This document shows positions 1 to 64,000 of a stretch of DNA of 64,000 bases, one piece after another. The notes under the pieces are model-generated. The model had not been told where the DNA came from. It did not search any database and saw only the letters and a program-made list of their open reading frames with translations. The DNA comes from Alcanivorax sp. (lineage in GTDB: Bacteria > Pseudomonadota > Gammaproteobacteria > Pseudomonadales > Alcanivoracaceae), in the NCBI GenBank assembly GCA_022449455.1, contig JAKUPL010000005.1:124001-188000 (forward strand), given 5' to 3'. How positions within the stretch are numbered: the stretch's first letter is position 1; each line of letters begins with the position of its first letter. Position numbers and translations under genes: made by a program.

Positions 1-1289
1 TCGTTTTTGGTGCGCGGCTTCCCGCCCGCGGTTTCGGCTGCTTCTATAAGGGCGGCGGCCAATTCCGCGAGCCGCTGATTGTTCCGCATGGCGTTTTCGC
101 GCATGCGCGCATAGGACTGTTCTTCGTTCAGACCCAGTTGTCGCATCAACAGCCCCTTGGCCTTTTCGATCTGCTTGCGCTCGCGCAGCGCGCGCCGTGC
201 CTCCTCCAAGGCGTCTTCCATTTGTTTGATCTGTTCCGCCTGGCCGAGCATCAGCTCGTAAACCGACCGGGCCTGTTCCGGCGAGGCAATGTCGCGGCGC
301 TGGAAATGATCGGTGAAAGGCAGTGCCCGGGTGTCGAACAACAACGTCAGCGGCGTTTGATGATGAACCAGGTCGGACAGGCGGGACTGTTGAAAACGCA
401 GGTCGTGGCGAGCCTTCGCCAACTGCTCCCGGCAGGTTTGCTGGAGTGACTGGGTCAGTGCGGTTTCGATGGTGCGCAGCCCGTCGATGCGGCGGGTGGC
501 GACCTCATACCAGACTTCGCTGATTTCCGAATCGATGGAGTGGCCTTGGCAAAGCCGCCCGATCAGAGCGCGCAGCCGGTCCAGATCCCGGTTACAGGTA
601 TCCGCTTCATGGGCGTGCCACTGCTGACGCGGTGCATCGCCGGCGAAGCGATGGAAATCCTCGAAGCTGCGATTCTGCAGCTCCTGCAGCTGATCAATGC
701 GGGCGCCCCATTCGCGGTTGAATTGCCCGGTGGCGAAACCGATCGACCCCCAGGCCCGTTCCTGGCCGGCGTATTCCTTGCCCTGCATGAAATTGAACAG
801 CGCCACCAACGTCCGGGTGATGGCGGGTTCACTGGCCACGTCCGCCGCGTGAAATACCACCGACAGGAGCCCGGCGATCAGCCGTCGAAAAGCAAAGGTC
901 GCGTCTTCCGGACCCATGGCCAGACCGCTGATTCTGTTACGCAGATCGGGAAGGCCATCCATGCCCTGCAGGACCAGCGCGATGGTATTCAGTAACGGCA
1001 TGCTGGTGTGCCCGGGCGGATGTTTCAGATAACGCCTGCTTAGCAGATGGCGCAGCCGGACTTCGTGATCCCGGCAGCGCTCGATCTGTTGTTGCCGTTG
1101 GGCAACCAGGCGCTCGCCGTGAGACACCAGATGAATGTTGGACAGTGCCCGCTCGCGCTGCAGTTCATGCACCAGTTGGCTGATCGCGGTCACCACGTCG
1201 CAGGTTTCCGTCAACGCCTCAAGGATGCCGATTTCGCAATGTTTGGCGGCCAGTATGAAAGCGTCCGGGGTGGGCGCGGGGGAAGCCAT
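1..1289 (-). CDS. NIT-ANTAR nitrate/nitrite-responsive antiterminator (3' end cut by window)
   Basis: Reading from an ATG at 1289 gives 429 uninterrupted residues to the window edge. The first ~300 residues are a helical NIT (nitrate/nitrite sensing) type domain. Residues ~345-415 form an ANTAR RNA-binding domain, with the core KQIEKAKGLLMRQLGLNE and a following YARMRENAMRNN helix. This is the architecture of Klebsiella NasR, which senses nitrate or nitrite and stops premature termination in a leader RNA. It diverges from a formate/nitrite-family transporter whose 5' leader holds a terminator, which fits a cis-encoded target. Only the last few residues should be missing. Family assignment is strong; the target is inferred from context. 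Confidence 0.85.
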   Translation of the reverse strand, partial: MASPAPTPDAFILAAKHCEIGILEALTETCDVVTAISQLVHELQRERALSNIHLVSHGERLVAQRQQQIERCRDHEVRLRHLLSRRYLKHPPGHTSMPLLNTIALVLQGMDGLPDLRNRISGLAMGPEDATFAFRRLIAGLLSVVFHAADVASEPAITRTLVALFNFMQGKEYAGQERAWGSIGFATGQFNREWGARIDQLQELQNRSFEDFHRFAGDAPRQQWHAHEADTCNRDLDRLRALIGRLCQGHSIDSEISEVWYEVATRRIDGLRTIETALTQSLQQTCREQLAKARHDLRFQQSRLSDLVHHQTPLTLLFDTRALPFTDHFQRRDIASPEQARSVYELMLGQAEQIKQMEDALEEARRALRERKQIEKAKGLLMRQLGLNEEQSYARMRENAMRNNQRLAELAAALIEAAETAGGKPRTKN

Positions 1290-1519
1290 GGTGAAGTCCT
1301 CCTGGTGGAGCGGCCTGAGCGGTTCCAGGCAATTTATGTTCCATCTTTCGGGGCGCGGAGGACAGGGGCCGCGCGTTCGACCTTGGTGTGTTTTGCTGTC
1401 CGTTGGTGCATCGGCCGCACCGCATCGGACCATCCATCGACTTTGGCGGCGCCGAACCGCCCGGTCCGTCGAGCGTTAAACGCATGAATAAAAAAGTATT
1501 TCCATAGATTTTTTCAGTT

Positions 1520-1534
1520 TGGCATCGACCTTGC
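1520..1534 (+). promoter_or_regulatory. Sigma-54 type promoter for the FNT transporter
   Basis: TGGCAT at 1520-1525 and TTGC at 1531-1534 give the invariant GG-N10-GC spacing of -24/-12 promoters. Transcription should start near 1546, shortly before the leader terminator. Sigma-54 promoters are usual for nitrogen-assimilation genes, which agrees with the neighbouring NIT-ANTAR regulator. No NtrC site was identified with confidence. Confidence 0.65.
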
Positions 1535-1568
1535 GTGGCTTACGGCGACAATTTGAAAACCCTGGATA

Positions 1569-1627
1569 ACGGCGTCCATTCTTCGCTCCGCATCGCGCGG
1601 CGCGAGGTGATGGGCGCCGTTTTTTTT
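1569..1627 (+). terminator. Leader terminator (attenuator) upstream of FNT transporter
   Basis: ACGGCGTCCAT (1569-1579) pairs with ATGGGCGCCGT (1610-1620) with one G-U pair. An inner stem CTTCGC/GCGAGG extends it. Eight T residues (1620-1627) follow, and the transporter RBS and ATG come ~25 bp later. An intrinsic terminator between promoter and gene is the substrate expected for an ANTAR antiterminator. Confidence 0.75.
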
Positions 1628-1651
1628 ATGATCCAAAGAGGAAAGACCATC

Positions 1652-2482
1652 ATGGCTTATCTCGCTCCCTCCGAGTTCGTCACCAAAATGGTGGACGCCG
1701 GTGAGTCCAAGTTGAACATGTCCACCCGTGACACTTTTATCCGAGCCTTCATGGCCGGGGCCATCCTGGCGCTGGCGGCGGTATTCGCCGTCACCGTGGC
1801 GGTGCAGACCGGTGTGTTTCTGATCGGCGCGCTGCTGTTTCCGGTGGGCTTCTGCATGCTCTATTTGATGGGTTTCGATTTGCTTACCGGTGTGTTCATG
1901 CTGACGCCCCTGGCGCTGCTCGACAAAAGACCCGGAGTGACGCCGCGCGGCATCCTGCGCAACTGGGGCTGGGTATTCCTAGGCAACTTCGCCGGCGCGT
2001 TAACGGTGGCGGTGATGATGTCGTTTGTTTTCACCATGGGCTTCAGCACCGACCCCGGCGCGGTGGGCACCAAGATCGCCGGCATTGGCGAGGCGCGTAC
2101 CCTGGGCTACGAGGAGTATGGCCTGGCGGGTTGGATGACCATTTTCATTCGCGGCATGTTGTGCAACTGGATGGTGTCCATGGGCGTGGTGGGCGCAATG
2201 ATTTCCACCCATGTCAGCGGCAAGGTGTTGGCCATGTGGATGCCGATCATGCTGTTCTTTTTCATGGGCTTCGAGCATTCAGTGGTGAACATGTTTCTGT
2301 TTCCGTCCGCGATGATCATGGGCGGTAACTTTTCGATCATGGATTACTTTCTCTGGAACGAAATTCCCACCGTGCTGGGTAATCTGATCGGCGGCCTCGC
2401 CTTCACCGGCCTGACCCTCTACACCACCCATTACAAGACCGCGCCCAAGCGCGTGGCCACGCCGTTGCGCAAAGCCGCCTAG
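1652..2482 (+). CDS. Formate/nitrite transporter (FNT) family channel
   Basis: A 276-residue integral membrane protein with about six hydrophobic segments, the size of FocA/NirC channels. It carries the FNT-type motifs GMLCNWMVSMG and GFEHSVVNM; His209 in the second is the conserved pore histidine of the family. The ATG at 1652 follows a purine-rich RBS (AAAGAGGAAAG), so the upstream in-frame extension is leader. The sigma-54 promoter, leader terminator and divergent NIT-ANTAR regulator suggest nitrite (or nitrate-linked) transport rather than formate. The exact substrate cannot be read from sequence. Confidence 0.88.
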   Translation: MAYLAPSEFVTKMVDAGESKLNMSTRDTFIRAFMAGAILALAAVFAVTVAVQTGVFLIGALLFPVGFCMLYLMGFDLLTGVFMLTPLALLDKRPGVTPRGILRNWGWVFLGNFAGALTVAVMMSFVFTMGFSTDPGAVGTKIAGIGEARTLGYEEYGLAGWMTIFIRGMLCNWMVSMGVVGAMISTHVSGKVLAMWMPIMLFFFMGFEHSVVNMFLFPSAMIMGGNFSIMDYFLWNEIPTVLGNLIGGLAFTGLTLYTTHYKTAPKRVATPLRKAA

Positions 2483-2508
2483 GCGACTTTGTCCGGGCAC
2501 CCTCCCTT

Positions 2509-2541
2509 GGGCCCCGATGATTCCGTCGGGGCCCTATTTTT
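2509..2541 (+). terminator. Rho-independent terminator after the FNT gene
   Basis: A perfect 9-bp stem, GGGCCCCGA (2509-2517) with TCGGGGCCC (2526-2534), is followed by TATTTTT. It lies 27 bp after the transporter stop and separates it from the GGDEF gene. Confidence 0.85.
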
Positions 2542-2695
2542 GATTCTCTCTTGCACCGTGCTGGTAAGATCCGGCGGCGGAGTTTTTTCTTCGTCACGTA
2601 TCGGTAAATCGTCTGAAATCGGGTATGGTGCCTGCTGGCATTTTGCTAGTAGCTCTCCGGAAGAAGTCGACAAAAAACGATCCGGTGTATACCAA

Positions 2696-3727
2696 ATGGG
2701 GACTGATTTTCAGGTTGGCGACCACAGTGGTGAGTCGCAGCGTCGGGCGTTGCTGAAGACGTTGCTGATTCTTACCGCGCTGTGCGGCGCTCTCTTTTAC
2801 GTGATCAACATCCGACGCGGGGTGATGGTACTGGCGTATCTGGAGCTGGGTGCCGCCATCGCCTCGATCCTGTTGTATGTGGTGGTGCGCCGCACGCCAC
2901 GTCTGCGTTTGTGGACGCTGATTTACCTGATCCCCTTTCTTACCATCATGATGGCCGCGCTCTATCTGCCCGGGGCCTCTCCCACCGTGTTCCTGTGGAT
3001 CTATATCGTTCCGGTGCTGTGCCATCTGCTGCTGGGCCCGCGCCTGGGCTTGTCGGTGTCGGTGTTCTACATTCTCGTGGCGTTGGGGCTGTTTCTTTAT
3101 AAGTATCCCGACTATCTGTACCGCAGCGGCTTCGCGGAGATCGCCAATATCGCGCTGTCGCTGTCGGTGACCCTGGCCTTTGCCTACATCTATGAGCGTG
3201 GCAGCCACCGGTCCCGGTCCGATCTGGTGGTGATGGCTTCCACCGATCCTCTCACCCGGCTGGCCAATCTGTATCGCTTCCGTGAAGCCTTTGTCCACGA
3301 GCGCCATCGCTCGCAACGACTGGATACGCCTCTGAGTCTGCTGGTGCTGGATCTGGACCTGTTCAAGGCGGTCAACGATAACCACGGCCACCGCATCGGT
3401 GACCTGGTGCTGATACACGTGGCCCAGCGTCTGCGCGAGCGTCTGCGGGCCACTGATCTGCCCTGCCGGGTGGGCGGTGAGGAGTTCACCGTCCTGCTGC
3501 CGGACACCAACCGTGACGAAGCGATACAGGTCGCGGAAAGCCTGCGCGAGCTGATCGCCAGCCAACCCTACCAGGGCGGCCGCCTGAGCGTGCCTCTCTC
3601 CTGCAGCATCGGCGTGGCGGAATGGGGCGCGGACGGCGACAGTCTGGACGAGCTGGTGGAGGCCGCCGATCAGCGTCTCTACATCGCCAAGCAGCAGGGC
3701 CGCAATCAGGTGATCGCGGAAGGCTGA
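2696..3727 (+). CDS. Membrane-anchored diguanylate cyclase (GGDEF)
   Basis: A 343-residue protein with about six predicted transmembrane helices in residues ~20-180, followed by a GGDEF domain (~185-340). The signature is GGEEF at residues 260-264, a catalytically competent variant, preceded by the LDLDLFKAVND substrate-binding segment. It should make cyclic di-GMP from two GTP at the inner membrane, with the membrane part acting as sensor. The ATG at 2696 is chosen because the family begins close to the first membrane helix; the RBS is poor and the frame is open further upstream. No phosphodiesterase partner adjoins it. The signal sensed is unknown. Confidence 0.85.
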   Translation: MGTDFQVGDHSGESQRRALLKTLLILTALCGALFYVINIRRGVMVLAYLELGAAIASILLYVVVRRTPRLRLWTLIYLIPFLTIMMAALYLPGASPTVFLWIYIVPVLCHLLLGPRLGLSVSVFYILVALGLFLYKYPDYLYRSGFAEIANIALSLSVTLAFAYIYERGSHRSRSDLVVMASTDPLTRLANLYRFREAFVHERHRSQRLDTPLSLLVLDLDLFKAVNDNHGHRIGDLVLIHVAQRLRERLRATDLPCRVGGEEFTVLLPDTNRDEAIQVAESLRELIASQPYQGGRLSVPLSCSIGVAEWGADGDSLDELVEAADQRLYIAKQQGRNQVIAEG

Positions 3728-3843
3728 AGCGCGTCTTTTTCGTTATTTTGCATCGTCCTCCGCCGCGCCGTGGCCGTCTCCCTGGACGGCCTACCGGCGC
3801 TTGCCGATACTGAGGGCCCCGATCGCGGCGCAGGAGAACGGTG

Positions 3844-5220
3844 ATGAGCGACACACGAGTGGAAAAGGACTCCCTGGGTGAAATCGAAGTGCCGGTGGAG
3901 GCACGCTGGGGCGCGCAGACCCAGCGTGCGGTGAACAACTTTCCGATCAGTGGCCGGGGCCTGCCGGCACGCTTCATCCAGGCGGTGGTTCGCATCAAAC
4001 GCTGCGCGGCGCAGACCAACGCGGATCTGGAGCTGCTCGACGAACAAAAGCGCGCCGCCATCGTCGGCGCCTGCAACGAGTTGCTTGACGGTCATCACCT
4101 GGATCAGTTTCCGGTGGACGTGTTCCAGACCGGCTCCGGTACCAGCACCAACATGAACGTCAACGAGGTGGTGGCCCATCTGTGCCGGGAGGCCGGCACC
4201 GATATCCACCCCAACGACGACGTTAATCTGGGGCAGAGCAGCAACGACACCATTCCCACCGCCCTGCATCTGTCCTCCGTGATGGCGGTGACCGAGCAGC
4301 TGCTGCCCGGTCTGGAACATCTGATCGCCACCCTGGGGCTGCGGGCCGGCGAGGGCAAAACCCTGGTGAAGACCGGTCGCACCCACCTGATGGACGCCAT
4401 GCCGGTGACCGTGGAGCAGGAGCTGCGCACCTGGGTGCTGCAGCTGCAGAGCGCCAGCGAGCGGTTGGCGCGGGCCCGGGACGACCTGCAGGCGCTACCC
4501 CAGGGCGGCACCGCGGTGGGCACCGGCATCAACGCGGATCCGCGCTTCGCCGAGCGCTTCGCCGAGGCCCTCTGCGATGACACCGGTCGGCCCTTTACCG
4601 CCTTGCCGCACCCGGCGTTGGCGCAGAGCGCGGTGGACGCGCCGCTGCACCTGTCCGCCGCCCTGCGCGGGCTGGCGGTGGTGTTGATGAAGATCAGCAA
4701 TGATCTGCGCTGGATGAACTCCGGCCCGATCCACGGCCTGGGCGAGCTGCAGTTGCCGGCCACCCAGCCCGGCTCCTCGATCATGCCCGGCAAGGTCAAT
4801 CCGGTGATCTGCGAATCCGCCACCATGGTGGCGGCCCAGGTGATCGGTCTCGATCAGGCCAATACGGTGGCCGCCCAGAGCGGCAACTTCCAGCTCAACG
4901 TGATGCTCCCCCTGGTGGCCACCAACCTCCTGGACATGACCGAATGGCTGGCCAACAGCTGCCGTAACCTGGCTGATCAGGCGATCCGCGACATGACCTG
5001 GAACAAGGAGCGCCTGGCCGAGGGCGTGGGCCGCAATCCGATCCTGGTCACCGCCCTCAATCCGGTGATCGGTTACGAAAAGGCCGCCGCCATCGCCAAG
5101 GAAGCGTTCGCCAGTGGCCGCGCGGTGATCGAAGTGGCCGCCGAGCACACCGACCTGGACCGCGACGAGCTGGAAAGGCTGCTCGACCCGCTCAAACTGA
5201 CCGATCCGTCGGCTTCCTGA
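3844..5220 (+). CDS. fumC: Class II fumarate hydratase
   Basis: 458 residues, the usual length for homotetrameric, iron-independent FumC, which interconverts fumarate and malate in the TCA cycle. The superfamily signature GSSIMPGKVNP is at ~310-320, and the TGSGTSTNMNVNEV and GRTHLMDAMP blocks of the active site are intact. GTG at 3841 directly precedes ATG at 3844, and the GGAGAA RBS fits the ATG. The gene stands alone between a GGDEF gene and an acyl-CoA ligase. FumC is often induced under oxidative or iron stress in other bacteria; nothing in the sequence tests that here. Confidence 0.96.
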   Translation: MSDTRVEKDSLGEIEVPVEARWGAQTQRAVNNFPISGRGLPARFIQAVVRIKRCAAQTNADLELLDEQKRAAIVGACNELLDGHHLDQFPVDVFQTGSGTSTNMNVNEVVAHLCREAGTDIHPNDDVNLGQSSNDTIPTALHLSSVMAVTEQLLPGLEHLIATLGLRAGEGKTLVKTGRTHLMDAMPVTVEQELRTWVLQLQSASERLARARDDLQALPQGGTAVGTGINADPRFAERFAEALCDDTGRPFTALPHPALAQSAVDAPLHLSAALRGLAVVLMKISNDLRWMNSGPIHGLGELQLPATQPGSSIMPGKVNPVICESATMVAAQVIGLDQANTVAAQSGNFQLNVMLPLVATNLLDMTEWLANSCRNLADQAIRDMTWNKERLAEGVGRNPILVTALNPVIGYEKAAAIAKEAFASGRAVIEVAAEHTDLDRDELERLLDPLKLTDPSAS

Positions 5221-5240
5221 CGACGCGACGCACCGGTCAC

Positions 5241-5263
5241 GCCGCCGGGGTGACGCCGGCGGC
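5241..5263 (+). terminator. Hairpin downstream of fumC
   Basis: GCCGCCGG (5241-5248) pairs perfectly with CCGGCGGC (5256-5263). No clean T-run follows, so it may be a transcript-stabilising hairpin or a weak terminator. The rest of the fumC-ligase gap (to 5410) shows no gene. Confidence 0.45.
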
Positions 5264-5410
5264 GGGCTGTGCCAATCTTTTGCCCACCCAGCAGCCTGCT
5301 ATTGCTATAACAAATTAATCCCCCGACCGGACGGCGAGGGTCGCCGGCGTTTATCCGGCGCCGCGCGCGGCTCCGCTTCGGCTCGGAACTTTTGGTGATG
5401 GAGAGCAAGT

Positions 5411-7045
5411 ATGAGCAAAGACCTGACCATTGATCGCACCCCGGAGGCCGTGGAGTCGCCGTTGCTGATCCACGGCATTCTCGAATCCGGCGTCCGCTCG
5501 GCCCCCGATCAGGAAATCGTCTACGCCGATCAGCGCCGCTACAGCTACCGTGAACTGGAACGGCGCGTGCACCGGCTGGCCGGCGCCCTGGCCGCCTGTG
5601 GCGTCAAGCCCGGCGATACCGTGGCGGTCATGGACTGGGACAGCCACCGCTATCTGGAAGCTTTCTTCGCCATTCCGATGATGGGGGCGGTGCTGCACAC
5701 CGTGAACGTGCGCCTCAGCCCGGAGCAGATTCTCTACACCCTGAATCACGCCGAGGACGATGTGATCCTGGTGAACCGCGAGTTCCTGCCGGTGCTGGAA
5801 GAGCTCAAGGACCGCATCGAAACCGCCAAGACCTTTATCCTGCTCGACGACGAAGGTGGCAACCTGGACGGCAACCTGGATCTGGCCGGCGAGTACGAAG
5901 CGCTGCTGCAGCAGGCACCGGATCAGTACGACTTCCCGCTGCTGGACGAAAACACCCGCGCCACCACCTTCTATACCACCGGCACCACCGGCCTGCCCAA
6001 GGGCGTGTACTTCTCTCACCGTCAGCTGGTGCTGCACACCTTCGCCGGTCGCGCGGCGCTGTCCGGTTCCGGCCATGGTCGGCTCAATCAGGACGATGTG
6101 TACATGCCGATCACGCCCATGTTCCACGTGCACGCCTGGGGCGTGCCCTACGTGGCCACGCTGCTGGGCGTGAAGCAGGTGTATCCCGGTCGCTACGTAC
6201 CGGAAACCCTGCTCAAACTGCTGCTCACCGAGAAGGTCACCTTCTCCCACTGCGTGCCGACCATCATCCAGATGCTGCTGCAAGCGGAAGCCGCCAAGAG
6301 CATCGATCTGAGCGGTTGGAAAGTGATCATCGGTGGCTCGGCGCTGCCCAAGCCCCTGGCCAAGGCGGCCCTGGCCCGCGGCATCGACATCTACGCCGGC
6401 TACGGCATGAGCGAAACCTGCCCGCTGATCTCCGTGGCGCTGCTGACCCCGGAACTGGAGAAGGCGGACCCGGAAACCCAGGCCGATTACCGCAGCCGCA
6501 CCGGTCGGCCGGTGCCCATGGTGCAGTGGCGCATCGTCGACACCGACATGAACGATGTGCCCCACGACGGTAAAAGCCAGGGCGAACTGGTGCTGCGCGC
6601 CCCCTGGCTGACCCAGGGCTACCTGAAGGACGAGGACAACTCCCGGGAACTGTGGCGCGGCGGCTGGATGCACACCGGTGACATTGGCGTGATCGATGCC
6701 GACGGCTGGCTGAAGATCACCGACCGCATCAAGGACGTGATCAAGACCGGCGGCGAGTGGGTGTCGTCCCTGGACCTGGAAGGGCTCATCCTGCAGCACG
6801 ACGCCGTGGCCGAATGCGCGGTGGTCGGCGTGCCCGACGAGAAATGGGGCGAGCGCCCGGTGGCCCTGGTGGTCAAGAGTGGCGAGGTGGACGAGGACGC
6901 CATCAAGACGCTGCTCAGCGGCTACGCGGACGATGGCGTGATCAGCCGCTATGGCGTGCCCGACCGGGTGGTGTTCGTGGATGAACTGCCGCGCACCTCG
7001 GTGGGCAAACTGGACAAGAAGAAAATGCGCGCCGAACTGGTGTGA
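5411..7045 (+). CDS. AlkK-like medium/long-chain fatty acid-CoA ligase
   Basis: A 544-residue adenylate-forming enzyme. The AMP-binding P-loop reads TTGTTGLPKG, followed by the GYGMSETCP block and the C-terminal GKLDKKKMR lysine region. The overall pattern (for example PMFHVHAWGVPYV) is that of AlkK/FadD-like ligases, which activate fatty acids to acyl-CoA with ATP. In an alkane degrader these acids come from terminal alkane oxidation. The start ATG follows GGAGAGCAAGT. It is monocistronic and followed by a strong terminator. Chain-length preference is not decided by sequence. Confidence 0.9.
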   Translation: MSKDLTIDRTPEAVESPLLIHGILESGVRSAPDQEIVYADQRRYSYRELERRVHRLAGALAACGVKPGDTVAVMDWDSHRYLEAFFAIPMMGAVLHTVNVRLSPEQILYTLNHAEDDVILVNREFLPVLEELKDRIETAKTFILLDDEGGNLDGNLDLAGEYEALLQQAPDQYDFPLLDENTRATTFYTTGTTGLPKGVYFSHRQLVLHTFAGRAALSGSGHGRLNQDDVYMPITPMFHVHAWGVPYVATLLGVKQVYPGRYVPETLLKLLLTEKVTFSHCVPTIIQMLLQAEAAKSIDLSGWKVIIGGSALPKPLAKAALARGIDIYAGYGMSETCPLISVALLTPELEKADPETQADYRSRTGRPVPMVQWRIVDTDMNDVPHDGKSQGELVLRAPWLTQGYLKDEDNSRELWRGGWMHTGDIGVIDADGWLKITDRIKDVIKTGGEWVSSLDLEGLILQHDAVAECAVVGVPDEKWGERPVALVVKSGEVDEDAIKTLLSGYADDGVISRYGVPDRVVFVDELPRTSVGKLDKKKMRAELV

Positions 7046-7049
7046 TCCC

Positions 7050-7079
7050 ACGGGGCCGGTCAACCCGGCCCCGTTCTTT
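7050..7079 (+). terminator. Rho-independent terminator after the acyl-CoA ligase
   Basis: A perfect 10-bp stem, ACGGGGCCGG (7050-7059) with CCGGCCCCGT (7065-7074), is followed by TTCTTT. It begins a few bases after the ligase stop codon. Confidence 0.8.
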
Positions 7080-7236
7080 CCCCGCCTTATATCCCGCTGC
7101 CCGACAAGCGTGTACCCTGCCAGGAGCCGCCCGGTGATCCCTCCGATCGGCCCCCTACAACGCTTACACTCCGTGTTCCCCCCGCGCCGGGCTGGCCCTG
7201 CGCGCAACCGGTGTGCTCCCGATCCTGGAGAAAACC

Positions 7237-8337
7237 ATGCTGCGAGTGATCGCCAGCCTGCTGATTGTGGTCGCCGTGGGCCTGTTGGGCTTCGCCGGGT
7301 GGTACCACGGTAGGCCGGCTGGCAACGCGGTGGCCGGCCCGCCCATCGAAGTCAACGTGATCGCGGCGGTGGTGCGTCCTCTCGTCGACCGTCTGGAGGT
7401 GGTGGGCACCGCCCGCGCCGGCCGCGCCATCACGCTGATCACCGAGGTGGACGGGCGGGTGACCGAACTGCATTTCCATGAAGGGCAAAGCGTGGATGCC
7501 GGCACTCTGCTGGTCTCCCTGGACGACCGGCAGGCGCGGGCGGACCTGGAGCGGGCGCGCACCCATTACCAGCGCGCCCTGTCCGACTATCAGGAGGCCG
7601 CCCGGCGGGCGGACACGCGGGCCGTCTCCCACGCTGACGTGACTACTCTGAAGACCGGCATGGAAACCGCCCGGGCCGGGTTGGATGCCAGCCGGGTGGC
7701 CCTGGAGGACCACAGCATACGCGCCCCGTTCGACGGGGTCATGGGGCTGAGCCGGGTCACGGCGGGGGCCTACCTGCGCAGCGGTGATCCCATCGCCACC
7801 CTGGGCAGCGTGCGTAACCTGGAAGTGAACTTCCAGGCGCCGGAGCGTTACCGGGTGGCCCTGCGTCCCGGGCTGGACGTGACTTTCAGCAGCGCCGCCC
7901 ATCCGCACAAACAGTTCACCGGCAAGGTGATGGTGTTCAACAGTCAGGTCGATGCCGCCGGTTCCGGTGTTACCGTTAAAGCCATGCTGGACAACGACGA
8001 GACGCTGCTGCGTCCCGGCGAGTTTCTGCAGGTCTCGATGCTGTTCGGCGAGCACGCCGCCTTGCTGGTACCGGAGCAGGCCATCGTCACCTATGGCGCG
8101 CAGAGTTTCGTGTTCACGATCACTACGGCGCAGCGCGCCGAGCGCCGCGCGGTGCAGCTGGGCGGCCGCCGGGACGGCTGGGTGGAGGTGGTCGCCGGCC
8201 TGAGCGAGGCGGAGCCGGTCATCGTCAGCGGCCATTTGGGGTTGGGCAGCGGCGCCCCGGTCACCATTTTGCCGGACAGCCTGAACCGCGGCGCGGGGTT
8301 GCCGTTTTGGAGAACGCCCCTGGAAGCCCCGGTCTGA
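7237..8337 (+). CDS. Periplasmic adaptor of RND-type efflux system (HlyD/MFP family), orphan
   Basis: A 366-residue membrane-fusion protein. An N-terminal hydrophobic anchor (~5-22) is followed by a lipoyl-like half (GTARAGRAITLITEVDGRV), a helical hairpin (~100-155), the second lipoyl half (IRAPFDGVMGLSRVTAGAYL) and beta-barrel and membrane-proximal domains. ATG 7237 follows CTGGAGAAAACC; an in-frame GTG at 7213 is less likely. Such adaptors bridge an inner-membrane RND pump and an outer-membrane channel. No pump or TolC gene follows; instead a metallopeptidase gene overlaps its stop. It may work with a pump encoded elsewhere. Confidence 0.85.
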   Translation: MLRVIASLLIVVAVGLLGFAGWYHGRPAGNAVAGPPIEVNVIAAVVRPLVDRLEVVGTARAGRAITLITEVDGRVTELHFHEGQSVDAGTLLVSLDDRQARADLERARTHYQRALSDYQEAARRADTRAVSHADVTTLKTGMETARAGLDASRVALEDHSIRAPFDGVMGLSRVTAGAYLRSGDPIATLGSVRNLEVNFQAPERYRVALRPGLDVTFSSAAHPHKQFTGKVMVFNSQVDAAGSGVTVKAMLDNDETLLRPGEFLQVSMLFGEHAALLVPEQAIVTYGAQSFVFTITTAQRAERRAVQLGGRRDGWVEVVAGLSEAEPVIVSGHLGLGSGAPVTILPDSLNRGAGLPFWRTPLEAPV

Positions 8338-9011
8338 TGACCCCGCCGGTGGAGTACGAGCTGGTTCGCTCACGGCGCCGTTCCCTGGAGGTGCGGGTGT
8401 TCCCGGACGGGCGCGTTCAGGTGCGCGCGCCCTTGCGCCTGGCGGGCCGCCATATCGAAGCGTTCGTCGACGAACGCCGTGACTGGATTGCCCGCCAGCG
8501 TCGCGACATGGCCCACCGCCCGCGACAGTACTGGCGCCATGGCGAGACCTGCCCGCACCTGGGAACGCCACGCACGCTGGACGTGCGCGCCTGGTCCACC
8601 GGCCCGGCCCGGGGGCGCGTGAACCTGGAGGATGATCGGCTGTGCATCGCCGTGCCGCGGCCCGACGATGAGAGCCAGGTTCGGGATGCGCTGCACGAAT
8701 GGTGGCGGGCCCAGGCCCGCGCCTTCTTTCACGACAGCATCGAACGCCAGTTTCCCTGGTTCGCGGAGCGCGGTCACCGCCGCCCCACGCTGCGGGTCAA
8801 GAAGATGCGAACCCGCTGGGGGTCCCTGTCGCCACGGGGCTACATCAATCTGAATCTGCTGCTGATGAAGTATCCGCCGGCGGCCATCGACTATGTGGTG
8901 ATGCACGAGCTCTGTCACCTGGAGCACATGCACCATGGCCCGGAATTCCACGCGCTGATGGATCAGCGCATGCCCGACTGGCGCCGTCGCAAAGCGCTGC
9001 TCGAAGGCTGA
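8337..9011 (+). CDS. YgjP-like zinc metallopeptidase family protein
   Basis: 224 residues. The zinc motif HELCH is at 190-194 with further histidines in the following HMHHGPEFH segment, and the KKMRTRWGSL block typical of YgjP/SprT-like (WLM-type, formerly DUF45) proteins precedes it. The ATG overlaps the stop of the upstream adaptor (TGATG), so the two are probably translationally coupled. Substrate is unknown for the family; cytoplasmic, no signal peptide. An in-frame start 30 bp upstream is possible but lies inside the adaptor gene. Confidence 0.82.
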   Translation: MTPPVEYELVRSRRRSLEVRVFPDGRVQVRAPLRLAGRHIEAFVDERRDWIARQRRDMAHRPRQYWRHGETCPHLGTPRTLDVRAWSTGPARGRVNLEDDRLCIAVPRPDDESQVRDALHEWWRAQARAFFHDSIERQFPWFAERGHRRPTLRVKKMRTRWGSLSPRGYINLNLLLMKYPPAAIDYVVMHELCHLEHMHHGPEFHALMDQRMPDWRRRKALLEG

Positions 9012-9079
9012 CCGCAGGTTTTACTTTTTTTGCCACGCCGCTGACCCGCTTTTGACCGTGTCTCTGTTTCAGTGGAGGG

Positions 9080-10408
9080 ATGGATACTCAATCTCTGTTG
9101 AAACGCATCAAGGAACGGGACCCGCACCACGAGCATTTTCAGCAAGCCGCCCAAAGCCTGCTGAAAAGCATTTCCAGGCCGCTGCGGAAGTACCCGGATC
9201 TCAATGACAACGCCGTCATGGAACGCCTGTTGGAGCCGGAGCGGGTGATTACCTTCCGGGTGCCCTGGATGGATGATCAGGGGCGGCCCCACGTGAACCG
9301 GGGTTTCCGCGTGCAGATGAACGGCGCCCTGGGGCCCTACAAGGGGGGGCTTCGCTTCCATCCGTCGGTGAACCTGGACGTGCTGTCCTTTCTGGCCCTG
9401 GAACAGACCCTCAAGAACGCGCTGACCGGCCTGCCACTGGGTGGCGGCAAGGGCGGCTCGGACTTCGATCCCAAGGGGCGCAGCGACGACGAAATCATGC
9501 GCTTCTGTCAGGCCTTCATGACCGAATTTCACCACCATATGGGCGCCGACACCGATGTGCCCGCCGGCGATATGGGCGTGGGCCCCCGGGAGATCGGCTA
9601 TCTGTTCGGTATGTACCGCAAACTGGGGCGCCGTCACGACGGCGGCTTCACCGGCAAGCAACTCGCCTTCGGCGGCAGCCTGATGCGGGTGGAAGCCACC
9701 GGCTACGGGGTGATTTATTTCCTCGAACACATGCTGGCCAACCAAGGAGAAAGGCTGGACAAAAAAACCGTTGCGATCTCCGGCGCCGGCAACGTGGCGC
9801 GGCACGCCCTGGCGAAAGCGCTGGAAAGTGGCGCCCGCGTGGTCACGCTGTCCGACTCCCAGGGCTTCGTCCACATAAAGAAAGGCTTCACCGACAAACA
9901 CCTGGACGCGGTGGCGGAGATCAAGCAAGGCGGTGGTGCCTTGGGCGATCTGGCGGATCGTTTCAAAGGCGTGCGCTACCACAAGGGACAATCCCCCTGG
10001 GGCGTGGCCTGCGACATTGCCTTGCCCTGCGCCACCCAGAACGAACTGGGCGAGAAGGACGCCCGGGCGCTGGTCAAGAACGGCTGCCAATGGGTGGTCG
10101 AGGGCGCCAACATGCCCTGTTCGTCGGCGGCGGTGAAGGCGCTGCGCGAGGGCGGCGTGACGTTCGGGCCGGGTAAGGCGGCCAACGCCGGTGGCGTGGC
10201 GGTAAGCGGGCTGGAGATGAGCCAGAACAGCCGCCGGGAAAGCTGGTCGGCGGGCGAGGTGGATCAGCGTCTGCGTGAAATCATGGAGCGGGTGCACCGC
10301 CGTTGCCTGGAATACGGCGGCCAGCGCAAAACCGATTACCTGGTGGGGGCGGACATGGCCGGCTATCTGCGGGTGGCGGAAGCCATGGTCGGCCAGGGTA
10401 TCCTCTGA
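9080..10408 (+). CDS. gdhA: NADP-type glutamate dehydrogenase
   Basis: A 442-residue hexameric-type Glu dehydrogenase that aminates 2-oxoglutarate with ammonium. The glutamate/NADP-binding block GPYKGGLRFHP, the catalytic lysine segment LPLGGGKGGSDFDPKG and the Rossmann motif SGAGNVARHA are all present. Length matches bacterial GdhA (~445-450). The ATG follows GTGGAGGG. The gene is monocistronic and ends at a bidirectional terminator shared with the convergent cold-shock gene. Together with the nitrate-responsive locus near the window start it belongs to nitrogen assimilation, though there is no direct linkage. Confidence 0.95.
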   Translation: MDTQSLLKRIKERDPHHEHFQQAAQSLLKSISRPLRKYPDLNDNAVMERLLEPERVITFRVPWMDDQGRPHVNRGFRVQMNGALGPYKGGLRFHPSVNLDVLSFLALEQTLKNALTGLPLGGGKGGSDFDPKGRSDDEIMRFCQAFMTEFHHHMGADTDVPAGDMGVGPREIGYLFGMYRKLGRRHDGGFTGKQLAFGGSLMRVEATGYGVIYFLEHMLANQGERLDKKTVAISGAGNVARHALAKALESGARVVTLSDSQGFVHIKKGFTDKHLDAVAEIKQGGGALGDLADRFKGVRYHKGQSPWGVACDIALPCATQNELGEKDARALVKNGCQWVVEGANMPCSSAAVKALREGGVTFGPGKAANAGGVAVSGLEMSQNSRRESWSAGEVDQRLREIMERVHRRCLEYGGQRKTDYLVGADMAGYLRVAEAMVGQGIL

Positions 10409-10441
10409 CCCCAGCCGTCCGCGCCGGCGACGGCGGCGCAC

Positions 10442-10467
10442 AAAAAACCCCGCCGAGGCGGGGTTTT
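10442..10467. terminator. Bidirectional terminator between gdhA and the cold-shock gene
   Basis: AAAACCCCGCC (10444-10454) and GGCGGGGTTTT (10457-10467) form a perfect 11-bp stem with a 2-nt loop. T-runs lie on both strands (six on the minus strand). A second perfect 9-bp hairpin (10482-10490 with 10503-10511) sits closer to the cold-shock gene. Confidence 0.85.
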
Positions 10468-10519
10468 CCGACCTTGAAAATCACACGGGCGGGCCGACCC
10501 CGGCCCGTGTGTTCAGGTC

Positions 10520-10723
10520 TTACTCAGCGACGACGTTGGCCGCCTGCGGACCTTTCGGACCTTGCTGAATATCGAAGCTTACTTTCTGGCCTTCGGCCAG
10601 AGTGCGGAAGCCGGAGCCGGTGATAGCGCTGAAGTGAACGAAGACATCCGCGCCGCCGTCATCCTGGGAAATGAAACCGAAACCCTTGGATTCGTTGAAC
10701 CATTTAACGGTACCAGTAGCCAT
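10520..10723 (-). CDS. CspA-family cold-shock protein
   Basis: 67 residues forming a single cold-shock OB fold. RNP1 ([10 protein letters not shown]) and RNP2 (DVFVHFSAI) are intact, so it should bind single-stranded RNA/DNA and melt mRNA structure. The gene has its own likely promoter and a ~130-nt leader, as is common for cold-shock genes, although the sequence alone does not show whether expression is temperature controlled. It lies downstream of, and in the same direction as, the wax ester synthase. Confidence 0.95.
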
Positions 10724-10858
10724 GTGAATCTATACCTCAAAACTTTTCATAGGGTGGTGCTTGCAAACCAGGGGAGGGGTGTTCGGAGACTTCTTGAGCT
10801 TCACGCGGAGGAAGGCAACTACCAAAACAAACCACTGCCACAATCTGCAGCCTTTTCG

Positions 10859-10887
10859 ACTTTACCCCCTTTATGCCGCTACACCAA
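10859..10887 (-). promoter_or_regulatory. Candidate sigma-70 promoter of the cold-shock gene
   Basis: On the minus strand TTGGTG (10887-10882) and TAAAGT (10864-10859) are separated by 17 bp. This predicts a leader of roughly 130 nt before the ATG. The match is moderate at both boxes. Confidence 0.4.
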
Positions 10888-10928
10888 CCTTTTTTTGGCG
10901 GCCCTTTCGGGCCCCGCCGACGGCCCGC

Positions 10929-12299
10929 TTAGCGCAGGCCGGCGGCGATTTCCAGCTCGCGAATGGACTGTTCCAGGTAGTCCAGCAGCCGCTGCATGGA
11001 GGGCAGCGTACGGCGGCAGGCGATCAATCCGAACTCGATCTGGTCCCGGTAGCTGGTCAGCGTCATGTTCAGGGCGATGCGGTCCAGCACCACCGACACC
11101 GGGTATTGCCCGTTGAGCTGGGCGCCGTTCCAGTACAGCGGTTGCTTGGGGCCGGGCACGTTGGAAATGATCACGTTGAACGCCCGCCAGCGCGGCGCCA
11201 GACCGGTGAGCAGGTTGAGCCCGGTGGGCGCCATGCTCAGGGCGGTGAAGTTGAGAATTTCCTCCGGGCTCATTTGCGCGAATCGCTGTTTGGCTTCCTT
11301 CACCGAGGCCTGCACCACACGCAGCCGGTTGGCCGGGTCGCACACATGGGTGCCCAGATTGGCCAGGATCATGGCGATCTGGTTGCCGCCGGCGCTGTCG
11401 TCCTTGCGCAGGGACATGGGCACCATGGCGATCAGCGGCTGGTCGGGCAGGGCATTCTGGCTGATCAGATACTCGCGCAGCGCGTGGCCGCACATGCTCA
11501 GCACCACATCGTTAAGAGTGCAATTGAAGGCGCCGGCCAGCTTTTTCAGGCGCGGCAGGGAATAGCTCTGGGCGGCGAACCGCCGCGAGCCGGTGATGCA
11601 TTGATTGAGTATGGTGTCCGGGGCCTGGAAGATTGACACGAAGTTGGGGTCGTCCTTGGCCTTCTGGGTGACCCGGTAAATCTCCCGGGCCAGCGCCGGC
11701 ACCGTGGCGATTTGGCGGCTGGCGCCGGCGGTCAGCCGGGCCAGGCTGCTGACCGCGTCCACCGGATTGCTCACGCCCCGGCCCCGTTTTTTGGGTTTGT
11801 AGGCCCACACCGGCGGCAGGTCCCGTTCATCCGGATCCGGCGACAGGGCGCGCATGCCCATGCGCATGGCCGAGATGCCGTCCACCATGGAGTGGTGCAC
11901 CTTGGTATAAAGCGCGAACTGCCGGCCGCGAATGCCCTCGATCAGATGCGCCTCCCACAGCGGGCGCTCCCGGTCCAGCAGATTGGAATGCTCGGCGGAC
12001 ACCAGCGACAGCAACTCGCGGATGCGCCCGGGTTTGGGCAGCGCCTCATGGCGGAAGTGATGGTCGATATCGAACTGCTTGTCCTCGTCCCAGTGCCACT
12101 GGCCCCAGCGGCGTCGCAAGCGCTGGTTGAAAGGCGGTTCGGGACGGCAATAATCACGGATCGACTGCGCCAGCTCGCTGACGTACTTGGGACCGGCGCC
12201 CTCGGGAAAAGAAAATAATTGCAACCCTGCCACGTGCATGGGCTGCTGGCGTTTTTCCAGGTACAGAAACAACTGATCCACCGGACTCAGAGTTTTCAT
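10929..12299 (-). CDS. atfA: Wax ester synthase / acyl-CoA:diacylglycerol acyltransferase (WS/DGAT)
   Basis: 456 residues. The catalytic HHSMVDG (HHxxxDG) motif is at residues 135-141, and the C-terminal NVIISNVPGP block of bacterial WS/DGATs is present. It esterifies acyl-CoA with fatty alcohols or diacylglycerol to make storage wax esters and triacylglycerols at the inner membrane. From memory the sequence is close to A. borkumensis AtfA1 along its whole length (for example LSPVDQLFLxLEKRQQPMHV at the N-terminus), which is the best organism marker in the window. It is divergent from the secreted nuclease gene; the intervening ~195 bp holds no other gene. Confidence 0.95.
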   Translation of the reverse strand: MKTLSPVDQLFLYLEKRQQPMHVAGLQLFSFPEGAGPKYVSELAQSIRDYCRPEPPFNQRLRRRWGQWHWDEDKQFDIDHHFRHEALPKPGRIRELLSLVSAEHSNLLDRERPLWEAHLIEGIRGRQFALYTKVHHSMVDGISAMRMGMRALSPDPDERDLPPVWAYKPKKRGRGVSNPVDAVSSLARLTAGASRQIATVPALAREIYRVTQKAKDDPNFVSIFQAPDTILNQCITGSRRFAAQSYSLPRLKKLAGAFNCTLNDVVLSMCGHALREYLISQNALPDQPLIAMVPMSLRKDDSAGGNQIAMILANLGTHVCDPANRLRVVQASVKEAKQRFAQMSPEEILNFTALSMAPTGLNLLTGLAPRWRAFNVIISNVPGPKQPLYWNGAQLNGQYPVSVVLDRIALNMTLTSYRDQIEFGLIACRRTLPSMQRLLDYLEQSIRELEIAAGLR

Positions 12300-12494
12300 G
12301 CCATCCTCATTTGTTATTGCCGTCCCGCTCGGGAACAGGACGCGCTATCTCCTTGGCGTTCCGGGCCATGGTAGCAGAGCGGCAACGGTCCTGGCTGTGC
12401 TTTCCCGGGCCAACGCCATGGCGCCATGGTCAGAGCCGTGCAAGAAGACTGCCATGCTGGCTCAATGGGCCGGTCACTGTATGTGGAACCCTCT

Positions 12495-14297
12495 ATGAAA
12501 CGCCCGATGCTGTTGTTGATCACGCTGTTGCTGGCGGCCCTGGCCGGCACGGTCGCGGCGGACGCCGCCGGCGCCTGTGGCGAGCCGGTCACCCGCATCG
12601 CCGCGATCCAGGGCCGCGCCGACGTCTCGCCGAGGGTGGGTGAAAGCCTGGCCATCGAGGCGGTGGTCACCGCCGCCTACCCGGACCTGGATGGCTTCTA
12701 TGTCATGGAACCGGAGGCGCTGCGCGACGACGATCCGGCCACGTCGGAGGGATTGTTCGTGTACCAACCGGGGGCTCGCGTGAACGCCGGCGACCGGTTG
12801 CGGGTGACCGGCACGGTGGAGGAATACCATGGCCTGACCCAGCTCCGCGCCACCGGGCGGCGCCTGTGCGAACGGAACGTGCCGGTGGCGCCGGTACCCC
12901 TGATGCTGCCATTCGCCGATCCCGCCGATCGGGAGGCCCTGGAAGGCATGCTGGTGAGCGTGGCGCAGCCGCTCACCGTGAGCGATACCCATGAACTGGC
13001 CCGCTACGGCAGCCTCACGCTGAGCCACGGGCGCCTGTTCATTCCCACCCAGGTGGCGGCGCCCGGCGCGCCGGCCCGGGCGGTACGAGCGGCCAACGCC
13101 CTGAACCGGATACAGCTGGATGACGGCTCCCACGTCGGCAACCCGGCCACGGTGAGGTATCCGCGCGGCGGCCTGGCCGCCAACAATCCCCTACGGGCCG
13201 GTTACCGGACCCGTCCTTTTCAGGCGGTGCTGACCTACGGCTTCCAGGCCTGGCGGCTGCAGCCGGTGGGCGAAGTGCGCTTCGACGCCGCCAATCCCCG
13301 GTCGCCGGCGCCGCCGCGCGCGCCGGGCAGCGACCTGCGGGTGGCGGCCTTCAATGTGCTGAATTACTTCAACGGCGACGGCGATGGTGGCGAGGGCGGC
13401 GGCTTTCCCACCGCCCGAGGCGCGATCAGCGCCGAAGAGCTGGCCCGCCAGCAGGCCAAACTGGTGGCCGCCCTCAAGGGGCTGGACGCCGATGTGGTGG
13501 GGCTGATGGAGCTGGAGAACGACGGCTACGGCGCCGACGCCGCCCTGGCGCAACTGACCGCCGCCCTGGGGCCGGACTGGCGCTACGTGAATCCGGGCCG
13601 GGAACGGCTGGGCGGCGACGCCATCGCGGTGGGCCTGATCTACCGCCATGGCGTGGTGGAGGCGCTGGGCCGCGCCGCCACCACCGACGCCGGCGCCTTT
13701 CGCACCGGCGGCCACCGGTTGCCGCTGGCGCAAACTTTCCGCCCGCGCGGCGGCGGCCAGGCCATCACCGTGGTGGTCAACCATTTCAAGTCCAAGGGCG
13801 GCTGCCCGGGTCGCGGCGAGAACGCGGAACGGGGGGATCTCCAGGGCTGCTGGAACGCGGCGAGGGTGGCCGCCGCCGGGCAATTGCTGAGCTGGCTGAA
13901 AGGCGACCCCACCGGCACCGGAAAGGCGCCCTGGCTGATCATTGGTGACCTCAACAGCTATCCCCGGGAAGATCCGATCACCCGGCTGCGCGACGCCGGC
14001 CTGGTGGATCTGATCCGGCGGTTCCAGGGGCCGGAGACCTACACCTACACGTACCGGGGCGAGGCCGGCTACCTGGACCATGCCCTGGCCTCGGAAGGCC
14101 TCATGGACCGGGTGCTCGCCGCCGGCCCCTGGCCGATCAACGCCGACGAACCGGTGGCGTTCGATTACCGCCTGCCGGGCTTTCAAAGTGCCGATCAGCA
14201 TCGCCGTTACTACGCCCCGGATCCCTGGCGGGCTTCGGACCACGATCCGGTGTTCGTGGACCTGAGGCTGACGTCACCGGCGGACGACGCTCACTGA
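12495..14297 (+). CDS. Secreted ExeM/NucH-type endonuclease (endonuclease/exonuclease/phosphatase fold)
   Basis: About 600 residues from the ATG at 12495, which begins a clear signal peptide (MKRPMLLLITLLLAALAGTV, cleavage near AADA). An OB-like N-terminal part (~30-260) is followed by an EEP nuclease domain from DLRVAAFNVLNYFNGDG. Catalytic-type blocks GLMELENDGYG, NHFKSKGG, GDLNSYPRED and the terminal SDHDPVFVDL are present. Such nucleases degrade extracellular DNA for phosphate or nucleotide scavenging and biofilm remodelling. There is an in-frame upstream start at 12426, but it would bury the signal peptide. It is tandem with a HAD phosphatase gene. Confidence 0.9.
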   Translation: MKRPMLLLITLLLAALAGTVAADAAGACGEPVTRIAAIQGRADVSPRVGESLAIEAVVTAAYPDLDGFYVMEPEALRDDDPATSEGLFVYQPGARVNAGDRLRVTGTVEEYHGLTQLRATGRRLCERNVPVAPVPLMLPFADPADREALEGMLVSVAQPLTVSDTHELARYGSLTLSHGRLFIPTQVAAPGAPARAVRAANALNRIQLDDGSHVGNPATVRYPRGGLAANNPLRAGYRTRPFQAVLTYGFQAWRLQPVGEVRFDAANPRSPAPPRAPGSDLRVAAFNVLNYFNGDGDGGEGGGFPTARGAISAEELARQQAKLVAALKGLDADVVGLMELENDGYGADAALAQLTAALGPDWRYVNPGRERLGGDAIAVGLIYRHGVVEALGRAATTDAGAFRTGGHRLPLAQTFRPRGGGQAITVVVNHFKSKGGCPGRGENAERGDLQGCWNAARVAAAGQLLSWLKGDPTGTGKAPWLIIGDLNSYPREDPITRLRDAGLVDLIRRFQGPETYTYTYRGEAGYLDHALASEGLMDRVLAAGPWPINADEPVAFDYRLPGFQSADQHRRYYAPDPWRASDHDPVFVDLRLTSPADDAH

Positions 14298-14352
14298 GCT
14301 TTACGGTCCGCAGGTGTACCCTGCGAGCTTCCGTTCCTGCCAAGGAGTTGCC

Positions 14353-14934
14353 ATGTCGCCCCGTCGTTTCCAGGCCCTGCTGTTCGATCTGGACGGAACC
14401 CTGGTGGACAGCCAGCTGGATTTCGCGGCGTTGCGTCGCGAGCTGGGTTTTCCCGAGGGCATCGGTGTACTTGAACACCTGCAAACCCTGGCGCCGCTGG
14501 CGGCGGCCCGGGCCCGGGCGGTGATCGACCGGCATGAGCAGGAGGGCGCCGCCGCCGCCCGCTGGATCGACGGCGCCGAGGCGCTGCTCGCCACGCTGCA
14601 CCAACGGGGCGTGCCCACCGCGATTCTGACCCGCAACAGCCGCGCCGCCGTGGCGCGCACCCACGACGTGCTCAACCTGCCGGTGGATCTGATCCTGACG
14701 CGGGAGGATTGCGCGCCCAAACCGGACCCGGAGGGTCTGCTGCGCATCGCTGACCGGCTACGGCTGGTGCCGGCGGAGTGCTTGTACGTGGGGGATTTCG
14801 TCTACGATCTGCAGGCCGCCCGCAACGCCGGCATGGCGGCGGGGCTGCTGCTTAATGGTGGTAACCGGCGCTTCACCGATCAGGCCGACGTGGTGGTCGG
14901 CCATCTCGGTGAACTGCTGGACTGGCTGGTCTGA
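14353..14934 (+). CDS. HAD-superfamily phosphatase (Gph/PGP-like)
   Basis: 193 residues with HAD motif I DLDGTLVDS (Asp12 nucleophile, Asp14), motif II ILTRNS, motif III lysine in CAPKPDPEG and motif IV GDFVYDLQAA. This is a Mg-dependent phosphomonoesterase with a helical cap between motifs I and II, resembling phosphoglycolate or small-sugar phosphatases. ATG 14353 follows CAAGGAG; an upstream in-frame start lacks an RBS. It converges on the acyl-CoA dehydrogenase gene with no gap between the stop codons. Substrate unknown. Confidence 0.85.
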   Translation: MSPRRFQALLFDLDGTLVDSQLDFAALRRELGFPEGIGVLEHLQTLAPLAAARARAVIDRHEQEGAAAARWIDGAEALLATLHQRGVPTAILTRNSRAAVARTHDVLNLPVDLILTREDCAPKPDPEGLLRIADRLRLVPAECLYVGDFVYDLQAARNAGMAAGLLLNGGNRRFTDQADVVVGHLGELLDWLV

Positions 14935-16749
14935 TTACTCGTAGTCGAACGAGAAATGTTCCGGCGCCAGCTGCATGGTGCTCTTGGTGGACTTGAGGGC
15001 GGCGTCCGCGTGGCCCTTGGCGGTGGGCAGCATGCGCTCGAAGAAGAATTCCGCGGTGGCCAGCTTGGCCTGGTAGAACTCCTTGGGTTCGTTGCCGCCG
15101 TGGGCCAGTTTGTCCTGCGCCACCTTGGCCTGCAGGGCCCAGAAGTAGGCCATCATGGCGTAGCCGGAATACATCAGGAAATCGTAGCTGGCGGTACCGA
15201 CCATCTCCCGGTCCTTGGCGGCGACCAGCATGATGCGGGTGGTCAGGTAGTTCCACTCGGCGGCGATCTTCAGCAGCTTCCAGGCGTACGGGCGCAGCTC
15301 GCCGTCGGTGAGGTGCTTGCGGCCGAAATCGAGCAGCTTCCTGGAGAAATCCCGCACGCATTTGCCACGGCTGGACAGCAGCACCTTGCGGCCCAGCAAA
15401 TCCAGAGCCTGGATGCCGGTGGTGCCTTCATAGAGCGTGGCGATGCGTGCATCGCGCACGATCTGCTCCATACCGTGTTCCTTGATGTAGCCGTGGCCGC
15501 CGAATACCTGCATGGCGTCGTTGGCGACTTCCAGCCCCTTTTCGGTGAGGAAGCCCTTGAGGATCGGGGTCAGGAAACCGAGCTCGCTGTCCCAGCGGTC
15601 GTACTTGTCCTGGTCGTCCTCGAGGATGCCGGAGATCATATGGTCGGCGTACTGGGCGGCGAAGTAGATCATCGCCCGGCCGCCTTCGGCGATGGCCTTC
15701 TGCTTGAGCAACATGCGGCGCACGTCGCCGTGGTGAATCAGGGCGTCGGCCACCGCGTCCGGGTCCTTCTTGCCGGACAGGGCGCGCATGGAGCGGCGCT
15801 CCTTGGCGTAGGGCAGGGAGCCCTGGTAGGCCAGCTCGGCGTGGGCGATGCCCTGGCAGGCGGTGCCGATACGCGCCGAGTTCATGAAGGTGAACATGCA
15901 CTCCAGGCCCTGGTTGGCCGGGCCGATCAGGTAACCGGTGGCGCCGTCGAAGTTGATCACGCAGGTAGCGGACGCCTTGATGCCCATTTTCTTTTCCAGC
16001 GAGCCGCAGGCCACGCCGTTGTCCTCGCCGATCTGGCCGGGCAGGTACTTGGGCACGATGAACAGGGAGATGCCCTTGGTGCCCTTGGGCGCGTCCGGCA
16101 AGCGGGCCAGCACGATGTGCACGATGTTCTCGGTCAGGTCGTGATCGCCGGAGGAAATGAAGATCTTGGTGCCGGTGAGCTTGTAGGAGCCGTCGTCCTG
16201 GGGCTCGGCCTTGGTTTTCACCTGGCCCAGGTCGGTGCCGCACTGGGGCTCGGTGAGGCACATGGTGCCCGCCCAGGTGCCCTCGGTGAGCTTGCTCAGA
16301 TAAGTCTGTTTCTGCTCTTCATCGCCGTGCAGCTGAATGGTGTTCATGGCGCCCAGGGACAGGCCCGGGTACATGGCGAAGGACCAGTTGGCGGCGCCCA
16401 GCATTTCCTGCTTGAACAGGTTCAGGGACATGGGCAGCCCCTGGCCACCGTACTCGGTGGGGTGGGACAGGCCCTGCCAGCCGCCGGCCACGTACTCCTG
16501 GTAGGCTTCCTTGTAGCCCTTGGGCGTGGTCACCTGCCCGTCTTCCAGCTTGCAACCTTCCTCGTCGCCGCTCTGGTAGAGCGGCGCGATGGTGTTTTCA
16601 CACAGGCGCGCCAGTTCGCCGAGAATCGCCTCCACCATATCCGGAGTGGCTTCCTCGCCGTTGGGCAGGGTCTTGTAGTGACTCTCGAAGTCGAACACTT
16701 CGTTGATCAGGAAGCGCATGTCGCGCAGGGGAGCCTTGTAGGTCGGCAT
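14935..16749 (-). CDS. Acyl-CoA dehydrogenase with C-terminal extension (FadE/DmdC-like)
   Basis: 604 residues from the ATG at 16749, longer than the ~380 residues of simple acyl-CoA dehydrogenases. This matches the family with an extra N-terminal segment and C-terminal domain (also annotated as 3-methylmercaptopropionyl-CoA dehydrogenase DmdC). The FAD/acyl-CoA signature MCLTEPQCGTDLG and the C-terminal YEGTTGIQALDLLGRKVL are intact. It probably does the first alpha-beta oxidation step on fatty acyl-CoA, feeding electrons to ETF. An in-frame extension to 17016 is unlikely because the ATG has an AGAGAG RBS and the usual MPTYKAPLRD start. Confidence 0.9.
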   Translation of the reverse strand: MPTYKAPLRDMRFLINEVFDFESHYKTLPNGEEATPDMVEAILGELARLCENTIAPLYQSGDEEGCKLEDGQVTTPKGYKEAYQEYVAGGWQGLSHPTEYGGQGLPMSLNLFKQEMLGAANWSFAMYPGLSLGAMNTIQLHGDEEQKQTYLSKLTEGTWAGTMCLTEPQCGTDLGQVKTKAEPQDDGSYKLTGTKIFISSGDHDLTENIVHIVLARLPDAPKGTKGISLFIVPKYLPGQIGEDNGVACGSLEKKMGIKASATCVINFDGATGYLIGPANQGLECMFTFMNSARIGTACQGIAHAELAYQGSLPYAKERRSMRALSGKKDPDAVADALIHHGDVRRMLLKQKAIAEGGRAMIYFAAQYADHMISGILEDDQDKYDRWDSELGFLTPILKGFLTEKGLEVANDAMQVFGGHGYIKEHGMEQIVRDARIATLYEGTTGIQALDLLGRKVLLSSRGKCVRDFSRKLLDFGRKHLTDGELRPYAWKLLKIAAEWNYLTTRIMLVAAKDREMVGTASYDFLMYSGYAMMAYFWALQAKVAQDKLAHGGNEPKEFYQAKLATAEFFFERMLPTAKGHADAALKSTKSTMQLAPEHFSFDYE

Positions 16750-16927
16750 AGCATACTCTCTGTTCGCAATGCGGGCCCGCGCCCGTGTCGGGCAGGGTCG
16801 TCGTATGGCAGGCAATGTTAGCGAACGAGCGTTGACTGACATTGACGGCGAAGCGAAGGCCGCCGGCTGTAGGGTGAATCGCCGGTCATGCCTTCGATTG
16901 CGAACAGGTATGCACAAACCGGAAAGG

Positions 16928-17740
16928 TCAGCCTTGCTTGCCTTTCCAGCTGTACATGGAGGTGGACACACCGGTGCGTCGCGCCACCTGGTCCCACAGA
17001 CGGCGGGGCAGTACACCCTTGAGCAGCTCCACGGAGCGGGCCATGGGCGGCTCGATCACGAACGCCTCGCCCCTGGCGACGCCGCGCAGAATGCTGTCGG
17101 CCACCCGGTCCGGGGTCAGCATGGGGGAGAACAGCGGCGTCTTGACGCCCTTGAACATGCCGGTGGCGATATAGCTCGGGCACACCGTGGTCACTTTCAC
17201 ATGGCGCTCGCCCCGCTCCGCCAGTTCCAGACGCAGGGACTCCGAAAAGCCCACCACCGCCCACTTGCTGGCCGCGTAGGTGCTGCCATAGGGCAGGCCG
17301 ATAAAGGCGGAGGCGCTGGCGATGTTGACCAGGTGGGCACGGTCGGCGGCCAGCAGATCCGCCATGAAGGCGTGGCTGCAGGCCATCAGGCCCTCGGCGT
17401 TGACCTTGAAGGTGTCCAGGTGCTGCTGCAGATCGACCTGCTCGAACTCGCCACCGTGGACCACGCCGGCGTTGTTCACCAGGATGCTGACCGGGCCCCG
17501 TTCCTCGTGCAATTGGTCGCGAAATTTCGCGATCGAGGCGATTTTGCTCACGTCCAGGGTATAAGCATGGGCGTTGCCGCCGGCATTGGTGATGTGATCC
17601 ACCACCTCGCGGGCGGCGGCGATGCGCCGGGCGGTCACGATCACCTCGGCGCCACGGGCGGCGAACTTCTCCGCCATCAACTGACCGATGCCCGCGCCGG
17701 CGCCGGTGATCAGGACACGATGGTTGTCGAAACGGGTCAT
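16928..17740 (-). CDS. Short-chain dehydrogenase/reductase
   Basis: 270 residues, classical SDR. NAD(P)-binding GAGAGIG is near the N-terminus, followed by LVNNAGVVHGG, the catalytic Ser in NIASASAF, and the YAASK (YxxxK) pair. It starts 11 bp after the stop of the upstream antiporter gene, so the two are probably co-transcribed. The acyl-CoA dehydrogenase follows after 178 bp. Substrate unknown; a hydroxyacyl or alcohol substrate is a guess from the surroundings. Confidence 0.88.
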   Translation of the reverse strand: MTRFDNHRVLITGAGAGIGQLMAEKFAARGAEVIVTARRIAAAREVVDHITNAGGNAHAYTLDVSKIASIAKFRDQLHEERGPVSILVNNAGVVHGGEFEQVDLQQHLDTFKVNAEGLMACSHAFMADLLAADRAHLVNIASASAFIGLPYGSTYAASKWAVVGFSESLRLELAERGERHVKVTTVCPSYIATGMFKGVKTPLFSPMLTPDRVADSILRGVARGEAFVIEPPMARSVELLKGVLPRRLWDQVARRTGVSTSMYSWKGKQG

Positions 17741-17751
17741 GGGTCCATCCT

Positions 17752-19452
17752 CTATTTGGGCAATTTGATCCCGACCAGCACCACGCGGCCCTGTTCCACG
17801 GTGCGGGCGCGCAGCTTCAGGCCGCTCAGGCGCAGCGTGTCGCCCACCACCGCTTGATGACCGAACTGACGTTCGAACAGGGCCTCCACGGTGAGCCCCT
17901 CCAGGGTCGGGTCCGGTTTCTCCATCCCGTACACCGCCACCAGCTGGTCCACCGGCACGCTGCCGCGCAGGAAGAATTCACCGTAATAGCGTTTCTCGTC
18001 CTTGGAAAGCCGGTGACACAGATCGGACAGGTAGTCCTTTTCCGCCACCGGCGCCAGCCAGGTGACCAGATCGCCGGCTTCGATCACCGGATCCTCGGCC
18101 AGGTTGCGGAACTCCTGATTACGGATGATCAGCAACGGCGTGATGCGCGGGCTGGTGATGGCGCCCAGTCGCTGGCCCTCGGCCTTGGCCCCGGCGTCCA
18201 CCTCGAACTGCATCAGGTAGCGGTCGCCGGAGGCGGCCAGCGGCACCATCTGCCGGGGCGGCGTGGTGGCCGGCACCGACACCTTCAGCCAGCGCGCCAC
18301 GTAGCGCAGGCTGGTGCCCTGGGCGAGCAGCGAAATCAACACCACTACCAGGGTGATGTCGAACAGCAGCCGGGTCTGGCCGACCCCGGCCAGCAGCGGG
18401 AACACCGCCAGCACGATGGGCACCGCCCCGCGCAGGCCGGTCCAGGCGATGAACAGTTCCTCCCGCCAGCTGAAGCGGAACGGCAGCAGGCTGATCCATA
18501 CCGACAGGGGGCGCGCCACGATCATCAGGAAGGCGGCCACCATCAGGGCGTCCACCAGGCTGTCGCCCATTTCCGAGGGCGTCACCAGCAGCCCCAGCAT
18601 CAGGAACATGCCGGATTGGGCCAGCCAGGCCATGGAGTCCATGGAGCGCAGTACGTTGTCGCCGGTGCCGCCGCGCCGGTTGCCGGCCACCAGGCCGGCC
18701 AGATAGATGGCCAGGAAGCCGCTGCCGCCGGCCAGGTTGGTGAGCGCGAACACCATGGCGCCGCCGCTGCACAGCAGCAGGGCGTGCAGGCCCTCGTTGC
18801 TGCGCACGCGCAGCAGAATCTCGCTGAGCAGGGCGCCCAGGCTGAGGCCCATCAAGATGCCCAGTCCGAATTGCTGCACCAGGGTGATCAGCATGGGCAG
18901 CCCCAGGCCCATCTCCGGGTTCACCAACACTTCCACCAGCATCAGCGTGATGAAGATGGCCATGGGGTCGTTGAGGCCGGATTCGATCTCCAGGGTGCTG
19001 GCCACCCGTTCGTTGAGGGTCACCCCGGCGCCCTTGACCACATTGAACACGGCGGCGGCGTCGGTGGAACCGACGATGCCGCCCAGCAACAGCCCCAGCC
19101 GCCAGTCCACGCCGATCACCCAGGTGGCGAAGGCGCCCACCAGGGAGGCGGACAGGGCCACGCCCAGGGTGGCCAGGGTGAGCGCCGGGCGCAAAGCCAG
19201 CCGGAAGGTACTGAGCCGGGTGCGCAGGCCGCCGTCGAGCAGGATCACCGCCAGCGCGATGTTGCTCACCACATAGGCCAGGGAAAAGTCATCGAACCGG
19301 ATGCCGCCAATGCCGTCCTCGCCGGCGAACATGCCGACCAGCAAAAACACCAGCAGGGAGGGAACGCCTACCCGGGAACTGATCGACCCGAGCAGCAGGC
19401 CGGTGAACATCAGCCCGGTTCCCACCAGCAGAAAGAGGTTCAATGAATCCAA
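17752..19452 (-). CDS. cvrA: CvrA/NhaP2-type potassium (cation)/proton antiporter
   Basis: 566 residues. A CPA1-type membrane domain of about 12 helices (~5-390) includes GGIVGSTDAAAVFNVVKG and ESGLNDPMAIF with the conserved acidic residues. It is followed by a TrkA-C (RCK_C) domain (~400-490) and a C-terminal CorC/HlyC-like transporter-associated domain. That order is characteristic of NhaP2/CvrA, which exports K+ or Na+ in exchange for protons and is controlled by cytosolic ligands. Its start is divergent from mnmG, so it occupies the side where mnmE is common in relatives such as Pseudomonas. Confidence 0.88.
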   Translation of the reverse strand: MDSLNLFLLVGTGLMFTGLLLGSISSRVGVPSLLVFLLVGMFAGEDGIGGIRFDDFSLAYVVSNIALAVILLDGGLRTRLSTFRLALRPALTLATLGVALSASLVGAFATWVIGVDWRLGLLLGGIVGSTDAAAVFNVVKGAGVTLNERVASTLEIESGLNDPMAIFITLMLVEVLVNPEMGLGLPMLITLVQQFGLGILMGLSLGALLSEILLRVRSNEGLHALLLCSGGAMVFALTNLAGGSGFLAIYLAGLVAGNRRGGTGDNVLRSMDSMAWLAQSGMFLMLGLLVTPSEMGDSLVDALMVAAFLMIVARPLSVWISLLPFRFSWREELFIAWTGLRGAVPIVLAVFPLLAGVGQTRLLFDITLVVVLISLLAQGTSLRYVARWLKVSVPATTPPRQMVPLAASGDRYLMQFEVDAGAKAEGQRLGAITSPRITPLLIIRNQEFRNLAEDPVIEAGDLVTWLAPVAEKDYLSDLCHRLSKDEKRYYGEFFLRGSVPVDQLVAVYGMEKPDPTLEGLTVEALFERQFGHQAVVGDTLRLSGLKLRARTVEQGRVVLVGIKLPK

Positions 19453-19621
19453 ATGCGCTCCCGGAATATAAAACAGCAGGTTAAGGTTTGAACATTATAT
19501 AGGAAGGCGGAGCCGCCTACATGTGCGCCGGCCTTTATTTTAGCCACGTTGGGACTATACTAGCCCACCCTCGGTTGATCATATTTTAGACGCCCCTCTC
19601 CGGGCGAAGGTAGAGCATCCC
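19453..19621. promoter_or_regulatory. Divergent intergenic region between cvrA and mnmG
   Basis: 169 bp without a gene. It contains a TATACT box (19556-19561) suitably placed for mnmG but with only a weak -35, an AT-rich stretch near 19485-19500, and a 6-2-6 palindrome AGGCGG/CCGCCT (19505-19518). No DnaA box (TTATCCACA-like) was found, so I do not call an origin here. Confidence 0.4.
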
Positions 19622-21504
<1,883 letters not shown>

Positions 21505-21508
<4 letters not shown>

Positions 21509-22122
21509 CCGACCGGGACCGTCTGCAAGACGGCCTGCGCGATCTGGGCGTGGCCCTGGACGCGGACCAGGTCACGGCGCTGCTCACCTACCGCGACCTG
21601 CTGGTGAAATGGAACCGGGCGTTCAACCTCACCGCCGTGCGCGAGCCCGGCGAGATGATCGCCCGGCACTTGCTCGATTCCCTGGCGGTGCTGCCCCACC
21701 TGGACGACGGCGACACCCTGGACGTGGGTACCGGCGCCGGCCTGCCCGGCATTCCGCTGGCCATCGCCCGCCCCGACCAGCGCTTCGTCCTGCTCGACGG
21801 CAACGGCAAGAAGGCGCGCTTCGTGCGCCAGGCCCGGCGGCAACTGGGCCTGGACAACGTGGAGGTTGTGCACGCCCGCGTGGAACAGTACCGTAATGCT
21901 CCATCGCAGATTATCAGCCGTGCCTTCGCCGCCCTGCCCGACATCCTGGCGGTCACGGAGCCGCTGATCGCGCCGCACACCCGCGTTCTGGCCATGAAAG
22001 CCGCCGCCGCGGAGCGCGAACTGGCCGAGCTGCCGGCCGGCTGGACCGCGCGCGTGGAACCTCTGTCCGTGCCGGGGCTGGACGAGACCCGCGTGCTGGT
22101 GATCATAAGGAGATCGCAGTGA
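21505..22122 (+). CDS. rsmG: 16S rRNA (guanine527-N7)-methyltransferase RsmG (GidB)
   Basis: 205 residues, an AdoMet-dependent methyltransferase with motif [19 protein letters not shown] and the [14 protein letters not shown]-terminal block typical of RsmG. It methylates G527 of 16S rRNA. The ATG overlaps the mnmG stop by 4 bp, and its own stop overlaps the parA GTG, showing tight translational coupling across mnmG-rsmG-parA. Confidence 0.97.
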
Positions 22123-22925
22123 CCACCGTTTTTGCCATTGCCAACCAGAAAGGCGGAGTGGGCAAGACCACCAGCAGCGTCAATCTGGCCGCCTCCCTGG
22201 CGGCCACGCGCAAAAAGGTGCTGCTGGTGGACATCGACCCCCAGGGCAACGCCACCAGTGGCGCCGGGGTCGACAAATACGAGCCGGACTACACCAGTCT
22301 CGAAGTGCTCACCGGCGAAGTGGACGTGGAACAGGCGGTGGTGGGCACGCCGGAAGAATCCGGCTTCGACCTGATCGCCGCCAACGGCGACCTGACCGCC
22401 GCCGAGGTCCAGCTGCTGGACATGAAGCTGCGGGAGTTCCGGCTGCGCAACGCCCTGGCGCGCATCCGCGACGAGTACGACTACATTATCATCGACTGCC
22501 CGCCGTCGCTGAACATGCTTACCGTCAACGCGCTGACCGCGGCGGACTCGGTGATCGTGCCGATCCAGTGCGAGTACTACGCTCTGGAAGGTCTGACCTC
22601 GCTGATGAACACCATCGAAAAAATCCGCTCGGTGCTCAATCCCAAGCTGCACATCGGCGGTCTGCTGCGCACCATGTACGACCCCCGTAACAGCCTGTCC
22701 AACGACGTGTCCAATCAGCTGATCAGCCACTTCGGCGACAAGGTGTATCGCACCATCATTCCGCGCAACGTGCGGTTGGCGGAAGCACCCAGCCATGGCG
22801 CGCCGGTGATTACCTATGACCCCAAATCCCGGGGCGCGGTCAGCTACCTGGCGCTGGCCGGAGAAATCCTGCGCCGCGAACAGGCCATGCAGAAGACCCA
22901 GCAGGCGCCCGCACGAACCGACTGA
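22119..22925 (+). CDS. parA: Chromosome partitioning ATPase ParA (Soj)
   Basis: 268 residues. Deviant Walker [13 protein letters not shown] is near the N-terminus, the Walker A' region is [11 protein letters not shown], and Walker B is [12 protein letters not shown]. It starts at a GTG preceded by AAGGAG inside the end of rsmG. The ATPase moves ParB-parS complexes along the nucleoid during chromosome segregation. parB follows after 14 bp. Position next to mnmG/rsmG marks the origin-proximal region of the chromosome in many gammaproteobacteria. Confidence 0.97.
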
Positions 22926-22939
22926 AGCGAGATCCGACT

Positions 22940-23860
22940 ATGGCGGCAAAGCGTAAACGCGGCCTGAGCAAGGGGCTGGATGCCCTGTTGAGCAGCAACG
23001 CGGCCTACCAGGAGCATCCGGACGAGGTCAGCCTGGAGAGCGACGAAGCGGCCGCCGCCGACCGCGGCCAGCGCCCGCCCCGGGACGGCGAGCTGCGCCA
23101 TCTGCCGGTGGAGTTCATGCAGCGGGGCCGCTATCAGCCGCGCCGCGACATGTCCCCCGACGCCCTGGAAGAGCTGGCGGAATCGATCCGCGCCCAGGGT
23201 GTGATGCAGCCCATCGTGGTGCGCCCGCTGGGTGAGGACCGCTACGAAATCATCGCCGGCGAACGGCGCTGGCGGGCCGCGCAGATGGCCGAGCTGGACG
23301 TGATTCCCGCGGTGATCCGCGACGTGCCCGACGAAGCCGCCATCGCCATGGCGCTGATCGAGAACATCCAGCGCGAAAACCTCAACCCCATGGAAGAGGC
23401 GCTGGCGCTGTCCCGGCTCAAGGAAGAATTCGGGCTCACCCACCAGCAGGTGGCCGACGCGGTGGGCAAGTCCCGGGCCATGGTCACCAATCTGCTGCGC
23501 CTGATGAGCCTGGAGGCGGACGTCAAAAAGCTGCTCGAGCACGGCGATCTTGAGATGGGCCATGCCCGGGCGCTGTTGGCGCTGACCGGCCAGAAACAGG
23601 TGGAAGCTGCGCGGGCGGTGGTGGCCAAGGGGTTGTCGGTGCGCCAGACCGAAGCCCTGGTGCGCGAGTTCGAGAAGGAAAAGCCGGCCAAGCCGGCGCC
23701 CTCCCGGGAAGACCCCAATGTGCGCCATCTGCTCAACGACCTGTCCGAGCGTCTGGGCGCGCCGGTACAGATCCAGCAGGGCAGCGGCAGCAAGGGCAAG
23801 CTGGTGATCAGCTACAACAATCTGGATGAACTGGACGGCATCCTCGCCCACATCAAATAA
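22940..23860 (+). CDS. parB: Chromosome partitioning protein ParB (Spo0J), CTPase and parS binder
   Basis: 306 residues. The ParB/Srx CTP-binding domain contains ERRWRAAQMAELDVIPAVI and the arginine patch block IENIQRENLNPMEEA. The helix-turn-helix (LTHQQVADAVGKSRAMVTNLLRL, positions ~165-190) and a C-terminal dimerisation tail follow. It loads at parS and spreads as a sliding clamp. Operon with parA. No convincing parS site (16-bp palindrome) was found within the window. Confidence 0.97.
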   Translation: MAAKRKRGLSKGLDALLSSNAAYQEHPDEVSLESDEAAAADRGQRPPRDGELRHLPVEFMQRGRYQPRRDMSPDALEELAESIRAQGVMQPIVVRPLGEDRYEIIAGERRWRAAQMAELDVIPAVIRDVPDEAAIAMALIENIQRENLNPMEEALALSRLKEEFGLTHQQVADAVGKSRAMVTNLLRLMSLEADVKKLLEHGDLEMGHARALLALTGQKQVEAARAVVAKGLSVRQTEALVREFEKEKPAKPAPSREDPNVRHLLNDLSERLGAPVQIQQGSGSKGKLVISYNNLDELDGILAHIK

Positions 23861-24171
23861 TCGTCTTCCTTCAACCGGTGGACGTTTTTGTTTGCTTATT
23901 TGTCAACTCGCTTGACGCAGTGGTCGGAGAGGCGTATCAATATTGCCTGTCTCCGGCCACAAAACGCTTCGATTTGTATAGATCCCCCCGCTAGTTAGAG
24001 CGTCCGTTCAAATTTTACGCCAAATCCGGTCCTTTCGGGCCAAACAATCGCCCCTCGCCGGTTGATACCGGTATACCTTCCCCATATACTTCCCGCGCCA
24101 AAGATCAGGGGGTACCCGCGACCTTCTCCTGACACGCTCCGGCGGCGTCAGCAGCGACACACGGGAGCACG
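23861..24171 (+). promoter_or_regulatory. parB-atpI intergenic region (311 bp)
   Basis: No gene is visible. It carries the probable atp operon promoter (separate entry), an AT-rich stretch around 23885-23905, and small hairpins such as GGTCC-TTTC-GGGCC near 24031. No DnaA boxes or 13-mer array were recognised, so there is no support for oriC inside it. Confidence 0.5.
23912..23940 (+). promoter_or_regulatory. Probable sigma-70 promoter of the ATP synthase operon
   Basis: TTGACG (23912-23917) and TATCAA (23935-23940) are spaced by exactly 17 bp. It lies about 230 bp upstream of atpI in an otherwise empty region. Confidence 0.55.
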
Positions 24172-24600
24172 GTGGCCAATTTCGACGAACGAGCCCGCAG
24201 AACACTGTTCTGGGGCTTGATGCGCGCGCAAATCCTAAGCGCGATGATCTTCGCCGTACTGGTTGTCGTCATCGCCGGCACCAGTCTGGGCCTCGCGGCC
24301 GCCTGGGGCGGCACCATCAGCCTGATCGCATACGCCTGGGGTGGCTTCCAAGTGTGGCTACACCCGGGCAATCGCGCGCCTGAACGCATGGCGGGCGCCG
24401 CCATGCGGGCGGAAGCCGGCAAGGTGGTGATCATGCTGGCGCTGTTCGGCCTGACCTTCGCGAAGGTGCCGGCGTCGCGCGAACTGACACATGTAGTGGT
24501 TCTGTTTCTGGGGTTCCTGCTGGCGCAGATCGCCGGTTGGGTTCAGGTGGCGCGCCTGGACCACCGCCTGGGAGCGGAACGGGACGGGCAAGACGACTAG
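24172..24600 (+). CDS. atpI: ATP synthase protein I
   Basis: 142 residues with four predicted transmembrane helices, beginning at a GTG after an ACGGGAG RBS. AtpI assists c-ring assembly and insertion of the F1Fo complex. It is the first gene of the atp operon, the normal position, 15 bp before atpB. The sequence is poorly conserved in this family, so identification relies on topology and position. Confidence 0.9.
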   Translation: MANFDERARRTLFWGLMRAQILSAMIFAVLVVVIAGTSLGLAAAWGGTISLIAYAWGGFQVWLHPGNRAPERMAGAAMRAEAGKVVIMLALFGLTFAKVPASRELTHVVVLFLGFLLAQIAGWVQVARLDHRLGAERDGQDD

Positions 24601-25791
<1,191 letters not shown>

Positions 25792-25849
25792 GACGGGATT
25801 CAAACCGAGCCCCGGTTCAGGGAAATCCACGTAATGCTGAGGTGTTGGC

Positions 25850-26320
25850 ATGAACATTAATGCGACACTGATCGGCCAGGCCATCTGGTTCGCTCTGTTC
25901 GTTTTCTTCTGCATGAAGTTTGTCTGGCCGCCCATTTCCCGGGCCCTGGACGAGCGCAAACAGAAGATCGCCGAAGGTTTGAGCGCCGCTGACCGCGCCG
26001 AACGGGATCTGGAGCTGGCGCAGGAAAAAGCCTCCGCCAACCTGAAGGATGCCAAGGACAAGGCTTCCGAGATCATTGAGCAGGCCAACCGGCGCGCCAA
26101 TCAGATCGTTGAGGAAGCCAAGGATCAGGCCCGTACCGAAGGTGAGCGCCTGATCGCCAAGGCCCAGTCCGAGATCGATCAGGAAATCAACCGCGCCCGC
26201 GAAGAGCTGCGTAAAGAGGTGTCCGCCCTGGCATTGAGCGGTGCCGAGAAAGTGCTGGCCCGCGAAGTGAACCGCGACAGTCACAAGCAGCTGCTCGACG
26301 AGCTGGCGGCTCAACTCTGA
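25850..26320 (+). CDS. atpF: F1Fo ATP synthase subunit b
   Basis: 156 residues. One N-terminal transmembrane helix ([20 protein letters not shown]) is followed by a long charged coiled coil that forms the peripheral stalk and binds delta at its C-terminus. Size equals E. coli subunit b (156). Confidence 0.97.
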
Positions 26321-26339
26321 GTGATACGGATGGCACCCC

Positions 26340-26876
26340 ATGGCTGAATTGACCACCATCGCACGTCCCTACGCCAAAGCCGCGTTCCTTTTCGCGAAGG
26401 AAAACAACGGCCTGGCGGAATGGGAACAGATGCTGGATCTGGCGGCGACCGTGGCGCAGGACGCCACCGTGCGCGCCTATCTGGACCAGCCGGAGCTGGA
26501 TCGTGCCCAGCAGGCCGAAGCCTTTATTCAGGTCTGCGGTGACGAGCTCAGCGAAGGCGCCCGCAACTTCATCGCCCAGCTGGCGGCCAACAAACGTCTG
26601 AACTTGTTGCCCACCATTCGCGCGTTGTTCCACGAACTGCTGGCCGCCGATCAGCGCATCACCGATGTGGAACTGATCGCCGCGTTCGAGTTGGAAGACG
26701 CCGAAACCGAAAAGCTGGTGGCGGCGCTCAAGGAGCGCTTGGGCCGGGACGTGCAGGTGTCCACTTCCGTGGACGAGTCACTCATTGGTGGCGTGCTGGT
26801 ACGAGCCGGCGATACGGTAATTGATGGCAGTGTGCGCGGCCGGCTTTCCCGCCTCGCCGAGCAACTGAACTCTTGA
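26340..26876 (+). CDS. atpH: F1Fo ATP synthase subunit delta
   Basis: 178 residues. The helical N-terminal domain starts [11 protein letters not shown], a family hallmark, and the C-terminal segment [23 protein letters not shown] is the conserved OSCP/delta signature. It links the b stalk to the top of the alpha/beta hexamer. 16 bp precede atpA. Confidence 0.97.
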
Positions 26877-26892
26877 GTTTGAGGGATTAGAG

Positions 26893-28437
<1,545 letters not shown>

Positions 28438-28460
28438 TTCGCTGAGAAAGGATCAGTCCT

Positions 28461-29321
28461 ATGGCTAGCGGTAAAGAGATCAAGGGCAAGATCGCCAGCG
28501 TCCAGAGCACGAAGAAGATTACCCGTGCGATGGAAATGGTGGCGGCCAGCAAGATGCGTAAAGCGCAGGAGCGTATGGAGGCGAGCAAGCCTTACGCCAC
28601 GCGCATGCGTCAGGTGGTGGCCCATCTTGCCAATGCTGATCTGGAATACCGGCACATCTACCTGCAGGAACGGGACGTCAAGAACGTCGGCTACATCGTC
28701 GTGACCTCGGACCGGGGTCTGGCCGGTGGCCTGAACGTGAACCTGCTGAAAAGCGTGGTGAAAAGTGCCCGCGAGTGGGAAGAGAAGGGCGCCAAGGTCC
28801 AGCACTGCGTGGTGGGTTCCAAAGGGCTGGCCTTTTTCCGGAGTGTCGGCGGCAAGGTCGAGGCCTCGGTCAGCGGCCTGGGCGACACGCCTCACCTGAA
28901 CGACCTGGTCGGGTCCATCAAGGTGATGCTGGACGCTTACGAAAACGGTGAGATCGATCGTCTGTACATCGTGTACAACGAATTCGTGAACACCATGACG
29001 CAGAAGCCGAAGACCATCCGCCTGTTGCCGCTGGAGCCGGGCGAGGACGACGAGCTCAAGCGTCACTGGGACTACATCTATGAGCCCGCGCCCAAGGAGC
29101 TGCTCGACGAGCTGCTGGTGCGGTTCATCGAGTCCCAGGTGTATCAGGGTGTGGTTGAGAACAATGCCTGCGAACAGGCCGCGCGGATGGTGGCGATGAA
29201 AGCCGCCAGCGACAATGCCGGCGAGATCATCAACGATCTCCAACTGGTGTACAACAAGGCGCGCCAGGCTGCCATTACGCAGGAAATTTCCGAAATCGTT
29301 GGTGGTGCCGCCGCTGTTTAA
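28461..29321 (+). CDS. atpG: F1Fo ATP synthase subunit gamma
   Basis: 286 residues. The N-terminal coiled-coil helix contains [20 protein letters not shown] and the C-terminal helix ends in [19 protein letters not shown], both hallmarks of the rotary central shaft. Standard length and position between atpA and atpD. Confidence 0.98.
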
Positions 29322-29359
29322 GGGTGTGCGAAAAGCAAGCGGCGAGAAACGCAAGTTAA

Positions 29360-30757
<1,398 letters not shown>

Positions 30758-30778
30758 CCTGCACGGGGAGGAACCCAA

Positions 30779-31204
30779 ATGGCGATGACCGTGCATTGCG
30801 ACATTGTTAGTGCCGAAAGACAGCTGTACTCCGGCCTGGTGGAAATGGTAGTGGCCGCCGGCGTGGAAGGTGACCTGGGCGTGATGCCCGGTCACGCCCC
30901 GCTGCTGACCCGCCTCAAGCCCGGCCCGGTACGGGTGAAAACCCAGAACGGCGAAGAGATCGTGTTCTACGTGTCCGGCGGCTTCCTGGAAGTGCAGCCC
31001 AAACTGGTTACCGTGCTGGCGGATACCGCCGAGCGCGCCCAGGACATGGACGCGGCGGACGCCGAGCGCGCCAAGCAGCATGCCAAGGACGCCCTGGAAG
31101 GCAAGAGCGCGGAGATGGACTACACCCGCGCCGCCGCGGCCCTGGCCGAGGCCACTGCGCGCCTACGCACCATCGAGCAAATCAAGAAGATGGCCAAGCG
31201 GTAA
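30779..31204 (+). CDS. atpC: F1Fo ATP synthase subunit epsilon
   Basis: 141 residues. The N-terminal beta-sandwich contains [20 protein letters not shown], the family signature, and the C-terminal helical hairpin can inhibit rotation. Last gene of the atp operon, closed by a strong terminator. Confidence 0.97.
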
Positions 31205-31229
31205 CACACCGTGAACGGCCGGATTACGA

Positions 31230-31258
31230 AAAGGGGTGGCTTGGAGCCGCCCCTTTTT
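31230..31258 (+). terminator. Rho-independent terminator of the atp operon
   Basis: AAAGGGGTGGC (31230-31240) pairs with GCCGCCCCTTT (31246-31256) over 11 bp with one G-U pair, ending in a T-run (31254-31258). It lies 26 bp after atpC and before glmU. Confidence 0.9.
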
Positions 31259-31313
31259 GTTTGATAAGGGGCCCCCACCCTAATCAGGACGACAATTTCG
31301 AGGATCGAAGGAT

Positions 31314-32672
31314 ATGACTCTGGCGGTTGTGATTCTGGCCGCGGGCAAAGGTACCCGCATGAAATCGGCGTTGCCGAAGGTGCTTCACCCGATCGCCGGT
31401 CGGCCCATGGTCCAGCACGTGGTGGACGCCGCGGCGGCGCTGTCGCCGGCCAACACCGTGGTGGTATACGGCCACGGCGGCGAGCGGGTGCGTGAGGCGG
31501 TCAGCGGCGAGCGGCTGCGCTGGGCGGAACAGGCCGAGCAGCTCGGCACCGGCCACGCGGTGGCCCAGGCGCTGCCGCACCTGAATGAGGACGTGGTGCT
31601 GGTGCTCTATGGCGACGTGCCGCTGATCCGCCCGGAGACGCTGCGTGACTTCGTGGCGCGGGTCAACGACCGCAGCCTGGCGCTGATGTCCCTGGAGCTG
31701 GACGATCCGGCCGGGTACGGGCGCATCGTGCGCGACGACCGGGGCCAGGTGACCCGCATCGTCGAGCAGAAGGACGCCAGCGACGACGAGAAGCGCATCC
31801 GCGAGATCAACACCGGCATCCTCGCCTGTAGCCGTCGTTTCCTCAACGACAGCCTGCCGAAGCTCTCCAACCGCAACGCCCAGGGCGAGTACTACCTCAC
31901 CGACCTGATCGCCATGGCGGTGGAGGCCGGCATGGAGGTGGTCACCGAGCAGCCGGAACACGCCTGGGAGGTGGACGGCGTCAACGACCGTGTGCAGCTG
32001 GCGCGCCTGGAACGGGTCTACCAGCGGGTGCGGGCGGAAGCGCTGATGCGCGGCGGTGTGACGCTGCTGGACCCGGCGCGCCTGGATATCCGCGGCGCGG
32101 TGAGCACCGGCACCGACGTGACCATCGACGTGAACGTGGTGCTGGAAGGCAAGGTGACCCTGGGCGACGGGGTGCGCATCGGGCCCAACTGCGTGATCCG
32201 CGACGCGCACATCGCCACCGGCGCGGTGATCGAGGCGAACTCGGTGATCGACGGCGCGGTGGTCGGCGAAGGCTGCAACGTGGGGCCGTTCGCCCGGCTT
32301 CGTCCGGGCACCGAACTGGCGGCGAAGGCGCGCATCGGCAACTTCGTGGAAACCAAGAAGGCGCGCATTGGCGAGGGTTCCAAGGTCAATCACCTCACCT
32401 ATATCGGCGACAGCCGTATCGGCAAGGGCGTCAACGTGGGCGCGGGCACCATCACCTGCAACTACGACGGGGTCAATAAATTCCAGACCGTGATGAAGGA
32501 CGGTGTCTTCATCGGCTCCAATTCTTCCCTGGTGGCGCCGGTGACCATCGGCGAGAATGCCACCGTCGGCGCCGGCAGCGTGGTCACCAAGGACGTGCCG
32601 GACAACGGTCTGGCGGTGGCCCGTGGCCAGCAGCGCAATATCGAGAACTGGCCGCGACCGGCCAAGAAGTAG
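31314..32672 (+). CDS. glmU: Bifunctional GlcNAc-1-P uridyltransferase / glucosamine-1-P acetyltransferase
   Basis: 452 residues. The N-terminal pyrophosphorylase domain begins with [20 protein letters not shown], the nucleotide-binding signature. The C-terminal half is a left-handed beta-helix of hexapeptide repeats (~250-430). It makes UDP-GlcNAc for peptidoglycan and LPS. Followed by glmS after 30 bp, a common pairing that places both ends of the glucosamine pathway together. Confidence 0.97.
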
Positions 32673-32702
32673 GTCTTCGGTGATTGGAAAAAGGAAATAG
32701 CC

Positions 32703-34535
32703 ATGTGTGGAATCGTCGGCGCCATCGCCCATCGTAACGTCACCAATATTCTGATCACCGGCCTCAAGCGCCTGGAATACCGGGGCTACGACAGCGCCGG
32801 GGTGGCCGTGATCAACGGCGAGGGCCTGCAGCGGGTGCGCCGCCAGGGCAAAGTGGCCGCCCTGGAAGAGGCCGTCCACGAGCAGCGCACCGCCGGCTTC
32901 CTGGGCATCGCCCACACCCGCTGGGCCACCCACGGCCGCCCGTCCGAGGAAAACGCCCACCCGCACCTCTCCGGCGACGGCCTGGCGGTGGTCCACAACG
33001 GCATCATCGAGAACTTCCAGGAGCTCAAGGACGAACTGGAACAGGACGGCTACCGCTTTCAGAGCCAGACCGACACCGAGGTGGTGGCCCATCTGCTGCA
33101 TCGCACCCTGGGGGAAGCGGGCGGCGACCTGCGCCGCGCTCTGCAGAAGGCGGTCAAGCAGCTGCACGGCGCCTATGCCCTGGGCGTGGTGGATCAGCGT
33201 GAACCGGATCGGCTGGTGGCGGTGCGTTCCGGCTCGCCGCTGGTGGTGGGTCTGGGGATCGATGAGAACTACATCGCTTCCGACCAGCTCGCCCTGCTGC
33301 CGGTGACCAACCGCTTCATCTTTCTGGACGAAGGCGATCTGGTGGAGCTGACCACCGACCAGGTGCGTGTCTTTGACCGCCACGGCGAGCCGGTGGAGCG
33401 GTCGGTGCACGAGTTCGACGGCGCCCACGAAGACGTGGAGAAAGGCGAGTACCGCCACTTCATGCAGAAGGAAATCTTCGAGCAGCCGGCGGCCATCCAG
33501 CGAACGCTTCAGGACCGCATCGATTCACCGGACGCGGTCAGCGCCGCCTTCGGCGAAACCGCCCGGGCCATCTTTGACCGGGTACGGTCGGTACAGATCG
33601 TGGCCTGCGGCACCAGCTACCACGCCGGCATGGTGGCTCGCTACTGGCTGGAAGCGCTGGCCGGCATTCCCTGCCAGGTGGAGGTGGCCAGCGAATTCCG
33701 CTACCGCCAGCACGTGGTGCCGGAAGGCACGCTGTTCGTGACCATCTCCCAGAGCGGCGAAACTGCTGACACCCTGGCGGCGCTGCGCGACACCGGTTCG
33801 GACAACTATGTGGGCCGTCTGGCGATCTGCAACGTGGACGGTTCCTCCCTGGTCCGCGAATCGGAACTGACCTTCCTGACCAAGGCCGGCCCGGAAATCG
33901 GCGTCGCCTCCACCAAGGCGTTCACCACTCAGCTGGCCGGCCTGATGATGCTGGTGCTGGCGCTGGGCCGCCGTCATGGCCTGAGCGACGAGCGCATCGA
34001 GCAAATACTGAGCGAGCTGCGCCAGCTGCCCAATCTGCTGGAGCAGGCCACCGCCCTGGACAAGCCCATCGAAGCGCTGTCCCGAGCCTTCGTGGAGAAG
34101 CACCACACCCTGTTCCTGGGCCGTGGCGTGCAGTTCCCGGTGGCCATGGAAGGGGCGCTCAAGCTCAAGGAAATTTCCTATATCCACGCGGAAGCCTATC
34201 CGGCCGGTGAGCTCAAGCACGGTCCCCTGGCTCTGGTGGACAAGGAAATGCCGGTGGTGGCGGTGGCCCCCAACGACGAACTCCTGGAAAAGCTCAAATC
34301 CAACCTGCAGGAGGTGCGCGCCCGGGGCGGCGAGCTGTACCTGTTCGCCGACAAGAACGCCAAGGTGGCCGACGGCGAGGGCATTCATGTGCTGCACCTG
34401 CCGGCGGTGCCCGAAAGCATCGCCCCGATTGTCTACACCGTACCGCTGCAGCTGCTCAGCTACCACGTGGCAGTGCTGCGCGGCACCGACGTGGACCAGC
34501 CCCGCAACCTGGCCAAATCGGTGACCGTGGAGTAA
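32703..34535 (+). CDS. glmS: Glutamine-fructose-6-phosphate aminotransferase (isomerizing)
   Basis: 610 residues. The catalytic N-terminal cysteine is in [11 protein letters not shown], followed by the class II glutaminase fold, two SIS domains ([24 protein letters not shown]) and the conserved tail [11 protein letters not shown]. It makes glucosamine-6-phosphate. The tail-coding DNA is the recognition region of Tn7-type elements (separate entry). No glmS ribozyme-like leader is expected in this group and none is seen. Confidence 0.98.
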
Positions 34536-34560
34536 TCGTTTACGTTGTTTTCGTGGCCGT
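34497..34560 (+). other. Predicted attTn7 site at the 3' end of glmS, unoccupied
   Basis: The DNA coding for the last residues of GlmS ([11 protein letters not shown]) is the conserved TnsD recognition region, and insertion would be expected ~25 bp past the stop (34535). The intergenic region leads directly to mscL with no transposon ends or tns genes, so the site is empty. Confidence 0.5.
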
Positions 34561-34633
34561 GATTTGCCGGCGGCGCCATCCGGGCTAAGATGATTTCTGG
34601 CCCGGCCCGGGCCCTGAACAGGAAGGGAACGAT

Positions 34634-35074
34634 ATGGCGATCATGAAGGAATTCCGCGAATTCGCGGTGCGTGGCAACGTGGTGGACATGGCCGTGGGGA
34701 TCATCATCGGCGGTGCCTTCACCACCATCGTCAAAAGTCTGGTGTCCGACGTGCTGATGCCGCCCATCGGCCTGCTGCTGGCGGATGTGGATTTCGCGGA
34801 TCTGTTCGTGGTGCTCAAGGGCCAGGGCAGCTTCACCACCCTGGCGGAAGCCCAGGCCGCCGGCGCGGTGACCCTCAATTACGGTGTGTTCATCAACAAC
34901 GTGATCAGCTTTCTGATCGTGGCCTGGGCCACCTTCCTGCTGGTGCGCGGCCTCAACCGCATGAAGCGCCGGGAAGAGGAAGCGGCGCCGGTGGCCACGC
35001 CACCCACCCCGGAGATCCCGGAAGACATCATCCTGCTTCGAGAAATTCGCGACAGCCTGAAGCCCAAAGCATGA
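34634..35074 (+). CDS. mscL: Large-conductance mechanosensitive channel MscL
   Basis: 146 residues. The N-terminal amphipathic segment [19 protein letters not shown], the pore helix [17 protein letters not shown] and a second transmembrane helix (~90-110) are typical. A cytoplasmic tail ending in [14 protein letters not shown] follows. It opens under extreme membrane tension to release solutes on hypo-osmotic shock. ATG follows AGGAAGGGAACG. Its stop overlaps the start of the phospholipase D gene (ATGA), implying translational coupling. Confidence 0.96.
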
Positions 35075-36492
35075 CCGACGGCGCCGATCAGGAAGGCGCC
35101 GACGCGCCCACGTCGCGGGTTCGCCAATCCCGGTTCTGCCTGTTGCCCGACAGCGAGGAAGCCTTCGCCCTGCGGGCCGCCACCGCGCGGCTGGCGGAGA
35201 ACACCCTGGATCTGCAGTACTACATCTGGGACGACGACCGCATCGGCAAGCTGTTGGTCTACCGGGCCCTGGAAGCGGCCCGGCGCGGGGTACGCGTGCG
35301 GCTGCTGCTGGACCACGCCAACCAGCTGGGTCGGGACGTGAAGTGGGCGGCGCTCAACGCCCACCCGAATGTGGAAATCCGCCTGTTCAACCCGTTCCGC
35401 GGTCGCTACAAGCACATCGTGCAGTGGCTCTATCACGCCCCGCGCCTCAATCACCGGATGCACAACAAGGCATGGATCGCCGACGGTGAGCACGCCATCG
35501 TCGGCGGTCGCAATATTTCCGACCACTACTTCGGGGTGCACCCGGAAGCCAACTTCCGCGACCTGGATCTGTACGCTCGCGGCCCCATCGTCGAGGAAAC
35601 CCGCGCCGCGTTCGAGAGCTACTGGAACAGTGACGTCACCGTGCATCTGCGCACGCTCAAACGTCGCTCCCCGGGCGATGCCGACCGGCTGTGGGAAGAA
35701 TTGAATCAGTGGTGCGACGGGCTGGACGATTTTCCCTATCGCCATGAACAGGACCCGGCGCGCTTCCAGCAGATCGTGCGCGACGCGGACGCCCGCCAGA
35801 TCACCGCCCCGGCGGCGCTGTTGTTCGACACCCCGGACAAGGCCAAGGGCGTCACCCAGCGGCTGATGGGCGATCAACTGGCGGAGTTGCTGAGCCGCCG
35901 CTCCCTGCGCGAGATTCTGATCGAAGCCGGGTACTTCATCCCCGGTGATGATTTCGTGCGCACCCTGGCGGACATGCACGCCAACGGCGGGCGCATCGCC
36001 CTGCTGACCAACGGGCTGGCCACCAATGACGTGATCGCCGCCCACGCCGCCTACGCCCATTACCGGCGCGACCTGATCGAGGCCGGCGTGGAGGTGCACG
36101 AACTGCAACCCAACGCCCGGGCGCGCCGCCATCTGGCCCGCCTCAAGCCGGGGCGCTCCATGTCGGCGCTGCACACCAAGGCCATGGTGCTGGACCGCAG
36201 CGAACTGTTCGTCGGGTCGTTCAACCTGGACCCGCGCTCGGCGAACCTGAACACGGAAATGGGCTACTACGTGAATTCCGAGGCGCTGGCTAACCGGGTG
36301 GCGGCGTTTATCGAGGAAGGCATGGCGCCGCAGAACAGCTACCGGGTGGGCCTCGACGACCAGGGGCGGCTGGAATGGGGCGCCGGCGACGAACGGGGCC
36401 CGGTGCGCTATCACCGGGAACCCCGTGTCAGCAAGGCCCGCTGGCTGGCGTCGCGGTTCTTCGGGCTGCTGCCGATCGAGAACCTGCTCTAG
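35071..36492 (+). CDS. Phospholipase D-family protein (cardiolipin synthase-like)
   Basis: 473 residues with two HKD motifs: HNKAWIADG with the following GGRNI (~130-150) and HTKAMVLDR with [17 protein letters not shown] (~370-395). The pair is intact, so it is probably catalytically active in phosphatidyl transfer or hydrolysis. There is no clear signal peptide or long N-terminal membrane helix, unlike ClsA. It overlaps mscL by 4 bp. A lipid-modifying enzyme coupled to a tension-gated channel suggests envelope stress adaptation (inference). Converges on an acyl-CoA ligase gene. Confidence 0.85.
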
Positions 36493-36507
36493 GGATGGGA
36501 CTTCGCT

Positions 36508-38115
36508 TCAGCCCCGTTCGGTCTGGGCCTGCTGTTGCCAGTAGGGGTCGCGCAGCTCGCGCTTGAGAATCTTGCCGATGGTGCTGCGCGGCAGCTCGTC
36601 GCGACGCTCCAGGCCGGCCAGGCGCTGGCCCTTGCCGAGCTGCTCGTTGGCGCGGGCGAGGATGGCGTCCAGGTCGCCGTTGCCATCGCGCAGCACCACC
36701 AGGCCCAGCGGGGTCTCGCCCCATTGCTCGCTGGGAATGGCGATCACCGCCGCGTCCGCCACCTCCGGATCCTTGAGCAGCACCCGCTCCAGATCCTCGG
36801 CGTAAATATTGAAACCGCCGGAAATGATCATGTCCTTGCGCCGGTCCAGCACCGACAGGAAACCGTCCTCGTCGAGCCGGCCCATGTCGCCGGTGCGGTA
36901 GAACACCTCGCCTTCCGGGCTGGTCCACAGCAGTTCGTTGGTCTTGCTGTCGCGCTTGTAGTAGCCGCGCATCATGGCGCCGCTGCGGCCGACGATCTCG
37001 CCGATCTGGCCCGCCGGCACTTCCTGCAGGTCCTCGTCGATGATGCGCAGCTCGCAGCCCGGGCTGGCCTGGCCCACGGTGTCCCACTTGGTGGGGTTGT
37101 CGGCGCAGTTCAGGGTGGTGGTGACGCCGCCCTCGGTAAGGCCGTAGAACTCGATGATGTTGCCCGGCCAGCGCTTCATGGCGTCGGCGATCACATGACC
37201 GCGCAGCGGCGCGCTGGTGGAGAATTTCATCCTGAAACTGCTCAGGTCGAAGCGGTCGAAGTCCGGCTCCGCCAGGATCCGCTGATACTGCACCGGCACC
37301 AGCATGGCGTGGGTGGCGCGGTGCTCCTGGGCCAGCTCCAGGAAGCGATGGGCGTTGAACTTGGCCATGCTGACGATGGTGCCGCCGCCGAACAGGGTGG
37401 GCAGCACCGCCACCAGGGTGGTGTTGGAATACAGCGGCGTGGACACCAGGGTCACCGCCTCACGGGTGTAGCCCAGCCGCTCCCCCCGTTCCACATGACG
37501 GGCGCGCAGGCGGTGATCGTGCAGAATGCCCTTGGGCACGCCGGTGGTGCCGGAGCTGTAGATAATGTTGAAGGGGTCGTCCAGGCCCGGTACGTGGTCC
37601 GGTGCTTCGCGGGAGGCGTCGCCCAGCCAGGTCTCGAACGGCTGCCAGCCGTCGGCCTGGAAATCCAGCGCCACGCGCTGCTCCGGGTCCACGTTGTGGA
37701 GGCTGCCCAGCAGCGGCTCGATCAGCTCCCGGTGCTTGGCGGACACGAACAGGAAGCGGGCATCGCAGTCGTTGACCATCAGCGCCAGGGTCTCGCCGGC
37801 GGCCATGCCGGACAGCGGCACCATGCAGCCGCCGGCGCTCAGCGTGCCCATGAACAGGGTCAGGTAACGAGCGCTGTTCTCGGCCAGCCCGGCCACCGTG
37901 TCGCCGCGCCGCAGGCCGGCGGCGCGCAGGCGGTTGGCCACCTGGTTGACGCCGTCCACGAACTGTCGCCAGGTGAGCATGCCCTGCTCGTCGTACACCG
38001 CCGGGTGGTCCGGTTGCAGGGCCGCCATCTCGCGCAGGCGTTCGGGAACCGATACAAAGCCGTCTTCGGGCAGGGCCGGCGCGTAAACCGGCATGGCATC
38101 GCTGATCGAGGTCAT
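36508..38115 (-). CDS. AMP-dependent acyl-CoA synthetase/ligase
   Basis: 535 residues. P-loop YSSGTTGVPKGILHDH, the EFYGLTEGG motif, the YRTGDMGRLDEDGFL hinge region and the C-terminal catalytic lysine in RSTIGKILKREL are all present, so it should adenylate a carboxylic acid and form its CoA thioester. Sequence style is that of class I ligases for fatty, aromatic or terpenoid acids; substrate is not readable. It diverges from an ABC substrate-binding gene across a region with a 22-bp dyad, which may couple their control. Confidence 0.88.
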   Translation of the reverse strand: MTSISDAMPVYAPALPEDGFVSVPERLREMAALQPDHPAVYDEQGMLTWRQFVDGVNQVANRLRAAGLRRGDTVAGLAENSARYLTLFMGTLSAGGCMVPLSGMAAGETLALMVNDCDARFLFVSAKHRELIEPLLGSLHNVDPEQRVALDFQADGWQPFETWLGDASREAPDHVPGLDDPFNIIYSSGTTGVPKGILHDHRLRARHVERGERLGYTREAVTLVSTPLYSNTTLVAVLPTLFGGGTIVSMAKFNAHRFLELAQEHRATHAMLVPVQYQRILAEPDFDRFDLSSFRMKFSTSAPLRGHVIADAMKRWPGNIIEFYGLTEGGVTTTLNCADNPTKWDTVGQASPGCELRIIDEDLQEVPAGQIGEIVGRSGAMMRGYYKRDSKTNELLWTSPEGEVFYRTGDMGRLDEDGFLSVLDRRKDMIISGGFNIYAEDLERVLLKDPEVADAAVIAIPSEQWGETPLGLVVLRDGNGDLDAILARANEQLGKGQRLAGLERRDELPRSTIGKILKRELRDPYWQQQAQTERG

Positions 38116-38192
38116 GGCACTCTCCCGGCGTTCCGCCCGGTCACGTCGGACAGAAGCGCCTTTAATGGAATTTTGTTTTAAATTAGGGTCGT

Positions 38193-38214
38193 GAGCATAC
38201 TCTGCGGTATGTTC
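38193..38214. promoter_or_regulatory. 22-bp dyad, candidate operator between acyl-CoA ligase and binding-protein genes
   Basis: GAGCATAC (38193-38200), six bases, then GTATGTTC (38207-38214): 8-bp inverted arms with one mismatch, next to an AT-rich stretch that could be the ligase promoter. Size and symmetry suit a TetR- or GntR-type repressor; no such gene is adjacent. Confidence 0.4.
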
Positions 38215-38301
38215 GGGCTCAATACCGGCCGGTCACAAATTGATCGGCGCCATCGACCAAAGGCTAATAACCTCCTGCTGGGGGCTATGCTAATCGTCGC
38301 C

Positions 38302-38330
38302 CTACATCACAATAGCTCTACATCACAATA
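38302..38330 (+). repeat. Tandem 13-bp direct repeat upstream of the ABC binding-protein gene
   Basis: CTACATCACAATA occurs twice (38302-38314 and 38318-38330), 16 bp apart start to start, ending about 20 bp before the ATG. It overlaps the expected leader or promoter end. Could be a regulator site or a slippage duplication. Confidence 0.6.
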
Positions 38331-38348
38331 ACAGGGGGGAAGCGAGCC

Positions 38349-39611
38349 ATGAGCAAGCAGGGTTTAAAACACTGGGGTTGCGCGGCCTTGGCGGCGGTGT
38401 TGCTGGCCTCGGCGGCCCAGGCGGCCACGCCGATCAAGCTGGGCCTCAACTATCCGCACACCGGAGAATACCGCGAAGAAGGGCTGATGCAGAAGCGCGG
38501 CGCCCTGATGGCGGTGGAGGAAATCAACGCCGCCGGCGGCCTGTTCGACCGGCCCCTGGAGCTGGTCGACCGGGACTCCGCCTCGCAGCCGGACCGGGCC
38601 CGCCGCAACGTGGACGAGCTGGCCGCCGAAGGCGTGGCCATGCTGTTCGGCGGCGCCTCCAGCGGCGTGGCCATCGCCGCCAGCGATCAGGCCCGCCGTC
38701 ATAATCTGCTGTACTTCGGCACGCTCACCTATTCCAACGACACCACCGGCAAGGACGGTCATCTGAACATGTTCCGCGAGTGCTACAGCGCCTGGATGGC
38801 GGCGCGGGTGCTGGGCGATTACCTGAAGCGCGAGTACGCGGACCAATCCTATTTTTACGTCACCGCCGACTATACCTGGGGCCATACCACCGAGGCCTCC
38901 ATGCGTGAGTTCACCGACACCACCGACACCGAGCGGCACCGGTCGGTGCGGGTGCCGTTCCCGGGCGCCCGTTATCACCAGATCGAGGAGGCGGTGAAAG
39001 CCGCCGCCGACAGCGACGCGAAGGTGCTGGTGTTGGTGCTGTTTGGCGAGCAGATGGTGCAGGGCATGACCATCGCGCAGCAGATGAAACTGCCCGAGCG
39101 CATGCAGATCGTGGTGCCCAACCTGACCCTGAGCATGGTGGAGCAAACCGGTCCATTCATCATGGCCGGCGTGATCGGCGCCGCCCCCTGGACCTGGAAC
39201 GTGCCCTACGAATTCGACTACGCGCCGGGCCAGCGCTTCGTGGAAGGTTTCTCGGAACGTTATCGCACCCGGCCCTCCACCTCGGCGGCGTCCGCCTACA
39301 GCATCGTCTATCAATGGAAGGAGGCGGTGGAGCGCGCCAACAGCTTCAACAGCGCCTCGGTGCGCCGGGCCCTGGAAGGCCACCGCTATAGCCTGCTCAA
39401 GGACGAACAGTACTGGCGGGATTTCGACCACCAGAACGTGCAGAGCGTCTACGCGGTGCGCATCAAGCCCCGCGACCAGGTGATGAAGGACGCCTACCGG
39501 CAGAATTTCTTCGAGATCATCAATACCCTGTCCGGCGATGCCGCCGCGCCCACCCACGACCAGTGGATCGCGGAGCGGCGGCGCCACGACCGGCCCCTTG
39601 AGTTGCAATAG
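38349..39611 (+). CDS. ABC-type periplasmic substrate-binding protein (branched-chain amino acid/urea type), orphan
   Basis: 420 residues with an N-terminal signal peptide (hydrophobic ~10-25, cleavage near AAQAATP). The type I periplasmic-binding fold of LivJ/UrtA-like proteins shows GLNYPHTGEYREEGLMQKRG and AVEEINAAGGLFDRPLELV. The ATG follows an AGGGGGGAAGCG RBS. No permease or ATPase genes follow; the next gene is a thioesterase 8 bp downstream, probably in the same transcript. The protein may serve a transporter elsewhere or act as a sensor. Ligand unknown. Confidence 0.85.
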   Translation: MSKQGLKHWGCAALAAVLLASAAQAATPIKLGLNYPHTGEYREEGLMQKRGALMAVEEINAAGGLFDRPLELVDRDSASQPDRARRNVDELAAEGVAMLFGGASSGVAIAASDQARRHNLLYFGTLTYSNDTTGKDGHLNMFRECYSAWMAARVLGDYLKREYADQSYFYVTADYTWGHTTEASMREFTDTTDTERHRSVRVPFPGARYHQIEEAVKAAADSDAKVLVLVLFGEQMVQGMTIAQQMKLPERMQIVVPNLTLSMVEQTGPFIMAGVIGAAPWTWNVPYEFDYAPGQRFVEGFSERYRTRPSTSAASAYSIVYQWKEAVERANSFNSASVRRALEGHRYSLLKDEQYWRDFDHQNVQSVYAVRIKPRDQVMKDAYRQNFFEIINTLSGDAAAPTHDQWIAERRRHDRPLELQ

Positions 39612-39619
39612 GAGTTTTC

Positions 39620-40060
39620 ATGACCGATCCGTTCCGCTTCCGCCTGCGGGTGCGCTACAACGAATGCGACGCCCAGAAAGTGGTGTTCAACGCCCGCTAC
39701 GCGGACTACGTCGACCTGGCCATGACCGAATTCATGCGCGCCCTGGGCCGCGACTACACCGCGCTGCTGGCGCGCGGCCTGGACAACCAGGTGGTCAAGC
39801 TGACGTTGGAATGGAAGGCCAGCGCCCTGTTCGATGACGTCATCGACGTGCGGGTGCGGACACTGAAGGTGGGTAACACCTCGTTCGTGCTGGAGCACGA
39901 AATGGTGCGCGCCGCCGACGGTACCCCGCTGTGCCGGGCGGAGGTGGTGTACGTGATGATGACCACCGAACCGTTCGAGAAAACGCGCGTGCCCGACGAC
40001 CTGCGCGCCACCCTGGAGGAAGGCGCGCCGGGCGTGCTCGTCGATCAGAGCGGCGGCTGA
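39620..40060 (+). CDS. Hotdog-fold acyl-CoA thioesterase (YbgC/4-hydroxybenzoyl-CoA type)
   Basis: 146 residues. The signature YNECDAQKVVFNARYADYVD contains the catalytic-type Asp of the YbgC/FadM family (usually D near residue 15-20). It hydrolyses acyl- or aryl-CoA thioesters in the cytoplasm. It follows the binding-protein gene by 8 bp with a good RBS (AGGAG), so is likely co-transcribed. Its 3' end overlaps the end of the convergent mlaA gene by 16 bp. Confidence 0.85.
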   Translation: MTDPFRFRLRVRYNECDAQKVVFNARYADYVDLAMTEFMRALGRDYTALLARGLDNQVVKLTLEWKASALFDDVIDVRVRTLKVGNTSFVLEHEMVRAADGTPLCRAEVVYVMMTTEPFEKTRVPDDLRATLEEGAPGVLVDQSGG

Positions 40061-40856
40061 GGCGCGGTTTCAGGGGCGGCCGGTGTCTCCGGTCGCACCT
40101 CGCCGGCGCGGCCCTGTTGCACCCGTCCGGCGCGCCGTTGGGCAATGGCATCGCGTAAGGCGCGGTAATAATCCGGGCTCTTCTCCAGGTGTTCGGTGAG
40201 GGGCAGGGCCCGGTAGCGTCCGTCGACGGCGCCGGCCACCCGTTTGCCGGTTTTGATGTCCTTCACCGTGTCGCTGTCGGTACCGCCGAACGGATCCAGA
40301 AACAGCCCGATCACCCGGCCCGCCGCGTCACGGCTGTTGCTGGACCCGAACAGCGGCAGTTCGACGATGGGCCCGTTGCCCACGCCCCACACGCCCAGCG
40401 TCTGACCCATATCCGCATCGTGGTAGGGCATATGCCAGTGGCTGGCCACATCAAAAAGGCCCAACAGGCCCACGGTGCTGTTGACCACGAAGCGTCCCAG
40501 CGTATTCGCCGACCGTCGTCCGTTGCCCTGCAATACATCGTTGATAAACACCTCGGGCTCGCCCAGGTTATTGACGACGTTGCGCACCCCGTCGTTGACC
40601 GGTTCCGGCAGCCAGCCGTAGGCGGTGGCCAGGGGTTTCAACAGCACCGTGTCGAGCACCCGGTTGAAGCCGAACACCACCCGGTTCACCGGCTCGGCGG
40701 GATCGTGCACCAACACGGTGGGGGGGGCGCGGCGTCGGCCGGCGCCGCCGCCGGCGGTGAGTGCGCACAGCCGCCCAGCAGCATCAGCAGGGTGGCGGTC
40801 AGGCTGACACGGAACAGGGCGGCAAGACGGTGGTGGAGAAGACGGGGGCGGGGCAT
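40045..40856 (-). pseudogene. mlaA: mlaA (VacJ) outer-membrane lipid-asymmetry lipoprotein, frameshifted at a C8 tract
   Basis: The mature MlaA domain reads cleanly from ~40716 to 40045 (DPAEPVNRVVFGFNRVLD onwards; NSTVGLLGLFDVAS; about 223 residues), but no signal peptide is in that frame. An ATG at 40856 opens a perfect lipoprotein signal ending in the lipobox LMLLGGC, in another frame. The two join at a run of eight C on the minus strand (40720-40727); one extra or two fewer C would restore a single ~270-residue lipoprotein. MlaA removes phospholipid from the outer leaflet with OmpC and MlaC. Either a mutation or phase-variable tract, or a sequencing error in the homopolymer. A GTG start at 40716 would give a protein without export signal. 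Confidence 0.8.
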
Positions 40857-40948
40857 GGCGTTTCGCTCCAGGGTGGACTGGCGAAACGGTACGGCGCCGG
40901 TCTTGCCTGGATATGTCCGCCTGGTGTCGGCGCTGACGCTTTATTTCA

Positions 40949-40973
40949 GCGGTGAAATATTTGTGTTCACCGC
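40949..40973. promoter_or_regulatory. Perfect 8-9-8 dyad upstream of the response-regulator gene
   Basis: GCGGTGAA (40949-40956), nine AT-rich bases, then TTCACCGC (40966-40973). It lies in the 171-bp gap between the divergent mlaA and regulator genes, so could be an operator for either or both. Confidence 0.5.
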
Positions 40974-41027
40974 CACCAATTCGTAACTTTTCCGCCAGGG
41001 CGCCCCACTCGACGGGATTGCGCCACT

Positions 41028-41697
41028 GTGCAGACGCTGCTGATCGTTGACGACGATGCCGAAATCCGCGCGTTGCTGAAGCGTTTTTTCGTGCAGCAAA
41101 GCTACCGGGTCGAACTGGCCGGTGACGGCGATGGCATGTGGCGCGCCATGGGCCGGAGCACGCCGGATCTGGTGATTCTGGATCTGATGCTGCCCGGCGA
41201 CAGTGGGCTGGACCTGTGCCGCCGGCTGCGGAGCCGTTACCCCACGCCGGTCATCATGGTCACCGCCATGGACCAGTTGAGCGACCGCATCGTCGGCCTG
41301 GAACTGGGCGCCGACGACTATCTGGCCAAACCCTTCGACGCCCGGGAGCTGCTGGCGCGGGTGCGCGCGGTGCTGCGGCGCCGCGCTGGTGTTTTGTGGC
41401 TGGCGCGTGGATCAGACCCGCCGGGAACTGCGTTCGCCGGAGGGCGTCATGGTGCCGCTGTCCAACGGCGAATTCACCCTGCTGACCGTGTTCCTGGAGA
41501 ACCCCCAGCGGGTGCTGACCCGGGAGCAATTGCTGACCCTGGCCCGTGGTCGCGGTCACGACGCTTTTGATCGCAGCATCGACGTGCAGGTCAGCCGGCT
41601 GCGGCGCAAAGTGGAGCGGGACAGCCGCAATCCGGACATCATCCGCACCGTGCGTAACGGCGGTTATCTGTTCGCCTGTACCGTGGAGCGCGGCTGA
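41028..41697 (+). pseudogene. OmpR-family response regulator, frameshifted between receiver and DNA-binding domains
   Basis: From a GTG at 41028 the receiver domain is intact: acidic pocket VDDD, phospho-acceptor Asp52 in LVILDLMLPG, and lysine in DDYLAKPFDA. It continues to VLRRRAGV (~41390). The winged-helix domain (FCGWRVDQTRRELRSPEG, LSNGEFTLL, RTVRNGGYLFA) then resumes in another frame, ending at 41697. The linker is shorter than usual for OmpR regulators, so a small deletion, not only a one-base slip, is likely. As written, the receiver runs into an unrelated tail ending at 41570, so no regulator with its own DNA-binding domain is made. It is adjacent to a sensor kinase that is also damaged. 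Confidence 0.82.
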
Positions 41698-42647
41698 TGC
41701 GGCCGCGCCGGCGTGACCGGGTGGTGGGCTGGATCGCGCTCACCATCGTGCTGGCCATGGCGGTCTCCCTGGCGCTCAATATGCTGTTCATCGAGTTGGG
41801 CGGGGTGTGGGCGCGGCCGGCCCTGGATCGCAGCAACCTGCTGCGCGAAGTGGCGTCGCTGACCCGGGTGATGGACGCCGCCCCGCCGGCCCTGCGACCC
41901 CGGCTGGCCGGGGCCGCCGTCAGCCACGACCCGGCGTACCGGGTCCGGTGGACGGCACGCCTTGCCGAGCTGCGGCTGCCGGAGGGCATCGACCTGAATC
42001 TGCACGATGGCGCCGGGGAACTGCGCGCCCATCTGAGTCGCCCGGACACCAGGATTCTGGTGGTGCAGCCGGACCAATGGCCGGCGCACGGCGGCCAGCG
42101 GGGCTATCTGCTCGCCATCCAACTGGGCGATGGCAGCTGGTTGGCGTTCGGCGCCCCGTACCGCAGCTGGGGGCTCGACCCTTTGCCGCGCCTGCTGATC
42201 AGCCTGGGGCTGGTATTGATCTCCACGTTACTGGTGGCCGCCGTGGCGACCCGCCGGCTGGCCCGGCCCCTGCAGGCGTTCACCCGCGCCGCCCGGCGGT
42301 TCGGGGCCGATATGCGGGCGCCGCCCATTGAGCCCCAGGGGCCCTATGAACTGCGCGAGGCCACCCTGACCCTGGGCCGGGCCGACGGACGGATTCTGAT
42401 CCGCGTGTGCGATCGCGGGCCGGGGCTGCCCGAGGCGCAATTGGAGAAGGTCACGGAGCCGTTTTACCGGCTGGAAGGATCCCGCAACCGGAGTACCGGC
42501 GGGGTGGGTCTGGGACTGGCCACCGCCCGGGCCGTGCTCAGCGAGGAAGGCGGAAGCCTGACGCTGAGCAACCGCCCCGGCGGCGGTCTTTGTGCCACCC
42601 TGACCCTGCCCGAGGGGGAGGGCCAGGCGGCGGCGCTCAGTCGCTGA
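41697..42647 (+). pseudogene. Sensor histidine kinase with internal deletion of the HisKA and N-box region
   Basis: 316 residues, open throughout. Order seen: N-terminal transmembrane helix (~10-33), periplasmic sensor (~35-155), second helix (~162-182), HAMP (RRLARPLQAFTRAARRFGAD), then directly the end of the HATPase domain (CDRGPGLPEAQLEKV, FYRLEGSRN, GGVGLGLATA). The phospho-acceptor H-box and N-box, normally ~100 residues between HAMP and DRGPG, are absent; the join is at ELREATLTLGRADG. The protein cannot autophosphorylate by the known mechanism. Its start abuts the regulator stop (TGATG), as in an intact operon. In-frame deletion in an EnvZ/PfeS-like kinase is the simplest reading. Confidence 0.82.
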
Positions 42648-43614
42648 CCTTGAGCACCACCTTGCCCTTGGCGCGGCGGGAGGTCAGGGCCGCCAGGGCG
42701 TCCTCGTACTGCTCGAACGGGAACACCTCGCTGACGCGCGGATTGATCTTGCCGTCCGCGAACAGCTGCATCAGTTCCTTCACGTTCTGGATGTGCTCCT
42801 TCGGTTCATGCTGAGTGAAAGCGCCCCAGAACACGCCGACGATGCTGCAACCTTTGAGCAGCGCCAGGTTGGCGGGGATCTTGGGGATTTCACCGGCGGC
42901 GAAGCCGACGATCAGGAAGCGGCCGTTCCAGGCCATGTTGCGCAGAGCCGGTTCGGTGAAGCGGTCGCCCACCGGGTCGTAGATCACGTCGATGCCGTTC
43001 GGGTAGCGGCTCTTGAGGGCCTGCTTCAGGTCCTCGTCGCTGTAGTTGATCAGATCGTCGGCGCCGGCTTCCTTGGCCACCTGCAGCTTGTCGTCGGTGC
43101 TGGCGGCGGCGATCACGGTGGCGCCCATGGCCTTGCCCAGTTCCACCGCGGCCAGGCCCACGCCACCGCTGGCGCCGAGCACCAGCAGGGTTTCCCCGGG
43201 CTGGAGGTGGGCGCGCTGCTTGAGGGCGTGGTAGCTGGTGCCGTAGACCATGCTGAAGGCGGCGGCGGTTTCATCGCTCATGGCGTCGGGTACCGGGATC
43301 ACCCGGTTTTCCGCCACCACCATTTCTTCCGCGAAGGAGCCGTAGCCGGTCAGGCCCATGACCCGCATGCCGGGCTTCAGGTGCTTCACGTCCGGGCCCA
43401 CCTCGACGATCTCGCCCGCCATTTCGCCACCGGGGGAGAACGGCAGTTCCGGTTTGATCTGGTATTTGCCCTCGATGATCAGGGTGTCCGGGAAGTTCAG
43501 ACCGGCGGCCTTCACCTTCACCTTGACCCCGCTGCCGGTCACTTCCGGCGACGGCACGTCCTCGATGACCAGCTTATCGGCCGGCCCCAGTTCCTTGCAG
43601 AGAATGGCGCGCAT
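42637..43614 (-). CDS. NADPH:quinone oxidoreductase-type medium-chain dehydrogenase
   Basis: 325 residues from the ATG at 43614 (RBS GGGAGAG; a longer in-frame start at 43641 is unlikely). The MDR fold has the catalytic-side GroES domain (GGEMAGEIVEVG) and Rossmann motif VLGASGGVGLAAVELGKAMG. The zinc ligands of alcohol dehydrogenases are missing, as in Qor/zeta-crystallin types, which reduce quinones or enones with NADPH. It converges on the damaged kinase and overlaps it by 11 bp. Confidence 0.88.
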   Translation of the reverse strand: MRAILCKELGPADKLVIEDVPSPEVTGSGVKVKVKAAGLNFPDTLIIEGKYQIKPELPFSPGGEMAGEIVEVGPDVKHLKPGMRVMGLTGYGSFAEEMVVAENRVIPVPDAMSDETAAAFSMVYGTSYHALKQRAHLQPGETLLVLGASGGVGLAAVELGKAMGATVIAAASTDDKLQVAKEAGADDLINYSDEDLKQALKSRYPNGIDVIYDPVGDRFTEPALRNMAWNGRFLIVGFAAGEIPKIPANLALLKGCSIVGVFWGAFTQHEPKEHIQNVKELMQLFADGKINPRVSEVFPFEQYEDALAALTSRRAKGKVVLKVSD

Positions 43615-43716
43615 GCGTCTCTCCCGAATAATGTGGGACAAACACGCTAAACCGGGGCCCGGAATTAAACAAATGCATAAGGCTCATTAGAGGGCATGAA
43701 TGGAATGAATATAAAG

Positions 43717-43889
43717 AAGTTGAAAGTGACAAGTTGAAAGTTGAAACGCGGGTGGGGTCGCGGGTGCCGCCATCGCCGTGCCCGCGCTGCAACGAACGAC
43801 CAAACCACGCTATGGCCTTGCACGGCCGCAGGCCGCGGCAGAGGCGACCTGCCGCGACCCTTTCAACTTTTCACTTTCAACTTTCAACT
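43717..43889. repeat. Heptamer-armed palindromic element A (AAGTTGA type)
   Basis: The left arm (43717-43747) is a period-7 array AAGTTGA, AAGTGAC, AAGTTGA, AAGTTGA, AA. The right arm (43861-43889) is the inverted equivalent, with units reading (reverse strand) GAGTTGA, AAGTTGA, AAGTGAA, AAGTTGA, AA. Between them is a ~113-bp GC-rich core with its own inverted word GGGTCGCGG/CCGCGACCC and the word GGGTGCCGCC (43762-43771). It fills most of the 279-bp gap between the start of the oxidoreductase gene and the end of the acylase gene. No gene is inside. Same architecture as elements at 55881 and 62401. Confidence 0.8.
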
Positions 43890-43893
43890 CCCT

Positions 43894-46800
43894 TCATCGA
43901 TGGTTGGTGAACTCCACCACTTGCTGGAAAGTGGGCCGGTTCTGCCAGTGAATGCCCGGCACCGACGACAGGCCGATGGCGCGGTGCTGAATGTTGTCCG
44001 CGCTTTCGTCCACGTTCCAGGCGTCCCGGTCGGCCAGGCCGCCCAGGTCGTCCAGGGCCAGGGTCAGGCTTTCGGCCAGGGCGTCGCGGCAGGCGGCGAC
44101 CTGGTCGCTGTCGGCGCAGCGCAGGGCCCGGTACGGGGCCTCGGCGGTGCCCAGGGCCTGTTTCAGCACCCGTTCCAGGTAGCCGTAGTAGCCTTTCTGG
44201 TAGGCGGATCCCATATCGCCGGGTTTGTTGTCACGCTCCATCAGCGACAGGTCGCGGCCGTCCACGTCCTCCATGGCGGTGAGCTGGGGCAACAGCGCCT
44301 CGATCAGGCGCGGGTACCAGGCGTCCATCAGCGCCACCGCCGCTTCCTCGTCGTAGGCGCCGTCGCCGTCCCGGTCCCGCCGGAAGGCGCCGTTGGCGAC
44401 CCAGTCGCGCATCAGCGTCACCACCTCGGCCTGCTCCGGCGTCAGGGCATCGTCCTCCAGGAGATCCAGCGCCCGGGGCAGCACTTCCTGGCCGCGCAGA
44501 TCCACCACCGCCGCGTCACCCATGGCCTCCACCAGATTGGCCAGGGTCACGCCGCCCTGGTCCACCAGGTCGCGCAGCCGCACCTCCAGCATGTCGTTGC
44601 GGTGGGTGGGGCCGTAGCTGGCGTTGGCGTCGGCGGCCCACCAGTCCCGGGCCGGCCGGTTGTTCCAGCTGGCCAGATAGCCGCGCGACGGGTTGGCGTC
44701 GTTGGGGTGGGCTTCCAGGGGCAGGAAGCCGGTCCAGTCGAACTGGCCGTTGCCCCAGCTCGGCAGCTCCGGGTGCACGCCGGCGGCGCGTTGGGGATAC
44801 AGGCCGGAATGGAAGAAGGCGATGTCGCGGTCGTCGATATAGAACCAGTTGAAGCTGCCGGTGGTGAAGTTGAACACCTCCTGGAAGCTGCGCACGTCAT
44901 GAACGTCGTTGCGGGAGGCGAGCATGAACGGCAGGGCGGTATCCAGCTCGGCGAAGTAGGTGCTGCGCTGGCGGGTCAGCGCCACCGGCTGGCCGGCCAC
45001 GGTGGCGAAGCCGATCACCGGGCCGTACTCGGCGGTGCGGATCACCCGCCGGTGCACGGCGAAGTTCTGGCCGATGCTGGCCGGATCGTCGGTGGGCACC
45101 GCCAGATTCCAGCGCGCCGGCCAGTCGTCCTCGATCACGTCGAAGGGCCGGCACTGGCCGCCCACCCGGTAGCCGCCCTCGCCGTGGGCGGGTGCCTCGG
45201 CGGGCTGGCAGCGGGACACCACGCGCACGTCGGTGAGGTCGGAGCTGCCGGAGGTGGCGCTCCAGGCGAAGTCCGGGCCACGCCCGATCACCACGTAGGG
45301 CAGGCCGGTGAAGGTCATGCCACGGGTGTTGATGTCGCCGCCGTGCACCGCCATCTCCAGCAGCAGCTGCGGCACGAAATAACTGGTCTGCGGACCGAAC
45401 ACCGCCAGCGGCCGGCCGCTGGCGCTGTGCTCACCGGTGAGCAGCAGGGCGTTGGAGATGGCGTTGGGGAAGCCGTCGCGCAGGCCGGCGATGCCGGTGG
45501 CCAGTCGCTCCACCCGCTGGCGGATCGCCAGCCGCTGCTGGTCGTCGAGGGCGCCGGGGACCGCCGTCGCCGGCGGCGTGTCGCGGAACAGCTTGTCCGC
45601 CTCGATGCGCACCCGCGCCCAGCGCGCCGCCATCTCGCCGTCGTCCAGGGACGACAGGGACAGCAGGCCGCCGAGCAGTTCGCCCACCGACTCCAGCAGG
45701 CCGCCGACCACGCCGGTGCCGGGCAGCGCCGGCAGATTGCCGGTGGCGGTGGGGCACTGGGCCTGGCCGGGCCGCCCGCAGGGTTCGGTGGTCAGCGGCC
45801 GGTAATCCTGATAGCTGCCGGCGTCGAACAGCACGGCGCCGGGGAAGCGGCCGGCCAATTCACCGGACAACGGGCACAGCTCTTCGTCGATGGCCGGCGG
45901 CGACTGTGTGGCGAACGAACGGTCGGTGGTGACCGTGGAATCCGGGTCGGTGGCGTGGCGCAGGTCGCGCCACAGGTCGCAGGCCGCCTGATCGGAGCCG
46001 GTTTCCTCCCGCAGTGCCTGCAACAGCAGCACATTGGCCTGCTCATTGCCGCCGCCGCCGGCGAAAATGCCCTGGATCAGGGTGGCGATGGCGACCACGT
46101 CCTCGATCACGAAGGGTTCCAGCTGCACGCCCAGGCCCAGGTATTCGATGGGCGCTTCCAGCAGGCCGCTCCGCACCTTGGTGACGTAGGTGTTGAGGCC
46201 ATCCACGAAATGGGTGGCGTCCTGGTAAATCTGGGCGCCGTCGTCGCCGAAACGGGCCACCGTGTTGGCGATTTGCTCGGTGCGGTCTTCTTCCCGGTAG
46301 GGGGCGTCCAGGGCGATGTCCTGGTCAAAGGAGAAATCCGCCGGGCCCAGGAATCGGGACAGTTCGCCGCGCCCGGCCCGGCGCAGCACGTCGAGCAGGA
46401 ACAGCCGGTCGGCGGCGGTCACGTAGCCCACGCCGAACAGGGCGTCCGCCCGTTGCTCGCCGAAGATGTGCGGCACGCCGAAGTCGTCGCGCTTGATGGT
46501 CACCGTGCGACCGGCGCCCTGCACGGTGATCTCGCTTTCCCAACCGCCGGCGTCCGGCGCGCGCAGCGGCGCCGCCTTGAAGTAGCCGCTCAGGTCGTTG
46601 TCGGTGAGCCCCTCGGGGCTGCGCACCAGGGCATCGTACAGCCCCAGCTGGTCGTCGAAGTGGGGTTCCTTGCTGAGCGCCGGCACCAGGCCGGTTTCCG
46701 CCACCAGATCATCCAGCACGCCGCTGATCAGATCGGAAAGGCCGGGGATATCCGCCGCCAGGTTGCTGAGGCCGCCGTTATCGTCCTGGCCGGGGGGCAG

Positions 46801-47016
46801 GATATTGAGCACCCGGCCGTAATCGGCGTAGGGCGCCGTCACCGCCGCCGGCCGGTCTTGCGGCAGGGCGGGTTCCTCCGGTTCTTCCGGCTGCTCCGGT
46901 TCCTGGGGGGTGGGGTCGTTGCCCGGGGCCGGGTCGCCCCCGCCTCCGCCGCCACCGCCACAGGCGGTGAGCACGCCCACCAGCATCAGACCGAACAGCA
47001 CATTCGCGCATTTCAT
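43894..47016 (-). CDS. Penicillin acylase-family lipoprotein (Ntn hydrolase)
   Basis: 1040 residues. ATG 47016 follows GGAGG and opens a lipoprotein signal (VLFGLMLVGVLTAC) with a polyglycine/proline-glutamate linker after the lipobox Cys. An S45 peptidase domain follows. The alpha-chain part contains VTIKRDDFGVPHIFGEQRADALFG; the autocatalytic beta-chain serine is Ser521 in AISNALLLTGEHSASGRPL. Such enzymes self-process and hydrolyse amides: beta-lactams, acyl-homoserine lactones (PvdQ/QuiP type) or N-acyl amino acids. It is longer than typical AHL acylases (~780-850), with inserted segments before the serine. Divergent from alkB. Confidence 0.85.
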   Translation of the reverse strand: MKCANVLFGLMLVGVLTACGGGGGGGGDPAPGNDPTPQEPEQPEEPEEPALPQDRPAAVTAPYADYGRVLNILPPGQDDNGGLSNLAADIPGLSDLISGVLDDLVAETGLVPALSKEPHFDDQLGLYDALVRSPEGLTDNDLSGYFKAAPLRAPDAGGWESEITVQGAGRTVTIKRDDFGVPHIFGEQRADALFGVGYVTAADRLFLLDVLRRAGRGELSRFLGPADFSFDQDIALDAPYREEDRTEQIANTVARFGDDGAQIYQDATHFVDGLNTYVTKVRSGLLEAPIEYLGLGVQLEPFVIEDVVAIATLIQGIFAGGGGNEQANVLLLQALREETGSDQAACDLWRDLRHATDPDSTVTTDRSFATQSPPAIDEELCPLSGELAGRFPGAVLFDAGSYQDYRPLTTEPCGRPGQAQCPTATGNLPALPGTGVVGGLLESVGELLGGLLSLSSLDDGEMAARWARVRIEADKLFRDTPPATAVPGALDDQQRLAIRQRVERLATGIAGLRDGFPNAISNALLLTGEHSASGRPLAVFGPQTSYFVPQLLLEMAVHGGDINTRGMTFTGLPYVVIGRGPDFAWSATSGSSDLTDVRVVSRCQPAEAPAHGEGGYRVGGQCRPFDVIEDDWPARWNLAVPTDDPASIGQNFAVHRRVIRTAEYGPVIGFATVAGQPVALTRQRSTYFAELDTALPFMLASRNDVHDVRSFQEVFNFTTGSFNWFYIDDRDIAFFHSGLYPQRAAGVHPELPSWGNGQFDWTGFLPLEAHPNDANPSRGYLASWNNRPARDWWAADANASYGPTHRNDMLEVRLRDLVDQGGVTLANLVEAMGDAAVVDLRGQEVLPRALDLLEDDALTPEQAEVVTLMRDWVANGAFRRDRDGDGAYDEEAAVALMDAWYPRLIEALLPQLTAMEDVDGRDLSLMERDNKPGDMGSAYQKGYYGYLERVLKQALGTAEAPYRALRCADSDQVAACRDALAESLTLALDDLGGLADRDAWNVDESADNIQHRAIGLSSVPGIHWQNRPTFQQVVEFTNHR

Positions 47017-47176
47017 AAACGCCTCCGGATTTGTTGTTTTGGAAGGAGGATCAGATAGGTCAATTAGATTTGCACGAACGTACGAGAAGCGGGAGACGCC
47101 GCTACAAAACTCCAGCGAAACGCTAACGATCGGGATACCGGGGCGGGCGGCGCCCGGGGGCCGCGCAACCGCTTTC

Positions 47177-47212
47177 ATATTGACATCGGGCAATGTCGAT
47201 ATTGAATATAAA
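47177..47212 (+). promoter_or_regulatory. alkB promoter with MerR-style dyad and long spacer
   Basis: ATATTGACAT (47177-47186), CGGGCA, ATGTCGATAT (47193-47202): 10-bp inverted arms with one mismatch. The left arm contains a consensus -35 TTGACA (47180-47185), and the best -10 (TATAAA, 47207-47212) is 21 bp away, longer than the 17-bp optimum. An operator inside an overlong spacer is the hallmark of MerR-activated promoters, and a MerR-family gene lies just downstream of alkB. Confidence 0.6.
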
Positions 47213-47239
47213 ACGATCAGCGGACCGAGGAGCACAACA

Positions 47240-48397
47240 ATGAAAACCGCGACCCTCAACGACCCACACCTGGACTGGCGGGACAGCCGCCGTTATTGGT
47301 GGCTGCTGAGCCTGCTCACCATGCTGCTGCCGGTGGGCGCCATTCAGTTGGCGACGCAGACCGGCTGGCCGCTGATGTGGTGGTTCGGCTTTCTGTTCGT
47401 GTTCGGCGTGATCCCCCTGTTCGACGTGCTGCTGGGCGAAGAGACCGCCAACCCGCCGGAGGAGCGGGTGGCCGACCTGGAGGCGGACCGCTACTACCGC
47501 TGGGCGGTGTATCTGTCGGTGCCGCTGCTCTACGGCGCCTTCCTCTACGCCGCCTGGGTGGCGGCCACCGGCGGGCTGCCCTGGTACAGCTATCTGGGGC
47601 TGGCGATCTCCACCGGCTGCGCCACCGGCATCGCCATCAACACCGGCCATGAGCTGGGCCACAAACCGGACCCGGTGGAAAAGTGGCTCGCCAAGCTGGC
47701 GCTGGCGCCGGTGTTCTACGGCCATTTCTTCGTGGAGCACAATCGCGGCCACCACGTGCGCGTTTCCACGCCGGAGGACCCGGCCTCCTCCCGCTTCGGC
47801 GAGACGTTCTGGGCGTTCCTGCCGCGCACCGTGGTCGGCAGCCTGCGCTCGGCCTGGCGGCTGGAGAAACAGCGCCTGGAACGGCGCGGTGAATCGGTGT
47901 GGAGCTTCAATAACGACAACCTCCAGGCGTGGGGCCTGTCGGTGTTGCTGTGGGGCGGGCTGGTGGTCTGGCTGGGCTGGGCGGTGTTGCCGTTCCTGGT
48001 GATCCAGAGCCTGTTCGGCCTGCAGCTGTTGGAAGTGGTCAACTATCTGGAGCACTACGGCCTGCGCCGGGAGGTCAAGGCCAACGGTCGCTACGAGCGC
48101 TGCCGGCCGGAGCATTCCTGGAACTCCAACCGCCGCGTCACCAATATTTTTCTCTATCAGTTGCAGCGGCACTCCGACCACCACGCCTACCCGACGCGCA
48201 GCTATCAGTCCCTGCGCCACTTCGACGAATCGCCGCAGCTGCCCGGCGGTTACGCCTCCATGATTCTGCTGGCGTGGATTCCGCCGCTGTGGTTCCGGGT
48301 GATGAATCCGCGGGTGGCGGCCCATTATCACGGTGATATGAGCCGCGCCAATATCAAACCGGAGCTGGAAGAAGAGGTGATCGCGCGGGGACGATAG
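47240..48397 (+). CDS. alkB: Alkane 1-monooxygenase AlkB
   Basis: 385 residues. Integral-membrane diiron hydroxylase with all histidine boxes: HELGHK (137-142), EHNRGHH (166-172), NYLEHYG and LQRHSDHH (308-315), with about six transmembrane helices. It inserts oxygen at the terminal carbon of medium-chain n-alkanes, taking electrons from rubredoxin and rubredoxin reductase, which are not in this window. ATG 47240 follows GAGGAG; the frame is open further upstream but that region is promoter. A MerR regulator gene converges on it 6 bp away, then an epoxide-hydrolase/SDR fusion. Confidence 0.96.
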   Translation: MKTATLNDPHLDWRDSRRYWWLLSLLTMLLPVGAIQLATQTGWPLMWWFGFLFVFGVIPLFDVLLGEETANPPEERVADLEADRYYRWAVYLSVPLLYGAFLYAAWVAATGGLPWYSYLGLAISTGCATGIAINTGHELGHKPDPVEKWLAKLALAPVFYGHFFVEHNRGHHVRVSTPEDPASSRFGETFWAFLPRTVVGSLRSAWRLEKQRLERRGESVWSFNNDNLQAWGLSVLLWGGLVVWLGWAVLPFLVIQSLFGLQLLEVVNYLEHYGLRREVKANGRYERCRPEHSWNSNRRVTNIFLYQLQRHSDHHAYPTRSYQSLRHFDESPQLPGGYASMILLAWIPPLWFRVMNPRVAAHYHGDMSRANIKPELEEEVIARGR

Positions 48398-48403
48398 CGG
48401 AGG

Positions 48404-49285
48404 TCAGAGCTGCTTCTGTTCCAGGTGGTCGAGCACGTTTTCGAGCCGGTCCACCAGCACCTTGTTGATGCTCTTTTCCAGCACCCGGCCCAGCTCGTCG
48501 TTGACCACCGCCTCGGCGAGCGGGCGGATGCGGGTAATGAATTCCGCCAGCCGCGCCACATCGTCGCCTTCCGGCAGACTGTTGGGGCCGTACTTCTCGT
48601 CCACCAGATGCTCGACGATCATGTCGATGAAGCGCTCGGCCAGCTTGTCCACCTCGCCGCGCACCAGCCGCACATGGGTGAGCACCGCGTCCAGGGGCAC
48701 GCCGTTTTCCACCAGCTCCTTGCCGGCGTTGTAGATGCGCGGGTAGGGCACCCGCAGACGAGTGCCCTCGGGGATGATGTAGCCCAGGGTCACCGCCTTG
48801 GTCATCACTTCCGGGGTGATGTCCTCGCCAAAATCGTCGATCAGATCCTGGTAGTCCAGGTAGGACGGCACGCTGGGGTTCTGCCAGGAGGTGACCGCCA
48901 CCTCCAGGCCGAGAATGTCGTTCAGGTCGCGGCCCTGTTCCCAGGCGCTGAGCAGGTCGCGGATGTTGTTGAGGGTGTAGCCGCGCTCCAGCAGGGCGCC
49001 GATGATCTTCAGCCGCGCCAGGTGCACGTCGGTGTAGATGCCGGTGCGGCCGCGCTTTTCCGGCGGCGGCAGCAGGCCCCGGTCCTGGTAGGCACGCACG
49101 TTGCGCACCGTCGAGCCGGCCTCGCGGGCCAGCTTGTCGATGGTGAACTCCTGACGCGCCTGCAGGGCCCGGTCCAGCTCGGGGGCGTCGGGGGCGTTCT
49201 GGGTCAGGCGGCGCAGCAGCGCCGCCGGGGATTTGCGGGAAGCACTCATGTCGGAATCATAGTCCGGTTCGTCTTCACGCGCCAT
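48404..49285 (-). CDS. MerR-family transcriptional regulator, candidate regulator of alkB
   Basis: 293 residues. The MerR winged helix-turn-helix (FTIDKLAREAGSTVRNVRAY, DRGLLPPPEKRGRTGIY) begins near residue 47 after a disordered start. A coiled-coil and a ~170-residue C-terminal domain of unknown ligand specificity follow, longer than in metal-sensing MerR proteins, so a small-organic-effector type is likely. An in-frame ATG at 49249 is an alternative start. It ends 6 bp from alkB (convergent) and begins 13 bp after the hydrolase/SDR fusion, so is probably co-transcribed with it. Role in alkane sensing is inferred from position and the alkB dyad. Confidence 0.82.
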   Translation of the reverse strand: MAREDEPDYDSDMSASRKSPAALLRRLTQNAPDAPELDRALQARQEFTIDKLAREAGSTVRNVRAYQDRGLLPPPEKRGRTGIYTDVHLARLKIIGALLERGYTLNNIRDLLSAWEQGRDLNDILGLEVAVTSWQNPSVPSYLDYQDLIDDFGEDITPEVMTKAVTLGYIIPEGTRLRVPYPRIYNAGKELVENGVPLDAVLTHVRLVRGEVDKLAERFIDMIVEHLVDEKYGPNSLPEGDDVARLAEFITRIRPLAEAVVNDELGRVLEKSINKVLVDRLENVLDHLEQKQL

Positions 49286-49298
49286 GCGCGGCGCTCGC

Positions 49299-51035
49299 TC
49301 AGGGCGTCACGTCCAGCCGTGCCAGGCGCCGCGCCAGCGGCGGCGCCAGCCGGCCCAGCCAGCGCATGCCGCGGGCCTCCACGCTCACCGGCACCTCGGC
49401 CCGATTGTCCCGCACCGCGCCGACGATGGCCCGGGCCACCCGGTCCGGGGTGAAGCCGCGCCGGTGATAGAGGCGCTGCGCCGCCGCCCGACGCCGGTTC
49501 TGCTCGTCCTCGTCCACGCCCACGAAGCGGGCCCGGCCGGTGATCGGCGTATCGATCAGCCCCGGGCAGATCGCCGAGACCCCGATGCCCTGGTCGGCCA
49601 GTTCCGCGCGCAGGCACTCGGTGAGCATCAGCACCGCGGACTTGCTGGTGGCGTAGGCGGGCAGCGCCCGGGACGGCAGGTAGGCGGACGCCGAGGATAC
49701 ATTGACGATGTGGCCGGCCTTGACCTGATCGATCATCTGCCGGGCGAACAGCCGGCAGCCATGGATCACGCCCCACAGGTTCACGTCCAGTACCTGCTTC
49801 CAGTCCTGCACGCTGGTGTCCAGCAACGGGCCGGCCAGGCCGATGCCGGCGTTGTTGACCACCACGTCCGGAGCGCCCAGTTCCTTGTCCAGATAGCGGG
49901 CCAGGGCCTCCATGGAGCGGGCGTTGGCCACGTCGGTCTTGCGGCTCAGGGCGTCGCCGCCGGCGGCGCGCACCGCCTCGGCGGTGGCGGTCGCGGACGC
50001 CGGGTCGATGTCGGTGCACAGCACGGTGGCGCCACGGGCGCCGAACGCCAGGGCGGTCTCCCGGCCGATGCCGGAGCCGGCGCCGGTGATCACCACCAGC
50101 TTGCCGGCGTCCGGGCCGGCATCGGGGCGCACCCGGGCGCGGGCCAGTCGCGGCGTTTCCGGGCCCCCTTCGAGGTGATCGATGAACTCACGGAGATAAT
50201 CGGCGGTGACGGCGGCGTGGCCCAGCAACGGGCCCCAATGGCCGGTGTTCATCTCCCGGCGCCACAGGGCGTCGGTCCACTGCTCCAGACCGTCCAGCAG
50301 GCCCGGACCCACGTAGCGGTCGCGGCTGGCCACGATCACCTGCACCGGAATGGCGGTGCGCCGAAGGCGAGGCTGCAGCAGGCGCGGTACGATGTTGGCG
50401 CGATACAGGGCCACGCCCTGGGCGCCGTCGCGGCTCTGGGTGGCGCTGGGGGCCACCCGCAGCCCTTCGGTGCGCCGCAGCATGGACGGCCAGGCGTCGC
50501 CCAGGCCCAGCTTCCAGGCCAGGGGGGCCAGGCCGGGCAGATGAAAGGCGCCGATGTACCAGCTCTTCGCCAACTGCCGCAGGCTGGCGGTCAGTTCGCC
50601 GGCGCCGTGGCCGCGCAGGGATTGCCCCACGTGATCCAGGCACGGCCCGGAGAGGGTGGTGTAGGAGGCGATGCGCCGTTCGGCGCCGGGCTCCGTGACC
50701 GGCTCCCAGCTCTGGATCGAGCCCCAGTCGTGGGCCACCAGGTGCACCGGCCGGTCCGGGCTGAGCGCGTCGATCACCGCGAACAGGTCATCGCGCAGTT
50801 CCGCCAGCCGGTAGGCGGCCAGGGCGGTGGGCGCCGAGGAGGCGCCGGCGCCGCGTACGTCGTAGGTGATCACCTGATAGCCGTCGCCGAGGGCGTCGGC
50901 CAGACCGTCCCAGACTTCGCCATGGTCCGGGTAGCCGTGCACGCACAGCACCGTGGGGGCGTTCGGGTCGCCGCGGCGACGGGTGGCCAGGTTGACGCCT
51001 TCGCGGACCACGGTGCGGTGTTGCCACTGGTTCAT
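49299..51035 (-). CDS. Epoxide hydrolase-like alpha/beta hydrolase fused to SDR
   Basis: About 578 residues. The N-terminal alpha/beta hydrolase (~1-300) has the oxyanion block VHGYPDHGEVW and a nucleophile elbow VAHDWGS with Asp103, as in epoxide hydrolases and dehalogenases, not the usual Ser. From ~315 a complete SDR follows: GAGSGIGRE, VNNAGIGLAG, NVSSASAYL and catalytic YATSK. No frameshift separates the halves. ATG 51035 is chosen; starts at 51065 and 51095 are possible. It should hydrolyse an epoxide (or ester) and oxidise or reduce an alcohol/ketone in one polypeptide. It is in one transcript with the MerR gene beside alkB. The 297 bp upstream (to 51332) holds only a 6-3-6 hairpin at 51282-51296. 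Confidence 0.85.
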   Translation of the reverse strand: MNQWQHRTVVREGVNLATRRRGDPNAPTVLCVHGYPDHGEVWDGLADALGDGYQVITYDVRGAGASSAPTALAAYRLAELRDDLFAVIDALSPDRPVHLVAHDWGSIQSWEPVTEPGAERRIASYTTLSGPCLDHVGQSLRGHGAGELTASLRQLAKSWYIGAFHLPGLAPLAWKLGLGDAWPSMLRRTEGLRVAPSATQSRDGAQGVALYRANIVPRLLQPRLRRTAIPVQVIVASRDRYVGPGLLDGLEQWTDALWRREMNTGHWGPLLGHAAVTADYLREFIDHLEGGPETPRLARARVRPDAGPDAGKLVVITGAGSGIGRETALAFGARGATVLCTDIDPASATATAEAVRAAGGDALSRKTDVANARSMEALARYLDKELGAPDVVVNNAGIGLAGPLLDTSVQDWKQVLDVNLWGVIHGCRLFARQMIDQVKAGHIVNVSSASAYLPSRALPAYATSKSAVLMLTECLRAELADQGIGVSAICPGLIDTPITGRARFVGVDEDEQNRRRAAAQRLYHRRGFTPDRVARAIVGAVRDNRAEVPVSVEARGMRWLGRLAPPLARRLARLDVTP

Positions 51036-51332
51036 GAAAAGCCCTCTGCCGATTTGCCGGGACATTATTGTGCGCGCTGGCCGGCGAACCACCATTCGCC
51101 CCGGCGCCCGCCGGGTTCCGTGAAGAAGCCATTGGTCACTGTCAATTTTGCGCTTTTTTACGCCACGACGGCGGCGTCATTACCGTCGGTATGTTCTTGT
51201 TATGCAGGGTGTTGGCCGGTGGAGTCCGGGGCTGTCTTGCCGTAGTCTTCACCCGTTAATCTCGCGCTCCTGATTAGGGTGCGCGGCATCGCCGCGTCTG
51301 GATGGCGTGATGGATAAAGAAAGGAGGGTAGA

Positions 51333-53735
51333 GTGCCTAAAAAACGTTTTGCGTATCCGGGGCTGGCCGGCCTGCTGACCTTGCTGGTTATGCTGTTCGC
51401 GCCCCCCGCGCTGGCCCAGGAGAATACCGACGCCAGCGGCGAGCCCGCCTATGGCACCCTGGCGGACCTGCTCGAAAACGAGAGTTCGCGAAACGCCCTC
51501 ATTGAGGAATTGCGCGGTCTGGAAGCAGCCCGCGCCGGCGATGCCGCCGCCACGGGCGAGCAAACAACCCAACCGGCGCCGGTGGAAGGTGCCCCACCCC
51601 CGGAGCAGATCGCGGCGGACGCCCCCAGCGGCCAGCGGCCGGAGCAGGTGTCCTTCGCCCGGCGCATGGCCGCCACCACCGGCCATCTGCTGACCAACGT
51701 GGGTGATCAGTTCACCGCCCTGGGCGTGGCGCTGGGCGGTATTTTCGGTGTCGACGCCGCCGAGGCCGACACCGGTGGCATGGCCAGCGTGGACAGCCAG
51801 GCCCTGGGCGCCGCGGCGATCAACCTCGCCATCCTGGTGATCGCCACCTTCGTGGTGTTCTTTATTCTGCGCGCCATCGCCAAGCCGTCGTTTCGGGGGC
51901 TGAGCGGCTGGGCCCTGCGCGGCTCGGAAAAATTCGCCATGCTGCGCACCATCGTGGCGGTGGCGGTGGCCGCCTTCGTCGACGTGGTGGTGGTGGCGCT
52001 GGCCTATCTGGCCGGCGGTGCCGTGTCGTCGGCGCTGGTCAACAACGTGGACGCCGACGCCACCCGGCTGGCCCTGTTCCTCAACGCCTTCCTGGTGGTG
52101 GAGCTGTTCAAGGCCGGCCTGCGCATGCTGTTCTCCTCCGGTTACGAAGGTCTGCGGCTGGTGCCGGTGAGCGCCGATCAGGCCGGTTACTGCAACCGCT
52201 TCCTGGCCAACCTGGCCGGTTTCATCGGCTACGGCATGCTGGTACTGGTGCCGGTGCTGAACTTCAACCTGTCACCGTCGCTGGGTTCCGCGGTGGGCAC
52301 CATCATCATGCTGCTGGCCCTGATCTACGCGGTGATCGTGATTCTCAAGAAGCGCACCGTGCTGCGCGACCGCCTGTTCGCCCGCGCCGAGCAGACCACC
52401 GGCCCGGGCCGGGTGCTGCTGCGTCTGCTTGGCCGGCTCTGGCATGTGCTGGCTCTGGCCTATGCGTTCCTGGTGTTCGCGGTCACCGTGATCAACCCGG
52501 ACACGGCCCTGCCGTTCGTGGCCTCCGCCACCCTGCTGACGGTGGTGTACGCCGGCGTGGGCATGCTGGTGTCGGTGATCCTGACCCAGCTGATCGGCAA
52601 GGAAATCCAGTTTTCCGAGCGGCTCAACCAGTCCATGCCGAGGCTGCAGTCCCGGGTGAATACCTATGTGCCCACCGGCCTGAAAGTGATTCGCGCCCTG
52701 ATCCTGATCCTGGTGGTGGTGCTGTCGCTGGACGCCTGGGAGGTCTACGACCTGGCGGCCTGGTACGCCACCGAAGCCGGTGTCACCGTGGTCAGCGCGA
52801 TCGTCGATATCCTGTTGATCCTGCTGGTGGCCGCCGCCGTCTGGATCGGCCTTGCGAGTCTGCTGGAACATAAATTCAGCCCCCGCGAAGGCGCCGATCC
52901 GGCCGCCGCCGCCCGGGCCGAGACCCTGCTGGGGCTGTTCCATACCGCCCTGGCCATCGCCCTGATCATCATGACCACCATGATCGTGCTCTCCGAGATC
53001 GGCATCGACATCGCGCCGCTGATCGCCGGCGCCGGGGTGCTGGGTCTGGCCATTGGTTTCGGTGCCCAGAAGCTGGTGCAGGACGTCATCACCGGCGTAT
53101 TCATCCAGCTGGAAAACGCCATCAACACCGGCGACTTCGTCAGCGCCGGCGGCAATTCCGGCACCGTGGAGCGGGTGGGCATCCGCTCCGTGGCCATGCG
53201 CGACCTGTCCGGCACCTACCACATCGTGCCGTTCTCGGCGGTGGGCGCGGTGTCCAACTACACCCGCGAGTTCGGCAACCACGTGGGCGAGTACGGCATC
53301 GCTTACCGCGAGAGCATTGATGAGGCAATCGTGCAGCTGGAAGCCGCCTTCGAGGAACTCAAGGAAGGTCCGATGAAGGACAACATCCTGGCGCCGATGA
53401 CGGTGGCCGGGGTGACCGCCCTGGCGGACAGCTCGGTGAACATCCGGGTGGTGATCAAGGCGTCCCCGGGGATGCAGTGGGCGGTGGGCCGTGCCTACAA
53501 CCGGCTGGTCAAGAAGTACTTCGACCTGGCCGGCATCGAGATTCCGTTCCCTCACACCACGCTGTACTTTGGCCAGGACAAGTCGGGCTCGGCGCCGCCG
53601 GCCAACCTGCGTGTCATGCAGCAGGATTTCACCATCGATGGCAGTCCGGCGGGGCAGCCCAAACGGGAGCACCTCAACGACAAAGGCAATGTTGTCGATA
53701 CCCAGGATGGCAAGGGCAACGATCCAACCGGCTGA
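51333..53735 (+). CDS. MscS-family mechanosensitive channel (YbiO-like)
   Basis: 800 residues. A signal peptide (GLLTLLVMLFAPPALAQ) is followed by a periplasmic segment (~30-150) and roughly ten membrane helices. The MscS core has the glycine-rich pore helix IAGAGVLGLAIGFGAQKLVQD and beta-domain FIQLENAINTGDFV. It starts at GTG 51333 after AAAGGAGGG. Size and layout resemble YbiO/MscK-class channels rather than 286-residue MscS. It should release ions under osmotic downshift. A terminator follows. Confidence 0.9.
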   Translation: MPKKRFAYPGLAGLLTLLVMLFAPPALAQENTDASGEPAYGTLADLLENESSRNALIEELRGLEAARAGDAAATGEQTTQPAPVEGAPPPEQIAADAPSGQRPEQVSFARRMAATTGHLLTNVGDQFTALGVALGGIFGVDAAEADTGGMASVDSQALGAAAINLAILVIATFVVFFILRAIAKPSFRGLSGWALRGSEKFAMLRTIVAVAVAAFVDVVVVALAYLAGGAVSSALVNNVDADATRLALFLNAFLVVELFKAGLRMLFSSGYEGLRLVPVSADQAGYCNRFLANLAGFIGYGMLVLVPVLNFNLSPSLGSAVGTIIMLLALIYAVIVILKKRTVLRDRLFARAEQTTGPGRVLLRLLGRLWHVLALAYAFLVFAVTVINPDTALPFVASATLLTVVYAGVGMLVSVILTQLIGKEIQFSERLNQSMPRLQSRVNTYVPTGLKVIRALILILVVVLSLDAWEVYDLAAWYATEAGVTVVSAIVDILLILLVAAAVWIGLASLLEHKFSPREGADPAAAARAETLLGLFHTALAIALIIMTTMIVLSEIGIDIAPLIAGAGVLGLAIGFGAQKLVQDVITGVFIQLENAINTGDFVSAGGNSGTVERVGIRSVAMRDLSGTYHIVPFSAVGAVSNYTREFGNHVGEYGIAYRESIDEAIVQLEAAFEELKEGPMKDNILAPMTVAGVTALADSSVNIRVVIKASPGMQWAVGRAYNRLVKKYFDLAGIEIPFPHTTLYFGQDKSGSAPPANLRVMQQDFTIDGSPAGQPKREHLNDKGNVVDTQDGKGNDPTG

Positions 53736-53759
53736 GGCCGACCGTCCCGTCGATCCGAG

Positions 53760-53785
53760 AAGGCCCTGCTTGCGGGGCCTTTTTC
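53760..53785 (+). terminator. Rho-independent terminator after the MscS-family gene
   Basis: AAGGCCC (53760-53766) pairs with GGGCCTT (53775-53781), followed by a run of six T (53780-53785). Confidence 0.8.
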
Positions 53786-53882
53786 ATGGCGCCGGGAGGC
53801 TCGAAAGGAACGGTGGTTTCACCGTGATCGCCGGACATTGGGGGCTGCCCATCGCGGTTGTTCGACCGCTTAAACGAGGGAT

Positions 53883-53909
53883 AAAAAAAGCCGGCAAGGG
53901 GTTGCCGGC
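53883..53909 (-). terminator. Rho-independent terminator for the metal-dependent hydrolase gene
   Basis: Read on the minus strand, GCCGGCAA (53909-53902), loop CCCC, TTGCCGGC (53897-53890) and seven T (53889-53883). It is ~55 bp past the minus-strand stop at 53963. Confidence 0.85.
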
Positions 53910-53962
53910 CTGAAAACGGGATCGCCGGGGGGGACGATCTCCGGGGGATCGGGAAGGGGCGC

Positions 53963-54805
53963 TCAGGCCGCCTTCTTCAGGGCGTCACCCAACAGCGCTT
54001 CGAATTGTTCCAGGTATTCCCGGTTGTCGTGGTCCCAGGGGTGGAATCCGGGCTTGAACCAGTCCAGCCAGGCCTTGGCGGTGTAGCGGAAAATGCCCTT
54101 GCGGCCCAGGCTGTGGCGCCATACCGCGCGCCAGCCCTGGCGGTCGAACAGGCCGCCGCTGACCCGCACGTTGTGCAGGTAGAAAGGCAGGAACAGGGCG
54201 AAGAACACGCTGGTGGAGAGCACCAGGGCGAAGCAGCGCAGCGCGTAGGCGGAGGCCTGGTCGTCGCTACCCACCGCCAGCTGATAGACGTCGAAGGCCA
54301 CCGCCTTGTGCTCGGTCTCCTCCAGGGCGTGCCAGTTCCACAGCGCCTTGTAGTCATCGTCGGCGCCTTCCAGGATCTCCGGCAGGCTCAGCAGACCGTC
54401 GGCAAGAATCGCGGTGAGGTGCTCCAGGGCCACGGTGCCGGACAACTGGAAAGCCTTGGGCGTGGTCTTCTGGATGCGCGCCAGCAGCGCGGCCACGATT
54501 TTTTCCTGGGCGGCCACCGGCACCCCCGCCTGGTCCACGAATTCGTTGTACTCTTCGTGCTCGCGGCCGTGCATGGCCTCCTGACCGATGAACGCGGTCA
54601 CCGCCGCTTTCAGGTCCGGATCCTGGACGAGGTCGCGATAGTGACGCACGCTGTCGATGAAGAAGCGTTCGCCCACCGGAAAGAACAGGCTCAGAGTGTT
54701 CAGGAACTGGCTCACGTTGCGCCCGTCCCGGTGCCAGGACAGGGCCTTGTCGGCGTTCAGATTGAAACGCAGATTACGGCGCGTGGGCAGAATGTTGATC
54801 GCCAT
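53963..54805 (-). CDS. Predicted metal-dependent hydrolase (PF10118 type, diiron-like helical protein)
   Basis: 280 residues, all-helical. Ferritin-like metal ligands appear in order: GQEAMHGREHEEYN (~73-86), VALEHLTAIL (~124) and HALEETEHKAVAFDVYQ (~158-175). A single hydrophobic stretch lies near 190-210. The family has no well-defined reaction; a diiron oxidase or hydrolase on lipids is plausible given the motifs and host. It diverges from an unknown gene, sharing a 91-bp promoter region. Confidence 0.8.
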   Translation of the reverse strand: MAINILPTRRNLRFNLNADKALSWHRDGRNVSQFLNTLSLFFPVGERFFIDSVRHYRDLVQDPDLKAAVTAFIGQEAMHGREHEEYNEFVDQAGVPVAAQEKIVAALLARIQKTTPKAFQLSGTVALEHLTAILADGLLSLPEILEGADDDYKALWNWHALEETEHKAVAFDVYQLAVGSDDQASAYALRCFALVLSTSVFFALFLPFYLHNVRVSGGLFDRQGWRAVWRHSLGRKGIFRYTAKAWLDWFKPGFHPWDHDNREYLEQFEALLGDALKKAA

Positions 54806-54896
54806 GGCGATGTACCTCTGATGATTGTTACATTGACCGATGATACATTCTGCCCGCCGAACGCGGTTGGCTTTACAGGAAGGAACGGATGTCGTG

Positions 54897-55880
54897 ATGG
54901 CGAATAAACAAGAGAAGGCAGATCGTTTACTGGATGCCCTGGTGGCTCATGTCCACGAGACCCTGGAGCCGGGCCGTATCGACGCCTGGCTGGAAGGGGA
55001 GCTGGACTTTCTGCTGGAGCAGGCGGAGCGGCTGACCCTGGGCGAGGTGGTCAGCGCCGAACAGGTGCGGATCACGGCCCGTAAATATGCCGTCGAGGTG
55101 GAACTGGGCGGCGGCATTCCGGAGCTGGTGGGCGAAATGGTGGAGCGTTTCTACGACCACGGCATCCAGACCCGGCGCCGGGTGGGCGAGGTGGTGGACG
55201 AAGCCACCGTGGTGGCGCTGGTGGACAAGCTGCTGGAAGTGCCCCTGTCACGGCAGGGGATCGGCTGGTTGAGCCGTAATCCGGTGCTGCTGGCGGTGCT
55301 GGCCGGCGGCACCCAGCTGGGCCTGAAAACCTGGCTGCACCAGGGCGTGCCCGGGCCGGTGCGCGGGCTGATCGACCGCCGGGTGCCGCCGCGTTGGCGC
55401 GCCGGCTTGGAGCTGCGCGTGCAGGACTGGTTGCAGGAGCGCCTGGCGGCGTTGCTGGCGGACCCGTGGCTGTACAGCGACGACAATCTGGGGGCCCTGC
55501 GCGAGCTGGTGCTGGTGGCCTGGCAGGAGTTCGCCGAGCGCCCTCTGGAGGACCTCCGTGACCTGCTGGACAGCGAGGACATCCAGGAACTGTTCGTGAT
55601 CGGCTACGACTTCTGGCGGGAGTTCCGCCACAGCGATTATTTCGCCGCGCTGTTGGACGCCGGCGTGGACGCTTTCTTCGACAAATACGCCGAGCTGACG
55701 CTGCGTGAACTGATCGAGGAGGTGGGCCTGACCCGCGAACATCTGCTCGACGACGCCCTGCGTTTCGGCCCGCCGGCGGTACAGCGGCTGAAGGAACGGG
55801 GCATGCTGGAGGGCTGGCTGCGGCGGCAGCTGGAACCCTTCTTCGCCAAACCGGAAACGTTGGCGTTGCTCGACGATTAG
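54897..55880 (+). CDS. Conserved-looking protein of unknown function
   Basis: 327 residues from ATG 54897 (preceded by GTG; RBS AGGAAGGAACG). No family recognised. The protein is acidic, leucine-rich and helical throughout, with repeated short amphipathic helices (for example DWLQERLAALLADPW, LRELIEEVGLTREHLL) and no signal peptide; one mildly hydrophobic patch (NPVLLAVLAGGTQLG, ~125-140). Codon use matches the neighbours and the frame is intact, so it is a real gene. Its stop directly abuts the repeat element B. Confidence 0.7.
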   Translation: MANKQEKADRLLDALVAHVHETLEPGRIDAWLEGELDFLLEQAERLTLGEVVSAEQVRITARKYAVEVELGGGIPELVGEMVERFYDHGIQTRRRVGEVVDEATVVALVDKLLEVPLSRQGIGWLSRNPVLLAVLAGGTQLGLKTWLHQGVPGPVRGLIDRRVPPRWRAGLELRVQDWLQERLAALLADPWLYSDDNLGALRELVLVAWQEFAERPLEDLRDLLDSEDIQELFVIGYDFWREFRHSDYFAALLDAGVDAFFDKYAELTLRELIEEVGLTREHLLDDALRFGPPAVQRLKERGMLEGWLRRQLEPFFAKPETLALLDD

Positions 55881-55984
55881 CGGCCTTCGGCCGCGATACA
55901 GGATGCAGGATACAGGATGAAGGGTGCCGCCGTGCCAGCTTCTGTATCCTTCATCCTGTAACCTGTATCGCGGCCGAAGGCCGC
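55881..55984. repeat. Heptamer-armed palindromic element B (GATACAG type)
   Basis: Both ends are the hairpin-forming word CGGCCTTCGGCCGC. Inside, the left arm is GATACAG, GATGCAG, GATACAG, GATGAAG; the right arm, on the reverse strand, is GATACAG, GTTACAG, GATGAAG, GATACAG. The core carries GGGTGCCGCC (55922-55931), also found in element A. The ~104-bp element exactly fills the space between the convergent stop codons of the unknown gene (55880) and the GGDEF-EAL gene (55985). Confidence 0.88.
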
Positions 55985-58762
55985 CTACGCCGGCCCGTCG
56001 CCGGCCCGGTTGTGCTGCCGCTTGAGCAAGGCGAGCAGCTGGTCCTCGGCCACCGGCCGGCTGATCAGGTAGCCCTGGATGCTGTCGCAATCCATATCGC
56101 GCAGAATCTCCAGGTGCTGCTCGGTTTCCACCCCTTCCGCCACCACGCTCATGTTCAGGTTGTGCGCCATGTCGATAATGGCGCGGGTGATGGCGGCGTC
56201 TTCCTCGCTCTTGTGCAGGTCGGTGATGAAGGTGCGGTCGATCTTGAGGGTGTCCACCGGAAAGCGCTTCAGGTAGTTCAGCGACGAATAGCCGGTGCCG
56301 AAGTCGTCCAGTGACAGGCCCACGCCCCGCTCCCGTAACCGCTCCAGCAGGGCGATATTCTGGTCCATGTCTTCCATGATCAGGCTTTCGGTGAGCTCCA
56401 GCTCCAGCAAATGGGCGGGCAGCTCGGTGAGGTGCAGGATGCGGTCCACCACGTCGGCCAGATTGCCCTTGCGGAACTGGTGGGCGGACAGGTTCACCGA
56501 CACGCGGATGTCGCCCAGGCCGCGCCGGTGCCATTGCCGGGCCTGTCGGCAGGAGCGCTCCAGCACCAGTTCGCCGATGGCGGAAATCAGCCCGGACTCC
56601 TCCGCCAGGGGAATGAATTCGGACGGCGCCAGCAGGCCCATGGTGGGGTGCTGCCAGCGCACCAGCGCTTCCACCGAGGAAATGGTGTCGCTGGCCAGGT
56701 CCATCTTCGGCTGGTAGTGCACCACGAATTCGTTCTTGAAGATCGCCTTGCGCAGGCTGGTTTCCAGAGCCAGCTGTTCCACCGACGCCATTTGCATGCC
56801 CATGCGGTAGAACTGGAAGTTGTTGCCGCCGCCGCGCTTGGCCTGGTGCACCGCCATTTCCGCCTGGTTGATCATCGCCTGGGCTTCCTGGGCGGTGCTG
56901 GGGAACACGCTGATGCCGATGCTGGCGCCGAGCAGCAATTCATGGCCATCGATCAGGAACGGCTTTTTCATCATGTTGATCAGTTTCTGGCAGAGCACGC
57001 CGATCTGGGACTCGCCGCCGCAGTCCTCCAGCACCAGGGTGAATTCGTCGCCGCCCACCCGGGCCAGGTTCTCGTCGTTGACGCCGCAGGAGCAGATGCG
57101 CTCGGCGGCCTGCTTGAGCAGCCGGTCGCCGATCTCGTGGCCCAGGCTTTCGTTGATCGGCTTGAAGCGGTCCAGGTCGATCATCAGCAGGGCGGCCTTT
57201 TCCCGATTCAGCCGCGCCAGGGTCAGGGCGCGCTGCAGCCGCTCCCGGAACAGAGTGCGGTTGGGCAGGCCGGTGAGGCGGTCGTAGTTGGACAAAAACT
57301 GCACCCGTTCCTCGGTTTCCTTGCGCGAGGTCAGGTCCGAGAGCATGCCCACATAGCGGATTACCCGCTGCTTCTCGTCCAGCACGCTGCTGATCTGCAG
57401 CCACTCCGGGAAGGGCTCGCCGTTGCGTCGCCGCTCGCTGATCTCGCCCTCCCAGAACCCGGTGCGGCGCAGCGCCAGGGTGATGCTGCGGTAGATGTCC
57501 CGGTTGCGCTCCACATGGGGGTTGTCGGTCATGCTCTCGCCGAGCACCTCGGACTCGCGGAAGCCGGTGATCTGCTCGAAGCGGGCGTTCACCGCCAGGA
57601 AGCGGAAATGACGGTCGAGAATAAAGATGCCCTCCGGGGCGTTCTCGAACACGGTGGCCGCCAGCCGTTGTTGCTCCTGGGCCTCGCGGGTGGCGGTGAT
57701 GTCCCGGCGGGTGCCGATCATGCGCAGGGCGCGACCGTTGTCGCTCCACTCCACCACGCGACCCTCGTCCTCGATCCAGCACCAGGGGCCGTTGGCGTGA
57801 CGCAGCCGGTAGAGGGCGTGATAGCGGTCGGTCTCGCCCTTGAAATGGCCCACCATGGCGCGGCGGATGGCGGGGAAGTCGTCCGGGTGAACCAGCTGCT
57901 GCAGGTCGCCGAAAAAGTTGCGGAAGTACTCGCTCTCGTAGCCGAGGATACGGTCGAAATTGGTGTGGTAGTTGGTGCCGCTTTGCAGGTCCCAGTCCCA
58001 CAGGCCGATGTTGCTGGCGTCCAGCGCCAGCTGCAGGCGCTCGCCGGCGGCGCTCAGTTCCTTGTTGGCCTGCTCCAGGGCATGGGTGCGGTCGCTGACC
58101 ATGGACTCCAACCGGTCGTTGGCCTCCTGGAGGCGACGGCGGGCTTCCTTGCGCTCCATGATCTCCTCGGCGAGTTTCTCGTTGAGCGCTTCGGCGTTGG
58201 CCCGGGCCCGGTCCAGATAATCGATCAGGGCGGTGTTGCTGGTCTGCAGGTCCAGCGCCTGGTGGGTGGTCTGGTTGATGCGCCGCGCGGCGATGATCAG
58301 AAAGCCCAGGGTGGCCAGCAGCATGGCCGCCAGCGCCGGCTCACTGTCGTGGGTCACCACCAACTGCGCGCAGGCGGGCCCCAGCAGGCAGGTCTGGTAA
58401 AGCACCACGGTGGGCAGATGGCTGCTGTAGGCGGCCAGCGCCAGAATGCTCAGGCCGATGCCCAGGCTGCTCATGGTGAGCTGGGCATAGAGCATGGAAT
58501 CGGAGAGCAGGCTGGCGGCGGGATTGAACAGAAAACCGGCGGCGCCCATGCACACCGCGGACAGCAGAATCGACAGGGACACCCGCCACAGGTCGCGGCG
58601 GCCGCCGCCGTAGCCGGCCCGCGAGGCCAGCAGCCAGGCCAGCCGCGCCACCAGCACGGTCAGCACCACCAGTACCCAGCCCACCAGCCAGGGGCGCGGC
58701 GTCGGCGTGCTCCAGTAAGCCCACAGGGCGGCGATCACGGCCAGGGCTTCCAGCACGTTCAT
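55985..58762 (-). CDS. Membrane PAS-GGDEF-EAL protein (dual diguanylate cyclase/phosphodiesterase)
   Basis: About 925 residues from ATG 58762 (GGGGTGAAGAG RBS); an in-frame GTG at 58852 would add 30 residues. Order: about six membrane helices (~5-175), coiled coil (~180-260), two PAS/PAC domains (~265-520; WCWIEDEGRVV, GIFILDRHFRFLAVN), GGDEF with intact GGDEF at 570-574, and EAL with intact EAL at 698-700 and DDFGTGYSSLNYLKRFP. Both catalytic signatures are complete, so it may synthesise and degrade c-di-GMP, switched by the sensors. Its 3' end touches repeat element B. The 247 bp before it (to uvrD) hold no gene. Confidence 0.9.
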   Translation of the reverse strand: MNVLEALAVIAALWAYWSTPTPRPWLVGWVLVVLTVLVARLAWLLASRAGYGGGRRDLWRVSLSILLSAVCMGAAGFLFNPAASLLSDSMLYAQLTMSSLGIGLSILALAAYSSHLPTVVLYQTCLLGPACAQLVVTHDSEPALAAMLLATLGFLIIAARRINQTTHQALDLQTSNTALIDYLDRARANAEALNEKLAEEIMERKEARRRLQEANDRLESMVSDRTHALEQANKELSAAGERLQLALDASNIGLWDWDLQSGTNYHTNFDRILGYESEYFRNFFGDLQQLVHPDDFPAIRRAMVGHFKGETDRYHALYRLRHANGPWCWIEDEGRVVEWSDNGRALRMIGTRRDITATREAQEQQRLAATVFENAPEGIFILDRHFRFLAVNARFEQITGFRESEVLGESMTDNPHVERNRDIYRSITLALRRTGFWEGEISERRRNGEPFPEWLQISSVLDEKQRVIRYVGMLSDLTSRKETEERVQFLSNYDRLTGLPNRTLFRERLQRALTLARLNREKAALLMIDLDRFKPINESLGHEIGDRLLKQAAERICSCGVNDENLARVGGDEFTLVLEDCGGESQIGVLCQKLINMMKKPFLIDGHELLLGASIGISVFPSTAQEAQAMINQAEMAVHQAKRGGGNNFQFYRMGMQMASVEQLALETSLRKAIFKNEFVVHYQPKMDLASDTISSVEALVRWQHPTMGLLAPSEFIPLAEESGLISAIGELVLERSCRQARQWHRRGLGDIRVSVNLSAHQFRKGNLADVVDRILHLTELPAHLLELELTESLIMEDMDQNIALLERLRERGVGLSLDDFGTGYSSLNYLKRFPVDTLKIDRTFITDLHKSEEDAAITRAIIDMAHNLNMSVVAEGVETEQHLEILRDMDCDSIQGYLISRPVAEDQLLALLKRQHNRAGDGPA

Positions 58763-59009
58763 GCTCTTCACCCCACTGGTGAGGTGTTGGCACTGGGCGC
58801 GGATGACCGCCGTCTGCTGCTTGCTGGTATGTGGCTCGGATGAAGTCGACACAGGTTCGTTCCAGGCTCTGGGCCTCGGGCGCCGTTGCGTGGCTCGCCC
58901 GGCTTTTTGTTTGGCAGTTTACCCAGCCCCACGGAATAGGGAAACCGGATAGCGCGTTGCCGTTCACATCTACCGCGTCCGGCCGGCGGTTCTGATAAAC
59001 TTTGCCGCC

Positions 59010-61166
59010 ATGGATGACATCACCCCCCTGATCGAAGGCCTCAATGCCGCCCAACGCGATGCCGTGACCGCCGAGGACCGCCACCTGCTGGTGCTGGCCG
59101 GCGCCGGCTCGGGCAAAACCCGTGTGCTGGTGCACCGCATCGCCTGGCAGATCGCCACCGGCCAGGCCTCGCCCTTCGGCGTGCTGGCGGTGACCTTCAC
59201 CAACAAGGCGGCCGCCGAAATGCGCGGCCGCATCGAACAGCTCCTCGAAATGCCCGCCGGCGGCATGTGGGTGGGCACCTTCCACAATATTGCCCACCGG
59301 CTGCTGCGCGCCCACTGGCAGGAGGCCGGCCTGCCCCAGAACTTCGAGATCATCGACGCCGAGGACCAGCAACGGCTGGTACGGCGGGTGATCCGTGAGC
59401 TGGGGCTCGACGAGCAGCGCTGGCCGGCCCGCCAGGCCACCTGGTTCATTAATGGCCAGAAAGACGAGGGGCTGCGTGCCGCTCATATGGATATCGGCGA
59501 GGGCGACCTCTTTCTTAAGACCATGCAGAAGATCTATCTGGCCTACGAGGAAGCCTGCGGGCGCGGCGGCCTGGTGGATTTCAACGAAATGCTGCTGCGG
59601 GTGCTGGAGCTGTTCCGCGACAACGACGGCCTGCGCGGCCATTACCAGCGCCGCTTCCGGCATCTGTTGGTGGACGAGTTCCAGGACACCAACGCCATCC
59701 AGTACGCCTGGCTGCGGCTGCTGGCCAGCGACGACAACGCGGTCACCATCGTCGGCGACGACGACCAGTCCATCTACGGCTGGCGCGGCGCCAAGATCGA
59801 GAACATCCACAAGTTCAGCCGCGATTTCCCGGACACCCGCACCGTGCGCCTGGAGCAGAACTACCGCTCCACCGGCACCATCCTGCAGGCGGCCAACGCG
59901 GTGATCGGCAACAACAGCGACCGGCTCGGCAAGGAGCTGTGGACCGACGGCGGCCACGGCGACCCGATCCGGTTGTACGCGGGCTTCAACGAGGTGGACG
60001 AAGCGCGCTTTATCGCCGGCAAGGTGGAGAATCTGGTGCAACAGGGTGGCCTGCGCCGGGAGGTGGCGGTGCTGTACCGCTCCAACGCCCAGTCCCGGGT
60101 GCTGGAGGAAGCCTTCCTGCAGGCCGGCATTCCCTATCGCATCTACGGCGGCCAGCGCTTCTTCGAGCGCGCCGAGATCAAGAACGCCCTGTCCTACCTG
60201 CGCCTGCTCAGCAACCGGCGCGCGGACTCCGCCTTCGAGCGGGTGGTCAACACGCCCACTCGGGGGATCGGCGCCAAAACCCTGGAAGCCCTGCGGCAGA
60301 TCGCCCGGGAGCGCGGCCTGCCGCTGTGGGACGCGGCGGCGGCGATGATCAACGAGCGCCTGCTGAGCGCCCGCGCCGGCAATGCGCTGCTGGCGTTCCT
60401 GCAGCTGGTGGACCGGCTGGCGGAGGAAACCGCCGACCTGGACCTGGCGGAAACCGCCGAGCACGTGATCGCCGCCAGCGGCCTGCTCGACTTCCACGGC
60501 CAGGAGAAGGGCGAAAAAGGTCAGCAGCGTCAGGAGAACCTGCGCGAGCTGATCTCCGCCACCCGCCAGTTCGGCGACGAGGACGGTGAGGACGACCCGC
60601 TGGCCGCTTTCCTCGACCACGCCGCCCTGGAGGCCGGCGAGGGCCAGGCCGACGCCCACGAGGACGCGGTGCAGATGATGACGCTGCACTCCGCCAAGGG
60701 GCTGGAGTTTCCGGTGGTGTTCATCACCGGTCTGGAAGAGGGCCTGTTCCCGCACCAGATGTCCGCCGAGGAACCCGGACGGCTCGCCGAGGAACGGCGC
60801 CTGTGCTACGTGGGCGTGACCCGCGCCATGCGCGAGCTGTACCTGACCCATGCTGAGAGCCGCCGGCTCTACGGCAACGAGACCTTCAATCCGCCGAGCC
60901 GCTTCCTGCGCGAAATCCCCGGCGAACTGCTGGAGGAGGTGCGTGCCCGCGCCGGTGTTACCCGCCCGGTGGGCGGCGGCGGGACGCTGCGCCAGGAAGA
61001 CGCCAATGGTATTGTGCTGGGGGCGCGGGTGTTGCATCCCAAGTTCGGCGAGGGGACGGTGCTGCATTTCGAGGGCCAGGGGCCCAACGCCCGCCTGCAG
61101 ATCAATTTCGACGGCGCCGGCACCAAATGGCTGGTGAGCCAGTACGCGCGTCTGGAAGTGATCTGA
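59010..61166 (+). CDS. uvrD: DNA helicase II (UvrD)
   Basis: 718 residues, superfamily 1A helicase. Walker A AGAGSGKTRVLVHR is near residue 30, followed by FTNKAAAEMRGR, the DEFQDTN Walker B, GDDDQSIYGWRGA, LEQNYRSTGTIL and TLHSAKGLEFPVVF, giving all helicase motifs. A C-terminal tudor-like tail (GARVLHPKFGEGTVL) matches UvrD/PcrA. It acts 3'-5' in nucleotide excision and mismatch repair. The ATG is in a compact 5' region after a minus-strand gene. Confidence 0.96.
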   Translation: MDDITPLIEGLNAAQRDAVTAEDRHLLVLAGAGSGKTRVLVHRIAWQIATGQASPFGVLAVTFTNKAAAEMRGRIEQLLEMPAGGMWVGTFHNIAHRLLRAHWQEAGLPQNFEIIDAEDQQRLVRRVIRELGLDEQRWPARQATWFINGQKDEGLRAAHMDIGEGDLFLKTMQKIYLAYEEACGRGGLVDFNEMLLRVLELFRDNDGLRGHYQRRFRHLLVDEFQDTNAIQYAWLRLLASDDNAVTIVGDDDQSIYGWRGAKIENIHKFSRDFPDTRTVRLEQNYRSTGTILQAANAVIGNNSDRLGKELWTDGGHGDPIRLYAGFNEVDEARFIAGKVENLVQQGGLRREVAVLYRSNAQSRVLEEAFLQAGIPYRIYGGQRFFERAEIKNALSYLRLLSNRRADSAFERVVNTPTRGIGAKTLEALRQIARERGLPLWDAAAAMINERLLSARAGNALLAFLQLVDRLAEETADLDLAETAEHVIAASGLLDFHGQEKGEKGQQRQENLRELISATRQFGDEDGEDDPLAAFLDHAALEAGEGQADAHEDAVQMMTLHSAKGLEFPVVFITGLEEGLFPHQMSAEEPGRLAEERRLCYVGVTRAMRELYLTHAESRRLYGNETFNPPSRFLREIPGELLEEVRARAGVTRPVGGGGTLRQEDANGIVLGARVLHPKFGEGTVLHFEGQGPNARLQINFDGAGTKWLVSQYARLEVI

Positions 61167-61233
61167 ATAAACACCGCGATGAATCGCACTTTGTTAATCC
61201 GTCGCACAACAACAACACGATCGGGAGATTTCA

Positions 61234-62394
61234 ATGGATCGTCGTAAATTCGTTTCCGCCCTGGGTCTGGGGCTCGGCGCCGCCGCTCTGGCCGGCTGTG
61301 GCCAGGACGACAGCAACAAGGCTCAATCCGGTGAGGCCGCCGGCGCGGCCCAGCCCGACGGCGCCGCCAAGAAACCGGCGAAAACCCTGGAATGGAAGCT
61401 GGTCACCGCCTGGCCGAAGAACTACCCGGGCCTGGGCACCGGCGCCAACCGCTTCGCCGAGCGGGTCACCGCCATGTCCGGCGGCCGCCTGACCGTGAAG
61501 GTCTACGGCGCCGGCGAGCTGGTGCCGGCCATGGGCGTGTTCGACGCGGTGCGCGATGGCAGCGCCGACATGGGCCACTCCGCCTCCTATTACTGGAAGG
61601 GCAAGCACCCGGCCACGCCGTTCTTCACCGCCGTGCCCTTCGGTCTCACCGCCCAGGAAATCAACAGCTGGATGAATTTCGGCGGTGGTCAGGAACTGTG
61701 GGACGAGCTGTACGGTGGCTTCGGCATCAAGCCGCTGCCCTGCGGCAACAGCGGCACCCAGATGGGCGGCTGGTTCCGTAAGGAAATCAACAGCCTGGCG
61801 GACATCAAGGGCCTCAAGATCCGGGCTCCGGGTCTGGCTGGCGAGATCATGCAGCGGATCGGCGCCACCCCGGTGCAGATGCCCGGCGGCGAGGTGTTCA
61901 CCTCCATGCAGACCGGCGCCCTGGATGCCGCCGACTGGGTCGGCCCCTACAACGACCTGGCGTTCGGCCTGCACAAGGTGGCCGACTACTATTACTACCC
62001 GGGCTGGGCGGAGCCGGGGGCCATGCTGGAAATGATGATCAACAAGGAGAAGTGGGAATCGCTGCCCGACGACCTCCAGGAGATCGTCAAGAACGCCGCC
62101 GAGGCGGAAAACCAGCACATCTATGACGAGTTCACCGCGCGCAACGCGGAGGCCCTCAAGCAGCTGGTGGACGAGCACGGCACCCAGCTGCGCCGGTTCC
62201 CGGACGAGGTGCTGATGAAGCTGCACGAAACCAGCGAGCAGGTGATTCAGGATCTGGTGGCCGGTAACGACCAGGCCCGGCGGATCTACGAATCCTACCG
62301 GGACTTCCGCGATTCCGTGGTGCCCTACGTGGCGGTGGCCGAGCAGTCCGCGCTCAACGTCCGCTCCATGGCGCTGGGCCAGAAGGCGCCGTAA
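61234..62394 (+). CDS. TRAP transporter substrate-binding protein, TakP-like (2-oxoacid/monocarboxylate type)
   Basis: 386 residues. It begins with a twin-arginine-like signal (MDRRKFVSALGLGLGAAALA) and a lipobox-like LAGC, so it may be exported folded and lipid anchored. The DctP fold shows YGAGELVPAMGVFDAVRDG, GMxxSASYYWKGKHP-type and the conserved arginine region LKIRAPGLAGEIMQRIGA. The TPVQMPGGEVFTSMQTGALDA block is characteristic of TakP-like receptors for pyruvate or other 2-oxoacids. The matching large permease is nearby but on the opposite strand, across element C and a thioesterase gene. Confidence 0.88.
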   Translation: MDRRKFVSALGLGLGAAALAGCGQDDSNKAQSGEAAGAAQPDGAAKKPAKTLEWKLVTAWPKNYPGLGTGANRFAERVTAMSGGRLTVKVYGAGELVPAMGVFDAVRDGSADMGHSASYYWKGKHPATPFFTAVPFGLTAQEINSWMNFGGGQELWDELYGGFGIKPLPCGNSGTQMGGWFRKEINSLADIKGLKIRAPGLAGEIMQRIGATPVQMPGGEVFTSMQTGALDAADWVGPYNDLAFGLHKVADYYYYPGWAEPGAMLEMMINKEKWESLPDDLQEIVKNAAEAENQHIYDEFTARNAEALKQLVDEHGTQLRRFPDEVLMKLHETSEQVIQDLVAGNDQARRIYESYRDFRDSVVPYVAVAEQSALNVRSMALGQKAP

Positions 62395-62400
62395 GGCGCC

Positions 62401-62496
62401 GATACAGGATTCAGGATGAAGGATACAGGCGCGGGCACGGCCCTGCGGGCTGCACGGCCCGACCCGCGCTTCATCCTGTATCCTGCATCCTGAATC
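62401..62496. repeat. Heptamer-armed palindromic element C (GATACAG type)
   Basis: Left arm GATACAG, GATTCAG, GATGAAG, GATACAG (62401-62428). Right arm, reverse strand, GATTCAG, GATGCAG, GATACAG, GATGAAG. The GC-rich core is bounded by GCGCGGG/CCCGCGC and contains a direct repeat GCACGGCCC. It occupies the convergent gap between the TRAP receptor stop and the thioesterase stop at 62503. It lacks the terminal CGGCCTTCGGCCGC hairpins of element B. Confidence 0.86.
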
Positions 62497-62502
62497 GTCT
62501 TT

Positions 62503-62892
62503 TCAGTCCCTCGGCACCGAGCGGGTGCGGCCGTTTTCGTCGATGGCCACGAAGGTGAAGTGCCCCTCGGTGACCTTGGCCAGGGCACCGCTGTCCTCCA
62601 CGATCCATACCTCCACCAGAATCTGCATGGAACTGCGGCCGATGTCCTGCATGCGGGTGTAGCAGCTCACCACGGCGCCCACCGGCACCGGGCGCAGGAA
62701 CGCCATGGAATCGATGGCCACCGTGGCCACCCGGCCGCGGGCCCGGGCTCGCGCGGTGACGGCGCCGGCCAGGTCCATCTGCGAGACCAGCCAGCCGCCA
62801 AAGATGTCGCCGTTCCAGTTGGCGTTCTCGGGCATGGCGATGGTTTGCAGTGCCAGGGTGCCTTGCGGCCGGGGAGTGTCGTCGTTGGTCAT
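62503..62892 (-). CDS. YciA-like acyl-CoA thioesterase
   Basis: 129 residues, a single hotdog domain with NWNGDIFGGWLVSQMDLAGAV, the conserved Asn/Asp catalytic region of YciA/Acot-type thioesterases, and VAIDSMAFLRPVPVGAVV. It hydrolyses short- to long-chain acyl-CoA to keep the CoA pool free. It begins 21 bp after the TRAP permease stop on the same strand, so the two probably share a transcript. Converges on the TRAP receptor gene across element C. Confidence 0.88.
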   Translation of the reverse strand: MTNDDTPRPQGTLALQTIAMPENANWNGDIFGGWLVSQMDLAGAVTARARARGRVATVAIDSMAFLRPVPVGAVVSCYTRMQDIGRSSMQILVEVWIVEDSGALAKVTEGHFTFVAIDENGRTRSVPRD

Positions 62893-62913
62893 GTTATTGG
62901 AATCCGAAAATCC

Positions 62914-64000
62914 TTATCCATTAAGAAGCCCGGGCAACCAGGTAGCCAGGTCGGGAAACAGGGCCAGGATGCCGAGCATGATCAGTTGAATCAGAATAAA
63001 GGGTATCACGCCTGTGTAGATATGCGCGGTGCGCACCTCCGGGGGCGTGACACCCCGAAGATAGAACAGAGCGAACCCGAACGGCGGTGTCAGAAACGAG
63101 GTCTGCAGGTTGAGGGCGATCATCACCCCCAGCCAGATCGGGTCCACGCCCATGGCCAGCAATACCGGCCCGACGATGGGGACCACCACGAAGGTGATCT
63201 CCATGAAATCCAGAATAAAGCCCAGCAGAAACACGATCAGCATCACCACCAGCATGGCGCCCACCACGCCGCCGGGCAGGGCGTCGAACAGGTGCGCCAC
63301 GGTCTCGTCGCCACCGTAGGCGCGGAACACCAGTGAAAACAGGCTGGCGCCGATCAGGATCATGAACACCATGGCGGTGACGCGGGTGGTGCCGCGCACC
63401 GTCTCGCGCAGAATGTGCAGGTCCAGGTGGCGGTTGAGGGCGGCCAGCAGCAGCGAACCGAAGGCGCCCACGCCGGCGGCCTCGGTGGGGGTGGCGAAGC
63501 CGGCCAGGATCGACCCCATCACCGCCGCGATCAGCAGCAGCGGCGCCAGCAACCCGCGCAGCAGAGAGGTGTGCTCCACGCCGTCCACACGGGCGTCCTC
63601 GGCGCTCATCGCCGGCGCTATCTCCGGGCGCAGCTTGGAGATCACCAGTACATAAACCAGATACATGGCTACCAGCACCAGGCCGGGCACCAGGGCGCCC
63701 ACGAACAGGTCACCCACGGACACCGTGTCCAGGGCCCAGCGGCCCTGGGCCAGCTGCGCCTCCTGATAGGCGGTGGAGAGCACGTCGCCCAGCAGCACCA
63801 GCGCGATGGACGGCGGAATGATCTGGCCGAGGGTGCCGGTGGCGCAGATCAGGCCGGTGGCCAGCCGCGGGTCGTAGCCGTGGCGCAGCATGGTGGGCAA
63901 CGACAGCAGGCCCATGGTGACCACGGTGGCGCCGACGATGCCGGTGCTGGCGGCCAGCAGCGCGCCCACCAGCACGATGGCCAGGCCCAGGCCGCCGGGA
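62914..64000 (-). CDS. TRAP transporter large permease (DctM type), 5' end beyond window
   Basis: At least 362 residues are visible, read in frame to the window end, so the N-terminus is missing. Multiple membrane helices and typical DctM blocks are seen: ATGTLGQIIPPSIALVLLGD, GFATPTEAAGVGAFGSL and NLQTSFLTPPFGFALFYLRG. It is the sodium-coupled translocation subunit of a tripartite TRAP system; the small permease should lie just upstream, outside the window. The receptor gene at 61234 is the likely partner. Confidence 0.92.
   Translation of the reverse strand, partial: PGGLGLAIVLVGALLAASTGIVGATVVTMGLLSLPTMLRHGYDPRLATGLICATGTLGQIIPPSIALVLLGDVLSTAYQEAQLAQGRWALDTVSVGDLFVGALVPGLVLVAMYLVYVLVISKLRPEIAPAMSAEDARVDGVEHTSLLRGLLAPLLLIAAVMGSILAGFATPTEAAGVGAFGSLLLAALNRHLDLHILRETVRGTTRVTAMVFMILIGASLFSLVFRAYGGDETVAHLFDALPGGVVGAMLVVMLIVFLLGFILDFMEITFVVVPIVGPVLLAMGVDPIWLGVMIALNLQTSFLTPPFGFALFYLRGVTPPEVRTAHIYTGVIPFILIQLIMLGILALFPDLATWLPGLLNG

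Follow-up and report, generated by a model that had tools for sequence, protein, structure and literature searches.

A 26-bp palindromic motif at the alkB1 promoter of an Alcanivorax sp., a predicted operator associated with a neighbouring MerR-family regulator gene

In the Alcanivoracaceae, which are classic marine oil degraders, a 26-bp palindrome with the consensus AnnGTKACATTGnnCAATGTMACnnT recurs shortly before genes. Starting from the copy at positions 47177-47202 of the window (the whole stretch of 64 kb that was analysed), we established computationally what the motif is, how widely it occurs, how it is associated with merR genes and which genes are its candidate targets. On balance, we favour the view that this copy is the operator of the MerR-family protein encoded next to alkB1, which is likely to act as a repressor of alkB1 and other genes and would be released by a metabolic product.

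The operator and promoter of alkB1

The window contains the following features of interest:

43894-47016, divergent from alkB1: penicillin amidase-family protein of 1040 aa (PF01804)
47177-47202, no strand assigned: predicted 26-bp palindromic operator of alkB1 (28.3 bits; among the 26 sites of the matrix)
47180-47185, plus strand: TTGACA, likely -35 box, within the left operator arm (same in 10 of 10 orthologous promoters)
47204-47209, plus strand: GAATAT, candidate -10 box at a spacing of 18 bp (GATNAT here in 8 of 10 orthologues)
47207-47212, plus strand: TATAAA, 21 bp from TTGACA, the -10 box of an earlier sequence-only reading (2 of 10 promoters, this genome and G002)
47240-48397, plus strand: alkB, AlkB1-type alkane monooxygenase of 385 aa (PF00487, E 9.5e-34)
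48404-49285, minus strand: merR, MerR-family regulator of 293 aa, convergent with alkB (PF13411, E 4.2e-20)
49299-51095, minus strand: fusion of an alpha/beta hydrolase with an SDR (NCBIfam PRK05855), upstream of merR at a distance of 13 bp
51123-51148, minus strand: second predicted operator copy, before sdr-merR (17.7 bits, marginal, 3 mismatches)
53963-54805, minus strand: PF10118 'predicted metal-dependent hydrolase' (E 1.1e-83)
54824-54849, minus strand: third predicted operator copy, 18 bp from the PF10118 ATG (25.3 bits)

The product of alkB belongs to the AlkB alkane monooxygenases, as it combines the FA_desaturase fold (PF00487) with the boxes HELGHK, EHNRGHH and LQRHSDHH in its translation, which we take to be the hallmark histidine boxes of AlkB. 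The MerR-family gene that the sequence-only reading had seen at the 3' side of alkB is indeed present and runs head-on into it, with only 6 bp (48398-48403) between the reading frames, and the transcripts of the two genes therefore very likely overlap. The same-strand spacing of 13 bp makes it probable that the hydrolase-SDR fusion gene and merR form an operon, and the merR promoter is therefore probably located near 51.1 kb. On its other side, alkB1 could have a control region in common with the divergent amidase gene. Further away, at 41028-41697, a response regulator appears by eye to be split, with its receiver and DNA-binding parts in different frames, ahead of a sensor kinase.

Direct reading verified the presence of a 10-6-10 dyad upstream of alkB (ATATTGACAT cgggca ATGTCGATAT from 47177 to 47202), in which 9 of the 10 arm positions are paired, and a perfect TTGACA and a TATAAA 21 bp apart were found where they had been placed. 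These two hexamers do not enclose the dyad as had been claimed: its left arm contains the -35 box, and the midpoint of the 21-bp spacer is 6.5 bp away from the dyad centre (47189.5). It should be noted that the 10-6-10 dyad is not significant on its own, since the 64-kb window contains 8 such dyads with at least 9 of 10 pairs, and 69 dyads over gaps of 3-10. Likewise, a figure of 0 in 100 shuffles for the dyad is circular, because the search pattern was taken from 47177-47202 itself. What stands above chance at this position is the match to the family-wide motif: at up to 3 mismatches the window has three sites, compared to a shuffle mean of 0.27, and none of 100 shuffles reached three. The matrix gave exactly three matches of at least 8 bits in the window, at 47177, 51123 and 54824, and the latter two copies were outside its training set.

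Among the 12 other genomes of the same genus that were examined, 9 have a close orthologue of alkB1 (80-94%). All ten promoters, including the one in the window, retain TTCATATTGACA together with the A and the T at the dyad ends, with 0 to 4 mismatches against the 18-bp core (the site in G002 is marginal, with 4 mismatches). In all ten genomes merR lies at most about 4.3 kb from alkB1, and in G009 the contig with alkB carries the end of merR only. TTGACA-18-GATNAT is present in eight of these promoters and TATAAA at 21 bp in the other two. This spacing of 18 bp would be plausible for a plain promoter, and with eight dyads of equal quality in the window, the dyad could be a chance AT-rich palindrome at an ordinary sigma-70 promoter, with alkB1 otherwise regulated or unregulated. 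We regard this as very improbable in view of the conservation in all ten orthologous promoters, the three matrix matches within 64 kb at functionally related promoters and the association of the motif with merR outside the family that is described below.

Distribution of the motif in the Alcanivoracaceae

The 20-bp form of the motif, TTKACATTGNNCAATGTMAA, was searched at up to 3 mismatches, with the reversed pattern as control. It was found in all 46 family genomes, with 1-9 sites each versus 0-4 for the control, a few genomes being at control level (e.g. G065 with 2 versus 2). Seven family genomes together had 48 sites versus 4 control sites, while 16 order mates without a MerR match had 71 versus 44. 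At up to 1 mismatch there were 17 sites in the seven family genomes and 2 in 11 of the 16 order mates without a MerR match, this count covering the order mates other than G040, G047, G051, G053 and G055; G043 and G054 were without any site. In the genome of the window, the motif occurs at up to 2 mismatches in two places only, namely before alkB1 and before a gene for an AlmA-like protein, and at up to 3 mismatches the 16 sites versus 8 control sites represent only a twofold excess.

Closer examination of the sites revealed conserved positions outside the search pattern: among 48 oriented rows, 81% have A at -4 and 90% have T at +21. The operator therefore extends to 26 bp, and its ends coincide with the dyad ends given in the sequence-only reading. 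Of 37 neighbourhood sites, 24 were taken into the alignment, whose 48 rows represent 44 distinct sites with four counted in both directions; L186, L187, L189, L201, L205, L208, L209, L210 and L215-L219 were left out because the target was unclear, the site intragenic, the operon unclear or the target a duplicate. As targets were hand-picked near plausible starts, the positions before the ATG are partly selected, whereas the -4 and +21 flanks are unselected.

The motif precedes alkB1 and also alkB2-type genes (in G001, G018, G021, G022 and G025), and it is found in family genomes ahead of flavin monooxygenases of PF00743, which we presume to be AlmA-like. Reading of the neighbourhoods added PF10118 proteins, SDRs, a thiolase, a patatin and a TetR gene adjoining the AlmA-like gene as further targets, and in G013 the motif is located before an M24-like gene that heads the merR operon. 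The 18-bp cores mostly lie 18 to 75 bp ahead of the start codon, and a few starts of AlmA-like or sdr genes are farther away. For the copy at 54824-54849, a Shine-Dalgarno-like AGAGG is situated between the site and the ATG, and L214 and L298 have a similar spacing from site to ATG. A site comparable to the second copy before sdr-merR was detected in G001, G002, G003, G011 and G012, and none was found in the other 7 same-genus genomes. Indeed, 17 of 36 merR regions, including 7 of 13 in same-genus genomes, showed no site at up to 4 mismatches upstream of merR, and self-control by merR is therefore not general.

The same holds for control of alkB by this motif: inspection by eye revealed no such operator in genus g3, where six alkB1-type promoters were read, and in the genome of the window the remaining two alkB genes are without a site at up to 3 mismatches. 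Four of the six g3 promoters (L021, L022, L023 and L027) carry a different dyad directly before alkB, CTGnTTGTAT..AAACnATCAG or near, and a reading frame adjoining alkB in L023 looks TetR-like by eye. For A. hongdengensis, the available part of PMC3664771 reports a tetR gene downstream of alkB1. Perhaps the g3 dyad represents a second, unrelated alkB switch.

Additional repeats were observed at some targets. In L145 (near 9584-9640), L192, L195 and L212, a repeated element resembling TTCGGATTCAATTCGGAT belongs to the tetR gene near the AlmA-like gene and lies downstream of the operator, and a similar stretch is located near a PF10118 gene in L192. In L074, L075 and L086, patatin-type promoters (L075 scanned) have a TTGTCGGACAA-like dyad adjoining the MerR operator, and this dyad is similar to the AlkR/VanR site. 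The PF10118 protein encoded at 53963-54805 contains two E..H pairs (QEAMH and EETEH), resembling di-iron ferritin-like oxygenases, and in L292 an AurF gene (PF11583) takes the place of the PF10118 gene beside merR.

Association of the motif with merR and features of the MerR protein

An orthologue of merR is present in 35 of 36 family genomes, the sole exception being G026, whose genome is 64% complete. Moreover, three genomes of the same genus (G001, G003 and G012) have kept merR in the absence of this alkB. Together, these observations indicate that merR has a role wider than alkB1.

Loci with merR were gathered by protein similarity alone, as the best 80 of at least 533 confirmed relatives. 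The 25 best (L223-L247; 51-99% identity), which are Alcanivoracaceae by name or identity, were excluded, so that the outside test comprised 55 loci of these best 80 of at least 533 (L248-L302; 944 kb). These 55 loci contained 40 sites with up to 3 mismatches versus 4 control sites, and 19 of the 40 were located less than 400 bp from merR, where 1.0 was expected and the control had 0. With the matrix built from the 26 Alcanivoracaceae sites, 23 of the 55 outside loci were found to have sites at most 400 bp from merR, 25 in total (1.4 expected). The other 32 of these 55 loci from the best 80 of at least 533 had no site of at least 10 bits near merR, and the outside loci are partly dependent, as they include several from Pseudomonas, Salinisphaera and Actinomadura. 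In MerR-positive genomes outside the family, the numbers of sites and control sites were 11 and 2 for G041, 2 and 0 for G073, 4 and 0 for G091, 4 and 2 for G104, and 1 and 1 for both G178 and G294; none of the 11 sites in G041 lies near merR.

The genes around merR vary between these loci (at the distant loci, gene names were assigned by eye apart from the scanned ones). The site is located before merR in two Actinomadura genomes and one Acidimicrobiaceae genome. In Pseudomonas aeruginosa PA7 it separates merR from an M24 peptidase gene, and it lies ahead of PF10118-like genes in Halospina, Algiphilus and Solimonas and ahead of hydrolase-like genes in Salinisphaera. The genes beside merR in PA7 encode an M24 peptidase, a hydrolase-SDR and a PF10118 protein, and the order in G178 is, by eye, SDR, PF10118, merR and a probable rubredoxin reductase. 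The neighbours of merR elsewhere are thus the same kinds of genes that bear the site in the Alcanivoracaceae. That the neighbours vary while the site stays with merR is the main argument for MerR binding the motif, and judged from these sequences the most promising candidate for binding the 26 bp is the merR product. The MerR link drawn in the sequence-only reading is accordingly strengthened by the clustering of the motif at merR outside the family and by the weaker copy before sdr-merR, but the under-twisted mechanism attached to it is not.

A different regulator, such as the TetR encoded beside the AlmA-like gene, might bind the motif, with MerR as a bystander or a target. Copies of the motif precede that tetR in G012, G025, several other same-genus genomes and, with 3 mismatches, the genome of the window, and relatives of this TetR occur in 44 of 46 family genomes. 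However, G018 and G022 have no match to it and G013 only a weak one (44%), and each of these genomes retains an exact site, which sets this TetR back as the binder. In addition, of the outside sites that were read, ten are upstream of merR at a distance of at most 400 bp, and only the site in L252 faces a gene that looks tetR-like by eye. Binding by another regulator therefore appears improbable to us.

The merR product is a member of the MerR family, with a PF13411 match of 72.1 bits against a cut-off of 21.6 at residues 47-114, and all 35 aligned relatives have this match. Regulators of this family bind palindromic operators as dimers, and the motif associated with merR is a palindrome. Profile and structure matches define the N-terminal domain as a standard MerR winged helix. 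A mercury- or metal-type MerR was rejected, because the highest score among the NCBIfam equivalogs (MerR, CadR-PbrR, CueR, ZntR) was 32.5 bits, far below the cut-off of 150.85. In structural models, the C-terminal half consists of a winged-helix-like unit and long helices (strand-helix-helix-strand-strand-helix followed by two long helices, mean pLDDT 71-75). The second winged-helix-like unit is based on this predicted secondary structure at a mean pLDDT of 71-75, and sequence comparison did not confirm a second MerR winged helix (1.2% in hhalign of residues 44-118 versus 136-215).

The best whole-domain structure match of the C-terminal model was the regulatory domain of the adenylyl cyclase Rv1264 (1y10, 2ev1, 2ev2), which is weak (Foldseek probability 0.63, E 0.43), and its alignment gave a Z of 5.0 over 131 residues with an rmsd of 5.1. 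Sequence profiles do not support this likeness: PF16701 (Ad_Cy_reg) matched 1 of 35 members at E 0.016, the hhalign probability was 2.7% with only 3 sequences on one side, and no match was obtained in 38 relatives, the control genomes likewise being without a match. The genome of L292 has three clear PF16701 members. The regulatory domain of Rv1264 binds oleic acid. As judged from the models, a ligand pocket in the C-terminal half of MerR is possible. The operator in Actinomadura lies between merR and a divergently oriented adenylate/guanylate cyclase gene (L295:8926-9906 scanned, L299 by eye), and the L295 cyclase shows a weak Ad_Cy_reg match.

Proposed mode of action and relation to known systems

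That MerR is the binder, that it represses, and that a ligand exists and what this ligand is, we infer as follows. Two TKACATTG half-sites form the 26-bp palindrome, which the MerR-family protein would bind. In this genome the protein would control alkB1, the AlmA-like flavin monooxygenase gene and the PF10118 gene, and probably also the sdr-merR operon from which it is itself expressed; across the family it may control a wider set of lipid and alkane genes. At alkB1 the bound protein would cover the -35 box and block RNA polymerase, and at other targets it would cover the -10 box or the transcript start. Release would be brought about by a product of alkane or fatty-acid metabolism.

Repression is favoured by the position of the sites. 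At three or more targets the site is too near the start codon for a -10 box to follow, and since a MerR activator must sit between the -35 and -10 boxes, these sites would leave no room for one. Furthermore, the alkB2 gene of G022 has a TTGACA-17-TAGTCT promoter upstream of the site, so that transcription would begin at the site edge. The competing idea, in which MerR activates alkB1 by untwisting an over-long 21-bp spacer like the classical MerR, SoxR and BmrR, is what the sequence-only reading had proposed. It draws on the perfect TTGACA overlapping the dyad, the TATAAA at 21 bp and the MerR-family protein, and activation is common among MerR proteins. Classical MerR activator promoters have the operator centred in a spacer of 19-20 bp between -35 and -10, with the dyad offset from the spacer centre by about 2 bp. 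The -35 box of alkB1 is covered by the operator, the distance between dyad centre and spacer centre is 5 to 6.5 bp, the TATAAA at 21 bp is found in just 2 of 10 orthologues, and the geometry does not suit those targets at which 14-18 bp separate the site from the ATG. The under-twisted layout thus did not hold up, and we consider activation of this type unlikely. From the sequences, repression appears likelier than spacer-twisting activation, and a mixed mode with activation at alkB1 only is conceivable beside it.

The pairing of alkB1 with merR is not new. In the parts of PMC3664771 and PMC9788540 that were available, MerR is the presumed regulator of alkB1 in A. dieselolei B-5, on the basis of adjacency or similarity, and the pair in B-5 is of the same kind as the one described here. 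The available part of a 2013 review (PMC3664771) places the regulator gene of B-5 upstream of alkB1. In the window and in the same-genus genome G005, merR is convergent with alkB1. Small RNAs from both 3' ends that overlap the alkB1 and merR transcripts have been described for B-5 (PMC9788540, in part). An operator, a regulon and a mechanism for the B-5 pair were not found in the available parts of PMC3664771 and PMC9788540, and searches of open-licence literature did not turn up the operator or the regulon described here. The suggestion of a novel MerR-type alkane switch therefore applies to the operator and the regulon, and not to the gene pair with its presumed regulation, which is already known.

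Several known regulators resemble the proposed system in part. The GntR/VanR-type AlkR also has a palindrome in alkane hydroxylase promoters and represses until released by long-chain acyl-CoA, which is like the repression and release proposed here, but it belongs to another protein family and has another site (ATTGTCnnACAAT, compared to ATATTGACATcgggcaATGTCGATAT at alkB1). In B-5, a repressor of almA named AlmR has been reported; it is described with an Ig-like domain and therefore appears to be a different protein from MerR. TnrA and GlnR share the MerR-type winged helix, and the N-terminal domain gave structure matches that include DNA complexes of both. They are MerR-family nitrogen regulators with the site TGTnA...TnACA, which is shorter, and they differ from this MerR in their C-terminus and physiology. 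LiuR, a MerR-family regulator of branched-chain amino acid use, likewise presides over a multi-operon catabolic regulon, with targets different from the alkB1-type set (PMC5343134, in part).

A broader evolutionary scenario is one that we put forward tentatively, as a possibility rather less probable than repression in the Alcanivoracaceae. MerR proteins with a duplicated winged-helix-like architecture might be ancient cross-phylum lipid sensor-repressors with an ancestral regulon of PF10118, hydrolase-SDR and M24 genes, recruited in the Alcanivoracaceae for AlkB1, AlkB2 and AlmA-like genes and possibly responding to a fatty-acid-like ligand through an Rv1264-shaped domain.

For the alkane regulators of the Alcanivoracaceae, Table 1 of PMC3664771, as far as available, lists inducers as untested or evidence by similarity. 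With a 26-bp operator, a named candidate protein and a short list of targets, the statement that a merR gene next to alkB1 may regulate it becomes directly testable. The findings predict one switch common to alkB and AlmA-like genes, and they provide a regulatory context for the PF10118 family, for which no functional study was found in the literature search. The MerR protein with its operator is also a candidate for the sensing element of biosensors for hydrocarbons or lipids.
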